From assembly GCA_902594485.1 (NCBI GenBank), contig CACJMJ010000001.1:70574-134573 (forward strand): a stretch of DNA of 64,000 nucleotides, given 5' to 3'. The notes below the pieces were generated by a model. The model ran no database searches and was not told the origin of the DNA. It worked only from the letters and a program-made list of their open reading frames with translations. Shown in pieces: positions 1-64,000 of this stretch. This DNA is from an uncultured Bacteroidota bacterium (GTDB taxonomy: Bacteria > Bacteroidota > Bacteroidia > Flavobacteriales > Flavobacteriaceae). Both the position numbers and the translations under genes were made by a program. Position 1 is the first letter of the stretch. Every line of letters begins with the position of its first letter.

Positions 1-22
1 ATATTAAACTCTTTGTACTCAT

Positions 23-1351
23 CTATAAATTTCTTACTGCATCTTTAAATTGATTACCTCTGTCCTCATAATTTTCAAACAAATCATAACTTGCACATGC
101 AGGGGATAAAAGAACATTATCTTTTTTAACTGCAATTTTATTTGCAACTTTTACTGCTTCAGTAATTGACTCAGTCTCAACTATAATTTCAATTACAGGC
201 TTAAACGTTTCCATAATTTTAGTATTATCAATTCCAAGACAAATAATTGCTTTAACCTTCTCCCTAACAATTGGAAGTAAATCTGAATAATCATTTCCTT
301 TATCTACTCCACCAGCAATCCAAATTGTAGGTGATTGCATTGAATCAAGCGCATAATATGCTGAATTAACATTTGTAGCTTTTGAATCGTTTATATAATT
401 GACTCCTTGTATTTTCAAAAATTTCTCAAGTCTATGAGGAAGAACAGAAAAAGTCAAGAAGCTTTCTCTAATTATATCATTGTCTATTTTTAGTAAATCG
501 GAGACTGTAATTGCAGCCATTGCATTGAGAAGGTTATGCCTTCCTTTAAGCGCAAATTCGTCGGTATTTATCATAATAGTTTTTTTTTTGTTAGAAAGAA
601 TGTTTTTATCTATTGTTATTTGATTTTGTTTGTTAGTGTTTATTCCTATTGGAATTTTATTTACTTTTAATTTGTTTACTCTTAGTGCTTCTAATAAAAT
701 TTTGTCATCTGAATTATATATTAAATAGTCAGATGACTTTTGGTTTTTTGCAATTTTCATTTTTGCATCAACATACTTACCAAAGTCATTTTCATATCTA
801 TCCAAATGATCTTCTATAATATTTGTAATAACAGAAATATTAGGTCTAAATTTTTTGATGTCATCAAGTTGGAAACTGCTAATCTCAAGTACATAGATAT
901 CCTTATCACCAGATAAAAGCATTTTAGAAAAGCTATCACCAATATTACCTGCGAGACCTACATCTAACCCTGCTCTTTTTAGTATGTGGTAGATAAGCTT
1001 TGTGGTAGTGGTTTTTCCATTAGTTCCAGTAATACATATCTTAAATGAATTTGAATAACTACTTGCAAATTCAATTTCAGATACTATTGGTATACCAGAT
1101 AACTTAATTTTTGAAATTATTTCAGACGAATTAGATATACCTGGACTTTTAATTACAAAATCTGACAACTTAATTTTGTCAAAAGAGTGATTTTCTTCTT
1201 CAAACATTATAGAGTTCCTAATCATTTCTAATTTTCTATCCTCATTTATTTTATTTGAATCAGAAACAAAGACGTTTAATCCCTTCTGTCGAGCTAACAT
1301 AGCAGCTCCAAATCCACTTTCACCCGCACCAAGTATTGTTATACTCTTCAT
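23..1351 (-). CDS. murD: UDP-N-acetylmuramoylalanine--D-glutamate ligase
   Basis: Mur ligase motifs GTNGKTTTTKL and YINDSKATN; dcw cluster context. Confidence 0.95.
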   Translation of the reverse strand: MKSITILGAGESGFGAAMLARQKGLNVFVSDSNKINEDRKLEMIRNSIMFEEENHSFDKIKLSDFVIKSPGISNSSEIISKIKLSGIPIVSEIEFASSYSNSFKICITGTNGKTTTTKLIYHILKRAGLDVGLAGNIGDSFSKMLLSGDKDIYVLEISSFQLDDIKKFRPNISVITNIIEDHLDRYENDFGKYVDAKMKIAKNQKSSDYLIYNSDDKILLEALRVNKLKVNKIPIGINTNKQNQITIDKNILSNKKKTIMINTDEFALKGRHNLLNAMAAITVSDLLKIDNDIIRESFLTFSVLPHRLEKFLKIQGVNYINDSKATNVNSAYYALDSMQSPTIWIAGGVDKGNDYSDLLPIVREKVKAIICLGIDNTKIMETFKPVIEIIVETESITEAVKVANKIAVKKDNVLLSPACASYDLFENYEDRGNQFKDAVRNL

Positions 1352-2566
1352 CTATCTAATTTTAAGTGTTAGTATTGTTATAACGGCTAAAAAAATTCCT
1401 ATAATCCATAGTCTTGAAACTATTTTACTTTCATGATAACCTGCTTTTTGAAAATGGTGATGAATCGGAGACATTAAGAAAATACGCTTTCCGACTCCAT
1501 TATTTTTTTTAGTTAATTTGAAATAACTAACCTGGATAATTACAGAAAGAGCCTCTAGGAGGAACACACCACATAGAATTGGAATTAATAATTCTTTTCT
1601 AATAAGTATTGAAATTACCGCAATTAAGCCGCCAACAGTTAAACTTCCTGTATCACCCATAAAAACTGAGGCAGGATATGTATTGTACCAAAGAAAACCA
1701 ACTAATGAACCTAATAATGCAGCAATAAAAATTGTTATTTCACCTACTCTCGGGATATACATTATATTCAAATAATCTGAAAAGATTATATTTCCTGAGG
1801 TCCAAGCAAAGACTCCAAGAGTAAATACAATTATAGCAGAGAGTCCTGCAGAGAGTCCATCTAAACCATCTGTTAGATTATTAGAATTTGAAACTGCAGC
1901 TATAATAAAAATTATAATTGGGATTATTATAAGCCATAAGTAATTCGATCCTTTACCAAAAATAGCTTTAGATACTTCTTTGTAGTCTAACTCATTATTT
2001 TTGAAAAATGGTATAGTTGTCTTATAAGATTTGACTTCCTCAATTTTAGAAAATTCTATTTTATCAGAATTTAAATTTTTATCAAATTCAACTATAGTTA
2101 TATTGTTATTAGTTAATAGAACCATTCCAACAAAAATCCCTAATAGAGACTGACCTGCTATTTTAAACTTTCCTTGAAGTCCTTGTTTATCTTTTTTAAA
2201 TACTTTTATATAATCATCAATCAAACCAATTAATCCAAGAATTATAGTTGATATAATTAAAATTTGGATATAAATATTTTCAAGATTTGACATCAAAATT
2301 ACAGGTACTAAAGTGCCAATTATAATAATTATACCCCCCATAGTTGGTGTCCCTTCTTTCTTGTCCTCTCCATCTAAACCAAGCTCTCTAACACTTTCAC
2401 CTACTTGTTTAATTTTTAAAAAATTGATTATTTTTTTTCCAAAAACTATTGATATCACTAGTGACATTATAACAGTAACTGCAGCTCTAAATGATAAATA
2501 ACTAAATAGACTAGCTCCTGGAAGATTAAATTGACTTTCTAATATTTCAAATAGATAGTATAACAT
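1352..2566 (-). CDS. mraY: Phospho-N-acetylmuramoyl-pentapeptide-transferase
   Basis: Polytopic protein with [16 protein letters not shown] and MSPIHHHFQ motifs; between murE and murD. Confidence 0.96.
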
Positions 2567-2568
2567 GT

Positions 2569-4029
2569 TTATTTATTAAAAATTTCTTTAGCTATTTTGA
2601 AATCATCAAAATAGATTCTCTCCTTATTATTTAACTCTTGATAATCTTCATGACCTTTTCCTGCGATTAATACTATATCACCTTTTAAACTATTTTCTTT
2701 AGCTTGTTTTATTGCTTTTTTTCTTTCAACCTCAATTAAAACTTTATCATTGTTAAAATTTGAAACCCCTTTAACCATATCATCAATGATTGATTGTGGA
2801 TCCTCAGATCTAGGATTATCTGATGTAAAAATTACTCTTGAGCTAAGATCAGTGGATATCTTCCCCATTATCGGCCTTTTATCTTTATCTCTATCACCTC
2901 CACAACCTATTACAGTAATTAAATTTTGATTTGATTTTTTAATATTATTAATAGTTGATATAACATTTTCAATTGCATCAGGAGTATGAGCATAATCAAT
3001 TATAACTGTTACTTTATCTATTGAAAGAAAAGACTGTAGCCTTCCAACTACACTTTCCAGATTACTAATTCCAGTTAACAAATTAATTTTATCAAGATTA
3101 TATAACTTCCCAACAGAATAAATAGCAAGAATATTAGAGGCATTGAATTTACCAATTAGCTTAGTCCATATCTCACTATTATCAATACTTAATAGCATTC
3201 CATCTAGTTGTTGCTCAATAATTCTACAAGAAAAATTTGACTTTGATTTTAATGAATAAGTATAAATGTTAGCTTTAGTATTTTGAACCATATAGTCAGC
3301 ATTCCTATCATCTCTATTAATTATTGCAAATGAATTTTTGCTAAGAGAATCAAAAACAATTTTTTTAGTATCTCTATAGTCTTTAAATGATTTATGATAG
3401 TCAATATGATCATGAGTAAGATTAGTAAAAACCATACCTTTAAATTTTATCCCCTGAACTCTCTTCTGAAAAATTCCATGAGATGAAACTTCAATAAAAC
3501 AAACCTTAATTTTTCTTTTTATCATTTCAGATAAATGAAAATTTATTGTTATTGGATCAGGAGTAGTATTATTTGAATTTTCAATAAACTCTCCATACTT
3601 TATATTAATTGTTGATATTAAACCAGATGTAACTTTTAATTCATTAAATAAATTATTTAACAATGAGGAAATTGTTGTCTTTCCATTCGTCCCTGTTATA
3701 CCAATTAAATCAATTTTTGAAGATGGGTTATCAAAGAAATTTGAAGCAATAATCGAAAGTGCAGTTTTAGAACATGAAACACATATAAAGACAATATTAT
3801 TTTCTTTAAAATTAGAAGGTAGATTCTCACATACAACTACTGAAGCTCCATTTTTAACAGATTGACTAATATAATCATGGCCATCATAATTATGTCCTGA
3901 TATTGCAACAAAGAGTGAACTATTTTTAACCTCTCTAGAATCAAAAGTAATTTTAGAAACATTTATTTCAGTATTCCCATATACTGAATCAATATTTACT
4001 TTAAATAATATTTCTTTTAATTTTTTCAA
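2569..4029 (-). CDS. murE: UDP-N-acetylmuramoyl-tripeptide synthetase, probably meso-diaminopimelate-adding (DNPR motif)
   Basis: GTNGKTT P-loop and SDNPRSEDP motif; TTG start overlapping the ftsI stop by 4 bp. Confidence 0.95.
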
Positions 4030-5813
4030 AATAATATATCTGTATTTTTTTTACTTATCTGAATTTCATTTGGAATACCTGTAATAATTTTTTTTGCTAC
4101 ATTTTTAAAGACAGGGGCAGCTACTGAGTTACCATAATACCCCTTAGATTTTTTTGGTTTATTGACAACTACAATTGCTGAATATTTTGGTTTATCTGAA
4201 GGGAAATATCCCACGAAACTAGATACGTATTGGGTCTCCTCTGAAGTGTAGTCTATTTGACTTGTTCCTGTTTTACCAGCAATTTTAATATTTTCATCAT
4301 AAATATTATTTGCAGTTCCCCAAGGTTTTTCAACTACATTCCTTAACATCATTTTAACTGAACTTAAGGTCTCCTCTGAACAAATTGATGACATTATTAC
4401 CTCTCTATCAATTCTATAAACAGGTTTTTCACCCAAAGCACCAATACTACTAATAAAACTAGGTTTAACCATTTCACCATCGTTAGCTACAGCATTATAA
4501 AAAGTCAAAGTTTGTAAAGGTGTCATCATTACTCCATAACCAAATGCCATCCATGGTAATGAGATTCCATTCCAATTGTCATCATTTGGATGAGGAATTT
4601 TAGGTTCCCCTTCACCTTTTATATCAATATCAATTTTTTGATTAACTTTCATATTTATCAACCTATTGACCAGTCTTTCAGGATTATCCTTGTAATTATC
4701 ATATATAAGCTTAACCATCCCTGTATTTGAGGAAACTTCAAATGCCTTAGATATTGGAATTTTTCCATAGCCCCTTCTATTAGAATCTTTTACTTCGTAT
4801 TTATTATAAAATTTCAATATTCCATTACCAGTATCAACTGAATCACTCGGACTTACAACGCCATCCTCTAAAGCTGCAATTAATGTCATTAGCTTAAATG
4901 TTGATCCAGGCTCTTGAGTCTCCCATATAGCATAATTAATTTTTTCAAAATATTTTCCTTCTTCTGTTCTTGCTAAGTTTGATATACCTTTAATCTTTCC
5001 AGAGTTAGTTTCCATAATAATCATAGTCCCATGATCAGCTTCAAATCTTTCTAATTGAGATAATAATTCGTGATGAACAATATCTTGAATTTGAGTATCT
5101 ATAGTTGTGTGTACATCATATCCCTGAATAGGTTCTCTTTCAAAATTTGGAGTCATTGGTTTCCATTGTCCATCTGCTATTTTTTGCATTAGTCTTAAAC
5201 CACTTTTACCAGATAGATATTCCGTATATGCACCCTCTAGACCTACCCTTAAATATTTTCCATCTTGATCAACTTTTTCATATCCTATAGTCCTCTCTGC
5301 AATTTTACCAAGGTGGCTCTGTCTTTTATGACTTTCATTAATTATTAAACCTCCTTTATAAAGACCTTTATTGAAAATTGGAAAAGATTTAATTTTTTCT
5401 ACTTCAGTTATAGATAGATTTTTTCCGATTAATAGATATCTATTATTCTTATCTCTTGCGTCATCAAGATATTTTTTAAAGTGATTCTGATCTTGTCCAA
5501 AAAAATCAGATAGTCTCTCTACAAGAGGAATAATATTTTTTTTATAGATTGATTCTGAGGGAATCTTTGAATCCCATCTCAATTCATATTTTACTACTGT
5601 CGACACTAATAAATCTCCATTATCTGAGTAAATATTGCCTCTAGGTGATTGAACCTCAATATTTTTAACTGCCTCAATTGAGTTTCTTATGTTATCATCA
5701 ATTTCAAAATTTTGTAGATAAAATATTTTTCCAATCAAAAAAAATGAACACAATAGAAATAAAAAGAACAATATGTTCATTCTATTTACAATTCTATTGT
5801 TTGATTTCCTCAT
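4026..5813 (-). CDS. ftsI: Penicillin-binding protein, FtsI/SpoVD-like transpeptidase
   Basis: STFK, SSN and KTGTS active-site motifs; N-terminal TM segment; dcw position. Confidence 0.92.
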   Translation of the reverse strand: MRKSNNRIVNRMNILFFLFLLCSFFLIGKIFYLQNFEIDDNIRNSIEAVKNIEVQSPRGNIYSDNGDLLVSTVVKYELRWDSKIPSESIYKKNIIPLVERLSDFFGQDQNHFKKYLDDARDKNNRYLLIGKNLSITEVEKIKSFPIFNKGLYKGGLIINESHKRQSHLGKIAERTIGYEKVDQDGKYLRVGLEGAYTEYLSGKSGLRLMQKIADGQWKPMTPNFEREPIQGYDVHTTIDTQIQDIVHHELLSQLERFEADHGTMIIMETNSGKIKGISNLARTEEGKYFEKINYAIWETQEPGSTFKLMTLIAALEDGVVSPSDSVDTGNGILKFYNKYEVKDSNRRGYGKIPISKAFEVSSNTGMVKLIYDNYKDNPERLVNRLINMKVNQKIDIDIKGEGEPKIPHPNDDNWNGISLPWMAFGYGVMMTPLQTLTFYNAVANDGEMVKPSFISSIGALGEKPVYRIDREVIMSSICSEETLSSVKMMLRNVVEKPWGTANNIYDENIKIAGKTGTSQIDYTSEETQYVSSFVGYFPSDKPKYSAIVVVNKPKKSKGYYGNSVAAPVFKNVAKKIITGIPNEIQISKKNTDILF

Positions 5814-5814
5814 T

Positions 5815-6123
5815 TTAATCAGTAATTATAATTTTTATAGGTGGATAGTTAGAGATCTTAAAACCGTTATCTTTCAATTTTGATGTTACTTTAGATTGCA
5901 TCTTTATGTTCATTAAATCAACTTTAGTTGATACTGAAATACTATTCAAAGTGTTAACCTCTTTATTAAGTTTTGTTATTAAGAATATTTTCTGATCTGC
6001 ACTATGACTACTATATATAGATGTCATTAATAAGAATGATATAAATAGTAACATTATCCAGTTTTTAGATGAATCTTTGCCAGCTAAGAAATCAATATTT
6101 AAAAATGATAGAAAGTTTTTCAT
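5815..6123 (-). CDS. FtsL-like cell division protein
   Basis: Small single-TM protein between rsmH and ftsI. Confidence 0.7.
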   Translation of the reverse strand: MKNFLSFLNIDFLAGKDSSKNWIMLLFISFLLMTSIYSSHSADQKIFLITKLNKEVNTLNSISVSTKVDLMNIKMQSKVTSKLKDNGFKISNYPPIKIIITD

Positions 6124-7016
6124 ATTTTTTCAGCAATTCTAAGCTTAGCACTTCTTGATCTATTATTTAATTTAATTTCTTGATTTGATGGTGTAATCAT
6201 TTTTCCTACTTTTTTAAAAATGATATTCTTGTTTCCATATATATCAGAGGTAACTTCATCATTTGAACCCCCATTCTGAATAAATTTTTTTACAATCCGA
6301 TCCTCTAATGAATGATAGGAGATACAAACTAGTCTACCTCCTTTTTTAATATATTTTGATGAATCACTTAATAAAGTTCTTATTACTTCCAGCTCATCAT
6401 TGACCTCTATTCTTATGGACTGAAAAACTTGTGCTAAAAACTTATTTTCATCTTTTACTTTAACTAACGGAGCTAATATTTTTTTTAGATCTCCTGTTGT
6501 CTCAATAGATTTCTTTACTCTTTCAGAAATTATTTTTTCGGTTACCTTTTTGTAATTTCTTAATTCACCAAAATTTTTAAATATGTACTCTAGTTGATCT
6601 TTATCATAATCATTAACAATAATTTTAGCATCAATTTCTTGAGTACTGTTCATTCTCATATCAAGCTCAGAGTTAAATCTAGTTGAAAACCCTCTATTCT
6701 TATTATCTATTTGATGAGATGATATTCCAAAGTCTGCTAAGAGTCCATCAATTTCCTTTATTTTAAAATAGTTTAAGAAGTTATTTAAATACTTGAAGTT
6801 TGACTTAACCAGATTTAATCTAGTATCATTTGATTTGTTTTCAATAGCATCTTGATCTTGATCAAAGGCAATTAATTTTCCACACGAATTAAGATTTTTT
6901 AGTATTTCTTGTGAATGACCTCCACCCCCATAAGTTACATCAACATAGATTCCACTTGGGTTAATATTTAAACCAGATATTGATTCGTTAAGTAGAACTG
7001 GATTATGATACATCAT
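6120..7016 (-). CDS. rsmH: 16S rRNA (cytosine1402-N4)-methyltransferase
   Basis: HNPVLLNESI, YVDVTYGGGGHS and ISYHSLEDRIVK motifs. Confidence 0.96.
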   Translation of the reverse strand: MMYHNPVLLNESISGLNINPSGIYVDVTYGGGGHSQEILKNLNSCGKLIAFDQDQDAIENKSNDTRLNLVKSNFKYLNNFLNYFKIKEIDGLLADFGISSHQIDNKNRGFSTRFNSELDMRMNSTQEIDAKIIVNDYDKDQLEYIFKNFGELRNYKKVTEKIISERVKKSIETTGDLKKILAPLVKVKDENKFLAQVFQSIRIEVNDELEVIRTLLSDSSKYIKKGGRLVCISYHSLEDRIVKKFIQNGGSNDEVTSDIYGNKNIIFKKVGKMITPSNQEIKLNNRSRSAKLRIAEKI

Positions 7017-7470
7017 TATCTGTTTTATCGCCCATCACATCTTCTGCAAGATTTCCAAAGTCACCTTTTGCGTCATCTATTGCTTCTTCATAAAGGCCCT
7101 TATCCCATATTTCAAGAATATTGACAGCTGAGGAAACAACTATATCTTTAGAAATTTTAGCATGGTTTATTAAGTCTTTTGGAATCAATATTCTTCCAGA
7201 AATATCAATATCAATTTGTCTAACTCCAGCTGTAAACCTCCTTATAAAATCGATATTTTTTTTATTGAACCGGTTTAATTTATTTACTCTAAGCATTAAT
7301 TCGTCCCACTCTTTTAATGGATACAATTCTAGACAAGAATTAAAAACAGCTCTTTTAATAACAAATCCATTTTTCAACTTATCAGATAATTGTTTTTTTA
7401 AAGAGACTGGAAGCATGATTCTGCCTTTTTCATCTGCCTTACATTCATATGTTCCTATAAAGTGTTGCAT
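7003..7470 (-). CDS. mraZ: Transcriptional regulator MraZ (start revised to ATG at 7470; the ORF track start at 7521 is upstream)
   Basis: MQHFIGTYECKADEKGRIMLP start and two SpoVT/AbrB-like motifs (DEKGRIMLP, DISGRILIP); first gene of dcw cluster. Confidence 0.92.
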   Translation of the reverse strand: MQHFIGTYECKADEKGRIMLPVSLKKQLSDKLKNGFVIKRAVFNSCLELYPLKEWDELMLRVNKLNRFNKKNIDFIRRFTAGVRQIDIDISGRILIPKDLINHAKISKDIVVSSAVNILEIWDKGLYEEAIDDAKGDFGNLAEDVMGDKTDNDVS

Positions 7471-7488
7471 TAAGATGGTTGCTTTACT

Positions 7489-7496
7489 CAAATATA
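7489..7496 (-). promoter_or_regulatory. Putative Bacteroidota -7 box TATATTTG for mraZ
   Basis: Exact match to TAnnTTTG, 18 nt upstream of the mraZ ATG. Confidence 0.55.
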
Positions 7497-7504
7497 AAAT
7501 ATAT

Positions 7505-7534
7505 TTACCACTTTTTACCACTTTTTACCACTTT
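7505..7534 (-). promoter_or_regulatory. Putative MraZ operator: three perfect direct repeats AAAGTGGTAA
   Basis: Three contiguous identical 10-bp units (minus strand) just upstream of the mraZ -7 box. Confidence 0.75.
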
Positions 7535-7641
7535 GTTAATAAATTATTTTTTTTTGATTTATTAACCTGATTAACAGTTAATTAAGATGTAAAAAAAATA
7601 GGTTATTCTTTATGCATATATTTGTGCTTTACACTAGAATT

Positions 7642-8409
7642 ATGGAAGAAGGTTTAATTAAAGAAGGAGGGTTTGCATACATTGAAAAAGGTGAAGGGAG
7701 ACCAATAATTATCCTTCATGGTCTTATGGGTGGTCTTAGCAATTTTCAAGGTGTTTTTGAACACTTTCCATCAAAAAATTATAAAGTTATTATACCCGAG
7801 CTTCCAGTTGATTCAACTCCAATTCTTAAAACAAATGTTGCTAGATTTTCAAAATTTGTTTCTGATTTTATTGAATTTAAAAAACTAAAAGATGTAGTTC
7901 TATTAGGGAATTCTCTTGGAGGACATGTTGGTCTTCTATTTACTAGAGATTATCCTGAGATAGTTAGTGGACTTATCATTACTGGTAGCTCAGGACTATA
8001 TGAGAAGTCGATGATTGGCGACGGATACCCTAAAAGAGGTAACTATGAATATATTAAGGCTAAAACTGAAGAAGTCTTCTATGATCCTGAAATTGCCACG
8101 AAAGAAATAGTCGATGAAGTCTTTGCAAGTGTTAATAATAGAGAAAAATTAATCAGAACTTTATCTCTAGCTAAAAGTGCAATAAGACATAATATGGCAG
8201 ATGATCTTCCAAAGATGATAACCAAAACTTTAATTATTTGGGGTAAACAAGATATTGTTACACCACCAAATGTTGCAGAAGACTTTCATTCTCTTCTTCC
8301 TAATTCAGATCTACTCTGGATTGATAAATGTGGTCATGCTCCAATGATGGAACACCCAGTTCATTTTAATGAATTAATGGAAAAGTGGCTTTCGGAGAAT
8401 AACTTATAG
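7642..8409 (+). CDS. Alpha/beta hydrolase (start revised from 7612 to ATG 7642)
   Basis: GNSLGGH nucleophile elbow, HGLMGG, CGHAPMMEHP; TATATTTG box at 7617-7624 lies inside the longer ORF start. Confidence 0.88.
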   Translation: MEEGLIKEGGFAYIEKGEGRPIIILHGLMGGLSNFQGVFEHFPSKNYKVIIPELPVDSTPILKTNVARFSKFVSDFIEFKKLKDVVLLGNSLGGHVGLLFTRDYPEIVSGLIITGSSGLYEKSMIGDGYPKRGNYEYIKAKTEEVFYDPEIATKEIVDEVFASVNNREKLIRTLSLAKSAIRHNMADDLPKMITKTLIIWGKQDIVTPPNVAEDFHSLLPNSDLLWIDKCGHAPMMEHPVHFNELMEKWLSENNL

Positions 8410-8414
8410 TCAAT

Positions 8415-9023
8415 TTGATTATGAAAGTAATTAATTCAGTTTTTGAAAAAAGCAGTAAGACAATTGACCAGTGTCCTGAAAGTAAGCTTCCAGAGTATGC
8501 CCTCGTTGGAAGATCCAATGTTGGCAAATCATCACTTGTGAATTCTCTTTTAAATAATAAAAAAATTGCTAAAACATCATCAACGCCAGGAAAAACAATT
8601 TTAATAAATCATTTTAAAATAAATAATAATTTTTACTTAGTAGATCTACCAGGATATGGATATGCAACTCTCTCTAAAAAACTCAAAGAAGATATAAATA
8701 AGACTCATAAGAGTTATTTCAAATTAAGAAAACAACTTTTATATACTTTTTTACTAATTGATATTAGACATGATTTGCAAAAAATTGATATTGAATTCAT
8801 GGAATTTTTAAATGATAATCTATGTCCGTTTATTATAATTTTTACAAAATCAGATAAATTAAAATCTAGCCAGATTGAAAGTCAAATTAATAATTTAAAA
8901 AAACAGCTTTCTGTTTATTGGGATGAGCTTCCAGAAATACATGTCACATCATCCAAGGATAAATCAGGAATTGACAAAATTTTTAATTTTATAGAGGCAT
9001 CAATTAAAGAATTTCAAATCTAA
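8415..9023 (+). CDS. engB: Ribosome biogenesis GTP-binding protein YsxC/EngB
   Basis: GRSNVGKSSL, DLPGYGYA, TKSDK. Confidence 0.95.
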   Translation: MIMKVINSVFEKSSKTIDQCPESKLPEYALVGRSNVGKSSLVNSLLNNKKIAKTSSTPGKTILINHFKINNNFYLVDLPGYGYATLSKKLKEDINKTHKSYFKLRKQLLYTFLLIDIRHDLQKIDIEFMEFLNDNLCPFIIIFTKSDKLKSSQIESQINNLKKQLSVYWDELPEIHVTSSKDKSGIDKIFNFIEASIKEFQI

Positions 9024-9346
9024 TTTTTTCCAGAAACTCTTTTTTCAAATTCAACGCAAAAGTCATCAACTAAGTTGACAAGATTTTCATCTCCAGTTGC
9101 TTTAGAAATTGAATTTTTCATAGAGACAAAAGTCTGTAACATAAAAGATTTCATTTCATCAATTGGCATTTCTTTAGTCCATAAATCCATCTTTAAAGTT
9201 TCTTTTTTAGTACTATCCCAGAAAGAAAGAAGTATAGCCTTTGACTGCTCATCTTTCATTCCCCCATCGGGAGCAGACCAGTAAATTTCTTCAGGAATAT
9301 TGTTAGAATCTAACTTAACTTTAATTGTTATTTCTGTTTCTTTCAT
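9020..9346 (-). CDS. gldC: Gliding motility-associated protein GldC
   Basis: WSAPDGG..KAILLSFWD..ETLKMDLWTKEMPIDEMK signature; adjacent to engB and nadE. Confidence 0.88.
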   Translation of the reverse strand: MKETEITIKVKLDSNNIPEEIYWSAPDGGMKDEQSKAILLSFWDSTKKETLKMDLWTKEMPIDEMKSFMLQTFVSMKNSISKATGDENLVNLVDDFCVEFEKRVSGKN

Positions 9347-9397
9347 TTAATTTTAATATGTACTAGATTTGCACAAATATATAATTAAATATTATTT

Positions 9398-10180
9398 ATG
9401 AAACACCCCGAAAAAGTCTCAAAACATATTATAAATTGGATTAATACATATTTGGAGAACAGCAAAATGAATGGATTGGTAGTTGGAGTTTCAGGTGGAG
9501 TTGACTCAGCATTAACTTCAACATTATGTGCTGAAACTGGGAAGAACTTAATTTGTATTGAGATGCCAATTAAGCAGGGAAGTGATCAAGTTTCAAGATC
9601 AAAAAAACATATTGAATGGTTGAAATCAAAATACCATAATGTAAGTTCAATTTTGATAAATCTGGACAATACTTATAATATGTTTGTAGATTCTATACCT
9701 AAAAATGAATCTGATAAACATGATTTAAGTTTAGCTAATACTAGGTCGAGGTTAAGGATGGTCACACTTTATTACTTCTCAGCCCTAAATAACTTTATAG
9801 TCGCTGGCACAGGTAATAAGGTTGAAGATTTTGGTATTGGATTTTATACTAAATACGGAGATGGTGGAGTTGATATTAGTCCAATTGCAGATTTATTAAA
9901 ATCTGAAGTCTTTAGTCTTGCTAAATATCATAATATTATTGATGAAATTATTGAGGCTAGACCGACTGATGGATTATGGAATGATAATAGAAGTGATGAG
10001 GAACAGATAGGAGCAACTTATAATGAGCTTGAAAAAGCAATGCTAGACGAATCAAAATCTGATTCAAATCTATCAAAAAGAGAAAAAGAAGTTATGAATA
10101 TATATAAATCATTTAATTCCTCAAATAGACATAAAATGTTACCAATACCTGTATGTAAAATTCCAAAAGATTATATTTAA
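9398..10180 (+). CDS. nadE: NAD+ synthetase (ammonia-dependent type)
   Basis: VSGGVDSALT ATP-PPi motif; GTGNKVEDFGIGFYTKYGDGGVDISP. Confidence 0.94.
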   Translation: MKHPEKVSKHIINWINTYLENSKMNGLVVGVSGGVDSALTSTLCAETGKNLICIEMPIKQGSDQVSRSKKHIEWLKSKYHNVSSILINLDNTYNMFVDSIPKNESDKHDLSLANTRSRLRMVTLYYFSALNNFIVAGTGNKVEDFGIGFYTKYGDGGVDISPIADLLKSEVFSLAKYHNIIDEIIEARPTDGLWNDNRSDEEQIGATYNELEKAMLDESKSDSNLSKREKEVMNIYKSFNSSNRHKMLPIPVCKIPKDYI

Positions 10181-10184
10181 TAAA

Positions 10185-10829
10185 TTGAAAAAGTTAAAAA
10201 TCTTAGTTGCAGACCCAAATCCGATTATTTATATAGGACTAAAGTCTATTTTTAAAAACTCATTAATTTTTGAAGTTTCATGTTATAGCGAAACTAATGA
10301 AAATCTTAATGATTTATTAGAACAGTTTAATATTGATTTAATCATTTCTGAAATTAATTTTAAACAAAGTAACATAAACGATACTTTAAAAAAATTAAAG
10401 AAAAACAAGATTGAAATTCCAATAATTATATTTACATCAAAGGCAAATGAGAGTAAATCGGTTAATCTACTTAAGCATGGAGCTTCTAGCTTTATTACAA
10501 AAAATATGAAAAAGAAATCTATAAGAAAAGTAATACAAGAAATAGCTTTTTCAAAATATGGAAATAAAGAATTAAATAAATTCACAAGACTAAAAAACAG
10601 ATTTAATTTTGACTATAACACCGAGAAATTAAATAGCCTATCTAAAAGAGAACTTCAAGTTCTAAAATTATTTTTTAGAGGTAAGAGAAATATTGAAATT
10701 TCTGAAAAGTTAAACATAAATCAAAAAACAGTAAATACATACATAACAAGGGTGATGAAAAAGCTAGAAGTTAATTCAAAGACAGATCTTTATCTTCTTG
10801 CTAGCAAGCATATTAAACAACCCTATTAA
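10185..10829 (+). CDS. LuxR/NarL-type response regulator with atypical receiver domain
   Basis: Receiver fold (ILVADPNP..DLIISEINF..IIFTS..FITKN) plus LuxR HTH (LSKRELQVLKLFFRGKRNIEISEKL); TTG start. Confidence 0.88.
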   Translation: MKKLKILVADPNPIIYIGLKSIFKNSLIFEVSCYSETNENLNDLLEQFNIDLIISEINFKQSNINDTLKKLKKNKIEIPIIIFTSKANESKSVNLLKHGASSFITKNMKKKSIRKVIQEIAFSKYGNKELNKFTRLKNRFNFDYNTEKLNSLSKRELQVLKLFFRGKRNIEISEKLNINQKTVNTYITRVMKKLEVNSKTDLYLLASKHIKQPY

Positions 10830-12744
10830 GTTTAGCTGATAACATCTTTTTAAGTTTATAATAGCTCATCACTTCCTCCAATACATCTGATTTATTTCCA
10901 TCTTTTTGAAATTCCTGAAGCTCATTAATCTTTTTATCAATAAGATATCTTCTCATATTTAAGATTGTCTCATTAACTAGTTGACTTAACTCACTCCCAA
11001 TTTTTTTGACATATATGTTTTTTTTCTCCCAATCATGTAATTGATATTTATCATCATTAATTAAAATGTCAGATACAATTTTGCTTGAGTTAGAGTCTAG
11101 ATCGTTTATGAAATTATCGATAGAAAGAGATTCATGGTTATGGAATCCATCAATTAATTTATTGTATATACTTTTAAAAGGAGAATGAGTGAATTCTATT
11201 TCATCTTGCTGTAAATCCAAATAGATTTTTTCAAATACTTTTGATCTAATGTCCTTTTTTGTTTCAATTAATTTACCATTTTCATCCTTACTCAGGATAA
11301 TATCTTCAAACAGAATTTCTTCAGCACCATATTTAAGCAGAATACTAATTATCTGTCTTTCTAATTGATATATATATGTTGAAGTATTCTTTTGATCTGC
11401 TTTCTTTACTTTAGATATTTTAGATTTATAGAAATTTTTTGAAGATCTATTTAATGATTTGGCTACTCCAATATTTGCAAAAGATCTAAACAATGAGGAC
11501 TCATCAATTTCTAGAACAGATGATAATTTTTTTAAATAAATTTCCTGTTTTAGAGAATCTGTAATTAATGAAATAGATTTTAGTATATTTTTTATTAAAA
11601 AAACCTTCTTATCCTCATCATCTTTATATTCTTTGTTTATAGATAATTTAAAGTCAACAAAATCTTTTGACTCATTATTTATAAATTCTAACATTTTATC
11701 CTTCTTGTTTTTCCTTACAAAACTGTCTGGATCATCTCCCTCTGGAAAAGAGCAAATTTTCACATTTAGGCCCTCTTCTAAAATCATATCAATACTTCTT
11801 ATGGAAGCTGCTAATCCTGCTTGATCTCCATCAAAGAGAATAACAATATTAGGTGTCAATCTCTTGATTAGTATTATTTGCTCCTTTGTTAGTGAAGTAC
11901 CAGAGGATGCAAGTACATTCTTAATACCATGTTCATGCATTTGGATTACATCCATATACCCTTCTACAAGAAGACACATATCATCTTTAACAATAAATTG
12001 TTTTGACTCATAAATTCCATATAAAGTTTTACTCTTGTTATAAATTTTACTTTCAGGTGAATTTATATATTTTGCTGTTTTTTTATTTGAGTCAATTATC
12101 CTACCCCCAAATCCAAGCACTCTTCCTGAGATACTCTTTATAGGAAAAATTATTCTACCTCGAAATCTGTCAATTTTTTTATCATCATTTGATATTACCA
12201 AACCTGTTTCTTCTAAATACTCATCTGAATATCCATTCTCATTAGCTTTTCTGTAGAATTTGTTTTGCGAATCAATGCTATATCCAAGGTTAAAATTTTT
12301 AATGGTAGATTCTGAAAGCCCTCTCTCTAATAAGTATTCATTTATTTTATCTTTCTCAGATAGAGTATCTTGGAAATATGATGATGCAAAATTGTTAATT
12401 ATGAATAATGATTCTCTTTCATTTCTTTCTTCAACATTTTCTGCAGTCTCCTCTGTTTCAATTATTTCAATATTATACTTATTAGCAAGATATCTTATAG
12501 ACTCTGGGTAATTAAATTGTTCATGCTCCATAAGAAAAGCAATTACATTGCCTCCTTTCCCTGAACTAAAGTCTTTCCAGATTTGTTTTGAAGGAGATAC
12601 GACAAAACTTGGAGTTTTCTCATTAGTAAAAGGACTTAAACCCTTATAATTTGCACCAGATTTTTTTAAAGCAATAAAATCAGATATTACCTCTTCTACT
12701 CTTGAAAACTCAAAAACCTTATCAATAGTGTCTTTACTTATCAA
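10813..12744 (-). CDS. dnaG: DNA primase
   Basis: TOPRIM motifs VEGYMDVIQ and LFDGDQAG; N-terminal primase zinc-ribbon-like region EKTPSFVVSP. Confidence 0.95.
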   Translation of the reverse strand: MISKDTIDKVFEFSRVEEVISDFIALKKSGANYKGLSPFTNEKTPSFVVSPSKQIWKDFSSGKGGNVIAFLMEHEQFNYPESIRYLANKYNIEIIETEETAENVEERNERESLFIINNFASSYFQDTLSEKDKINEYLLERGLSESTIKNFNLGYSIDSQNKFYRKANENGYSDEYLEETGLVISNDDKKIDRFRGRIIFPIKSISGRVLGFGGRIIDSNKKTAKYINSPESKIYNKSKTLYGIYESKQFIVKDDMCLLVEGYMDVIQMHEHGIKNVLASSGTSLTKEQIILIKRLTPNIVILFDGDQAGLAASIRSIDMILEEGLNVKICSFPEGDDPDSFVRKNKKDKMLEFINNESKDFVDFKLSINKEYKDDEDKKVFLIKNILKSISLITDSLKQEIYLKKLSSVLEIDESSLFRSFANIGVAKSLNRSSKNFYKSKISKVKKADQKNTSTYIYQLERQIISILLKYGAEEILFEDIILSKDENGKLIETKKDIRSKVFEKIYLDLQQDEIEFTHSPFKSIYNKLIDGFHNHESLSIDNFINDLDSNSSKIVSDILINDDKYQLHDWEKKNIYVKKIGSELSQLVNETILNMRRYLIDKKINELQEFQKDGNKSDVLEEVMSYYKLKKMLSAKLNRVV

Positions 12745-12772
12745 AACCTATAATTTGTTGTAATATAACAAA

Positions 12773-13744
12773 TTAATACTTTCGTTCTATTATATAGTCT
12801 ATTAGAATTTTTATAGAATTATTTGAATCATTCTGAGGAAAATCTTTCAAAAGTTTTAGAGCATTTTTTTTGAAATCATTCATTCTTTTTTGAGCATACT
12901 CAAAACCCTTGTACTTAGTAATGAATTCATTTACTAATTTTTTATCACTTAATAAATATTTTTTCTTCTTTAGAATTGACTTTATTTTTATTTTATCCAT
13001 TAAACTTGATCTTTCAATAGAATGAATTAATGGTAAAGTAATTTTTTGAGTCTTCAAATCTAGTTTTGTTGGTTTTCCAATTCTCTTAGTCGAATAATCA
13101 AATAAGTCATCCTTTATCTGGAATATAATTCCAAGATAATTACCAAATGTATTTATTTTATCTAAGTCCTTCATGCCTGAAGATATTGAACCTACCTTAC
13201 AACAACAAGCAAAAAGAGATGCAGTCTTTTTTGAAATTAAATCAAGATATTCTTTCTCAGATAAAGAGAAACTCCTTGATTTTTGTATTTGAAATAGTTC
13301 TCCCTCAGAAATTTCTTTAACTGCTAATGAGACTTCGTTTAGTAAATCATAGTCCTTATTTTCAGTCGAAAGAAGTAAAGCTTTTGATAGAAAAAAATCT
13401 CCTACCAAAACTGAAATTTTATTTTTCCAAAGAGCATTTAAAGTAAGGAAGTTACGTCTAGTGTGACTATCATCAACTATGTCATCATGAATCAAAGAAG
13501 CAGAGTGGATCAATTCAACTAAATTAGCCGCCCTATATGACTTTTGAGTAAGATCTCCTTTAGAAAACATCTTTGCAAAAAGTAAAACTAAGGTTGGTCT
13601 AATTTGTTTTCCTTTTCTGTTGAGAATATAAATTAAGATTAGGTCTAGTAATTTAACTTTTGAAGAAATAGAACTATAAAATTGATTTTCAAAAATCTTT
13701 AATTCTTGAGCAATAGGTTTTTTTATTTTATAAGTAATCTTCAA
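12773..13744 (-). CDS. Polyprenyl diphosphate synthase
   Basis: LIHDDIVDDSHTRR (first Asp-rich motif) and FQIKDDLFDY (second). Confidence 0.92.
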   Translation of the reverse strand: MKITYKIKKPIAQELKIFENQFYSSISSKVKLLDLILIYILNRKGKQIRPTLVLLFAKMFSKGDLTQKSYRAANLVELIHSASLIHDDIVDDSHTRRNFLTLNALWKNKISVLVGDFFLSKALLLSTENKDYDLLNEVSLAVKEISEGELFQIQKSRSFSLSEKEYLDLISKKTASLFACCCKVGSISSGMKDLDKINTFGNYLGIIFQIKDDLFDYSTKRIGKPTKLDLKTQKITLPLIHSIERSSLMDKIKIKSILKKKKYLLSDKKLVNEFITKYKGFEYAQKRMNDFKKNALKLLKDFPQNDSNNSIKILIDYIIERKY

Positions 13745-13753
13745 AATTTAACT

Positions 13754-14803
13754 CTAGATGATCATCATTGCATCACCATAAGAAGAAAAATTATATTTTT
13801 TCTTCATTGCCTCTTTGTATGCTTTCAATACAAAATCCTTACCTCCGAATGCAGACACCATCATTAAGAGTGTAGATTTTGGTGTATGAAAGTTTGTAAT
13901 CATTGAGTTAGCAATTGAAAAATCAAATGGTGGATATATAAATTTATGAGTCCAACCATTGTAAGCATTTAATGTTCCAAAAGATGAAACAGAACTTTCA
14001 AGGCCCCTCATTACTGTTGTTCCAACAGCACAAATCTTTTTATTATTCTTAAGTGCATTATTTATTATTCTAACTGTGTCCTCATTAATTTTTAATTCCT
14101 CTGAGTCCATCTTATGCTTTGATAGATCTTCTACATCTACTGGGCTAAAAGTACCAAGTCCAATATGTAATGTTATTTCAGGGAGAAGAACACCCTTTAT
14201 CTCTAATTTTTTAAGCAAATGTTTTGAGAAATGTAATCCTGCAGTTGGTGCAGCAACAGCACCTTCGTTTTTTGCATATATAGTCTGGAATCTGTCCTTA
14301 TCCTGAGGCTCAACAGGTCTATTAATGTATTTGGGCAAAGGAGTCTCACCAAGTTCATGAAGCTTATTCCTAAATTCATCATATGGACCATCAAAAAGAA
14401 ATCTCAAAGTTCTACCTCTTGAAGTAGTATTATCTATAACTTCTGCAACAAGGCTTTCATCTTCACCAAAATATAATTTATTTCCAATTCTTATTTTTCT
14501 TGCAGGATCGACCAAAACATCCCATAGCCTCTGATCTTGATTAAGCTCTCTTAGAAGAAAGACTTCAATTCTAGCACCAGTTTTTTCTTTATTACCAAAT
14601 AATCTAGCAGGAAAAACTTTAGTATTATTTAGTACAATAACATCTCCATCATCATAAAAATCAATCATATCCTTAAAAACCAAATGTTCAATTTTTTCTT
14701 CTTTTCTATTTAGAAGCATTAGCTTACATTCGTCTCTCTCATCAGAGGGATACTGAGCAAGATATTTATCAGGTAATTTATAATCAAAGTCAGATAATTT
14801 CAT
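13754..14803 (-). CDS. queA: S-adenosylmethionine:tRNA ribosyltransferase-isomerase
   Basis: [39 protein letters not shown]. Confidence 0.96.
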
Positions 14804-14821
14804 GGTAATTCATTAAGACCG

Positions 14822-14853
14822 CAAATATAACCTTCTGAGATACCGAAAGTCAA
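14822..14853 (-). promoter_or_regulatory. Putative Bacteroidota promoter for queA: TTGAC-N19-TATATTTG
   Basis: Both elements read on the minus strand within the intergenic gap upstream of the queA ATG. Confidence 0.6.
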
Positions 14854-14861
14854 GTATTTAT

Positions 14862-16088
14862 CTATTTATTTTTTAAAATATTAAATCCTAAACTTTCTAG
14901 ATCATTCCAGAAGTTGACATAAGATTTAGTTACAACTTCAGGATTATTTATTTTGATAGGGACTATAAGTGATAAAGGAGCAAAAGACATAGCCATTCTA
15001 TGATCATTATATGTATCAATAATTACTTCATGTTTTAGATTTGAATTATTTTCAAGAGTTATTGAATTTTCTGTTATTTCAACTTTATCTACATTAAATT
15101 TTTCAATTTCATTTTTCAGAGCAATCAGCCTATCTGTTTCTTTTATCTTTAGAGTATGTAAGCCTTCCAGAGTACAGTCAACTCCAAGTCCTAGACAAGT
15201 GACAATTACAGTCTGAGCTAGATCTGGACTATCTTTTAAATTTAAGTTAATACTTTTAGGAAGATCAATTTTATTCTTACTTAAAATAATATGATCTTCT
15301 TCAAATATTGTTTCAATTCCAAATATTTTATAAATATCAACAAGTGTTGAATCCCCCTGTAAACTGTCTTTAAAGAAGGTAGATAAGGTTAATGTTGCTG
15401 ATTTAGATAGGGCAACAATACTAAAGAAATAAGAGGCTGAGCTCCAATCAGATTCAACAAATTGTTCTGGAATAACTTTTTCTGTTAATGGCTCAATAGT
15501 AATCTCTCTATCATAAATCTTTGAAGTACCACCTATTCTCTCAATGATTTTTTTTGTCATCAAAATATATGGTAAGGATGTAATCTCTGAAGACAACTTA
15601 ATCTTTAGTCCATTTTCAAGTGAAACACCCAACATCATTAGAGATGAAATATATTGTGAGCTAACATTTGCAGGTAAAGTAACCGAATTAGTTAAAATAT
15701 TTTTTCCATTAATTTTTAAAGGAGGAAATCCACTTTTTTCAATATACTCGATATCACAACCTAAGTCTTTTAAGGCATCTACTAAAATAGAAATAGGTCT
15801 TTGCTTCATCCTATTTGATCCAGTTAAAATTTTTGAATTTTCTGAAATGGATGAATAATATGAAGTTAAAAATCTCATTGCAGTTCCAGCATGCCCAATA
15901 TTAATTTCTTTTTTATCAGATTCAATTGCAGATAACATTATTTGAGTATCATCTGAGTCTGATAAATTAAAAATTTTAAAATAAGACATATATGCTCTTA
16001 ATAGTATAAGCCTATTTGATTCACTTTTTGAGCCACTAATGCTTACAGCTCCCTGAATATCTTGAAATTTTTTTAAAATCCTGTACAC
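14862..16088 (-). CDS. aroA: 3-phosphoshikimate 1-carboxyvinyltransferase (EPSP synthase)
   Basis: SGSKSESNRLILL, GHAGTAMRFLTSYY, KETDRL, DHRMAMSFAPL. Confidence 0.94.
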   Translation of the reverse strand: MYRILKKFQDIQGAVSISGSKSESNRLILLRAYMSYFKIFNLSDSDDTQIMLSAIESDKKEINIGHAGTAMRFLTSYYSSISENSKILTGSNRMKQRPISILVDALKDLGCDIEYIEKSGFPPLKINGKNILTNSVTLPANVSSQYISSLMMLGVSLENGLKIKLSSEITSLPYILMTKKIIERIGGTSKIYDREITIEPLTEKVIPEQFVESDWSSASYFFSIVALSKSATLTLSTFFKDSLQGDSTLVDIYKIFGIETIFEEDHIILSKNKIDLPKSINLNLKDSPDLAQTVIVTCLGLGVDCTLEGLHTLKIKETDRLIALKNEIEKFNVDKVEITENSITLENNSNLKHEVIIDTYNDHRMAMSFAPLSLIVPIKINNPEVVTKSYVNFWNDLESLGFNILKNK

Positions 16089-16414
16089 TATTTTAGTTTA
16101 GTATTAGACTTGTGTCTATTTTTATCCCTTCTAGTTTTTTTATTTAAATTTTCATGAAAAGATTTCTCCAAGTCAATCCCTGTCTGATTTGCTAGGCAAA
16201 TTAATACAAATAGTACATCAGATAACTCATCAGCAAGATTATCTTCATTGTCACTATTTTTTGAACTTTGCTCACCATATTTTCTGGCAATTATTCTTGC
16301 AACCTCACCTACCTCTTCAGACAGAATAGCCATATTTGTTAACTCATTAAAATATCGAACACCATGTTCATTTATCCACTGATCAACTTTTTTTTGTGCA
16401 TTTTTAATATTCAT
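16088..16414 (-). CDS. MazG-like nucleotide pyrophosphohydrolase
   Basis: [34 protein letters not shown] (MazG EExxE/ExxD pattern). Confidence 0.88.
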
Positions 16415-17423
16415 AACTATTTTTTTGATTTAGTGTTTTCCAAAGTATCTCTTTTAGACTATTTATGCCATATGAGCTTACAGATGAAAATATAGTAAAT
16501 GGAATTGATTTAAATTCATTTTTTAAGATATTTTGAAATTCTTCTAATAGCTCCTCATCCATTAGATCTGATTTACTAAAAGCAATTATAAAATCTTTAT
16601 CAGCTAGTTCAGGATTATATTTGGTAAGCTCTTTTTTCAAAACTTCAAAATCTTTCTTCACATTCTTAGAATCTACAGGAATAATATAAAGGAGAATAGA
16701 ATTTCGTTCAATGTGTCTTAAAAAATAGTGTCCTAGACCTCTGCCCTCACTAGCTCCCTCAATTATTCCAGGTATATCTGCCATTACAAATGATCTATAG
16801 TCTGACATTGACACTATTCCAAGGTTTGGTTTTAAAGTTGTAAACTCATAATCAGCAATTTTTGGTTTAGCATCAGACAAAACTGATAATAATGTTGACT
16901 TACCAACATTAGGATATCCAACAAGTCCAACATCAGCAAGCACCTTTAATTCAAGAGTTATCTGAAGTTCTTGACCTGGTAGACCTGATTGAGAATACCT
17001 AGGGGTTTGATTTGTTGGAGATTTAAAATGGGAATTTCCTAGACCGCCTTTTCCTCCTCTCAACAAGACAATTTCTTCTTTATCCTCGTTTATTTCAAGT
17101 ATAGTTTTTTCAGTTATTGAATCCTTGATAATAGTTCCAAGAGGTACTTTAATTAAAATGTTTTTTCCACTTAAACCTGATTTTTTTGAGCCACTGCCAT
17201 CTCCACCATTACCTGCCTTAAAATGTTTTTTAAATCTAAAACTTTGGAGAGTCCATAGGTTTGAATCCCCAACAACAATTATACCTCCACCATCTCCACC
17301 ATCTCCACCATCAGGACCTCCTTTTGGGACGTATTTTTCTCGTCTTAAATGAGTAGAACCTCTTCCTCCCTTGCCTGATTTAACAGTAAGCTTTACATAA
17401 TCTACAAAGTTATCAACTATCAT
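16404..17423 (-). CDS. obgE: GTPase Obg
   Basis: Gly-rich Obg fold ([11 protein letters not shown]), [34 protein letters not shown]. Confidence 0.96.
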
Positions 17424-17427
17424 AACA

Positions 17428-18003
17428 TTAGATTAAGCTATCTACTAAACCAAAAAGTCTTAAAGTGATATCATTGACTGAACCTTTACCATCAACTGAA
17501 AAGAATTTATCTTGTTTACTGTAGAAATTTATAAGTATAGAAGTTTTTGTATTATACTCGTTGAATCTATTTTTAATTTTTTCTATATCCTGGTCGTCAG
17601 ATCTATTGGTAGTTTTACCACGATCCAGCAATCTTGTAATTAGTTCATCCTCGTTAACATCAAGTGCAATTGTAGCATTTATCTTTAAATTAATTGAACT
17701 TAAAAAGTCATCTAAAGATTCAGCTTGGTTTAAGGTTCTTGGAAACCCATCAAATATATATCCATTTGCTTCTTTATTTGATAGAACTTCATTCTCCAAC
17801 ATCTTAATTGTTACTGAATCAGGAACTAGATCTCCATTATCTAGGTAAGATTTTGCTTCAATTCCTAGTTTAGTTTGATTACTAATATTTTTTCTAAATA
17901 AATCTCCAGTTGAAATATGATATAGATTATATTTTTCCTTGAGAAAGTTGGCCTGAGTTCCTTTACCAGATCCTGGTTTTCCAAAAATTACAATATTAAA
18001 CAT
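17428..18003 (-). CDS. adk: Adenylate kinase
   Basis: [22 protein letters not shown]. Confidence 0.96.
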
Positions 18004-18058
18004 AGGGACAAAGATATTTAAAATGTTTCGTATTCTTTACTGTGTTTAAAGTTATGCT

Positions 18059-18066
18059 TATTTTTG
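18059..18066 (+). promoter_or_regulatory. Putative -7 box TATTTTTG for purK, ending 4 nt before the ATG
   Basis: Exact TAnnTTTG match in the adk/purK divergent gap. Confidence 0.45.
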
Positions 18067-18070
18067 CCAA

Positions 18071-19222
18071 ATGTTTGCTGAAAAAAAGAGAATTGGAATA
18101 TTAGGTGGGGGTCAACTTGGTAAAATGGTACTTGATGTTTCAAATAGATGGGGGCTTGATGTTTTTGTACTTGACCCAAATAAAAATTGCCCATCAAGTA
18201 AACTTTGTAAAAGATTTTTTGAAGGTGATTTAATGGACTATGAGACTATTGTTAAATTTGGTAAACTGTCTGACATAATCACCATTGAGATAGAAAATGT
18301 TAATGTTGAAGCATTAAAACATTTAGAATCTTTAAATAAGAAGGTTTACCCGCAAGCCAGTGTAATAGAAATTATTCAAGATAAGTCAAAGCAAAAAAAG
18401 TTTTATCAAAATCACGAAATTCCTACTTCATCCTTTAATGTTTTAACAGGAAGTGATGAGATTAAAAACAAGATAAGTAGGGGCGAGATATCCTTCCCTT
18501 TTATATGGAAGGCATCTAAGATGGGATATGATGGATATGGTGTAAAGAAAATAGTTGACAACAAAAGCTTAGAAGAGATTACTAATTCTCATTGTATAAT
18601 TGAGGAATTAATTGATATAAAAAAAGAAATCTCAGTCATGGTTGCTTCTAGAGAGTCTGGAGAAAGAGTGGTTTATCCTGCAGTTGAAATGGAGTTTAAT
18701 AAAAAATCTAATCAAGTTGAGTATATTCTATCTCCAGCTCAAGTTGATGATAACATTAAATTAAAAGCAGAAAATCTTGCATATAAAGTTTCTGAAAAAT
18801 TTAATATTATTGGAATTTTAGCAGTAGAAATGTTTTTAACAAGTGAAGATGAATTGCTAGTTAATGAGGTCGCGCCCAGACCACACAATAGTTATCATTT
18901 TTCAATTGAGGGTTCCTATACAAGTCAATTTGAACAATTTTTAAGATCAATCCTAGATTTACCTCTTGGAAGTACTAAAATTTTAGAAAATTCTGTTATG
19001 GTAAATCTTGTAGGAGATTCTAATTCAGAAGGACAAGTAGTCTATAAAAATTTTGATCAAATTATTGGAATAGAGGGTGTTAATCCTCATATTTACGGTA
19101 AATTTGAATCTAAGCCAAATAGAAAAATGGGGCATATAACAATTATTAATAAAGATTTAGATAGAGCTAGAAAGCTAGCAAAAGAGGTTAAAGATACAGT
19201 AATAATAACATCAAAAAAATGA
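18071..19222 (+). CDS. purK: N5-carboxyaminoimidazole ribonucleotide synthase
   Basis: GILGGGQLGKM; ATP-grasp motifs; NEVAPRPHNSYHF; followed by purE. Confidence 0.95.
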   Translation: MFAEKKRIGILGGGQLGKMVLDVSNRWGLDVFVLDPNKNCPSSKLCKRFFEGDLMDYETIVKFGKLSDIITIEIENVNVEALKHLESLNKKVYPQASVIEIIQDKSKQKKFYQNHEIPTSSFNVLTGSDEIKNKISRGEISFPFIWKASKMGYDGYGVKKIVDNKSLEEITNSHCIIEELIDIKKEISVMVASRESGERVVYPAVEMEFNKKSNQVEYILSPAQVDDNIKLKAENLAYKVSEKFNIIGILAVEMFLTSEDELLVNEVAPRPHNSYHFSIEGSYTSQFEQFLRSILDLPLGSTKILENSVMVNLVGDSNSEGQVVYKNFDQIIGIEGVNPHIYGKFESKPNRKMGHITIINKDLDRARKLAKEVKDTVIITSKK

Positions 19223-19710
19223 GTCAAGTAGCAATTATAATGGGTAGTAAATCTGACTTCGATGTAATGAAGGATGCAATTGTTATTTTAAAATCCTTTG
19301 GTATTGAAACCGAGTATGATATTGTGTCAGCTCACAGAACACCTAAAAAAATGATTGAATATGCAACAAACGCTGAAAAAAATGGAATTAAAGTTATTAT
19401 AGCTGGAGCTGGCGGTGCAGCTCATTTACCTGGAATGGTTGCCTCAATAACCAGTCTCCCAGTCATTGGCGTACCAATCAAATCTAGAAATTCAATTGAT
19501 GGTTGGGATTCAATTTTATCAATTTTACAGATGCCTGGTGGAGTACCTGTAGCTACAGTAGCTCTTAATGGATCAAAAAATGCTGGAATTCTTGCTGCTC
19601 AAATAATTGGATCTTTTGATTCAATTATTTCAGAAAAAGTTAAAAATTACAAAAAAGATCTTGAAGATAGTGTAATTGAGAGTAGCAAGAACCTTAAGAA
19701 AAAATCCTAA
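19219..19710 (+). CDS. purE: N5-carboxyaminoimidazole ribonucleotide mutase
   Basis: IMGSKSDFDVM, VSAHRTP, AGGAAHLPGM, MPGGVPVATVA. Confidence 0.97.
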   Translation: MSQVAIIMGSKSDFDVMKDAIVILKSFGIETEYDIVSAHRTPKKMIEYATNAEKNGIKVIIAGAGGAAHLPGMVASITSLPVIGVPIKSRNSIDGWDSILSILQMPGGVPVATVALNGSKNAGILAAQIIGSFDSIISEKVKNYKKDLEDSVIESSKNLKKKS

Positions 19711-20054
19711 TCCTTAACCCAGTCATTATAGCCTTTTTTATAATGATATATGATTTTAAAACCAAGAGATTTCATAATTAAACTTGCCTTTTCGCTCCTA
19801 TTTCCTGACATGCAATAAATAATATATTCTTTATCCTTATCAAGTGAGTTAATATTATCAATAAATTCTCTTTTTTGGAAGTCAATATTAAATGAGTTTT
19901 TTATACTTCCCTGACTAAATTCTTTGTAAGTTCTAAGGTCAATTATAATTACACTCTTATTCTCTATTAGATTATTAACCTCCTCTTTGTTAATATCCTG
20001 TATTATAGGAGCTTGTAAGAAAACTAATAGAGTATAAAAAAAAAGTTTTAACAT
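19707..20054 (-). CDS. Rhodanese-like domain protein with N-terminal signal/TM segment
   Basis: IIDLRTYKEFSQGSI..YIIYCMSGNRSEKA active-site loop; hydrophobic N-terminus. Confidence 0.88.
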   Translation of the reverse strand: MLKLFFYTLLVFLQAPIIQDINKEEVNNLIENKSVIIIDLRTYKEFSQGSIKNSFNIDFQKREFIDNINSLDKDKEYIIYCMSGNRSEKASLIMKSLGFKIIYHYKKGYNDWVKD

Positions 20055-20090
20055 TTAATGAACATTATTATTATAGTATTCAATATTACA

Positions 20091-20098
20091 TATTTTTG
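20091..20098 (+). promoter_or_regulatory. Putative -7 box TATTTTTG for gcvP
   Basis: Exact TAnnTTTG match 13 nt upstream of the gcvP ATG. Confidence 0.45.
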
Positions 20099-20111
20099 CT
20101 AAAAAGTTTTA

Positions 20112-22940
20112 ATGTATAAAGAAAATTTTTCTCGAAGACATATCGGCCCAAGCACTTCTGAGTTAAATGATATGCTAAAAACAATTGGCGTTAGATCAAT
20201 TGAGGACTTGCTAACTCAAACGATTCCTGATAAAATTAGGCTAAAAACCGATTTAAATATTCCGGATGCAATTTCTGAAATGGAATTTCTAAAAGAAATT
20301 AAAAAGTTTTCATCGTTAAATAAAAATTTTAAAACATATATTGGCTTAGGTTATCACGATACTTTTACTCCTTCAGTTATTCAAAGAAATATATTAGAAA
20401 ACCCAGGTTGGTACACAGCCTACACACCTTATCAGCCTGAAATTGCTCAAGGTAGACTTGAAGCACTATTGAATTTCCAAACTATGATCTGTGATTTAAC
20501 GAAAATGGAAATTGCAAATGCTTCTTTACTAGATGAAGGCACATCTGCTGCTGAGGCAATGATTATGATGTATAACAATAGGTCAAGAGACCAGAAATCT
20601 AAAAACCTATCTAAATTTTTTGTTGATTCAAACATTCTTCCTCAAACTCTTTCTGTCCTAAAAACAAGATCTTATCCGTTGGGCATTGAAATTGTAATAG
20701 ATGATTTGGAAAACATAAATTCCAACGATTATTTTGGATGTATTATTCAGTATCCAGGTAAAGATGGGAACCTACCAAATATTGATAATATTTTGTCTGA
20801 AATAAAAAATGATGATTTTAAAACAGTATTAGCTGTTGACATAATGTCCCTAGTCATTATTGAACCTCCAAATCCAGAAAAAATTGATGTTGTAGTTGGA
20901 ACTACTCAAAGATTTGGGATTCCTCTCGGTTATGGTGGGCCTCATGCAGCTTTTTTTGCTACAAAAGAGAAATATAAAAGAAATATTCCAGGCAGAATTA
21001 TTGGTGTTACAAAAGATGTTGATGGTGACTATGCTCTAAGGATGGCATTACAAACTAGAGAACAGCATATAAAAAGAGATAGGGCAACCTCAAATATTTG
21101 TACAGCTCAAGTTCTACTTGCAGTTATGGCTGGCATGTATGCTGTTTATCATGGATCAAAGGGACTTAGAAATATATCTAGTTCAATCCATAATAAGGCT
21201 GTTTATTTATTTAATAAAATTTTATCCCTGGGTATAAAAATAAAATATTCTAAATTCTTTGATACAATTACAATAATTTCGGAATCTAAATCTATTCAAA
21301 AAATTGCACTATCAAAAGAGATTAATCTTTGTTATCATTCAGATAATGAAATATCAATATCTGTAAATGAGAAGACAGATTTAAAAGACCTAGACTTAGT
21401 AGTGTCAATTTTTGAGGAATTTGTTGGACAGAAATCTAATCATATTGATTTCCCAAATAAACAGTTGACAGAAAATGATAGAAAATCAGAGATTTTATCT
21501 CATCCTGTTTTTAATTCCTATCACTCTGAGACCTCTTTGATGAGATATATTAAGTCTCTTGAAAATAAAGATCTATCTCTTACCCAATCTATGATTTCTC
21601 TTGGCTCATGTACAATGAAACTTAATGCAGCCTCTGAGATGATTCCTCTGAGCTGGAGTGAATGGAATAGCATTCATCCATTTGTACCGACCAATCAAGC
21701 TCAAGGATATCATGAAGTAATTGATAAGTTAGAAAATTATTTAAGTGAGATAACTGGATTTTCAGCTACCTCTCTTCAACCTAATTCTGGAGCTCAAGGA
21801 GAATATAGCGGATTAATGGTCATAAAATCTTACTTGAATAAAATAGGAGAAGAACATAGAAATATATGTTTAATTCCTTCTTCTGCTCATGGCACTAACC
21901 CCGCATCTGCAATTATGGCTGGATTAAAAGTTGTAGTAATAGCAACTGATGAAAGAGGTAATATTGATGTAAATGATTTAAAATCAAAAATTGCAGAGCA
22001 CAAAGATAATTTAGCTGCCTTGATGATAACTTATCCCTCAACTCATGGAGTATTTGAGTCTGAAATTCAGTTAATAAATGAACTTATTCATCAAAATGGT
22101 GGACAAGTATATATGGATGGTGCTAATATGAATGCTCAAGTTGGGCTGACAAGTCCAAAATTAATTGGAGCAGATGTTTGTCATTTAAATCTTCATAAGA
22201 CTTTTTCAATACCCCATGGAGGTGGTGGTCCAGGTGTGGGGCCAATTTGTGTTGCTGATCACCTTAAAGATTTTCTTCCCTCAAATCCAATTATACCCTC
22301 AGGTGGTGAGCATCCTATTGATGCAATTTCATCTGCACCCTGGGGTTCTGCATTAGTTTGTTTAATTTCTTACGGCTACATTAGAATGTTAGGTAAATTA
22401 GGTGTAAAGAATTCAACTGAAATTGCAATCGTTAATGCTAACTATATGAAGACAAAACTTGAAAAAAACTTTAAAATTCTGTATAGTGGAGAAAATGGAA
22501 GATCTGCTCATGAATTTATAATTGACTGTAGAGAATTTAAAAAATATAATATTGAAGTAGTAGATATTGCAAAGAGATTGATAGACTATGGGTTTCATGC
22601 TCCAACTGTTTCATTCCCTGTCCCTGGAACTATGATGATTGAACCAACTGAAAGTGAAAATTTAAATGAGATAAACAGATTTTGTGAGGCACTTAATTCG
22701 ATCTATTTTGAGATTACCTCAAATAATGAATCAGATAGAGAAATGTTGAAGAATTCTCCTCACACTCAAAAAATGCTAACTTCAAGCGAATGGAATTATG
22801 AATATTCTAGAGAGGATGCGTCTTTCCCAAAAGATTACTTGAAAACTAATAAATTTTGGCCCTCAGTAAGACGGGTTGATGAAGCATACGGTGATAGAAA
22901 TTTAATTTGTAGCTGCCCACCTATTGAGACTTATCAATAA
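20112..22940 (+). CDS. gcvP: Glycine dehydrogenase (aminomethyl-transferring), single-chain P-protein
   Basis: RHIGPS N-terminus; PLP motif NLHKTFSIPHGGGGPG; C-terminal RRVDEAYGDRNLICSCPP. Confidence 0.97.
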   Translation: MYKENFSRRHIGPSTSELNDMLKTIGVRSIEDLLTQTIPDKIRLKTDLNIPDAISEMEFLKEIKKFSSLNKNFKTYIGLGYHDTFTPSVIQRNILENPGWYTAYTPYQPEIAQGRLEALLNFQTMICDLTKMEIANASLLDEGTSAAEAMIMMYNNRSRDQKSKNLSKFFVDSNILPQTLSVLKTRSYPLGIEIVIDDLENINSNDYFGCIIQYPGKDGNLPNIDNILSEIKNDDFKTVLAVDIMSLVIIEPPNPEKIDVVVGTTQRFGIPLGYGGPHAAFFATKEKYKRNIPGRIIGVTKDVDGDYALRMALQTREQHIKRDRATSNICTAQVLLAVMAGMYAVYHGSKGLRNISSSIHNKAVYLFNKILSLGIKIKYSKFFDTITIISESKSIQKIALSKEINLCYHSDNEISISVNEKTDLKDLDLVVSIFEEFVGQKSNHIDFPNKQLTENDRKSEILSHPVFNSYHSETSLMRYIKSLENKDLSLTQSMISLGSCTMKLNAASEMIPLSWSEWNSIHPFVPTNQAQGYHEVIDKLENYLSEITGFSATSLQPNSGAQGEYSGLMVIKSYLNKIGEEHRNICLIPSSAHGTNPASAIMAGLKVVVIATDERGNIDVNDLKSKIAEHKDNLAALMITYPSTHGVFESEIQLINELIHQNGGQVYMDGANMNAQVGLTSPKLIGADVCHLNLHKTFSIPHGGGGPGVGPICVADHLKDFLPSNPIIPSGGEHPIDAISSAPWGSALVCLISYGYIRMLGKLGVKNSTEIAIVNANYMKTKLEKNFKILYSGENGRSAHEFIIDCREFKKYNIEVVDIAKRLIDYGFHAPTVSFPVPGTMMIEPTESENLNEINRFCEALNSIYFEITSNNESDREMLKNSPHTQKMLTSSEWNYEYSREDASFPKDYLKTNKFWPSVRRVDEAYGDRNLICSCPPIETYQ

Positions 22941-22958
22941 TTTAAGTAATTTTATAAA

Positions 22959-24029
22959 ATGAACTACAGAATAACTGGGACAGGAAGCTGCATACCAGAT
23001 ATCACAAAAACAAATTCAGATTTTCTCAAAAATAAATTCCTTGGCCAAGATGGGAATAATATTCAAAGTTCAAATGCTGAGATTATAGAAAAATTTAAAT
23101 CAATTACTGGTATTGTTGAACGAAGATATGCCCCTGATGAAATAAATTCTTCTGATTTAGCTGCTGAAGCTGCTAGCATTGCAATCAAGGACTCAAAATT
23201 AGATCAGGAGACACTTGATTATATCATTGTTGCTCATAATACAGGAGATATATCATGCAGAAGTGGACAGGTAGACACATTACCATCAATTGCCTCAAAA
23301 GTTAAGGCAAAGCTTAAAATTAAGAATTCTAATTGTGTGGCATATGATATTATCTGTGGTTGTCCAGGATGGGTTGAAGGAGTCATTCAAGCTAAATCAT
23401 TTATCAAATCAGGTATGGCAAAAAAATGTTTAGTCATAGGTTGTGATACTCTTTCCAGAATACTAGATGAAAATGATAGAGACTCAATGATATATGCAGA
23501 TGGAGCTGGTGCAATAATTTTAGAAAGTGACAGTTCATATGATGGTGGAATATTATCCCATAAGTCTGCTACATTTACTTACGAAGGTGAAAATGATTTT
23601 ATCTTTTATGGGAATTCATACGATACTAATTCAAGGACAAAAAGTGATCAGAAGTTTATTAAAATGCAAGGAAGAAGAGTATATGAATTTGCTCTTACAA
23701 ATGTTCCAGTAGCAATGAAATCTTGTTTTGATGATACTAATTGTAAAATTGAGAACCTAAAAAAGATATTTATCCATCAGGCAAATAAAAAAATGGATGA
23801 GGCTATTATCAAAAGATTCTTTAGACTATATAAAACATCTGCACCCAAAGATATTCTTCCAATGAATATTGAGGAGTTTGGAAATAGTTCAGTTGCAACT
23901 ATTCCTACTCTTTTTGATCTAGTTAAAAAAACTAATTATCAAGGTCATAAGGTTTCCAAAGGGGATATTATTATGTTTGCTAGTGTCGGTGCTGGAATGA
24001 ATATTAATGCTATAACATATAAAGTTTAG
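22959..24029 (+). CDS. 3-oxoacyl-ACP synthase III (KAS III)-like protein
   Basis: Cys in DIICGCPGWVEG, His in FIHQANKKM, Asn in EFGNSSVATIP; thiolase-fold layout. Confidence 0.9.
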   Translation: MNYRITGTGSCIPDITKTNSDFLKNKFLGQDGNNIQSSNAEIIEKFKSITGIVERRYAPDEINSSDLAAEAASIAIKDSKLDQETLDYIIVAHNTGDISCRSGQVDTLPSIASKVKAKLKIKNSNCVAYDIICGCPGWVEGVIQAKSFIKSGMAKKCLVIGCDTLSRILDENDRDSMIYADGAGAIILESDSSYDGGILSHKSATFTYEGENDFIFYGNSYDTNSRTKSDQKFIKMQGRRVYEFALTNVPVAMKSCFDDTNCKIENLKKIFIHQANKKMDEAIIKRFFRLYKTSAPKDILPMNIEEFGNSSVATIPTLFDLVKKTNYQGHKVSKGDIIMFASVGAGMNINAITYKV

Positions 24030-24036
24030 AAACCAG

Positions 24037-24774
24037 ATGAGAATTCTTTTTCATATTGGTAGATACTTCTTAATGATAAGGTATACTTTCTCTAAATTTA
24101 CCAAGTGGAGTGTACTTAAAAAATTGATTTTTCAAGAAATTGAGGATCTAATATTAGGATCAATTGGTATTGTTGCTTTTATGTCCTTTCTAATTGGTGG
24201 GGTTGTAGCAATTCAAACAGCTTTAGCTATTGAAAATCCATTACTTCCTGGAAACCTTATAGGATTTGCAACAAGACAATCTGTGATATTGGAGTTTGCA
24301 CCAACCCTTATTTCCATTATAATGGCTGGTAAAGTTGGCTCATTTATTACATCGAGTATTGGAACTATGAGAGTAACTGAACAGATTGATGCTCTGGAGG
24401 TAATGGGCATTAACTCATTTAATTATCTTATTTTTCCTAAAATAATATCATTACTACTATATCCTTTTTTAATTACTTTAGCAATGTTTCTAGGTATACT
24501 TGGCGGATATATTGCAAGTGTCTATGCTGGTTTCTCAACAAGCTTTGATTTCATTCAAGGGATCCAACTTGACTTTAAAGTATTTCATATTATCTACACT
24601 TACATTAAAACAATTTTATTTGCATTTGTTCTAGCAACTATTCCCTCATATCATGGATTTTTCATGAAAGGTGGAGCACTTGAAGTAGGTAAGGCCAGTA
24701 ATATTTCATTTGTTTGGACAAGTAGTGTTATTATCATTATTAACTTTATTGTAACTCAACTTCTTCTGGCATAA
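24037..24774 (+). CDS. MlaE-type ABC transporter permease
   Basis: MlaE/YrbE family motif ALEVMGINSFNYLIFPKI; TM segments; adjacent ATPase. Confidence 0.9.
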   Translation: MRILFHIGRYFLMIRYTFSKFTKWSVLKKLIFQEIEDLILGSIGIVAFMSFLIGGVVAIQTALAIENPLLPGNLIGFATRQSVILEFAPTLISIIMAGKVGSFITSSIGTMRVTEQIDALEVMGINSFNYLIFPKIISLLLYPFLITLAMFLGILGGYIASVYAGFSTSFDFIQGIQLDFKVFHIIYTYIKTILFAFVLATIPSYHGFFMKGGALEVGKASNISFVWTSSVIIIINFIVTQLLLA

Positions 24775-25532
24775 TGATAGAGATAAATAAAATATCGAAA
24801 TCTTTTGATAATCATAAAATTATTGAAGATATATCAGCAACTTTTGATAAAGGAAAAACTAATCTAATTATTGGTCAAAGTGGATCAGGTAAAACTGTCC
24901 TAATGAAATGTCTTCTTGGTCTTCATAAAGTTGATAATGGAGAGATTCTGTACGATGGAAAAAAGTTTAATAAAGATGAGATTTCAGAGGTTTCAGATTT
25001 AAGAAAACAGATGGGAATGGTTTTCCAGGGTAGTGCTTTATTTGATTCTATGTCAGTTCTAGATAATATTATATTTCCTTTAAGGATGTTTTCAAATATG
25101 TCTCAATCAAAAATGATTGAAAGAGCTAGAGAAGTAATTCATCGTGTAGATCTAAAGGATGTTGATAATAAGTTTCCCTCAGAAATATCGGGAGGTATGA
25201 AGAAAAGAGTTGCAATTGCCAGAGCTATTGTACTTAACCCAAAGTATCTTTTTTGTGATGAACCAAATTCAGGTTTAGATCCTAAAACTGCAATTATAAT
25301 TGATAAGTTGATTCAAGAGATTACCGTTGAGTATAATATTACTACTATTATTAACACTCATGATATGAATTCCGTAATGGAAATTGGTGATAAAATTATC
25401 TTCTTAGTCGAAGGGAAAAAAATATGGGAAGGTAATAATGAAGAAATATTAAATACAGATGATAAATTGATAAACGATTTTGTTTATTCTTCAGAATTAT
25501 TTAAAAAGGTTAAACTCTCCCAGAAAAAATAA
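24774..25532 (+). CDS. MlaF-type ABC transporter ATP-binding protein
   Basis: Walker A GQSGSGKTVL, signature ISGGMKKRVAIARA, Walker B LFCDEPNSGLDP; overlaps the permease stop. Confidence 0.93.
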   Translation: MIEINKISKSFDNHKIIEDISATFDKGKTNLIIGQSGSGKTVLMKCLLGLHKVDNGEILYDGKKFNKDEISEVSDLRKQMGMVFQGSALFDSMSVLDNIIFPLRMFSNMSQSKMIERAREVIHRVDLKDVDNKFPSEISGGMKKRVAIARAIVLNPKYLFCDEPNSGLDPKTAIIIDKLIQEITVEYNITTIINTHDMNSVMEIGDKIIFLVEGKKIWEGNNEEILNTDDKLINDFVYSSELFKKVKLSQKK

Positions 25533-25535
25533 ATC

Positions 25536-26207
25536 TTAAGGATTAGAGTTTGATACAGAAATTAATTTACCATTAAATAATTTATTACCATTAATGGCAA
25601 AATCAAGAATATACTTTGCCATTTCTTCTGGCTTTGTATCTACGTTATAATCTGGAAACGCCTCTTTAAGCATTTTTGTTTGAACAGCACCTAAAGCAAG
25701 AACATTGAACGATGGTCCATTTTGATGTTCCTCAGCTAAGACTTCAGTTAAAGCTATTACTGCTGCTTTGCTGCTAGAGTATGCTGATAAGCCAGGGAAC
25801 TTCTTAGAACCATTAACACCTCCAATACTACTGATATTAATAACATGGCCATCTAAATTAATTATTGGGATAAGAGATCTAGTAATTTCTGCTAGCCCAA
25901 ACACGTTTACATCAAATGTTTTTTTAAAAGAGTCATATGTGGTATCACCAAATAACTCACTAACAAGATACCCAGCATTATTTATCAAAATATCAATTTT
26001 AATTTTTCTACTTTTCAAATTCGTAATAAACTCATCAATAGAATTTTTATTTGTAATGTCTATTGAAAATGATTCAATACCACCTATATCTTTCAATGGT
26101 TCAATATTTCTTGAAACCGATATAACATGAAAATTCATTTTTGCAGCTTGAATGCATATTTGATGTCCTATGCCAGAGCTTGTTCCAGTTACTACAATAG
26201 TCTTCAT
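25536..26207 (-). CDS. Short-chain dehydrogenase/reductase
   Basis: TGTSSGIG, NNAGY, YSSSKAAV. Confidence 0.92.
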   Translation of the reverse strand: MKTIVVTGTSSGIGHQICIQAAKMNFHVISVSRNIEPLKDIGGIESFSIDITNKNSIDEFITNLKSRKIKIDILINNAGYLVSELFGDTTYDSFKKTFDVNVFGLAEITRSLIPIINLDGHVINISSIGGVNGSKKFPGLSAYSSSKAAVIALTEVLAEEHQNGPSFNVLALGAVQTKMLKEAFPDYNVDTKPEEMAKYILDFAINGNKLFNGKLISVSNSNP

Positions 26208-27448
26208 TAGATTAGAATTGAGACTGGGTTTTCAATATACTCTTTGAGAGTTTTTAAGAATAGTGAACCTGTAGCACCATCAACAGCCCTATGATCACAT
26301 GCTAGAGTTAATTTCATTGTGTTTCCAATTACTATATCGCTGTTTTTTACAATAGGTTTCTCAATGATTGCTCCTATTGAAAGTATAGCAGAATTAGGTT
26401 GGTTTATTATAGAAGTAAAACTTTCAATTCCAAACATACCTAGATTTGAAATTGTGAAAGTACTTCCTTCAATCTCAGCAGGAGTTAATTTTTTATTTTT
26501 TGCACGCACAGCAAAATCTTTGATCTCTTCATTAATTTCAGGTAAGTTTTTAGAATTTGCATATTTAACAACTGGGACGATTAGACCATCATCAACTGCA
26601 ACAGCTACCCCTAGATGAACATGATCATAAAAAACAATTTTTTCATCATACCATCTAGAATTTACCTTTGGATGTCTAGCTAGTGAAAGCGATACAGCTT
26701 TAGCAATAATATCATTAAATGAGATTTTTATATTTTGAGTATTAATGAATTGATTTCTGAAAGAGATCATATTATCCATCTCACATTCTACATTTAGATA
26801 ATAATGAGGTGCAGAAAACTTAGAGTCTGATAATCTTTTTGCAATAGCTTTTCTCATCGTAGAGTTTTGAGACTCATTAGATGATTCTGTAATACTTGGT
26901 CTTGGTTGAATAAATTGAGAATAATCAGAAGACTTATATGAATCAATATCTCTCTTTATAATTCTACCATTATCTCCTGAACCTTTAACTGATTTAATAT
27001 CAATTCCTTTTTCATTTGCCAACTTTTTAGCAAGTGGAGATATTAAGATCCTATCAGCTGATTCATTTGACACTAAAGCTGATTTCACCTCATCCTTAAA
27101 CTCTGGTTTTGGCTCTTCCTTTACCTCTGGTTTTGGCTCTTCCTTTACCTCTGGTTTTGGCTCTTCCTTTATTGTATTACTACCTTTAATAATTGACGAA
27201 ATATCTTCACCCTTTGCTCCAATAACAGCTATTATACTATCGACAGGAGCGGTTGAGCCTTCGTCAATTCCGATATGAAGTAGAACACCATCATGAAAAG
27301 ATTCAAACTCCATAGTAGCCTTATCTGTTTCAATTTCAGCTAGAATTTCACCCTCTTTTACTGAATCCCCTACTTTTTTAAACCACTTTGCAAGAGTTCC
27401 CTCTTCCATGGTATCACTCAATCTTGGCATATTTATAACTTCAGCCAT
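26207..27448 (-). CDS. Pyruvate dehydrogenase E2 (dihydrolipoamide acetyltransferase)
   Basis: Single lipoyl domain (EIETDKATMEFES), peripheral-subunit-binding domain (SPLAKKLANEKGID), catalytic LTLACDHRAVDGATG. Confidence 0.94.
   Translation of the reverse strand: MAEVINMPRLSDTMEEGTLAKWFKKVGDSVKEGEILAEIETDKATMEFESFHDGVLLHIGIDEGSTAPVDSIIAVIGAKGEDISSIIKGSNTIKEEPKPEVKEEPKPEVKEEPKPEFKDEVKSALVSNESADRILISPLAKKLANEKGIDIKSVKGSGDNGRIIKRDIDSYKSSDYSQFIQPRPSITESSNESQNSTMRKAIAKRLSDSKFSAPHYYLNVECEMDNMISFRNQFINTQNIKISFNDIIAKAVSLSLARHPKVNSRWYDEKIVFYDHVHLGVAVAVDDGLIVPVVKYANSKNLPEINEEIKDFAVRAKNKKLTPAEIEGSTFTISNLGMFGIESFTSIINQPNSAILSIGAIIEKPIVKNSDIVIGNTMKLTLACDHRAVDGATGSLFLKTLKEYIENPVSILI
27101..27171 (-). 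repeat. Three tandem 24-bp repeats in the E2 linker (encoding EEPKPEVK-type units)
   Basis: ctctggttttggctcttcctttac repeated at 27101, 27125 and 27149 (last unit diverges at its final base). Confidence 0.9.
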
Positions 27449-27449
27449 C

Positions 27450-28451
27450 TTAATCTATTTTATGTTTAATGAAAGGGTAATCTTTTTGCTCATATACAAC
27501 ATCGTACATAATTGACTTATCAGGGAAAGGTGAAGATTCAGAGAATTCTTCACAATCAGCAATAATTTTCTTTACTTTTTTATCTATTTTTTCAATATCA
27601 GATTTTGTTCCATACTTCTTTGATAGAATAATTTTTTCAACTTGAGTAATAGGATCAATTTTTCTATACTCTTCAACTTCTTCTTTAGTTCTATATTGTT
27701 GAGCATCCGACATTGAATGTCCTCTATATCTATAAGTCTTTACGTCTAGTAGAGAAGGTCCTTTACCTGACCTTGCATGTTTAGCACACTTGTCAATAGC
27801 CTCAGCAACTTTAACAGGATCCATTCCGTCAACAGGCATTGATGGCATTTCATATGGCTCACCCAATTTCCACAAATCTTCTTGGCTTGTTGTTCTAGCC
27901 ACAGATGTTCCCATTGCATATCCATTATTTTCAACGATATATATAACCGGAAGTTTCCACAAAGCAGCAAGATTGATAGATTCATGAAATGCACCTTGAC
28001 GTATACCACCATCACCTAGAAAACATAGTGTAACACTATCTCTATTAAAATACTTATCTCCAAAAGCGATTCCTGTACCTAAAGGTATTTGTCCACCAAC
28101 AATTCCATGTCCACCGAAGAAGTTATATTTTTTTGAAAAAATATGCATAGAACCACCCAATCCACCTGAAGTTCCTGTTGCTTTTCCAAATAGTTCAGCC
28201 ATAACAAACTTTGGATCTTCTCCGAGCCCAATAGCATGCACATGACTCCTGTAAGAACTTATCATACGGTCTTTCTTCGGATCTATTGAGTGAAGGCATC
28301 CAGCTAGAACAGCTTCTTGACCATTATAGAGATGAAGGAAGCCTCTAATCTTTTGTTGAATATATTTTGCAGCGAGTTTATCTTCAAACTTTCTCCATAA
28401 AAGCATATTTTCATACCAATCCAAATAAGTCTTTCCAGTTATTTTTTTCAT
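27450..28451 (-). CDS. pdhA: Pyruvate dehydrogenase E1 component, alpha subunit (start revised from 28535)
   Basis: GGSMHIFSKKYNFFGGHGIVGGQIPLGTG, ThDP motif GDGGIRQGAFHESINLAALWKLPVIYIVENN; MKKITGKTYLDWYENM start; promoter-like sequence lies inside the longer ORF. Confidence 0.93.
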   Translation of the reverse strand: MKKITGKTYLDWYENMLLWRKFEDKLAAKYIQQKIRGFLHLYNGQEAVLAGCLHSIDPKKDRMISSYRSHVHAIGLGEDPKFVMAELFGKATGTSGGLGGSMHIFSKKYNFFGGHGIVGGQIPLGTGIAFGDKYFNRDSVTLCFLGDGGIRQGAFHESINLAALWKLPVIYIVENNGYAMGTSVARTTSQEDLWKLGEPYEMPSMPVDGMDPVKVAEAIDKCAKHARSGKGPSLLDVKTYRYRGHSMSDAQQYRTKEEVEEYRKIDPITQVEKIILSKKYGTKSDIEKIDKKVKKIIADCEEFSESSPFPDKSIMYDVVYEQKDYPFIKHKID

Positions 28452-28486
28452 ATAAATTAGTTGAAGTCTGTTAGTATAAGACGAAG

Positions 28487-28517
28487 CAAAAATACTCATT
28501 TCTTTAGTATATTGCAA
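28487..28517 (-). promoter_or_regulatory. Putative promoter for pdhA: TTG-N20-TATTTTTG
   Basis: Elements read on the minus strand between the revised pdhA start and murF. Confidence 0.55.
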
Positions 28518-28527
28518 TAAAATTAGA

Positions 28528-29808
28528 TTGGACACGAAAAAATTATATTCATTATTTACTTCATCAAGCGGAGTTTCAATTGATACAAGAAATCTTATCA
28601 GTAATCAAATTTTTTTTTCATTAAAAGGTAAAAATTTTAATGGTAATAATTTTGCTCTGGAAGCATTAGATAAAGGTGCTAGTTATAGTATAATTGATGA
28701 TAAAAGTATTTTAAATAAAAATCAAAATCTTATATACGTTGAAGACTCTCTTAAAGCTCTTCAGGATTTAAGTTGTTATCATAGGTCTCAATATGACACA
28801 AAAATAATTGGAGTTACTGGTAGTAATGGAAAAACAACTACTAAAAATCTAATTTATTCAATACTTTCTCAAAAGTATAATGTCATTAAAACAAAAGGTA
28901 ACTTAAATAATCATATTGGAGTTCCCCTTTCTCTTTTTGATATAAATGAAGAAGTTGATATTGCAATTATCGAGATGGGAGCTAATCATGTTGGAGAGAT
29001 AGAGAATCTATGTGAAATTGCAATGCCAGATATTGGATTAATTACAAACTATGGTAAAGCCCATCTAGAAGGTTTTGGTGGATTTGAAGGGGTAATTAAA
29101 GGAAAAACTGAAATGTTTGACTACTTAACTCAAAATTATGGTCATATAATTTTGAATAATGATGATAAACTACAGGTTGAAAATTGTAAAGGAGATCTAG
29201 CAGTGACCTTTGGTGAAAAACAAGATTCAGAATATACATTTGACTATATTAAAAGGGATAATCAATTAATCCTAAAAAGTGAAGATTATGAATTTAGATC
29301 AAATATTTATGGAGACTATAATTTCTCTAATATAGCATCAAGCGTATCAATAGGTAAATTTCTTGATTTGACAAATGAAGAAATTCAAAAAGGTCTTGAT
29401 GTATTTAAAAATGATTCTAATAGATCTGAAATAATCCAATTTGGTTCTAATAAAATCTATCTAGATGCATACAATGCTAACCCAACTAGTATGAAAGCTT
29501 CAATATCTAATTTTGATAAAGAATTAATTTCAAATAAGGTATTAGTTCTTGGTGATATGTTTGAACTAGGAGAACACTCTGACAAAGAGCATCAAGATAT
29601 TGTTGACTTAATTGATAATAAAAATTATAAAAAAGTTTATCTCGTTGGTAATATTTTTTTCAACTGCAAAAGTAAAGAAGTACATATTGAAAAATTCAAG
29701 TCTTTGGATGAAATGTCTAAATCAATAAATTTATATGATCTTCATTCAATGAATATATTGATTAAGGGATCAAGAGGGATTGGTTTAGAGAGGCTTATTA
29801 ATTACTAG
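28528..29808 (+). CDS. murF: UDP-N-acetylmuramoyl-tripeptide--D-alanyl-D-alanine ligase
   Basis: GVTGSNGKTTTKNL, EMGANHVGEI, LDAYNANPTSMKAS; TTG start. Confidence 0.95.
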   Translation: MDTKKLYSLFTSSSGVSIDTRNLISNQIFFSLKGKNFNGNNFALEALDKGASYSIIDDKSILNKNQNLIYVEDSLKALQDLSCYHRSQYDTKIIGVTGSNGKTTTKNLIYSILSQKYNVIKTKGNLNNHIGVPLSLFDINEEVDIAIIEMGANHVGEIENLCEIAMPDIGLITNYGKAHLEGFGGFEGVIKGKTEMFDYLTQNYGHIILNNDDKLQVENCKGDLAVTFGEKQDSEYTFDYIKRDNQLILKSEDYEFRSNIYGDYNFSNIASSVSIGKFLDLTNEEIQKGLDVFKNDSNRSEIIQFGSNKIYLDAYNANPTSMKASISNFDKELISNKVLVLGDMFELGEHSDKEHQDIVDLIDNKNYKKVYLVGNIFFNCKSKEVHIEKFKSLDEMSKSINLYDLHSMNILIKGSRGIGLERLINY

Positions 29809-31690
29809 AGCCTTTAATAATTTCATCAACAACATCTGGGTTAAGTAAAGTTGATGTATCACCTAAATTATCAAAATCGTTACTTGCGACTTTCCTAAGA
29901 ATCCTTCTCATAATTTTACCCGATCTTGTCTTTGGTAAACCACTTACAATTTGAATTTTATCTGGTTTTGCAATAGGCCCAATAACTCTTCTTACAACAT
30001 CTGTAATTTCACTTTTAATTAAGTCATCTGATGATTTAGAATTAACTATAACATATGCATATATTCCTTCACCCTTAATTTCGTGAGGATAACCAACTAC
30101 TGCAGATTCAATTACTTCCTCATGTTCGTTTATTGCATTTTCAATCTCTGCAGTTCCCATTCTATGACCCGAGACATTTATTACATCGTCTACTCTTCCC
30201 AGGATTCTCAAGTACCCATCATGATCTCTTTTTACACCATCTCCAGTAAAATACATACCCTTGTAATGAGAGAAGTAAGTATCTATACATCTTTGGTGAT
30301 CTCCATAAGTAGTTCTTAATATTGATGGCCATGGAAATTTAATACATAAATTACCTTGAACATTATTATCAATTAATTCATTTCCATCCGAATCAACAAT
30401 TACAGGTTGAATTCCAGGCAAAGGAAGAGATGCATGGGCTGGTTTATTTGGAGTTATTCCAGCAAGTGCAGAAATCATTATACCGCCAGTTTCAGTCTGC
30501 CACCATGTATCAACTAAAGGGCAATTTCCTTTTCCAATATTATCATGATACCAATGCCAAGCTTCCTCATTAATAGGTTCTCCAACAGACCCTATTACCT
30601 TTAAAGAATCTAAAGAGTTATTTTTTAAAGGTTCTAGTCCATGAGCTTGAAGTGCTCTAATTGCAGTAGGAGCAGTGTAAAATTGATTGACTTTATATTT
30701 ATCAACAACATCCCAGAACCTACTAACATTAGGATATGTTGGAACTCCTTCAAACATTACAGAAGTAGCACCGCAAAGCAGGGGTCCATATACTATATAT
30801 GAATGACCAGTTATCCAGCCAACATCTGCTGTACACCAATATATATCATCTTCATCATATTGAAATACATTGAGGAATGTATATGCAGAATATACCATAT
30901 ATCCAGCAGAGGAATGAACAACCCCTTTAGGTTTTCCTGTTGATCCAGAAGTATATAATATAAACAGCATATCCTCTGAATCTAGAATCTCGGGAGCACA
31001 TTCTGAGGAAATACCACTAATACAATCATGCCACCAATAGTCTCTTCCCTCTTTCATATTAACTTTTTGTTTTGTTCTCTCTAATACAATAACACTTTCA
31101 ATTGTCGAACACTTTTCAAGCGCCTCATCAACAACAGGTTTAACAGGAATGGTTTTATTGCCCCTAAAATTACCATCAGAAGTTAGTATCATTTTTGCTT
31201 GACAGTCATTTATTCTGTCGGCAAGAGAGGTAGATGAAAAACCTGCAAAAACAACAGAGTGAACAGCACCAACTCTAGCACATGCTAACATTGCAATTGC
31301 TGCCTCAGGTACCATTGGCATATATATGATTACTCGATCTCCTTTTTTAACTCCTTTGTCTCTGAGAGCATTTGAAAACTTACAAGTTTCTTCATAAAGC
31401 TCGTTATATGTTAAATAAATTGCGGGCTCATTTGGATCATTTGGTTCCCAAATAATTGCTGTTTTATCACCACGTTCTTTTAAATTCCTTTCAAAAATGT
31501 TTTCAGTTATATTAAGCTTTCCATTTTTAAACCACTTAATATCTACACTCTCAAAATTCCAATCTAATACCTTGTCCCACTTTTTTTTCCATATAAAAGT
31601 GTCGGCAATCTCAGACCAAAATTTTTCAGGATCTTTTTCACTTTGCTCATATTTTTTAAAGTAATCGGAAAGACTAGTAATTCTTTGCAT
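29798..31690 (-). CDS. acs: Acetyl-CoA synthetase
   Basis: YTSGSTGKPKGVVH, TWWQTETGG, GLPKTRSGKIMRRILRK. Confidence 0.97.
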   Translation of the reverse strand: MQRITSLSDYFKKYEQSEKDPEKFWSEIADTFIWKKKWDKVLDWNFESVDIKWFKNGKLNITENIFERNLKERGDKTAIIWEPNDPNEPAIYLTYNELYEETCKFSNALRDKGVKKGDRVIIYMPMVPEAAIAMLACARVGAVHSVVFAGFSSTSLADRINDCQAKMILTSDGNFRGNKTIPVKPVVDEALEKCSTIESVIVLERTKQKVNMKEGRDYWWHDCISGISSECAPEILDSEDMLFILYTSGSTGKPKGVVHSSAGYMVYSAYTFLNVFQYDEDDIYWCTADVGWITGHSYIVYGPLLCGATSVMFEGVPTYPNVSRFWDVVDKYKVNQFYTAPTAIRALQAHGLEPLKNNSLDSLKVIGSVGEPINEEAWHWYHDNIGKGNCPLVDTWWQTETGGIMISALAGITPNKPAHASLPLPGIQPVIVDSDGNELIDNNVQGNLCIKFPWPSILRTTYGDHQRCIDTYFSHYKGMYFTGDGVKRDHDGYLRILGRVDDVINVSGHRMGTAEIENAINEHEEVIESAVVGYPHEIKGEGIYAYVIVNSKSSDDLIKSEITDVVRRVIGPIAKPDKIQIVSGLPKTRSGKIMRRILRKVASNDFDNLGDTSTLLNPDVVDEIIKGSSN

Positions 31691-31692
31691 GT

Positions 31693-33360
31693 CTATTTAG
31701 GATATCTTATACTTTCAACTAAATCTTTTATTTTATCTGGTGTAGGTCTTGTCATTCTTGATACAATTAAAGATACGATAAAGTTAATAATCATACCGAT
31801 TGTTCCTATACCTTCAGGAGATATTCCAAATAAGTAATTTTCTGGCAAACCTGGGCCACCAAGTTGAGGCTTGAAATAAAATATATATATAGTTGTAAAA
31901 ACTATTCCTATTATCATTCCAGATAAAGCTCCCTGTTTATTCATTTTTTTATCAAAAATTCCTAAAATAATAGCTGGAAAAAAAGATGAAGCTGCCAAGC
32001 CAAATGCTAATGCAACAACCTCTGCAACAAAACCTGGAGGGTTTAGACCTGCAAGACCAGCAGCAACTACTGCTACAGCTATAGAAATTCTTGCAGCCCA
32101 TAATTCTCCTTTTTCGGAAATATTTGGATTAATATTCTTTTTCAACAAATCGTGTGATATAGATGTTGAGATTACTAGAAGTAGACCAGCAGCTGTTGAA
32201 AGTGCAGCAGCTAGTCCTCCTGCAACTATTAATCCAATCACCCATGCCGGTAAATTAGCAATTTCTGGATTTGCTAAAACCATAATATCTCTATCAATGG
32301 TTAATTCATTCACTTGAGTGTCTGCTACATATTGAATAACTCCATCAGCATTTTTATCATCAAATTCAAGAAGTCCGGTGTTTTCCCAATTCTTGAACCA
32401 TTGAGGCATCTCAGCATATTTAGCATTTGATACTGTATTAATCAAATTCACCTTGGCAAAAGCTGCAACTGCAGGAGCAGTTGTATAAAGTAATGATATA
32501 AACAATAGAGCCCATCCTGCAGAAATTCTTGCATCTCTAACTTTTGGAACAGTAAAAAATCTTACAATTACATGAGGAAGACCTGCTGTTCCAAACATAA
32601 GAGCTGCCGTTATAAAAAATACATTTATTAAGGTTGTACGATTAATATCGGTATATTTCTCAAATCCAAGATCTACGGATAGTTGGTTTAAGTTTTCTAA
32701 TAGATATACTCCATCTAATGTTTTACTTCCAAATCCAATTTGAGGTATTGGATTTCCAGTAGCTTGAAGAGAAATAAAAATTGCTGGAACAGTAAATGCA
32801 AATATTAAAACACAATACTGTGCAACTTGAGTATAAGTTATTCCCTTCATTCCACCAAGCACTGCATAGAAAAAGACAATACCAATACCAATAACAACTC
32901 CTAAATCATAAGGTATTTCTAAAAATCTTGAAAATGCGACACCTACCCCTTTCATTTGACCAACAACATATGTAAATGAGACAAAAATTGCACAGATCAA
33001 TGCTACTGTTCTAGCCGTCTGCGAATAGTATCTTTCACCAATAAAATCAGGAACTGTAAACTTACCAAATTTTCTAAGGTATGGAGCTAAACATAGTGCT
33101 AATAAAACATATCCACCTGTCCATCCCATTAAGTATTGAGAACCACCATAGCCAAGAAATGAAATGATTCCAGCCATAGAGATGAATGAAGCAGCGGACA
33201 TCCAATCAGCAGCAGTTGCCATTCCATTTATGATGGGATGTATACCTCCACCCGCAACATAAAACTCCTTGGTGCTTTGAGCTCTTGACCATATTGCTAT
33301 TCCGATGTAGAGCGAAAAGGTTACACCAACTAATAAATATGTCCAAAATTGTGCATCCAT
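31693..33360 (-). CDS. Sodium:solute symporter, acetate permease (ActP)-like
   Basis: SSS-family polytopic protein (AADWMSAASFISMAG, AGGLAAALSTAAGLLL); next to acs and DUF4212. Confidence 0.92.
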   Translation of the reverse strand: MDAQFWTYLLVGVTFSLYIGIAIWSRAQSTKEFYVAGGGIHPIINGMATAADWMSAASFISMAGIISFLGYGGSQYLMGWTGGYVLLALCLAPYLRKFGKFTVPDFIGERYYSQTARTVALICAIFVSFTYVVGQMKGVGVAFSRFLEIPYDLGVVIGIGIVFFYAVLGGMKGITYTQVAQYCVLIFAFTVPAIFISLQATGNPIPQIGFGSKTLDGVYLLENLNQLSVDLGFEKYTDINRTTLINVFFITAALMFGTAGLPHVIVRFFTVPKVRDARISAGWALLFISLLYTTAPAVAAFAKVNLINTVSNAKYAEMPQWFKNWENTGLLEFDDKNADGVIQYVADTQVNELTIDRDIMVLANPEIANLPAWVIGLIVAGGLAAALSTAAGLLLVISTSISHDLLKKNINPNISEKGELWAARISIAVAVVAAGLAGLNPPGFVAEVVALAFGLAASSFFPAIILGIFDKKMNKQGALSGMIIGIVFTTIYIFYFKPQLGGPGLPENYLFGISPEGIGTIGMIINFIVSLIVSRMTRPTPDKIKDLVESIRYPK

Positions 33361-33361
33361 A

Positions 33362-33604
33362 TTATTCTTCTAAATTGTGTTCTTTATCTAATTTGTTCAT
33401 TAAATAAACATATATGAAAATTAGCATTACAAATATGTAGATTGAACCCTGTTGTGCAAACCAAAATCCAAGAGGAAAACCTCCTAAAAAAATTGAGTTG
33501 AGATTTTCTGCAAATAAGATTCCAAATCCGAAAGATGAGATAAACCAAATCGTTAAAAGTATTCTTAAATACATAATATTTTTTTTCCAATATTTTTCTT
33601 TCAT
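33362..33604 (-). CDS. DUF4212 small subunit of sodium/solute symporter
   Basis: Two-TM 80-aa protein ending directly before the symporter start; FGFGILFAENLNSIFLGGFPLGFWFAQQGSI. Confidence 0.9.
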   Translation of the reverse strand: MKEKYWKKNIMYLRILLTIWFISSFGFGILFAENLNSIFLGGFPLGFWFAQQGSIYIFVMLIFIYVYLMNKLDKEHNLEE

Positions 33605-33671
33605 ATAATTTTCATTTTTTGTTAAATTATCAATTTAAATTAATAACATAAAGAATAATAATACTTCATTA

Positions 33672-34163
33672 TTACTGCTCATCAATCATATTTTTTGGAT
33701 ACTTCCCGTGCTTTCTCATATTCTCTTTGGTTAGTATTTTAAAAGAATCTGATTTTGGGCAGTTCTTAATAATTTCAAAAGATTGCTTCGGCATTGATGT
33801 CAGTTTCCTTGTCTCTGTATTTATAAGGCCAAATGCAAGATCAAGATGAGCAAGATGATTTCCATCATTATCATAAAAATTTTGAAATAAAGAAAAGAAT
33901 CTTCCATCTTCACTGTATCCATTTATCTCAATATTAATTCTAAATTCAACTTCAATTAAAATTTCCTTGTAATAATGAATATGTTCATAGAACAACACTG
34001 GTCCAATTTTAAAATTTTCAAAAACATCTTTATTTAATTTAATGAAAGAGAAAAAGGAAACTCTTGTATCAGCTGCATATTTTATATATGCATGATTAGC
34101 AACATGCCAATTAGGATCTAGGTCTGTCCATGATGCAAAAAAGGTTTTTTCAAATTTTTTCAA
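33672..34163 (-). CDS. Acyl-CoA thioesterase, hotdog fold (4HBT-like)
   Basis: TDLDPNWHVANHAYIKY motif. Confidence 0.8.
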   Translation of the reverse strand: MKKFEKTFFASWTDLDPNWHVANHAYIKYAADTRVSFFSFIKLNKDVFENFKIGPVLFYEHIHYYKEILIEVEFRINIEINGYSEDGRFFSLFQNFYDNDGNHLAHLDLAFGLINTETRKLTSMPKQSFEIIKNCPKSDSFKILTKENMRKHGKYPKNMIDEQ

Positions 34164-34203
34164 TGTAATTATATAATTGGTAAATTCAATTTAGGAAATT
34201 ATT

Positions 34204-34701
34204 TTAAAAGAAACTCTCGCGATATCCCCAAAAAATATCAAAATAAAAAAATAGGAAACTTAGACTAATTAAAAATTTAATAACACTTCCTGCAATGACA
34301 CCAACAAATGATCCAAAAGCAGGTTTTATTGAATCTTGAAAAGATTTTTTTGTTGACATTTCACCTAATAATGCTCCCATAAATGGACCAATAATAATTC
34401 CTATAGGACCTAAAATTATTAAGGCTACAATCAAACCAACAGTAGTTCCAATTTGACCAGATCTAGTTCCACCTAACTTTTTTACACCTAATATTGGAAT
34501 AATATAGTCTAGAATTCCAACAGATACAGCTACGGTTAGAGTAATTAAGATAAAGTTTAAGTTAAACTCAACTGCTGTTGTTAGATATAAAAGTAAAATA
34601 CCTAGCCAAGCAGTTACTGGGCCAGGTATAACTGGGATAAAGCTCCCAACAATTCCAATTAAACATAATATTAGACCTAAGACTAGAAGTATTAAATCCA
34701 A
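34204..34701 (-). CDS. DUF456-family membrane protein
   Basis: Gly-rich polytopic protein: GIVGSFIPVIPGPVTAWLGILL, GIIIGPFMGALLGE. Confidence 0.82.
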   Translation of the reverse strand: MDLILLVLGLILCLIGIVGSFIPVIPGPVTAWLGILLLYLTTAVEFNLNFILITLTVAVSVGILDYIIPILGVKKLGGTRSGQIGTTVGLIVALIILGPIGIIIGPFMGALLGEMSTKKSFQDSIKPAFGSFVGVIAGSVIKFLISLSFLFFYFDIFWGYRESFF

Positions 34702-34707
34702 TATGTT

Positions 34708-35199
34708 TTATTCAGCAGGTTGAGTCTGTCTATCGTAAACAATTATCAAACTAACTAGTCCGTCAGTAAACTGAATATCTAGCATAGTTCCAGTAGAGGT
34801 TTCAACTCCATCTACTGTTGTTAATGTTTGGTGTCCAGCAATCATCCATGTCTCCCCATTATTAACTCCTTCATAAGGCATTCCCCAAAAAGGATTAAAT
34901 GAAGGTGATGTTTGGTCAAACCAAGATTGAAGACCTTCCAAATGTGCTGATTTACCTTCAACAGTTCTACCGTCAGAATAATAGATAACAAGATCTTCAG
35001 ATAACATAGATGCTACAGCTTCTATATCCTTTTGATTATGAGCATCTATAAATTTGTTATATAGATTAGTTGTTTCAGCAGGTCCTGCAACAAATGTTTC
35101 ATTTTCATCACCAAGCCAAAAACCAAAACCTTTAGTTTCTTCAACTTGTGTATCACATGATGCAAATAAAATTGCAAATAGTAAAATATATTTTCTCAT
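34708..35199 (-). CDS. SnoaL/NTF2-like lipoprotein
   Basis: Lipobox LFASCDTQ; NTF2-like NKFIDAHNQKDIEAVASMLSEDLVIYYSDG. Confidence 0.8.
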   Translation of the reverse strand: MRKYILLFAILFASCDTQVEETKGFGFWLGDENETFVAGPAETTNLYNKFIDAHNQKDIEAVASMLSEDLVIYYSDGRTVEGKSAHLEGLQSWFDQTSPSFNPFWGMPYEGVNNGETWMIAGHQTLTTVDGVETSTGTMLDIQFTDGLVSLIIVYDRQTQPAE

Positions 35200-35238
35200 T
35201 TTAAATAATTATTAGTTATTTATTAAATATAGAAAAAG

Positions 35239-37812
35239 TTATGCAGAGTTTCTACTAGCATTAATGTTTCCATATAATGATCTTGTTATAATCTTTTCAA
35301 ATGTTGATTTATCTATATTTTTAATTTTACCTGATTCAATCTCTTTTACCATTTGTAAGGCATATTGTTGAACTGTAATTAGAGGCATTACTATTGATTC
35401 TCTTGTCTCAATTGAAAGCTTATTTGCGGGCTCATTTTCCATGAGCTCTTTGAAGTTAGAAATTTTAAGTAACATTTTTTTTGTTAAAATATATTCATCA
35501 TTAATTATTTTCCAAAAATCTCCAAATTCTTCATCTTTACTCATATAAGATGTTAATTCAAAAAAAGATTTTGTCAGGCTCATCATACTGTTTGATACAA
35601 GAGCTCTAAAAAATGGCACCTCCTGATATAGCAATTTAACATCCTTTATCTTATTATTCTTGTAAAAATAATTTATGGATGAACCTAACCCATAAAACCC
35701 AGGAACATTTTGTTTAAGTTGATTCCAACTTCCTACAAAAGGAATGGCCCTTAATTTGTCAAAATTAAACTCATCACCTTTATCTCCCCTCTTTGAAGGC
35801 CTACTCCCAATATTAGTTTTTGAATAGTATTTAATCGTGCTCATTTTTTTCAAATAAGGTATAAAAGAAGGGTGACCTTTGAATTTTTTATATTCATCAT
35901 AACTAATTGAAGAGAGTTTTTCAATTGTTTTCCTATTTCTTTTATTAAATACTTCAGAGTTAGATAAAATTCTATTTTTAATTCCTGAACTAATTAATTG
36001 CTCCATATTATATTGAGAAGATTTAATTGTACCAAAGTTTGAACTAATAGTTTGACCTTGAACAGTAAGTTGGATTTCATCAGATTCAATAAAATCTCCT
36101 AAAGAACTGTAGAATTGGTGTGTATTTCCTCCGCCTCTTGCTGGAGGCCCACCCCTTCCGTCAAAAAATATAACCTTAATTCCATATTTTCTTGAAATTT
36201 TAGTTAAAGACTCTTTGGCTTTTAAAATACTCCAATTGGCAGTAAGATATCCACCATCTTTTGTTCCATCTGAAAATCCTAGCATAATATTTTGAAGATT
36301 TCCCCTCCTCTTAAGGTGATCAATATATAGTCTGTTAGAGTATATCTTATCCATAACATCACTAGAATTTTCTAAATCCGAAACTGACTCAAAAAGAGGC
36401 ACTACATCTACATTGAAATTATTTCCAAGTATTAATCTCATCATTGTAAAAACTTCAAAAATATTTATTGAGGTGCTATTATTGCTAATGATGTATCTGT
36501 GACATCCTTTTTGACCATTAGATTTTTGAATTTTGGTAATTAGCTCAATAGACTCAATAGTTGACTTTACAATTTTATTTTTAAATTTAGTTGAATTAAT
36601 TTGTGCATTTAAACCTGATAGTATCTTTATCTTTTTATCCTCTGAGAATTTCTCATATTTAGAACCCAGTTCATCTTTATAGTAAACATCTATTATATTC
36701 TTAAATACTTCTGAGTGAATTGATGAGTCTTGTCTAATATCAAGTGATGCAAAATGATATCCAAAAATATTAACCTTATCTATAAGGTCTTGAAGTTCAT
36801 CTAGAAATAAACATTTATGATCTTTTATTAAGGTTTCTTTAATAAAATTTAATTTTTCTTTTAAAACCTCTAATTTAATTTTAGGCTCTTTATTTGTTTC
36901 AAAGATGCTTATCCACAAAGCGTTTTCAATATCTACAATAACTTCCTCGACTTTTTTAAAAGTTAATTTTCGTCTTAAAACCCTAACATCTCTGTAATAG
37001 TTCTTTATTATATCACTTCTTAATTTTTTAGCAGTATTAGATGTAATTTCTGAAGTAACAAATGGATTTCCATCTCTATCACCACCAGGCCAAAATCCAA
37101 TAGATATAAGGTCATAGTGATTGAAGTCATTATCAAAAATATTTGATTTTATATATTTAAAAATATTACTTACTGAGAAATAGAATACATTTTCTAAATA
37201 CCAAGATAGACTAACTGCCTCATCGAAGGGCGTTGGTTTTTTCTGTTTAAAAAATGGTGTTTTTCCTAGCTGGGATAATAAATTTTTAATTTCAGTTAGA
37301 TCATTATTTTCAATTGAATTAGCAAGATCTGTTATAATTCCTAATACTGAACCGGGATAGAATTGGGTGGGGTGAGCTGTTAAAACAGGCTTAATTTTGA
37401 ATGACTTAAGATATTTTTTTAAATCTTCTTTTTTATTTGAAGACTCAACTAATTCTTTTAGATTTCTTAGAGTCCCTACTCCATCCATATTATTTACTTT
37501 AGTAAATGATGCATCTTCAATTGCATCAAAAAGAACTACTTGTCTTTCAATATATTGAATGATCCTAAATAATAATGATATTTTGTCATCTTCAGAATAA
37601 CCCTCACAATATTTGATAAAAAAGGTTTCAACTATAGTTTTTGGGTCTTGTTTTTTTGAATAACCTAACTTACAAAATTCTTTGAAAATTGGTAATATAT
37701 TTCCTGTCTCTGAAATACTCTCATATGGAAGAGTAGAAAAAATACTGTTATATATATGAAACTTTGAAAGGACACTCTCTTGAAATCTTTCTTTCTTAGT
37801 TAATTTCTTCAT
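35239..37812 (-). CDS. ppc: Phosphoenolpyruvate carboxylase
   Basis: TAHPTQ, FWPGGDRDGNP, FFDGRGGPPARGGGNTH, ceasing QGQTISSNFG. Confidence 0.95.
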   Translation of the reverse strand: MKKLTKKERFQESVLSKFHIYNSIFSTLPYESISETGNILPIFKEFCKLGYSKKQDPKTIVETFFIKYCEGYSEDDKISLLFRIIQYIERQVVLFDAIEDASFTKVNNMDGVGTLRNLKELVESSNKKEDLKKYLKSFKIKPVLTAHPTQFYPGSVLGIITDLANSIENNDLTEIKNLLSQLGKTPFFKQKKPTPFDEAVSLSWYLENVFYFSVSNIFKYIKSNIFDNDFNHYDLISIGFWPGGDRDGNPFVTSEITSNTAKKLRSDIIKNYYRDVRVLRRKLTFKKVEEVIVDIENALWISIFETNKEPKIKLEVLKEKLNFIKETLIKDHKCLFLDELQDLIDKVNIFGYHFASLDIRQDSSIHSEVFKNIIDVYYKDELGSKYEKFSEDKKIKILSGLNAQINSTKFKNKIVKSTIESIELITKIQKSNGQKGCHRYIISNNSTSINIFEVFTMMRLILGNNFNVDVVPLFESVSDLENSSDVMDKIYSNRLYIDHLKRRGNLQNIMLGFSDGTKDGGYLTANWSILKAKESLTKISRKYGIKVIFFDGRGGPPARGGGNTHQFYSSLGDFIESDEIQLTVQGQTISSNFGTIKSSQYNMEQLISSGIKNRILSNSEVFNKRNRKTIEKLSSISYDEYKKFKGHPSFIPYLKKMSTIKYYSKTNIGSRPSKRGDKGDEFNFDKLRAIPFVGSWNQLKQNVPGFYGLGSSINYFYKNNKIKDVKLLYQEVPFFRALVSNSMMSLTKSFFELTSYMSKDEEFGDFWKIINDEYILTKKMLLKISNFKELMENEPANKLSIETRESIVMPLITVQQYALQMVKEIESGKIKNIDKSTFEKIITRSLYGNINASRNSA

Positions 37813-37924
37813 TTGATCTAATACGGAAACACAAAGTTAACACTTAGTAATTTAATTATTACGTAATATTTGGTTGATAAGAACTTTTTTTATATTAGAG
37901 AAAATTATAACTAATAATTAAGCT

Positions 37925-38479
37925 ATGGCAAGAACTCCTTCAAATATGATTTCTCTTGGATCTATTGCTCCAGATTTTAATCTAATGGATGTAACTTCTG
38001 ACTCTAATTTTTCTTTAAAAGAAAACAAAGGAACTATTGGAACAATTATAATGTTTATCTGTAATCATTGTCCATATGTTAAGCATGTAAACCCTACAAT
38101 AAGTAAATTGGCTAAACAATACCTAAGTGATGAAATAAAATTTATTGCTATCTCAAGTAATGATGTCAATAATTATCCTGAGGATAGTCCTGAAAAAATG
38201 AAAAAAAATGCTATTGAAAATGATTTTAATTTCCCGTATCTGTATGATGAGAGTCAAGAGGTAGCTAAAGCATATGATGCAGCATGTACTCCTGATTTTT
38301 ATCTATATGATGACAATCTAAAATTAGTTTACAGAGGACAACTTGATGATTCTAGACCTGGTAACGAAATTGAATCCAATGGAAACGATATTAGAAATGC
38401 AATTGATTGTCTTATTAATGGTATTGAAAATAATGATCTACAGAAACCAAGTATTGGCTGTAATATAAAATGGAAGTAA
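37925..38479 (+). CDS. Thioredoxin-family (AhpC/TSA-like) protein
   Basis: LGSIAPDFNLMDV..FICNHCPYVKHVNP. Confidence 0.88.
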   Translation: MARTPSNMISLGSIAPDFNLMDVTSDSNFSLKENKGTIGTIIMFICNHCPYVKHVNPTISKLAKQYLSDEIKFIAISSNDVNNYPEDSPEKMKKNAIENDFNFPYLYDESQEVAKAYDAACTPDFYLYDDNLKLVYRGQLDDSRPGNEIESNGNDIRNAIDCLINGIENNDLQKPSIGCNIKWK

Positions 38480-39411
38480 AAAAAATAGATTTAATAGATT
38501 GTCATAATCGTATTAAACCATTTATTCATAATACTCCTGTCTTAACATCAAGTTATATTAATGAAATAACAGGTGCTGAAGTTTATTTTAAATGTGAAAA
38601 TTTTCAAAAAATGGGTGCATTTAAAATGAGAGGAGCAGCAAATGCGATTCTTAAACTCTCTGATGAGCAGAAAAGTAACGGTGTTGTTACTCATTCTTCA
38701 GGGAATCATGCTCAGGCAATTTCACTCGCTGCAAAAAAAATTGGAATAAAGGCGTATATAGTTATGCCATCAAATGCTCCTGAAATAAAAAAAGAGGCTG
38801 TTAAAGGTTATGGCGGGGAGTTAATTGAATGTGAATCAAGTCTTGAGGCTAGAGAAGCTGCAGCAAAAGATGTAGTGCATTCTAAGAGTGCTACTTTTAT
38901 TCATCCTTCAAATAATATAGATGTAATAATAGGACAAGCTACTGCTTCTAAAGAACTTATTGAACAATATGGTTCTCTTGATCATATATTAGTTCCAATA
39001 GGTGGTGGTGGACTCATAGCTGGAAGTGCCTTGGCAGCTAAATATTTTGGAGATGATTGCTCAATAATTGGAACAGAACCTTTTGAAGTAGATGATGCGT
39101 ATAGATCTTTAATAAGTGGTAAAATTGAGACTAATATTACTACTAACACTATTGCTGATGGTTTAAGAACTCAGCTTGGAGATAAAAATTTTCCTATTAT
39201 TCTTAATGAAGTAAAAAAAATTATAAGAATTACAGAAGATGAGATAATTGATTCAATGAAATTAATTTGGCAACGCCTTAAAATAATATGTGAACCGTCA
39301 TGTTCACTTCCACTAGCTGGAATCTTAAAAAATAAAGATGAGTTTAAAGGAAAAAAAATCGGAGTTATAATTACAGGTGGAAATATAGATTTAGATAATC
39401 TTCCTTTTTAA
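38470..39411 (+). CDS. Threonine dehydratase / serine racemase-like PLP enzyme
   Basis: KCENFQKMGAFKMRGA (PLP Lys), SSGNHAQA, IGGGGLIAG. Confidence 0.9.
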   Translation: MEVKKIDLIDCHNRIKPFIHNTPVLTSSYINEITGAEVYFKCENFQKMGAFKMRGAANAILKLSDEQKSNGVVTHSSGNHAQAISLAAKKIGIKAYIVMPSNAPEIKKEAVKGYGGELIECESSLEAREAAAKDVVHSKSATFIHPSNNIDVIIGQATASKELIEQYGSLDHILVPIGGGGLIAGSALAAKYFGDDCSIIGTEPFEVDDAYRSLISGKIETNITTNTIADGLRTQLGDKNFPIILNEVKKIIRITEDEIIDSMKLIWQRLKIICEPSCSLPLAGILKNKDEFKGKKIGVIITGGNIDLDNLPF

Positions 39412-39842
39412 GAAAGTTTTCTATAACCCCATAATGAGACTAAAAACATAAGAATACTTCCCCAACCAAGGTAAATAAAAGGAGAGCTAGGGATAAGGAA
39501 ATATGCCATAGCCTGAGCAGATGATACCATTGTCCCTATACAAATCAGTAAGTTTTTTGCAAAGGCTTTATTTTCAATAAATTTTGTTTTAGTAAAAGAG
39601 AGTATAAAAAGACCAATTATAGAAACCCAAAGACCAAAGAAACGATAGATTTGCTTAAGATATCCAGGGAGAGTCTCATTAATTTCTTCATTAAATAATC
39701 GATCGAAAGTCATATTAAGCCTTTCTTCATTTGCAACTTTATCGAGCATCCAAGGCTCATCAACTAGCATCCATCTTAATCCAAGAATAATAAAAATGAT
39801 TCCTAATGTTACTATTGGTATTAAAAATATTTTCTTTGTCAT
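39408..39842 (-). CDS. Hypothetical DUF4345-like membrane protein (start revised: ORF N-terminus is translated tRNA)
   Basis: MTKKIFLIPIVTLGIIFIILGLRWM start at 39842; four TM segments; upstream part of ORF coincides with tRNA-Val. Confidence 0.72.
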   Translation of the reverse strand: MTKKIFLIPIVTLGIIFIILGLRWMLVDEPWMLDKVANEERLNMTFDRLFNEEINETLPGYLKQIYRFFGLWVSIIGLFILSFTKTKFIENKAFAKNLLICIGTMVSSAQAMAYFLIPSSPFIYLGWGSILMFLVSLWGYRKLS

Positions 39843-39844
39843 AG

Positions 39845-39919
39845 TGGGTGATACTGGATTCGAACCAGTGACCCCTACCCTGTCAAGGTAGTGCTCTAAA
39901 CCAACTGAGCTAATCACCC
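39845..39919 (-). tRNA. tRNA-Val (anticodon GAC), CCA not encoded
   Basis: Cloverleaf read on minus strand: GGGTGAT TA GCTC..GAGC, CTACC-TTGACAG-GGTAG, GGTTCGAATCC, ATCACCC, discriminator A. Confidence 0.93.
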
Positions 39920-39960
39920 AAGCATTGCAAATTTAAAAGATTTCTTTATACTTTTGATTA

Positions 39961-40578
39961 ATGAAACATTTATCTAAAAAAGACTTTGACGATTTACAGA
40001 AATTTTACAGAATTAATCTCATAAATTCATGTACGGGGTATAAATCTGCAAATCTTATTGGCAGTATTTCAAAAGAAGGTGTTGAAAATGTAGCTGTCTT
40101 TAGTTCTATTACACATTTAGGCAGTAATCCTGCAATGCTTGGATATATTTTAAGACCGACAACTGTTCCTAGAAACACATTTAAAAATATTAAGGAAACT
40201 AAATTGTTTACAGTTAACCATATAGTTAGTGACATAATTAATGATGCTCATCATACAAGTGCAAAGTATCCAGAAGAAATATCTGAATTTGATAAAACTA
40301 ATCTTGAGCAGGAATATAGAGATGGGTGCAAAGCACCTTTTGTTAAAGGGTCGCCAGTTCAGTTAGTTTGTAAATATCTTAATGAATACAATATTGAAGA
40401 AAATGGGACAATACTTGTAGTTGCTTCTATTGAAGAACTATATTTTAATGAAAATCTAATAAGTGATTCAGGATTTCTTCAATTAGATAAAGGGAATGTA
40501 GTTACAGTTAATGGTTGTGATGGATATGCACTACCTAGTTTATTAAATAGATTTGAATATCAAAGACCTAAAAAATAG
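39961..40578 (+). CDS. Flavin reductase-like domain protein
   Basis: NLIGSISKEGVENVAVFSSITHLGSNPAMLGYILRP; FMN-binding split-barrel-like. Confidence 0.82.
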   Translation: MKHLSKKDFDDLQKFYRINLINSCTGYKSANLIGSISKEGVENVAVFSSITHLGSNPAMLGYILRPTTVPRNTFKNIKETKLFTVNHIVSDIINDAHHTSAKYPEEISEFDKTNLEQEYRDGCKAPFVKGSPVQLVCKYLNEYNIEENGTILVVASIEELYFNENLISDSGFLQLDKGNVVTVNGCDGYALPSLLNRFEYQRPKK

Positions 40579-41217
40579 ATGGACTTTATCTCTGAAAAAA
40601 TAGCTGAATATCTCTCGCAAAACTCTGATAAAGAACCAGAAATTTTATCAAAACTCAATAAAGAGACACATCAAAAAATTCTTCAACCAAGGATGTTGAG
40701 TGGTCATATTCAAGGAAGGTTTTTAAGTTTAATATCTAAAATTAAGTCACCGCTTCAAATACTTGAAATAGGAACATATACTGGTTATGGCACTTTGTGT
40801 CTTGCAGAAGGTTTAGCGACTAATGGAAAAATTTTCACTATTGATAGAAATGAAGAACTTATTAATATTCAAAACAAATACTTTGAAGAAAGTGGAAATA
40901 GAGATAAAATAGTTCAACTTACTGGAAATGCAATTGATATATTAATGAATCTTGATGAAAATTTTGATCTTATCTTTATTGACGCTGATAAAGAAAATTA
41001 TATAAAATACTTTGAAATAGTCTCAAATAAATTAAATCCAAATGGAATAATAATATCTGATAATGTTTTATGGTCAGGCAAAGTAGTTGAGGAAAGTGAT
41101 GGAGACCAAGAGACAAATACTTTAAAAAAATTTAATAGCCTTTTGAGCAAAGATGAAAGATTTGAAACTATAATTCTCCCTCTTAGAGATGGTCTTTCTA
41201 TTTCAAGATTAATTTAA
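40579..41217 (+). CDS. O-methyltransferase (class I SAM-dependent)
   Basis: ILEIGTYTGYGTLCLAEGL, DLIFIDADKENY, ISDNVLWSGKV. Confidence 0.93.
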   Translation: MDFISEKIAEYLSQNSDKEPEILSKLNKETHQKILQPRMLSGHIQGRFLSLISKIKSPLQILEIGTYTGYGTLCLAEGLATNGKIFTIDRNEELINIQNKYFEESGNRDKIVQLTGNAIDILMNLDENFDLIFIDADKENYIKYFEIVSNKLNPNGIIISDNVLWSGKVVEESDGDQETNTLKKFNSLLSKDERFETIILPLRDGLSISRLI

Positions 41218-41502
41218 GTCTCTTTTTATTGAGTCTTTGAGATCATCAAAATCTTTTTTGATGTCACTGACGCTATCTTTTAAATCTTTAGTCACAGATT
41301 CTGTTGGATTCTTCATATCAGTGTTTTTTGATATTTCTGTTTTTATTTCGTTTGTAGCTTGCCTTATTTGAGTCATACCTTTTGCCAATCCTTTTGCAAT
41401 TGAAGGAATTTTATCTGCTCCAAATACTAACAAGACAATAAAAAAGACAAAAACTAACTCTGCCCCACTAATGAATAAAGTCATAATATCAAAACTAATC
41501 AT
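41209..41502 (-). CDS. tatA: Twin-arginine translocase TatA/TatE family subunit
   Basis: Single N-terminal TM followed by FGADKIPSIAKGLAKGMTQIRQATNEIK. Confidence 0.88.
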   Translation of the reverse strand: MISFDIMTLFISGAELVFVFFIVLLVFGADKIPSIAKGLAKGMTQIRQATNEIKTEISKNTDMKNPTESVTKDLKDSVSDIKKDFDDLKDSIKRDLN

Positions 41503-42275
41503 AAATTCAACCTCTTAAAATTTTTTTTAAAATATTCTATTACTATTGTGTAATTACCCATTTTAAATTCTTCTTCAATAGGGAAGTTTTGAAATGTAGA
41601 TGTTACAAAATCATGAATAGAACTTTCTTCGAGCTCAAACTCATCAATAAAAAATCTAAGGCCATAAAACTTTATAATTTGATCTATTATATTGAAATCA
41701 TTTTTAAATTCAATTTCTTTTCTCTTCTGTTTGTAATATCCTGATATCCAATTATACATCCTCTCTATATCTAAACCACCCACTAATGGTGCAAGTAAGA
41801 CCTCTTTTACTAATTGTGAGTTGGAAGGAATATCCTCTTTTCTAATCCCTGTAAATCCAGGTATACCTAAATCATCAAAGTTTAAATTTTTTATAACACC
41901 AGAATTTTGAAGATCATTTAAGAGGTTTCCAGATAAACCACTTGAGTTTAGAATTACTTCATCTAATTCATTTACAAACTCCTCTAAATAAATTGTTAAT
42001 GATACCGAATCAAAAATGTCTTGATCTACAATTATTTTTTTTCTTTTAAATTGAATACCTGAGAATATAAGTTCATCATTAATATCTACTAGGATTTTAA
42101 AATTTCCCTCAGAGTCAGTTATTGTAGCATCGTCAGATGTGATATTTAAAACATGTATTCCTTCAATAGAATATGAGTTGTCATTATAAACTACACCCTC
42201 AATTATTTTTTGATTTTCTGATTGTGAAAAGGAACTGAATGATATTAAAAGGAAAACAAAAATAAATTTTCTCAT
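41499..42275 (-). CDS. Secreted CarboxypepD_reg-like domain protein
   Basis: Signal peptide; IEGVVYNDNSYSIEGIHVLNITSDDATITDSEGNFKI; NELDEVIL motif. Confidence 0.82.
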   Translation of the reverse strand: MRKFIFVFLLISFSSFSQSENQKIIEGVVYNDNSYSIEGIHVLNITSDDATITDSEGNFKILVDINDELIFSGIQFKRKKIIVDQDIFDSVSLTIYLEEFVNELDEVILNSSGLSGNLLNDLQNSGVIKNLNFDDLGIPGFTGIRKEDIPSNSQLVKEVLLAPLVGGLDIERMYNWISGYYKQKRKEIEFKNDFNIIDQIIKFYGLRFFIDEFELEESSIHDFVTSTFQNFPIEEEFKMGNYTIVIEYFKKNFKRLNL

Positions 42276-42997
42276 TCAACCCTAAGTTCTTTATATGTAT
42301 CTGATTTATTTAGTAAATAGTCAATTAACAGAAATTGATTCTTTTTTATTATTAACTGCTTAATTTCTGGATCGAGATCTAATTGTAATAAAAAATCATT
42401 TACCTCAAAAAATTCTAACTTAAGAATATCAGTAAAAAAATTTTCTTCTAAAATAAGTGGGAGAGCCTCACTTGGTAGAATACTAAGTTTTTCTTCTTCT
42501 GATTTAGAATCAACGAGAGAAGACAGAAGTTTAAAGATATTCACAAAGTTGAGTCCATTTACAACTTGTCTATTGTCAGTAAGTATATTTTCAATTTTGG
42601 TAGATTTATCAGCTAAATAATCAAAACCTTTAAATTGTTCTTCTTTTAAGTCTAAAAACTTATCAGTATCATCAGGAGTAATAACCACTTCATCTAATTC
42701 TCTAACTCTTTGATTTATTTGAACAATTAATCTTTTATTTTTTAATATTTCATCATTTACTCTAACTGTTCTAATTATGTATTGAACTGAAGAAAAGATT
42801 ATTTCATCACCTTCTTTTGCAAAAATTTCAAATTCTCCTTGATCATTAGTTATAGTTGATGTTTGGGAAGTATTGTTTATAACATTAGCTGCAGGCACAT
42901 TGATATTTCTATATATGACTTTTCCCTGGATTAATTCTCTTTCTTGAGAAAAACTAAACTGTGCTAGAGCAAGTAATAAAATTATTTTTTTAAACAT
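42272..42997 (-). CDS. Secreted CarboxypepD_reg-like domain protein, paralogous to the neighbour
   Basis: Signal peptide; IQGKVIYRNINVPAANVINNTSQTSTITNDQGEFEIFAKEGDEIIFSS; RELDEVVIT motif. Confidence 0.82.
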   Translation of the reverse strand: MFKKIILLLALAQFSFSQERELIQGKVIYRNINVPAANVINNTSQTSTITNDQGEFEIFAKEGDEIIFSSVQYIIRTVRVNDEILKNKRLIVQINQRVRELDEVVITPDDTDKFLDLKEEQFKGFDYLADKSTKIENILTDNRQVVNGLNFVNIFKLLSSLVDSKSEEEKLSILPSEALPLILEENFFTDILKLEFFEVNDFLLQLDLDPEIKQLIIKKNQFLLIDYLLNKSDTYKELRVE

Positions 42998-43052
42998 CAG
43001 CTTTTGATTTATTTAAATTTACAAATAAATCAATGATAAGTTCAATATATAA

Positions 43053-43808
43053 TTATCTAACAAATACTGGCTCTAAAGGATTACTGGTTTCATCATGACT
43101 GAACATGTATCCAGAAGAGTTGAAACCCTCAATATCTGATATAGTCTTGATGTTATTATCTATTAAATATCTTGTCATTAACCCTCTAGCTTTTTTGGCA
43201 TAAAATGAAATAATTTTAAGCTTTCCATTCTTAAAATCCTTGAATTGTGGTGAAACTATAGTATTAGGAATAATTGTTCTATCAATCACAGAGAAATATT
43301 CATTACTAGCAAGATTTATAATAAAATCATCCTCATTTATTTCCTCTAATAATGAATTTGTAACATTCTCTTTCCAGAATTCATATAAATTTTTTGAACC
43401 ATTAATAGAAATTTTAGTTCCCATTTCAAGTCTATACGCTTTAATCTTATCAAATGGTTTTAGGATCCCATAAAGACCAGATAGTATTCTTAATGAATCT
43501 TGAAGTTTTTGATGATTAGACTCATTAATAGTATTAACATCAATACCATCATAAACATCACCGTTAAAAGCGAAAATGGCTTCTTTTTCGTTTGAGTTAT
43601 TATTTTTAAAATCTTGATTTCTAGACCAATTTAGCTCACTCAATTTAGGTGATATGCTCATAAGGTTAGAAAGGTCTGGCACAGATATATCTTTAATTAT
43701 ATCATTTATCTGATTTGCCTGATCAGTAAATATAGGTTTGGAGCTGAGACTTGTTTCAACTTTGCTATCGAAGTCAAGTGACTTTGCAGGAGAAATAAGA
43801 ATTTTCAT
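43053..43808 (-). CDS. yaaA: Peroxide stress protein YaaA
   Basis: MKILISPAKSLD; FNGDVYDGID; LSGLYGILKPFD; EMGTK; YAKKARGLM. Confidence 0.94.
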   Translation of the reverse strand: MKILISPAKSLDFDSKVETSLSSKPIFTDQANQINDIIKDISVPDLSNLMSISPKLSELNWSRNQDFKNNNSNEKEAIFAFNGDVYDGIDVNTINESNHQKLQDSLRILSGLYGILKPFDKIKAYRLEMGTKISINGSKNLYEFWKENVTNSLLEEINEDDFIINLASNEYFSVIDRTIIPNTIVSPQFKDFKNGKLKIISFYAKKARGLMTRYLIDNNIKTISDIEGFNSSGYMFSHDETSNPLEPVFVR

Positions 43809-43822
43809 TTTTTATTTCAAAT

Positions 43823-44860
43823 TTATAAATTTTTATGTTTAGAATAAAGCCTCCATTTGTTAATTACGGAGTTCATATCTTCAGGAATTTCAGAATCAAA
43901 TGAAATTTTTTCATTTGATTTAGGATGAGTGAAACCTAATGTTTTTGCATGAAGTGCCTGTCTTGGTAGAAGTCTAAAGCAATTGTCTACAAACTGTTTG
44001 TATTTTGTATATACAGTTCCTTTTAAAATTTTATCACCTCCATATCTTTCATCATTAAATAGTGTATGACCAATATGCTTCATATGAACCCTAATCTGGT
44101 GTGTTCTTCCAGTTTGAAGCTTACAACTTATAAGAGTAACATAACCAAACCTTTCAATTACTTTATAATTTGTTATAGCATCTTTTCCACCATCAATATC
44201 TTCATATACTATCATTTGAAGTCTATTTTTTGGATTTCTTCCTATTGGGGCATTAATTTGTCCTTCATCATCCTTAACATCTCCCCAAACTAATGCATAA
44301 TATTCTCTTTCTACACTTTTTTTAAAAAATTGCTTTGCTAAAAGCGTCATTGATATCTCTGTTTTTGCAATTACAAGAAGACCTGATGTGTCCTTATCAA
44401 TCCTATGGACTAGGCCAGGCCTATTTGAAGAGTTATTTGGAAGATTATCAAAATGATATAGTAAGGCGTTGATTAGTGTTCCAGAGTAATTTCCATGACC
44501 TGGATGAACAACCATTCCACTTTCTTTATTAATAATTATTATGTAATCGTCTTCATACACTATATCTAGATCTATCTTCTCTGGGGTTAAAAGATTTTCG
44601 TATGGCGGATGAGTAAAAAGAATTCTTATTTCATCATTCTTTTTTACTTTATAACTAGATTTTACAATTTTATCATTTACTCTTATAGACCCCTCTTTTG
44701 CTGCTTTTTGAATTTTATTTCTTGTTGCATTTTCAATTCTGCTCATAAGAAATTTATCAATCCTTAAGGGTTCTTGCCCTGAATCAATTTTAAATGAAAA
44801 GTGTTCATGGAGCTCTTGTTCAAAGTCTTCCTCTCTTGAGTTATCTTTCTCCATTTCCAA
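43823..44860 (-). CDS. rluD: Ribosomal large subunit pseudouridine synthase D-like (RluA family)
   Basis: S4-like N-terminus; GLVHRIDKDTSGLLVIAKT; TGRTHQIRVHM. Confidence 0.93.
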   Translation of the reverse strand: MEMEKDNSREEDFEQELHEHFSFKIDSGQEPLRIDKFLMSRIENATRNKIQKAAKEGSIRVNDKIVKSSYKVKKNDEIRILFTHPPYENLLTPEKIDLDIVYEDDYIIIINKESGMVVHPGHGNYSGTLINALLYHFDNLPNNSSNRPGLVHRIDKDTSGLLVIAKTEISMTLLAKQFFKKSVEREYYALVWGDVKDDEGQINAPIGRNPKNRLQMIVYEDIDGGKDAITNYKVIERFGYVTLISCKLQTGRTHQIRVHMKHIGHTLFNDERYGGDKILKGTVYTKYKQFVDNCFRLLPRQALHAKTLGFTHPKSNEKISFDSEIPEDMNSVINKWRLYSKHKNL

Positions 44861-45392
44861 GAATTAAATCTATTTCTGAATTCATTGGAATTTTTTGACC
44901 AGGTAATATCTTTTCACCTAGATATAAAACATCTAAAACCATATCCTTTCCAATATTATCAACATAACTGTAATCTCTAACTTTAAACCCAAGTGCAGTA
45001 AGGATAGACTCAGCGTTTCTTTTTGTTATCTGAATTACATTTGGGAGTGAAACTTTTTGAAAATTTTTAGGGTTGACATTTAAGTATATCTTCCTATTTT
45101 TTTTCACTAGCTCTAATTCTTTTGGTATTTGAGATATGACTGAATAGTTTGGGATATTTACAAAAAACTTCGAAGAGTCCAATACTTCATATCTTAATTT
45201 ATTGTTATCAAGGATACTTATTGCTTCGTCAAGATTTTTTCCAGCTAAATATGGAACTTCTATATATCTATTATGCTTAGTATAGATTTTAAGGGAATTA
45301 TACACCAAAAAAAATACTATAAATATGATAACTAACATCAGGAATATCTGCTTAGCTAACGAGTTACTTTTAAAATGATCCAAAATTTTCAT
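44841..45392 (-). CDS. PASTA-domain membrane protein
   Basis: Single N-terminal TM; PASTA-like repeats VPYLAGKNLDEAISILDNNKLRYEVL and LPNVIQITKRNAESILTALGFKV. Confidence 0.87.
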   Translation of the reverse strand: MKILDHFKSNSLAKQIFLMLVIIFIVFFLVYNSLKIYTKHNRYIEVPYLAGKNLDEAISILDNNKLRYEVLDSSKFFVNIPNYSVISQIPKELELVKKNRKIYLNVNPKNFQKVSLPNVIQITKRNAESILTALGFKVRDYSYVDNIGKDMVLDVLYLGEKILPGQKIPMNSEIDLILGNGER

Positions 45393-45426
45393 TTTGATAA
45401 TTTAATGTAAATATACTAAGACATAA

Positions 45427-45455
45427 TTGTCTTTTAATATATTGACTTACATTTG
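45427..45455 (+). promoter_or_regulatory. Putative promoter for ddl: TTG-N18-TACATTTG
   Basis: Bacteroidota-type elements; -7 box ends 8 nt before the ddl ATG. Confidence 0.5.
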
Positions 45456-45463
45456 AAAATAAT

Positions 45464-46432
45464 ATGAAAAATATTGCTGTAGTTTTTGGTGGTTTTTCCT
45501 CCGAATATGAGGTTTCTGTAAAAAGTGGAAAGTTCATTTATGATAATTTAAAAGATAATCCAAATTTCAATGTTTATCAAGTTTGTATTTCAAAGGAATC
45601 TAATTATGTCACATATAATAACAATAGGTTTGATTTTGATTATTATAATTTTTCATTTACAATGAACGGTGAGGAAGTTGAATTAGATGGAATTTTTAAT
45701 ATTATTCATGGGGAACCAGGAGAGAATGGAGATTTAGCTTATATTCTTGAAAAAAAGAATTTGTCTCAAACTGCTTGCAATAGTTTTGTTTCAAATTTAA
45801 CTTTTGATAAGAAGAAATACATTGATTTTGTAAATAACCTTAATATCCCCTCCTCAAAACAAATTCTATTGACCAATAAAGTGTTTCCAGAATTATCTAA
45901 GATTAAAAGTCAAATTCGTATACCATGTATAGTTAAACCAAATAATGGAGGAAGCAGTATCGGAGTCTCAAAAGTTAATCATATTAATGATCTAGAGGAC
46001 AAAATTAAAATTGCATTCAAAGAGAGCGATCAAGTATTAATAGAAAATTATCTTTCTGGTAAAGAAGTTTCAGTCGGAGTAATTGAGACGAACAATAAAA
46101 GAATTATTCTTCCAGTAACAGAAATTATAAGTGAAAATGAACTTTTTGATTATGGAGCTAAATATTTAGGACAATCTAAAGAGATTACTCCAGGTAATAT
46201 TTCTAGTGAAGAGGAAAATTTAATACATAAATACATAAATAAAATCTACGATAATATTGAGTTAAAGGGGTTTACAAGATCTGAATTTATAATTGTTGAT
46301 GGGATTCCTCATATACTTGAAACAAATACAATTCCTGGATTCACAAAACAGAGTATTATTCCTCAGCAAATAGAAGCTTTTGGATTATCTGTAAAGGAGG
46401 TAATTAATAATCAAATAGAATCAATTCTTTAA
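45464..46432 (+). CDS. ddl: D-alanine--D-alanine ligase
   Basis: GGFSSEYEVSVKSG, VKPNNGGSSIGVSKV, ILETNTIPGFT. Confidence 0.95.
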   Translation: MKNIAVVFGGFSSEYEVSVKSGKFIYDNLKDNPNFNVYQVCISKESNYVTYNNNRFDFDYYNFSFTMNGEEVELDGIFNIIHGEPGENGDLAYILEKKNLSQTACNSFVSNLTFDKKKYIDFVNNLNIPSSKQILLTNKVFPELSKIKSQIRIPCIVKPNNGGSSIGVSKVNHINDLEDKIKIAFKESDQVLIENYLSGKEVSVGVIETNNKRIILPVTEIISENELFDYGAKYLGQSKEITPGNISSEEENLIHKYINKIYDNIELKGFTRSEFIIVDGIPHILETNTIPGFTKQSIIPQQIEAFGLSVKEVINNQIESIL

Positions 46433-46452
46433 ATTATTTTTAATTTTAAATT

Positions 46453-46905
46453 ATGAAAAAAGCTGTTTTTCCAGGTTCATTTGATCCAATCACAATTGGC
46501 CATTTAGATATTGTAGAAAGAGCCATAAAGGTCTTTGATGAAATTATTATTGCTGTTGGAGATAATACGAACAAAAAATATATGTTTCCAAAAGAAAAAA
46601 GAGTTGAATTTGTAAAACAAACATTTTACAATTATGAGAATGTCAAGATTGAATCATATGATGGTTTAACTGTTGATTTTTGTAGAAAAAATAATATTGA
46701 ATTTATGATAAGGGGTCTAAGAAATCCTGCAGATTTTGAGTTTGAGAAAAGCATTGCCTTAACCAACAGAGAAATGACTGATATAGAAACTATATTTTTA
46801 TTAACATCACCCGAAAACTCTTTTATTAGCAGTAGTATTGTGCGTGATCTAATTAGAAATAATGGTGACTATAAATTATTTATTCCTAGGGGTATCACTC
46901 TTTAA
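46453..46905 (+). CDS. coaD: Phosphopantetheine adenylyltransferase
   Basis: AVFPGSFDPITIGHLDI; IRGLRNPADFEFE; SSSIVR. Confidence 0.96.
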   Translation: MKKAVFPGSFDPITIGHLDIVERAIKVFDEIIIAVGDNTNKKYMFPKEKRVEFVKQTFYNYENVKIESYDGLTVDFCRKNNIEFMIRGLRNPADFEFEKSIALTNREMTDIETIFLLTSPENSFISSSIVRDLIRNNGDYKLFIPRGITL

Positions 46906-47496
46906 TACCTCAAAAACAATTATTCTAATATTTTCAAAGGCATCGTTTAATATTTCATCAATTTTTTCTTTTGACACCCATTCAATTTTTTTTATTCCTT
47001 CTTCAGTTTGAGGTATAGTTTCTCCCATATATTTTGTTGACATCTTAAACCAATATGTTTTCTTAAGTCTAAATCTTTTACCTTTTTTAAAAATATGGAA
47101 TGTCTCAGATAGCTGATTTTGGACTATTAAGTCTGATACTCCTGTTTCTTCTGTTACTTCTCTTTGGGCAGCCTCAATAATAAGTTCCTTTTTTTCGACT
47201 CCTCCTTTTGGAAGATCCCACTTATTATTTCTAAAAATGAATAATAGTTTATTATCAGTTCTTTCAACTAATCCTCCAGCAGCTTCGACAATAGGAAATT
47301 TTTTTTTAAAAGATTTCCATAGTTTATCGATGTCTTTATGATATATAAATACTTTTCTATTTTTTGACGATTTTAAAGCTTTGATAATTTGAGCTACACT
47401 TGTATACTTAATAAAAAGTAATGGTTCATTATCAGAGAAATCTTGAATTTCGTTAGTAAGGATCAAAGGCTTTTGGTTGAAAAAAACTTTATACAT
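46876..47496 (-). CDS. NUDIX hydrolase
   Basis: Nudix box GGVEKKELIIEAAQREVTEETGV. Confidence 0.92.
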   Translation of the reverse strand: MYKVFFNQKPLILTNEIQDFSDNEPLLFIKYTSVAQIIKALKSSKNRKVFIYHKDIDKLWKSFKKKFPIVEAAGGLVERTDNKLLFIFRNNKWDLPKGGVEKKELIIEAAQREVTEETGVSDLIVQNQLSETFHIFKKGKRFRLKKTYWFKMSTKYMGETIPQTEEGIKKIEWVSKEKIDEILNDAFENIRIIVFEVLKSDTPRNK

Positions 47497-47499
47497 TTG
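47492..47499 (+). promoter_or_regulatory. Putative -7 box TACATTTG for pyrE, overlapping the NUDIX start codon
   Basis: Exact TAnnTTTG match ending 5 nt before the pyrE ATG. Confidence 0.45.
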
Positions 47500-47504
47500 T
47501 AATA

Positions 47505-48143
47505 ATGGTATTAGACAAAAAAGTTGCAGAGCAAACAGTAAATTTTCTTACACAAATTAATGCAATTAAATTAAATACCAAAAATCCTTTCACATGGACA
47601 AGTGGTATAAAATCTCCTATTTATTGCGATAATAGATTAGTTCTTTCGTATCCAAAAATTAGAGAATTTATAGCTGATAGTATGACCTATATTATTAAAA
47701 ATAAATATGGGGATGATATATCTATTGCAGGAGTGGCTACCGGTGCCATTGCTATTGGGGCAATGATATCTGAAAGACTTAATGTTCCATATGCATATGT
47801 TAGACCTGAACCAAAGGGTCATGGTCTAAGAAACCAAATTGAAGGTAATATAGAGGATAAATCTAATGTTGTAGTAATAGAGGATTTGATTAGTACTGGT
47901 AAGAGTAGTCTAAATGCTATAAATGCGCTTAAGTCTGAAGGCATAAATGTGATGGGTATGTTATCAATTTTCTCTTATAATTTTGATTTTGCAAATAAAA
48001 AATTTATTGATGAAAAAATTGCTATTAACTCACTAGCAGATTACAATACTTTAGTTGGAGTTATAGAATCAAATGGCAGCCTTGAGCATGATGAGATAAC
48101 TAGACTAAAGAAGTGGAGAGAGGATCCTGAAAATTGGAGTTAA
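47505..48143 (+). CDS. pyrE: Orotate phosphoribosyltransferase
   Basis: FTWTSGIKSPIYCDNR; VVIEDLISTGKSSLNA PRPP motif. Confidence 0.95.
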   Translation: MVLDKKVAEQTVNFLTQINAIKLNTKNPFTWTSGIKSPIYCDNRLVLSYPKIREFIADSMTYIIKNKYGDDISIAGVATGAIAIGAMISERLNVPYAYVRPEPKGHGLRNQIEGNIEDKSNVVVIEDLISTGKSSLNAINALKSEGINVMGMLSIFSYNFDFANKKFIDEKIAINSLADYNTLVGVIESNGSLEHDEITRLKKWREDPENWS

Positions 48144-48868
48144 TCATAAAGTAATTTAACATTTCTTGAATCGTAATTTCCTATCTCTGAACCTGTATTC
48201 AATTTTATAATTCCAGTATTTGAAATGCTAATTATTCTTCCACTGTATTCTTTACCATTTATGTTAAACCTACACCCTTCTTTACCAAATATGTTTTGAT
48301 TATACTCATCATTTATATATTTGATATCATTTATTTTAGTAAAGTAAAATTTATAACTATCAATCAATTCATTTAATACTCTATCAATATCAATATTTTT
48401 ATTTGAGATTTTTTTAATAGAAGTTGCATTAGGTAACCTTTTAAAAAATACTTGATTAATATTTATACCTAATCCAATTATAGAATAATTTACTTTATCT
48501 GAACTCAATGAATTCTCAACTAATATCCCAGCTATTTTTTTATTTACTGACAAAATGTCGTTGGGCCATTTAATTAGGCATTTTTCATTATTAAATTTTC
48601 TTATTGTTTTTAATACCGCAAGGCTTACTACTTGGTTTATTAGAAATGTTCTATCTGCATTTATGTCTAAAGGCCTATAAAATAAAGAGCATAGAAGGTT
48701 TTTACCATAACTTGAGTACCACTTATTCATTCGTTGTCCCCTACCCCCATATTGATATTTTGCGATAATTAAATCTCCGCTTAATATTTTTTTTGATTTA
48801 ATTAACATCTTCACTTTGTCATTTGTTGACCTAGTGGCATTAACTTTGATTATCTTAGATGCAGACAT
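48140..48868 (-). CDS. birA: Biotin--[acetyl-CoA-carboxylase] ligase (no N-terminal HTH)
   Basis: GGRGQRMNKWYS; KWPNDILSVNKKIAGILVE; GLGININQ. Confidence 0.93.
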   Translation of the reverse strand: MSASKIIKVNATRSTNDKVKMLIKSKKILSGDLIIAKYQYGGRGQRMNKWYSSYGKNLLCSLFYRPLDINADRTFLINQVVSLAVLKTIRKFNNEKCLIKWPNDILSVNKKIAGILVENSLSSDKVNYSIIGLGININQVFFKRLPNATSIKKISNKNIDIDRVLNELIDSYKFYFTKINDIKYINDEYNQNIFGKEGCRFNINGKEYSGRIISISNTGIIKLNTGSEIGNYDSRNVKLLYD

Positions 48869-48906
48869 GTTGTTAAAAGTAATAAATTTGAAAAAAGAAA
48901 ATATAC

Positions 48907-49278
48907 ATGGTTAAACCCAAATCAGAAGAAACAAGTTTAATTGATGAAATAATATTTGGTATCGAAGACGTAAAAGGAATTGAAGTTAACATTATGGATC
49001 TAAGTAAAATTTCAAATACTGTTTGTAAGTCTTTTATTTTGTGTACGGGCACATCTAATACACATGTTGCAGCAATAGCAAACTCGGTTAGAAAGAATGT
49101 TAGCAAGAAATTGAAAGAGAAACCGTTTAGTATGGAAGGTATTGAAAATCAAGAATGGGTTCTAATTGATTATGTCGATGTTGTAGTACATATTTTCCAA
49201 AGTGAAATCAGAGAATTCTATGATATCGAAAATTTATGGGGAGATGCAAAAATTATTAATGTTGAATTAAAAGCGTAA
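48907..49278 (+). CDS. rsfS: Ribosome silencing factor
   Basis: RsfS/YbeB signature WVLIDYVDVVVHIFQSEIREFYDIENLWGDA. Confidence 0.95.
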   Translation: MVKPKSEETSLIDEIIFGIEDVKGIEVNIMDLSKISNTVCKSFILCTGTSNTHVAAIANSVRKNVSKKLKEKPFSMEGIENQEWVLIDYVDVVVHIFQSEIREFYDIENLWGDAKIINVELKA

Positions 49279-49281
49279 TTA

Positions 49282-51219
49282 ATGGCTAACAAGAAAAAGA
49301 ATAACAAATCTAAAATTAATATCTACTGGTTCTATGCATCCATAGTTTTCTTTATTTTAAGTATTGGACTACTAGGTGGAGATAGTGGTATACAAAACAC
49401 ACAACAAACTGACATCTCATCTTTTGAAAATTATCTAAGGAATGGAGATATTGAAAAAGTAGCAATTATTAATCAAAGATATGCGAGAATTACTCTTACT
49501 GAAAATGCACTTGAAAAAGATATTCATCGAAGGGTTAAGTCTAAAAACTTTTTAGGCCAAGAGAACATAGCTGGACCTCACTATCAGTTTGAGATAGGTA
49601 CTCCTGAACTATTTGAGACAAAACTCCAAGAGATTAGAGACTTAGAAGGTCTCAACTTTTCAGTTGAATTCATTACAATGGAAAATAGATGGTTGGACGT
49701 TTTACTTGGATTCCTTCCTATAATTATTATAATCGGAATTTGGATATTTTTAATGAGAAGGATGTCAGGAGGTGCTGGAGGAGCTGGAGGACAAATATTT
49801 AATATTGGTAAGTCAAAAGCTAAGTTGTTTGATCAAAATACAGAAGTTAAAGTTACTTTTAAAGATGTAGCTGGACTAGAAGGAGCCAAAGAAGAAGTTC
49901 AAGAAATAGTTGATTTTCTTAAAAATCCCAAAAAATATACTGTTTTAGGTGGAAAGATTCCTAAAGGGGCTTTACTAGTTGGTGCTCCAGGTACTGGTAA
50001 AACACTTTTGGCAAAAGCAGTTGCTGGGGAAGCTAAGGTTCCATTCTTTTCATTGTCTGGATCTGATTTTGTTGAAATGTTTGTAGGAGTTGGTGCATCA
50101 AGAGTTAGAGATTTATTTAAACAAGCAAAGGATAAATCACCGTCTATAATCTTTATCGATGAAATTGATGCAATTGGAAGAGCAAGAGGTAGAAGTAATA
50201 TAACTGGCTCTAATGATGAGAGAGAGAATACATTAAATCAGTTATTAACTGAAATGGATGGATTTGGAACTGACACTAACGTAATTGTTGTTGCAGCAAC
50301 AAACAGAGCTGATGTTCTTGATAAGGCCCTAATGAGAGCTGGTAGATTTGATAGGCAGATTTTTGTTGATTTACCTGATCTTAACGAGAGAAGGGAAATA
50401 TTTAAAGTACATTTAAAACCTCTTAAGAAAAGTAGAGCCCTAGATGTGGAGTTCTTAGCTAAGCAAACACCTGGTTTTTCTGGAGCAGATATTGCAAACG
50501 TATGTAATGAAGCTGCATTAATTGCTGCTAGAAATAATAAAAAATCTGTAGGTAAACAGGACTTTTTAGATGCTGTGGATAGAATTGTAGGTGGACTAGA
50601 AAAGAAAAATAAAATTATTACTAAAGAAGAAAAGAATACAATTGCATTTCATGAAGCTGGTCATGCAATAGTAAGCTGGCTTTTAGAACATGCTGCTCCA
50701 TTAGTAAAAGTCACTATTGTGCCCAGAGGACAATCATTAGGTGCTGCATGGTATCTTCCTGAAGAAAGGTTGATTGTAAGGACAGAACAAATGTTAGATG
50801 AAATGTGTGCAACTTTAGGAGGAAGAGCTGCTGAAAAGATTATGTTTAATAAAATATCAACAGGTGCATTGAGTGACCTTGAAAAAGTAACGAAACAAGC
50901 AAGAGCAATTGTATCTGTTTATGGTTTAAATGATAAGATAGGTAACATTACATATTATGATTCCAGTGGACAAACAGATTATAATTTCACAAAACCTTAC
51001 TCTGAAGAAACTGCAAAAAAAATTGATGAGGAAATATCAATGATTATAGAGAAGCAATATAAAAGAGCTTGCGACATACTTAAAAAGAATAAATCAAAAT
51101 TATCTGCTTTGGCTTCAAGGCTTTTAGAAAAGGAAGTTATTTTTAAAGAAGATCTAGTTAAGATTCTTGGAGAGAGACCATACTCTAAAGAAGAAGTAAA
51201 GGATAAAATTAAAGAATAG
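49282..51219 (+). CDS. ftsH: ATP-dependent zinc metalloprotease FtsH
   Basis: AAA motifs [26 protein letters not shown] zinc site. Confidence 0.97.
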
Positions 51220-51224
51220 ATATT

Positions 51225-51806
51225 TTGGGATTCTGGGACTTTTTTAAAAGTAAAAAAAATGACGAATCAAAAAGTGATGAATCAGTATTACCCAAGGATG
51301 GCTCAAATGATTTAACTTTTGCAAAAAACTTTACTGATTCTGGAGGTAGATTCATTTTTATTGATGAGATAAACTCAACAAAAGAAGTTTTTGAAAAAAT
51401 TATTGAGGAAAATCAGTGGGAACCAGAAAATGTTTGTTCACTTGACCCTAATGTTTCTAAGAACCTTGAAATTAGATCTATTAGAAAAATAGATAATGAT
51501 AATGTTAAGGCACTAGTAACAGAATGTGAATTTTTATTATCTAATACTGGAAGAATACTTATTTGTAACAAGCAAATTAAAAGTAATAAAATAGAAGACT
51601 TGCCATCAGTAGTAATTATTTTAGCAAAGTCAAATCAATTTGTATCAGATGTAAGTGAAGGAATGACCAAATTAAAAAATAAATATAAAAATAATTTTCC
51701 TACAAATATCACAACAATTAATGTTAAAAATAAGCTCAATGAAGATAATTTTTTAACCTATGGCAATAGTGCCAAAGATATATATCTAATATTGAGTGAT
51801 GATTAA
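51225..51806 (+). CDS. LUD-domain (LutC-like) protein
   Basis: C-terminal SVVIILAKSNQFVSDVSEGM..NITTINV; between ftsH and cdsA; TTG start. Confidence 0.75.
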   Translation: MGFWDFFKSKKNDESKSDESVLPKDGSNDLTFAKNFTDSGGRFIFIDEINSTKEVFEKIIEENQWEPENVCSLDPNVSKNLEIRSIRKIDNDNVKALVTECEFLLSNTGRILICNKQIKSNKIEDLPSVVIILAKSNQFVSDVSEGMTKLKNKYKNNFPTNITTINVKNKLNEDNFLTYGNSAKDIYLILSDD

Positions 51807-52449
51807 TTTTTTTCCAAGGTTAATTACAGGTATTATATATATTTCTTTAGTTAGCGGTTCTATAATGTATAGTAGCAAAAGCTTCATCTTAATCTTTAGC
51901 ATATTTACACTTCTTGCAATTTATGAGTCACACCAATTATGGATAAAAATAAAATTAAATAATACTAAATATAATTATCCTATACCTCAATTGTATGTTC
52001 TATTGTCTATGAGCACATTGATTATGGTGCCCTTTTATTCTGGCGATTCATACAGTCCATTCCCGATTCTACTAATATTTATTTTAATTTGGATAAGTGA
52101 TACAATGTCTTTCTTTTTTGGTTCTTATTTTGGAAGAACTAAAATGAAAATTAAAGTATCTCCAAATAAAACATGGGAAGGATTTATTGGTGGTTTTTTA
52201 TGCTCAGTGGCTTTTAGCACTTTATCATTTCTATACATTCAAGAAATATTTCCGTTTTGGAAAACAGTTTCACTTGGAATATTAATACCAATTTTTGGTC
52301 TTTTTGGAGATATTTACCAATCTAAAATAAAGAGAATGGCGGTAGTTAAAGATAGTGGAAATATATTACCAGGTCATGGTGGAATATTTGATAGACTTGA
52401 TAGTGCGATGGGTGTTTCTTACATATCTTTGTTAATAACCCTTATATAA
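51796..52449 (+). CDS. cdsA: Phosphatidate cytidylyltransferase
   Basis: Polytopic; SPNKTWEGFIGG; KDSGNILPGHGGIFDRLDS. Confidence 0.95.
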   Translation: MMINFFPRLITGIIYISLVSGSIMYSSKSFILIFSIFTLLAIYESHQLWIKIKLNNTKYNYPIPQLYVLLSMSTLIMVPFYSGDSYSPFPILLIFILIWISDTMSFFFGSYFGRTKMKIKVSPNKTWEGFIGGFLCSVAFSTLSFLYIQEIFPFWKTVSLGILIPIFGLFGDIYQSKIKRMAVVKDSGNILPGHGGIFDRLDSAMGVSYISLLITLI

Positions 52450-53096
52450 TGTTTCATAAAGAAGGATTTAATATTATAATATTATTTTTTATTGTTATAA
52501 CTGCTGATGTTATATTACTTGAAGTATTATTTGATGATTCATCATATTTAAAATTAATCCTACAAATTAGTTCACTTATTCTATTTTTATTTATACTCTG
52601 GTTTTTTAGAAATCCCAAAAGAAATATTTTAAAAAATCCTGAAATAGTGTTAAGCCCTGCTGATGGAAAAGTTATATTAATTGAAGAAGTTGATGAACAA
52701 GAGTTTTTCAATGACAAGAAACTTAAAGTTTCTATTTTTTTATCCCCTCTAGACATTCATGTTAATAGATATCCTGTTTCAGGTAAAATAATATATAGTA
52801 AATACCATAAAGGAAAATATCTTGTAGCCTGGCACCCTAAATCTTCTGATAAAAATGAGAGAACAACTGTCGTTATAGAAAATAAAAAAATTGGTAAAAT
52901 AATGTACAGACAGATTGCTGGTGCAGTTGCCAGTAGGATTGTAAACTATGCAGAAGTTGATAAAAATGTACAGCAAGGAGATGACTCTGGGTTTATTAAG
53001 TTTGGATCAAGAGTTGATATCTTCCTATCAAAAGACTGCAAATTAAAAGTTAATATCGGAGATAAAGTTAAAGGTGGAATTACTATTATTGCTTAA
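52449..53096 (+). CDS. psd: Phosphatidylserine decarboxylase family protein (short form)
   Basis: SPADGKVI; FLSPLDIHVNRYPVSG; GFIKFGSRVDIFL putative self-cleavage site. Confidence 0.93.
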   Translation: MFHKEGFNIIILFFIVITADVILLEVLFDDSSYLKLILQISSLILFLFILWFFRNPKRNILKNPEIVLSPADGKVILIEEVDEQEFFNDKKLKVSIFLSPLDIHVNRYPVSGKIIYSKYHKGKYLVAWHPKSSDKNERTTVVIENKKIGKIMYRQIAGAVASRIVNYAEVDKNVQQGDDSGFIKFGSRVDIFLSKDCKLKVNIGDKVKGGITIIA

Positions 53097-55730
53097 TTAA
53101 CTTAGCTCTGCAATTGACTTTTTTATAGATTCAATCTTTTGTTCAGCATCCTTTATTTTTTGTTTTTCCTTCTCAACAACAGTGTCAGGGGCGTTATTAA
53201 CAAAATTTTCATTTTTCAATTTATTTTCAACTGATTTTAAAAAACCTTTATTATAGTCTAGCTCTTTTTTTAACTTATTAATTTCAGAAGCCTTATCAAA
53301 ACCATCTTCCAGTGGAATAAAGAATTCAAAATTTTTGATTATAAAAGAAGTTACCATATCAAAATTTTCTTTAGTTGATTCTTCAAGTTTATCTATAATT
53401 GCAATCTTTTTAATTATTTCAATATTATTTAATTGATTATCATTTGGAATAAAATATAAATCCAATGATGTTTTAAATGAAATATTTTTTTCTTTTCTGT
53501 AGTTTCTTATTTGCGAAATTATCTCTTTCGAAGTCTCAAATTCTTCTACAATTGAAATGTTATAATTTTCTTTACTTGGCCAGGGAGATGTTGTTAAAGG
53601 ATTTGAGTTATTTGAATTAGGAATATTATGATAAATCTCTTCAGTAAGAAAAGGCATAAATGGGTGAAGTATTTTAAGATTTTTCTCAAATAATTCTATT
53701 AATTCAGTCTTTGACTTTTTATCTATTTTATCTCCATAACCAGGTTTTAATATCTCTAATAACCATGAACAGAAATCATCCCATATCAATTTATAGGATG
53801 ACATTAAAACATCAGATATTCTGTAACTATCAAAGTTTTTGTCAATCAACTCTAGGGTATTATTAAATTTACTATTGTACCATTCTAATGCTAATTTATT
53901 TTCGATTGGTTGGGTCTTTTTTTGATCAATTTCCCATCCATTAATAAGTTTAAGAGCATTCCAAAGTTTATTTGTAAAATTCTTACCCTGTTGACATAGA
54001 GACTCATCAAATAGCAAGTCATTCCCAGCTGCAGAACTTAGCATTAAACCAACTCTTACAGAGTCTGCACCATATTCCTCGATAAGTTTAATTGCATCAG
54101 GAGAGTTACCCAGTTGTTTCGACATTTTCCTTCGTAATTTATCTCTAACAATCCCGGTAAAATAAACATTAGAAAATGGCTTCTCATTTCTAAACTCATA
54201 ACCTGATATTATCATTCTAGCTACCCAAAAGAAAATGATGTCTGGTCCAGTGACTAGATCTTGAGTTGGATAATAATATTTAATTTCGTCATTATCTGGA
54301 TTCCTTATCCCATCGAATACTGAGATTGGCCAAAGCCAAGAAGAAAACCAAGTATCTAAAACATCGTTATCTTGAGTTAAATCAGCTTCTTTATATTTTT
54401 TGCCTGTCTCAAAATTGTTTATTTTTTTTAATGCATGTTCTTTATTCATTGCAACTACATAGTCTTCATTATCACCATAATAAAAAACAGGTATTTGATG
54501 ACCCCAAGATAATTGTCTCGATATGTTCCAGTCTTTAATATTTTCAAGCCAATATTTATATGTTGATTTAAACTTGCTTGGAAAAAACTTGATGTTTTCA
54601 TCTTTTAGGACATTATCAATAGCAGGTTTAGTAATATCATTCATTTTAAGAAACCACTGTTTCGATAATCTTGGTTCGATTACTGCATTTGTTCTCTCTG
54701 ATCTCCCAATATTATGAATGTAGTTTTCCTTTTTTATTAAAAGATTATTTTTTTTAAGCTCAGCTTCAATTTCGTTTCTAACTGTAAATCTATCCTTACC
54801 CATGTAATGCATACCATGAATATTAAGGGTTGCGTCCTCATTAAAAATATCGATAGTTTCAAGGTTATGTTTAATCCCAAGATTGTAATCATTAATATCA
54901 TGAGCAGGTGTAACTTTCAGACATCCAGTACCAAATTCTAGATCTACATAATTATCAGAAATTATAGGTACTTTTCTATTACAAATTGGTACAATCGCAT
55001 TTTTACCTATAATTTCTTTATATCTGTCATCATTAGGATTAACACAAATTGCTGTATCACCAAATATTGTTTCAGGTCTTGTGGTTGCGATTTCTAAATC
55101 AATATTTGAATCCTCTATTAAGTATCTTATGTAATACAAGCTTGAATCCTCCTCAATGTAATTTACTTCTTCATCTGAAACAGTAGTTTTTGCTTCAGGA
55201 TCCCAGTTTATCATTCGATGACCTCTGTATATTAATCCTTTTTTATGGAGAATTTCAAAGGCTTTAATTACAGATTCATACATATCATCATCAAGAGTAA
55301 ATTTTGTTCTGTCCCAATCACATGAACAACCCAGCTTTTTTAATTGATCTAAAATACCTCCTCCATATTTATCAGTCCAGTCCCAAGCATGTTTTAAAAA
55401 CTCATCTCTAGAAATATCTGTTTTATTAATTCCCTTTTTTTTAAGATTTTCAACAACCTTTGCTTCTGTTGCAATAGAAGCATGATCAGTTCCAGGAACC
55501 CAGCATGCATTTTTACCCAACATACGAGCTCTTCTTACTAGAATATCTTGAAGAGTATTATTGAGCATATGGCCCATATGAAGAAGTCCTGTAACATTAG
55601 GAGGCGGAATGACTATAGTGAATGGCTCTTTGTCATTTGGAATTGATTTAAAAAGATTATTTTTCATCCAATATGAATACCATTTTTTCTCAATTTCAAT
55701 ATGGTTATACTTGGGAGGAATTAGCATCAA
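53097..55730 (-). CDS. valS: Valyl-tRNA synthetase
   Basis: PPPNVTGLLHMGH (HIGH-like), KMSKQLGNSPD (KMSKS-like); coiled-coil C-terminus. Confidence 0.97.
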   Translation of the reverse strand: MMLIPPKYNHIEIEKKWYSYWMKNNLFKSIPNDKEPFTIVIPPPNVTGLLHMGHMLNNTLQDILVRRARMLGKNACWVPGTDHASIATEAKVVENLKKKGINKTDISRDEFLKHAWDWTDKYGGGILDQLKKLGCSCDWDRTKFTLDDDMYESVIKAFEILHKKGLIYRGHRMINWDPEAKTTVSDEEVNYIEEDSSLYYIRYLIEDSNIDLEIATTRPETIFGDTAICVNPNDDRYKEIIGKNAIVPICNRKVPIISDNYVDLEFGTGCLKVTPAHDINDYNLGIKHNLETIDIFNEDATLNIHGMHYMGKDRFTVRNEIEAELKKNNLLIKKENYIHNIGRSERTNAVIEPRLSKQWFLKMNDITKPAIDNVLKDENIKFFPSKFKSTYKYWLENIKDWNISRQLSWGHQIPVFYYGDNEDYVVAMNKEHALKKINNFETGKKYKEADLTQDNDVLDTWFSSWLWPISVFDGIRNPDNDEIKYYYPTQDLVTGPDIIFFWVARMIISGYEFRNEKPFSNVYFTGIVRDKLRRKMSKQLGNSPDAIKLIEEYGADSVRVGLMLSSAAGNDLLFDESLCQQGKNFTNKLWNALKLINGWEIDQKKTQPIENKLALEWYNSKFNNTLELIDKNFDSYRISDVLMSSYKLIWDDFCSWLLEILKPGYGDKIDKKSKTELIELFEKNLKILHPFMPFLTEEIYHNIPNSNNSNPLTTSPWPSKENYNISIVEEFETSKEIISQIRNYRKEKNISFKTSLDLYFIPNDNQLNNIEIIKKIAIIDKLEESTKENFDMVTSFIIKNFEFFIPLEDGFDKASEINKLKKELDYNKGFLKSVENKLKNENFVNNAPDTVVEKEKQKIKDAEQKIESIKKSIAELS

Positions 55731-55753
55731 TTCATAAATATTTTAATGTAAAA

Positions 55754-55786
55754 CAAAAATAACATACCTTGAAGTATATTTACAAA
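55754..55786 (-). promoter_or_regulatory. Putative promoter for valS: TTTG-N21-TATTTTTG
   Basis: Matches Bacteroidota -33/-7 consensus in the valS/aminotransferase gap. Confidence 0.55.
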
Positions 55787-55800
55787 ATTAAGTTAAATAA

Positions 55801-56991
55801 ATGCCAACAATCTCAAAAAAAGGTAATAATATTCCATCCTCACCTATAAGGAAACTTGTTCCCTATGCTGATAGGGCAAAACAAAATGGTATAGATATTC
55901 TTCATTTAAATATTGGTCAACCGGATATTAAATCTCCAGTCGAGTCAATTGATGCTATAAAAAATATTGATTTAGAATTATTAAAATATGAATACTCGCA
56001 AGGATCTTATGAATTTAGAAAAAATTTATGTGCATATTATTCTATTCATAATATTGATGTGTCTCCTGATAATATAATTACGACTGTTGGAGCTAGTGAA
56101 GCATTATCCTTCACAATGAATTCAATATGTGATCCTGGAGATGAAGTTATTATTCCTGAACCTTTTTATGCAAATTATAATGGATTTGCTCATGCCTCAG
56201 ACGTAAAGGTTATTCCAGTTACATCAAAAATTGAGGATAATTTTGCACTTCCTTCTCTAGAATCTTTTGAAAAAAAAATTAATAAGAGGACTAAAGCTAT
56301 CCTTATCTGTAATCCATGTAATCCTACAGGATATGTTTATTCTAAAGAGGAGATCATAAGTATTGCTAACCTTGCTAAGAAAAATGATTTGTTCATAGTA
56401 GTTGATGAGGTTTATAGAGAGTTTATCTACACTGATTTGAAACACTACTCAATTCTAGAAGATAAGATGTTTTTTGATAATGCTATTTTAATCGACTCTA
56501 CATCTAAGAGGTATAGCTTATGTGGAGCTAGAATTGGTTTTATAGTATCAAAAAATTCAAACTTTATTGAAACATGTTTGAAGTTTGCACTTGCAAGACT
56601 ATCTCCTCCTACTTTAGCTTTAATTGCAGCAAATAAAGCCTTGAACTCTGATCAAAAGTATATAGATAGTGTTATAAGTGAATATTCTCATAGAAGAGAG
56701 GTGCTTATAGATGAATTATCAAAAATTAATGATATAGAATTCTCAAACCCAATGGGTGCATTTTATTCCATTATCAAACTGCCAGTTAAAAATGCTGAAG
56801 ATTTTGCAAAGTTTTTACTAACAGATTTTTCTATTAATAATGAGAGTGTAATGGTAGCCCCAGCATCTGGATTTTATAGCTCTGAAAATAATGGAGAAGA
56901 TGAAGTAAGAATTGCATTTGTATTGAACTCTGAGAAAATTAAAAGAGCAATTAATATAATAAATATTGGGTTGAAAGAATATACTGGATAA
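55801..56991 (+). CDS. Pyridoxal phosphate-dependent aminotransferase (aspartate aminotransferase-like, class I/II)
   Basis: LNIGQPDIKSP; NPCNPTGYVYS; PLP Lys in DSTSKRYSLCGARIGF. Confidence 0.92.
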   Translation: MPTISKKGNNIPSSPIRKLVPYADRAKQNGIDILHLNIGQPDIKSPVESIDAIKNIDLELLKYEYSQGSYEFRKNLCAYYSIHNIDVSPDNIITTVGASEALSFTMNSICDPGDEVIIPEPFYANYNGFAHASDVKVIPVTSKIEDNFALPSLESFEKKINKRTKAILICNPCNPTGYVYSKEEIISIANLAKKNDLFIVVDEVYREFIYTDLKHYSILEDKMFFDNAILIDSTSKRYSLCGARIGFIVSKNSNFIETCLKFALARLSPPTLALIAANKALNSDQKYIDSVISEYSHRREVLIDELSKINDIEFSNPMGAFYSIIKLPVKNAEDFAKFLLTDFSINNESVMVAPASGFYSSENNGEDEVRIAFVLNSEKIKRAINIINIGLKEYTG

Positions 56992-56994
56992 TTA

Positions 56995-57996
56995 ATGAAA
57001 ATCAATAAAGAAGCTTCCCTTAAAAAATTTAATACATTCAATGTAAGTGAAACTGCAAATTTTATTTATGAAGTTGAGGAAATAAATGAACTTAAAGAAA
57101 TTTTATCAGATAGTAAGGGTAAAACCCTAATTTTAGGTGGTGGAAGCAATATATTATTTACAAAAAGATTTAAGGGTACAATCATAAATCTCAAGAATAA
57201 GGGTATTAAAGTTATAAGTGAGAATAAAGATTCAATAATAGTTGAGGTATGTGCTGGTGAAAATTGGAATGATTTTGTGATTTGGGCTATTGAAAATAAT
57301 TATGGCGGTATTGAAAACCTATCTTTAATACCTGGAAATGTCGGGGCTGCTCCTATACAAAATATTGGAGCATATGGTGTAGAACTAAAAGATATCTTTT
57401 ATAGTTGTTCGGGAATTGAATTAGATTCATTAAAAGAATTTGAGATGAATAAATCAGAATGTAAATTTAGCTACAGGAACTCTATTTTTAAGAATGAGCT
57501 AAAAGATAAAGTAGTCATTACATCAATTAAATTAAATCTAACAAAAGATAATCACCATTTTAACATATCCTATAAAGACTTAAAAGAAAACTTGTCTAAT
57601 TCTGAACTTTCATTAAAAGTGATCTCTGATGAAGTCATAAAAATTAGACAGTCTAAATTACCTGATCATAAGTCAGTTGGTAATTGTGGAAGCTTTTTTA
57701 AGAATCCCATCGTAAGTTTATCAAAACTTAAAAAAATTAAAGCAGTATATCCTAACCTACCATCATTCAAAATTGATTCAAATAACTATAAAATTCCAGC
57801 TGCATGGTTAATTGAGAAATCAGGATTTAAAGAAAGAGGGAATAAAAATGTTGGTGTTTATGAAAATCAGCCTCTTGTTATTATTAATCATGGAAGCGCA
57901 ACAGGTAAAGAGATACTAGATTTTGCAAATGAGATTAAAGAGACAATATATAATAATTTTAATATTAAGTTAGAGGAGGAGGTACTTATTATTTAG
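56995..57996 (+). CDS. murB: UDP-N-acetylmuramate dehydrogenase
   Basis: LGGGSNILFT; SLIPGNVGAAPIQNIGAYGVE; SCGSFFKNP-like NCGSFFKNP. Confidence 0.95.
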   Translation: MKINKEASLKKFNTFNVSETANFIYEVEEINELKEILSDSKGKTLILGGGSNILFTKRFKGTIINLKNKGIKVISENKDSIIVEVCAGENWNDFVIWAIENNYGGIENLSLIPGNVGAAPIQNIGAYGVELKDIFYSCSGIELDSLKEFEMNKSECKFSYRNSIFKNELKDKVVITSIKLNLTKDNHHFNISYKDLKENLSNSELSLKVISDEVIKIRQSKLPDHKSVGNCGSFFKNPIVSLSKLKKIKAVYPNLPSFKIDSNNYKIPAAWLIEKSGFKERGNKNVGVYENQPLVIINHGSATGKEILDFANEIKETIYNNFNIKLEEEVLII

Positions 57997-58449
57997 TTAT
58001 TCTCTATTCTTAGAATCAATAATTATTGTTACAGGCCCATCATTTATTAATCTTACTTTCATATCAGCACCAAAAATTCCAGTTTTAATCTTATTATTTA
58101 GTTTTGATTCAAGTAATTCAATAAAATAATTATAAAGTGGAATTGCTATTTGATGAGAAGCAGACTTTATATATGATGGCCTATTACCCTTTTTAGTCAA
58201 GGCCATTAATGTAAATTGAGAAATAATTAAAATCTCACCTTTAATATCAATTATTGATTTATTCATGATTCGATCTGAATCATTAAAAATTCTGATATTT
58301 AATACCTTATTAACTAACCACTCTACATCTAATTTTTTGTCTTCCTGACTAATTCCAATCAAAACTAAAAGACCTTTTCCAATTTCAGCTTTTATCTTAT
58401 TATCAATTTCTACACTTGACTCTTTAACTCTCTGAATTACTACCTTCAT
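57997..58449 (-). CDS. dtd: D-aminoacyl-tRNA deacylase
   Basis: MKVVIQRVKESSVEID; ISQFTLMA; NDGPVTIIID. Confidence 0.96.
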   Translation of the reverse strand: MKVVIQRVKESSVEIDNKIKAEIGKGLLVLIGISQEDKKLDVEWLVNKVLNIRIFNDSDRIMNKSIIDIKGEILIISQFTLMALTKKGNRPSYIKSASHQIAIPLYNYFIELLESKLNNKIKTGIFGADMKVRLINDGPVTIIIDSKNRE

Positions 58450-59371
58450 CTGATTTTCTATATATATTTTGATCCTTTAACATATCTAAATATGTATTAT
58501 ATCTACTTTGATATATTTCTCCCTTTTTTATCTTAATTTTTACATTGCAATCAGGCTCATCTAGATGCAAACAGTTTTTAAATTTACATTTTTGCTTAGC
58601 CTCAAAAAATTCTGGAAAAAAATCTCCCAACTCATACTTTGTAATATCAACTAAGCCAAAGCCTCTTATACCAGGTGTATCAATAATTTTAATATTAGAG
58701 TCAAGATCAAACATCTCAGCATACGTCGTAGTATGTCTTCCTTGCTTGTGTGATGAAGAAATTTCTTTTGTTTTAAGCTTCAAGTTTGGAGATATTGAAT
58801 TAATCAGTGTTGATTTACCAACTCCACTGTGTCCTGATATTATACAGGTTTTATTTCTGATTAATTTAATTATCTCATCTACTCTATCACCATATTTAGC
58901 AGAGATTAATTCACATTTATAACCTATCGTTCTATATGTATTAATTAATTTTTCTATTTCATCAGATTCTTTATCTATATATGTATCTTTTTTATTAAAA
59001 GCTATAATTACAGGTATATCATATGCCTCACAACTAACCAAAAATCTATCAATAAAGTTTGTTGATGTAATAGGATTATTTAAGGTTACCACTAGAACTG
59101 AAATATCAATATTAGAGGCTATTATATGATATTGTTTAGAAAGATTAACTGATTTCCTAATTATGTAATTTACTCTTGGTAATATGTCTGAAATAATTCC
59201 TTTACCATCACTTTCAATTTCAAATTCTACTTCATCACCAACTGCTATTGGATTAGTAGTGGATATGTCTTTAAGTCTGATCTTTCCTTTTATCCTACAT
59301 TCAAAAAATTTATTTTTTGACTTTACTAAATACCAACTTCCTGTTGATTTATATACGATTCCTTCTGGCAT
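58424..59371 (-). CDS. rsgA: Ribosome small subunit-dependent GTPase A
   Basis: GHSGVGKSTLIN; DTPGIRGFGL; CKFKNCLHLDEPDC zinc motif. Confidence 0.95.
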   Translation of the reverse strand: MPEGIVYKSTGSWYLVKSKNKFFECRIKGKIRLKDISTTNPIAVGDEVEFEIESDGKGIISDILPRVNYIIRKSVNLSKQYHIIASNIDISVLVVTLNNPITSTNFIDRFLVSCEAYDIPVIIAFNKKDTYIDKESDEIEKLINTYRTIGYKCELISAKYGDRVDEIIKLIRNKTCIISGHSGVGKSTLINSISPNLKLKTKEISSSHKQGRHTTTYAEMFDLDSNIKIIDTPGIRGFGLVDITKYELGDFFPEFFEAKQKCKFKNCLHLDEPDCNVKIKIKKGEIYQSRYNTYLDMLKDQNIYRKSDEGSNSES

Positions 59372-59417
59372 AATTAATTAACAATATATTTTTTCCTAAT
59401 CATATTAACAAATCTAC

Positions 59418-60965
59418 TTGATGATATTTGTATCTTTAAATAAAAAATTGAATAATAAAGTTTTACTATTAATTCTCGATGGATGGGGTATTCCCTCAGA
59501 CAAGAAAGTCTCTGCTCCAGATATAGCGAAAACACCAAATTATAATTTTTTAAAAGACAAGAATCCTAACAATTATTTAATTACTCATGGCGAACAAGTT
59601 GGACTTCCAGTTGGTCAAATGGGTAATAGTGAGGTAGGTCATATGAATATAGGTTCTGGGAGAATAGTTCTACAAGATTTATTACGAATTGATGAATCAA
59701 TTGAGAGTGGTGAATTTCATAAAATGAAAGAATTTAAAGAAATAATTTCCCATACAAAAAATAAATCATCTAACATTCATTTAGTTGGACTTATATCAGA
59801 TGGTGGTGTTCACTCTCATATTAATCATTTAAAAGAGATTATAATTTCATTAAAAGAGGTGAAAGAAAATATCTTTATTCACGGGTTTACAGATGGAAGA
59901 GATGTTAATCCAAGGTCTGGAGTTAAATTTATTGATTCAATTGAAAAGTTTTGTAAAAAAAATGGTGGAATATTAGCTACAATTATAGGTAGATATTTCT
60001 CTATGGATAGAGATAACAGATGGGAAAGGGTAAAAAAAGCGTATGACTTAATTTATAATGGAGTTGGAAAAAAAACAACTAGCTTCTGTAATGAACTAGA
60101 AGAGTCATACAGAAATAATATTACGGATGAATTTATTGAACCTATAATAAAGACTGATAATAATGGTAGTATTATCCATAGATTTAATCAAGAGGATGTA
60201 ATTATTTTTTTTAATTATAGATCAGACAGAGGCAGACAACTCACATCAGTTTTATGCGAAAAAGATTTTATTGACTCAGGAATGAAGTCAATAACAAAGA
60301 ATTTTTATACACTTACAAATTATGACGAAACTTTCAAGGTTGCTAAACCTATTTTTAAAAAAAATATATTAAAAAATACTTTAGGAGAAGTCCTATCTAA
60401 GAATGGCATTTCTCAATTAAGAATTGCTGAGACTGAAAAGTATCCTCATGTTACATATTTTTTTAATGGTGGTTTAGAAGAATCTTTTTCTGGTGAAGAA
60501 AGAATTCTTTGCCCATCTCCAAAAGTTGCTACATACGATTTAAAACCAGAAATGAGTGCGGAAGATGTTACTAAAAATGTAATCATTGAGATGAAAAAAA
60601 ATAAGTTTGGATTTATTTGTTTGAACTTTGCAAACCCTGACATGGTTGGACATACAGGTAATTTTAAAGCAGCAGTGAAAGCATGTGAATCGGTTGACAA
60701 ACACCTAGGAGAAATAGTTGACACAGCAAGTATTAATGATTATGTAACTATTATTATTTCAGACCATGGTAATTGTGAAAAAATGCTAAATAGTGATGGA
60801 TCTGAGAATACGTCGCATACAATTAACCCTGTTCCAGTAATTATTGTTAACTCTGATAGAAATAATTTAGACAATGGAATATTAGCAGATATAGCCCCGA
60901 CAATTTTGGATATTATGGGCATTCAAAAACCAAATGAAATGAATGGAAAATCTCTAATAAAATGA
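59418..60965 (+). CDS. gpmI: 2,3-bisphosphoglycerate-independent phosphoglycerate mutase
   Basis: LLILDGWG; MGNSEVGHMNIGSGR; SDHGNCE; HTINPVP. Confidence 0.96.
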   Translation: MMIFVSLNKKLNNKVLLLILDGWGIPSDKKVSAPDIAKTPNYNFLKDKNPNNYLITHGEQVGLPVGQMGNSEVGHMNIGSGRIVLQDLLRIDESIESGEFHKMKEFKEIISHTKNKSSNIHLVGLISDGGVHSHINHLKEIIISLKEVKENIFIHGFTDGRDVNPRSGVKFIDSIEKFCKKNGGILATIIGRYFSMDRDNRWERVKKAYDLIYNGVGKKTTSFCNELEESYRNNITDEFIEPIIKTDNNGSIIHRFNQEDVIIFFNYRSDRGRQLTSVLCEKDFIDSGMKSITKNFYTLTNYDETFKVAKPIFKKNILKNTLGEVLSKNGISQLRIAETEKYPHVTYFFNGGLEESFSGEERILCPSPKVATYDLKPEMSAEDVTKNVIIEMKKNKFGFICLNFANPDMVGHTGNFKAAVKACESVDKHLGEIVDTASINDYVTIIISDHGNCEKMLNSDGSENTSHTINPVPVIIVNSDRNNLDNGILADIAPTILDIMGIQKPNEMNGKSLIK

Positions 60966-61465
60966 AAAAAATAATTTATTTACTTATTCTTTCAATTATA
61001 GCATGTACAACAAGTGAAAAGTATGTAATGACTGAGGGAGAGGTTGATGTCGACTATTTATTTAACTCACCTAATACTTCTTGGTTTCAAAAAAATTATG
61101 AATCATATATAGTTGACGAGGTTATACAAAATGAGGATTTTTCAAAATTAAATGAATATAACATCGAAATTTTTATGAATACTAAATGTCATGATAGTGA
61201 GAGAGAAGTCCCAAGATTTTTAAAAATTTTAAACACATTAAATTTTTCTAATGAAAATCTCAGAATAGTTTTATTAAATTCTGAAAAGAAAACTATTGAT
61301 GGTCTTGAAATAGGAAAAGATATAACTAATACTCCAACTATTATCTTTTTGAAAAATTCTAATGAAGAAAATAGAATAGTTGAATTTCCTTTTGAAAATT
61401 TAGAAAATGATATTTTTAGAATAATAAATGATATAGGTTATAAAAACGTATATTTTTCAGAATGA
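60962..61465 (+). CDS. Thioredoxin-fold lipoprotein with CxxS (CHDS) motif
   Basis: Lipobox LSIIACTT; IEIFMNTKCHDSEREVPRFLKILN; cis-Pro-like NTPTIIFL. Confidence 0.78.
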   Translation: MKKIIYLLILSIIACTTSEKYVMTEGEVDVDYLFNSPNTSWFQKNYESYIVDEVIQNEDFSKLNEYNIEIFMNTKCHDSEREVPRFLKILNTLNFSNENLRIVLLNSEKKTIDGLEIGKDITNTPTIIFLKNSNEENRIVEFPFENLENDIFRIINDIGYKNVYFSE

Positions 61466-62271
61466 TATTAAAACAAATCGAGGAAATAAAAAAAATTCGT
61501 GATAGTGCTCAATTAGTATCTAAGACTCTGGGTCTAATGGCAAGAGAAATTAAGCCAGGAGTAAACTCTTTATACCTTGACAAAATTGCAGAGGAATTTA
61601 TTCTTGACAATGATGGAAAGCCTGGATTCAAAGGTTATAATAACTTTCCAAATACATTATGTGTAAGTGTAAATGACCAGGTTGTTCATGGAATTCCTTG
61701 TAACAAACCACTAAAGAATGGAGATATTATATCTGTTGACTGTGGGGTCATTAAAGATGGATACTATGGTGATCATGCTTATACTTTTAAGGTTGGGGAA
61801 GTATCTGAAAAAATTGAAAAATTGTTGAATATAACTAAAGAGTCTCTATATGTGGGTATAGAAAAAATGCAAATTAATAATAGAGTTGGTGATATTGGTA
61901 ATGCTATTCAAAATTATATTAATCAACATGGTTATGGAATAGTAAAAGAATTGGTTGGCCATGGTTTAGGAAAAAATTTACATGAAGAACCTGAAATTCC
62001 AAATTATGGTAAATCAGGAACTGGTAAGGTGTTAAAAGATGGCCTAGTTCTAGCAATTGAGCCCATGATAAATATGGGTACAGAGAAAATAAGGCTAGAA
62101 GATGATGGCTGGACTTTTGTAACTCAAGATGGCCTGGTTAGTGCACACTTCGAACATAATATTGCTATAATAAACGGGGAACCTGAAATTCTATCTACTT
62201 TTGATTTTATATATGACGAACTTGGAATATATTCAAATGAAGAAGAAAATTTTAAAAAATTTTTTGATTGA
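61462..62271 (+). CDS. map: Methionine aminopeptidase, type I
   Basis: SVNDQVVHGIP; SVDCGVIKDGYYGDHAYTF; GHGLGKNLHEEPEIPNYG. Confidence 0.96.
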   Translation: MILKQIEEIKKIRDSAQLVSKTLGLMAREIKPGVNSLYLDKIAEEFILDNDGKPGFKGYNNFPNTLCVSVNDQVVHGIPCNKPLKNGDIISVDCGVIKDGYYGDHAYTFKVGEVSEKIEKLLNITKESLYVGIEKMQINNRVGDIGNAIQNYINQHGYGIVKELVGHGLGKNLHEEPEIPNYGKSGTGKVLKDGLVLAIEPMINMGTEKIRLEDDGWTFVTQDGLVSAHFEHNIAIINGEPEILSTFDFIYDELGIYSNEEENFKKFFD

Positions 62272-63035
62272 TGAAGTATATCTTGAAATTCCTGCCGAGG
62301 AAATTTTTAATAAAATACAGCTTTCTAATATCACCGATACTCAGAATAATATATCAAGGAAAAAAATATACTGACCCAATTGATGAAAGTAATTATTCAC
62401 GATTTTTATCATATGGGTATAAAACAATTAGGAAGAATGCATTATGTCCAGGCACTTTATCTCTTGAAAGACATAGACTTTTATGGTTATATCTAAAGAA
62501 AGAAACAAATTTTTTAAATTCAAATTTAAAAGTCTTACATGTTGCGCCTGAACAAGTTTTTTATAAAAAATTTAAAAAATTAAAAAATTGGGACTACTTA
62601 ACTTTTGACTTAAATTCACCAATTGCTGATATAAAAGGAGATATAACATCCATGGATTTTAATGATGAATCTTTTGACTTAATTATTTGCAATCATGTTC
62701 TTGAACATATAGAGGATGATAAATCAGCATTAAATGAAATTTATAGAGTTTTAAAGTATAATGGTATATCGTTTTTACAGGTACCTATAAACATAAAAAG
62801 AGAGAAGACCTTTGAAGATCCATCAATAAAATCTGAAGTTGAAAGAGAAGAATATTATGGGCAATATGATCATGTCAGAGAATATGGTCTAGATTTTAAA
62901 GATAGAGTTGAGCAGGCAGGATTTAAAGTTGAGATGTTAAACTACACATCAAAAATTTCTAAAGATCTAATTGTAAAATATGGTTTAATGAAAAATGATT
63001 TAATACCAATTGGAAGAAAACTACCTAGTAATTAA
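62268..63035 (+). CDS. SAM-dependent methyltransferase (class I)
   Basis: LCPGTLSLERHRLLWLYL; FDLIICNHVLEHIEDDKSALNEIYRVLK. Confidence 0.88.
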   Translation: MMKYILKFLPRKFLIKYSFLISPILRIIYQGKKYTDPIDESNYSRFLSYGYKTIRKNALCPGTLSLERHRLLWLYLKKETNFLNSNLKVLHVAPEQVFYKKFKKLKNWDYLTFDLNSPIADIKGDITSMDFNDESFDLIICNHVLEHIEDDKSALNEIYRVLKYNGISFLQVPINIKREKTFEDPSIKSEVEREEYYGQYDHVREYGLDFKDRVEQAGFKVEMLNYTSKISKDLIVKYGLMKNDLIPIGRKLPSN

Positions 63036-64000
63036 ATCCCAGCCATCAGATTTAATAGGTGTAATCTGATCATCTATTCCTGTCAATATCAATACTTCTA
63101 TATCTGGAATATTGTTTATTATTTTTGTGGCTTCTTTTGGATCCATTAACATTAAACTAGTCGCCCAAGCATCTGCTTCAATACAAGAACTAGAGACTAC
63201 TGAAGCACTTAATATATTATTTGTCATTGACTCACCATTAATTGGGTTAACAATGTGAGCATATCTAACACCAGTTTGTGAATCAACCCTAAATTTTCTA
63301 TAGTTACCAGATGTAGCTAAGGCCATCCCATCAAGTGAAATTTCTGAATAATAACTGGTCAGATCAATAGGATTTTGGATTGCAACTTTCCATTTCTTGT
63401 TTTTATCATTCTTACCCATAGTAATTAATTCTCCCCCAACCTCAATTAGAAAATTCTCTGAATTTATTTTTATTAATAAATCTTTAATTAAATCTACAGA
63501 GTATCCTTTAGCAATTGCATTAAAATCAATATAAATACCTTCTTTGGCTTTGACTATTCTATTTTGTTGGTCTAAGTATACTTTATCTAAACCTACATGT
63601 TGCATAACACTATCAATTTTATATCTATTAATTGACTGCACATTTGTATTAGGACCCATTCCATATAGATTAACAATTGAACCAGCTGTAGGATCAAAAT
63701 ATCCATTAGAAAGATTCCATATTTCTTGTGATTTTTTAAAAACTTCAATAAAATGAATGTCAACTTCAACTGGATTTTGAGATTGATTCACTCTAGATAT
63801 AATTGAGTTAGTTCTATATGTTGACATTGAATTATTTACAACCTCAAAAATCGAATCAATACTTTGTTTAATTTCACTAGAATTTAACTCTGACTGGACT
63901 ATCACTTTATAAGTAGTGCCAAGCGCATCACCTTGAATCCTTTTGTAATTGGATGAATCATTATTACAGCTAATGATTAGTAATGATAGAAAAGAAAAAA
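63021..64000 (-). CDS. ApbE-family FAD:protein FMN transferase lipoprotein, 5' end beyond window (partial)
   Basis: Frame stays open upstream of the listed GTG at 63905: ..LSLLIISCNNDSSNYKRIQGDALGTTYKVIVQ.. giving a lipobox plus GDALGTTY; IDFNAIAKGYSVD; VGGELITMG; ADAWATSLMLM. Confidence 0.9.
   Translation of the reverse strand, partial: FSFLSLLIISCNNDSSNYKRIQGDALGTTYKVIVQSELNSSEIKQSIDSIFEVVNNSMSTYRTNSIISRVNQSQNPVEVDIHFIEVFKKSQEIWNLSNGYFDPTAGSIVNLYGMGPNTNVQSINRYKIDSVMQHVGLDKVYLDQQNRIVKAKEGIYIDFNAIAKGYSVDLIKDLLIKINSENFLIEVGGELITMGKNDKNKKWKVAIQNPIDLTSYYSEISLDGMALATSGNYRKFRVDSQTGVRYAHIVNPINGESMTNNILSASVVSSSCIEADAWATSLMLMDPKEATKIINNIPDIEVLILTGIDDQITPIKSDGWDLITR

Follow-up and report, generated by a model that had tools for sequence, protein, structure and literature searches.

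The 64,000-nucleotide stretch of DNA analysed here (the window) comes from an incomplete draft genome (860 kb, ~58% complete) of a marine flavobacterial lineage near MED-G11. On its minus strand, mraZ stands as the first gene of a dcw cluster, directly before rsmH, with ftsI, murE, mraY and murD after it in the order of the open reading frames (Table 1). The dcw genes spanning 23..7016 are likely, from this arrangement, to be served by the mraZ promoter. The open-reading-frame track begins mraZ at a GTG at 7521, inside a set of direct repeats, and the original prediction had already called that start wrong. The aligned close relatives bear this out, since their proteins all begin at the residue that corresponds to the codon at 7470: the ATG at 7470 is most likely the true start, and the track's range of 7003-7521 would then be too long.

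Table 1. Coordinates of the mraZ promoter region, with its predicted elements, and of the dcw genes in the window.
Feature	Position	Strand	Basis or remark
DnaA-box-like conserved element TTATTAACA	7534..7542	minus	abuts box 1, 2-base gap to first GTGG
MraZ operator (predicted), 3 perfect AAAGTGGTAA copies	7505..7534	minus	sequence; conserved in 74/77 family genera
AAAGTGG boxes	7528-7534, 7518-7524, 7508-7514	minus	period 10 bp
-7 promoter element TATATTTG (TAnnTTTG), probable	7489..7496	minus	distance 19/20 conserved in relatives
mraZ, 155 aa, ATG start	7003..7470	minus	TIGR00242, 104.5 bits (cut-off 98.35)
rsmH/mraW	6120-7016	minus	Pfam PF01795; overlaps mraZ end
ftsL-like	5815-6123	minus	name from reading sequence
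ftsI/PBP	4026-5813	minus	name from reading sequence
murE	2569-4029	minus	name from reading sequence
mraY	1352-2566	minus	name from reading sequence
murD	23-1351	minus	name from reading sequence

The gene downstream of the repeats encodes a genuine MraZ. Its product scores 94.4 bits against PF02381 (cut-off 23) and has the two AbrB-like halves with D-x-K/S-G-R motifs, and the MraZ fold, that characterize the family; residues D13-K15-G16-R17 (D-x-K-G-R) and D89-G92-R93 (D-x-x-G-R) are invariant across 18 aligned MraZ sequences. An AlphaFold model of the monomer (mean pLDDT 85) matches the M. pneumoniae and M. genitalium MraZ structures 1n0e, 9qlg, 9r4j and 9sz7 with E-values down to 6e-12, and superposes on the DNA-bound M. 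genitalium protein of 9r4j and 9sz7 with TM scores of 0.66-0.74. The last two are complexes of M. genitalium MraZ with promoter DNA, 9sz7 being described as a '4 box promoter'.

From 7534 down to 7505 on the minus strand, the DNA in front of mraZ consists of AAAGTGGTAA three times over, without mismatch. The array ends 34 bp before the mraZ ATG, and a gap of 8 bp separates it from TATATTTG at 7496-7489. Three perfect 10-bp direct repeats, a -7 box 8 bp beyond them and then the ATG at 7470 are what had been described at this locus from the start, and that much is correct; what was overlooked is the conserved TTATTAACA adjoining the repeats. No other perfect threefold 10-bp tandem is found in the window, and none in 20 simulated windows. 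The pattern GTGG-N6-GTGG-N6-GTGG likewise occurs a single time in the window, and a single time, at mraZ, in the 1.19 Mb of a genome of the same genus (G017), for which the count of MraZ sites is accordingly one; in the window's own draft genome a perfect AAAGTGGN3AAAGTGG is found only at the mraZ array. A wider MraZ regulon was not seen in the family: additional matches mostly carry three mismatches, and a reversed control pattern gives similar singles.

The array is a conserved property of mraZ promoters. The comparison drew on the mraZ upstream regions of 21 genomes from the genus, 77 from the family, 7 from the order, 13 from the class and 49 from the remainder of the phylum. Of the 77 family genera, 74 have three or more GTG[GT] boxes, spaced at exactly 10 bp, in front of mraZ, the three exceptions being two arrays degenerate by one base and one mis-assigned start. 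At least three boxes are also present in all 21 genomes of the genus, in 5 of 7 from other families of the order and in 10 of 13 from the class, and at least two in 41 of the 49 Bacteroidota genomes outside the class; shuffled upstream regions yield approximately zero arrays of this spacing. The family set contains 144 GTGG pairs at exactly 10 bp, compared with ~0.15 in shuffles, and a further, named collection of close relatives has three boxes in 80/80. The original prediction had staked itself on recurrence of the repeats in relatives, and they recur. The repeats are missing from 3/3 family genomes that lack a detectable mraZ, only one of which (G062) is near-complete and of low contamination. 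Within one family (f29; L160-L165) several genomes keep mraZ with the 10-bp GTGG array lost or degraded.

The copies in the window are perfect, as young tandem duplications are, and might on that account be put down to chance or to recent slippage without function. The pattern of conservation refutes such an origin: spacers differ from genus to genus (TAT, TAG, GGT) whereas GTGG and the period of 10 bp do not change, and the spread of the array through the phylum excludes recent slippage. An alpha/beta-hydrolase gene at 7612, divergent from mraZ and with its start 78 bp away from the array, is the divergent neighbour in G017 as well. It is very improbable that the array serves this gene instead of mraZ: the spacing and orientation of the boxes are locked to the -7 box on the mraZ side across families, and other phyla retain repeats upstream of mraZ.

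What kind of site this is becomes apparent from the MraZ systems already known. M. gallisepticum MraZ binds, in EMSA, a site of the form (AAAGTGKN3)3 (PMC5282649; the site also in PMC8475190), and the window's array is an exact match to it. The Mollicutes operator and the array share the AAAGTGG core, the 10-bp period, the number of boxes (three), the location before an mraZ that heads the dcw cluster and uniqueness in the genome. They differ in phylum and in promoter type, which in the window is a TAnnTTTG -7 element with no -33, and the flavobacterial site has another conserved element, TTATYAACA, at its flank. The sequence upstream of mraZ in E. coli MG1655, AGTGGGAAATTGTGGGGCAAAGTGGG, also has GTGG at 10-bp steps in three clear copies, the same spacing as in the window; its boxes are GTGGG with G-rich spacers, unlike the flavobacterial ones, which in Flavobacteriaceae occupy the -33 position at a fixed spacing. 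The fit to (AAAGTGKN3)3, the genuine MraZ encoded downstream, the conservation, the single occurrence in 1.19 Mb and the E. coli spacing together provide strong support for the reading first proposed. The repeats are very probably the autoregulatory operator at which MraZ would bind ahead of the dcw cluster.

The position of the array with respect to the promoter is equally constrained. The housekeeping promoters of Bacteroidota combine a TAnnTTTG -7 element with a TTG-type -33 element, at a distance of about 17-23 bp. In the window TATATTTG matches the -7 element and probably serves as one; counted from where the last GTGG begins, the first T of its TTTG is 19 bp away. The corresponding distance is 19 or 20 bp in 73/76 family promoters and in 79/80 close relatives. 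A TTG at 16-23 bp spacing is found in 0/74 family promoters, which upholds the claim that the repeats lie over the -33 position with no TTG there. Other Bacteroidota (loci L095-L124 and L153-L178) are organized differently: in 33 of 41 (0 in shuffles) TTGAC precedes the first box by 29-46 bp, an arrangement present in just 1/76 family promoters, and the boxes therefore fall on the -7 region or past it. Judged by these motifs, the boxes replace the -33 element in Flavobacteriaceae and lie downstream of an intact TTGAC promoter in the other classes, so that the operator has shifted its position relative to the promoter within the phylum.

Occlusion of sigma offers the simplest reading of this geometry. 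Assembly into rings of eight or more subunits is characteristic of the MraZ family, and three subunits of such a ring, one per 10-bp helical turn, would hold the AAAGTGG boxes from a single side of the helix. The operator, about two turns upstream of TATATTTG, would cover the spot where a -33 element would otherwise be recognized by the housekeeping sigma factor, and bound MraZ would keep RNA polymerase off, so that expression of mraZ, rsmH, ftsI and the mur genes stays at a fixed level. MraZ is a repressor of its own operon in E. coli and a repressor in M. genitalium, and overexpression of MraZ in M. gallisepticum is accompanied by more FtsZ (PMC8475190). Repression is the probable direction of control at the flavobacterial dcw promoter as well. 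An activating or dual role, to be entertained only tentatively, is kept in view because the missing -33 element and the fixed spacing are reminiscent of promoters that depend on an activator and because simple occlusion does not need strict spacing. In its most definite form, activation would mean that the boxes are indeed bound by MraZ, that MraZ (alone or with a factor bound at TTATYAACA) activates, and that polymerase needs MraZ two turns upstream of the -7 element. The lack of any TTG among the family promoters, the 19/20-bp distance and the TTGAC retained elsewhere in Bacteroidota with boxes downstream are all consistent with this proposal, as is the FtsZ response of M. gallisepticum; repression in E. 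coli and M. genitalium counts against it, and the fixed spacing may also reflect direct contact of sigma with a GTGG box that substitutes for the -33 element. Dependence of polymerase on MraZ is considered less likely, and repression through occlusion of sigma is preferred.

The element flanking the array is conserved in its own right. In an alignment of 74 family promoters, AAAA-N-TTAT[T/C]AACAA adjoins box 1; the nine-base word TTATYAACA lies upstream of mraZ in 68/77 family genomes (0.4 in shuffles), with a gap to the first GTGG of 2 bases in 63/70 and of 3 in 7/70. The possibility that this position holds a fourth, degenerate MraZ box was rejected, since TTATYAACA bears no likeness to GTGG and persists where box 1 has decayed (L029, L184). 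Beyond TTATYAACA, a further GTGG is present in 13/77 family promoters (e.g., L036, L046, L065), at exactly 21 bp from box 1 on its upstream side. Among the nine copies of TTATYAACA in the window, TTATTAACA is the only intergenic one. In G017, 19 of 108 copies are intergenic and upstream of genes, among them mraZ, hup (two copies), gyrB, gyrA, dnaB and dnaX. A survey of the 400 bp upstream of genes in 30 genomes (28 from the family, the window's own included, and two from the order; relatives' loci L185-L214 and L386-L475) finds the word before gyrB in 28/30, gyrA in 29/30 and dnaB in 24/29, where shuffles predict about one, and before dnaA in 0/26. Pairs 20 bp apart precede hup (in the fmt-hup gap) and dnaB (in the accA-dnaB gap). 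The copies before mraZ, gyrA, gyrB, dnaB and hup delineate a candidate replication/division regulon in Flavobacteriaceae.

The company that TTATYAACA keeps points to DnaA. The word agrees with the DnaA box TTATNCACA at all positions but one and, like that box, is found at promoters of replication genes (gyrB, gyrA, dnaB and the hup pairs), often as direct pairs at 20 bp or as inverted pairs. The discrepancy is at position 6, which is A rather than C in most copies, including the window's and nearly all of those at mraZ; C appears in dnaB and gyrB pairs. TTATYAACA also interchanges with C-containing boxes: TTATCCACA or TTATTCACA takes its place in dnaB pairs (L417, L427, L423, L432), TTTTCCACA is its partner at gyrB (L400, L410, L412), and sister lineages have TTATTCACA, TTATCCACA or TTTTCCACA in the slot at gyrA or mraZ. 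The protein differs as well. Comparison of dnaA loci (L185-L214, L477-L506) shows that 29 of the 30 first-set genomes encode DHATV as recognition motif in place of the E. coli DHTTV (T435A in E. coli numbering); position 435 is S or T in Bacteroidota that are less closely related. Thr435 of E. coli DnaA reportedly confers sequence-specific binding, a result credited to Sutton and Kaguni in 1997. The covariation of DnaA with its box follows phylogeny and is therefore suggestive without amounting to independent evidence. The single-position difference, the interchange with C-containing boxes, the slots in sister lineages and T435A make DnaA the leading candidate, and TTATTAACA is probably a variant DnaA box.

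The site might instead belong to another transcription factor that coordinates gyrA, gyrB, dnaB, hup and mraZ, a conceivable if not the favored assignment. The textbook box TTATNCACA requires C at position 6, and box clusters were found neither near dnaA, where none rises above background, nor at the GC-skew minimum of G017; against a different factor stand the exchange with TTATCCACA or TTATTCACA at dnaB, the TTTTCCACA partner at gyrB, the canonical-type boxes in the gyrA or mraZ slot of sister lineages and the A435 of DnaA. An order-level genome (G233; L233:1400-1760, C1 ~1941000) has five TTATCCACA boxes between genes for an AraC-type regulator and a thioredoxin-like protein, a stretch that is possibly oriC or a DnaA-titration locus. 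With TTATTAACA taken as a variant DnaA box, its location directly upstream of the operator would tie transcription of the dcw cluster to the replication genes that share the element. A more ambitious proposal, for and against which the case is evenly balanced, is that the DnaA of Flavobacteriales has shifted, through T435A, to TTATYAACA, and that it controls gyrA, gyrB, dnaB, hup, perhaps dnaX, and, by way of a box joined to the MraZ operator, the dcw cluster. If that is true, a single promoter devoid of a -33 element would integrate a replication signal (DnaA) with a division signal (MraZ).

These observations extend the MraZ operator to the whole of a phylum for which a search of the literature found no MraZ site described. 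The operator is an element of a known kind; its layout, with a DnaA-like box at one side and in place of a -33 element, appears to be new. The existence of two promoter layouts in Bacteroidota makes the question of whether MraZ represses or activates directly testable. Cell-cycle control in Bacteroidota is little known, and a DnaA-like element common to gyrA, gyrB, dnaB and hup in many genera may represent a cis-code that couples replication to division.
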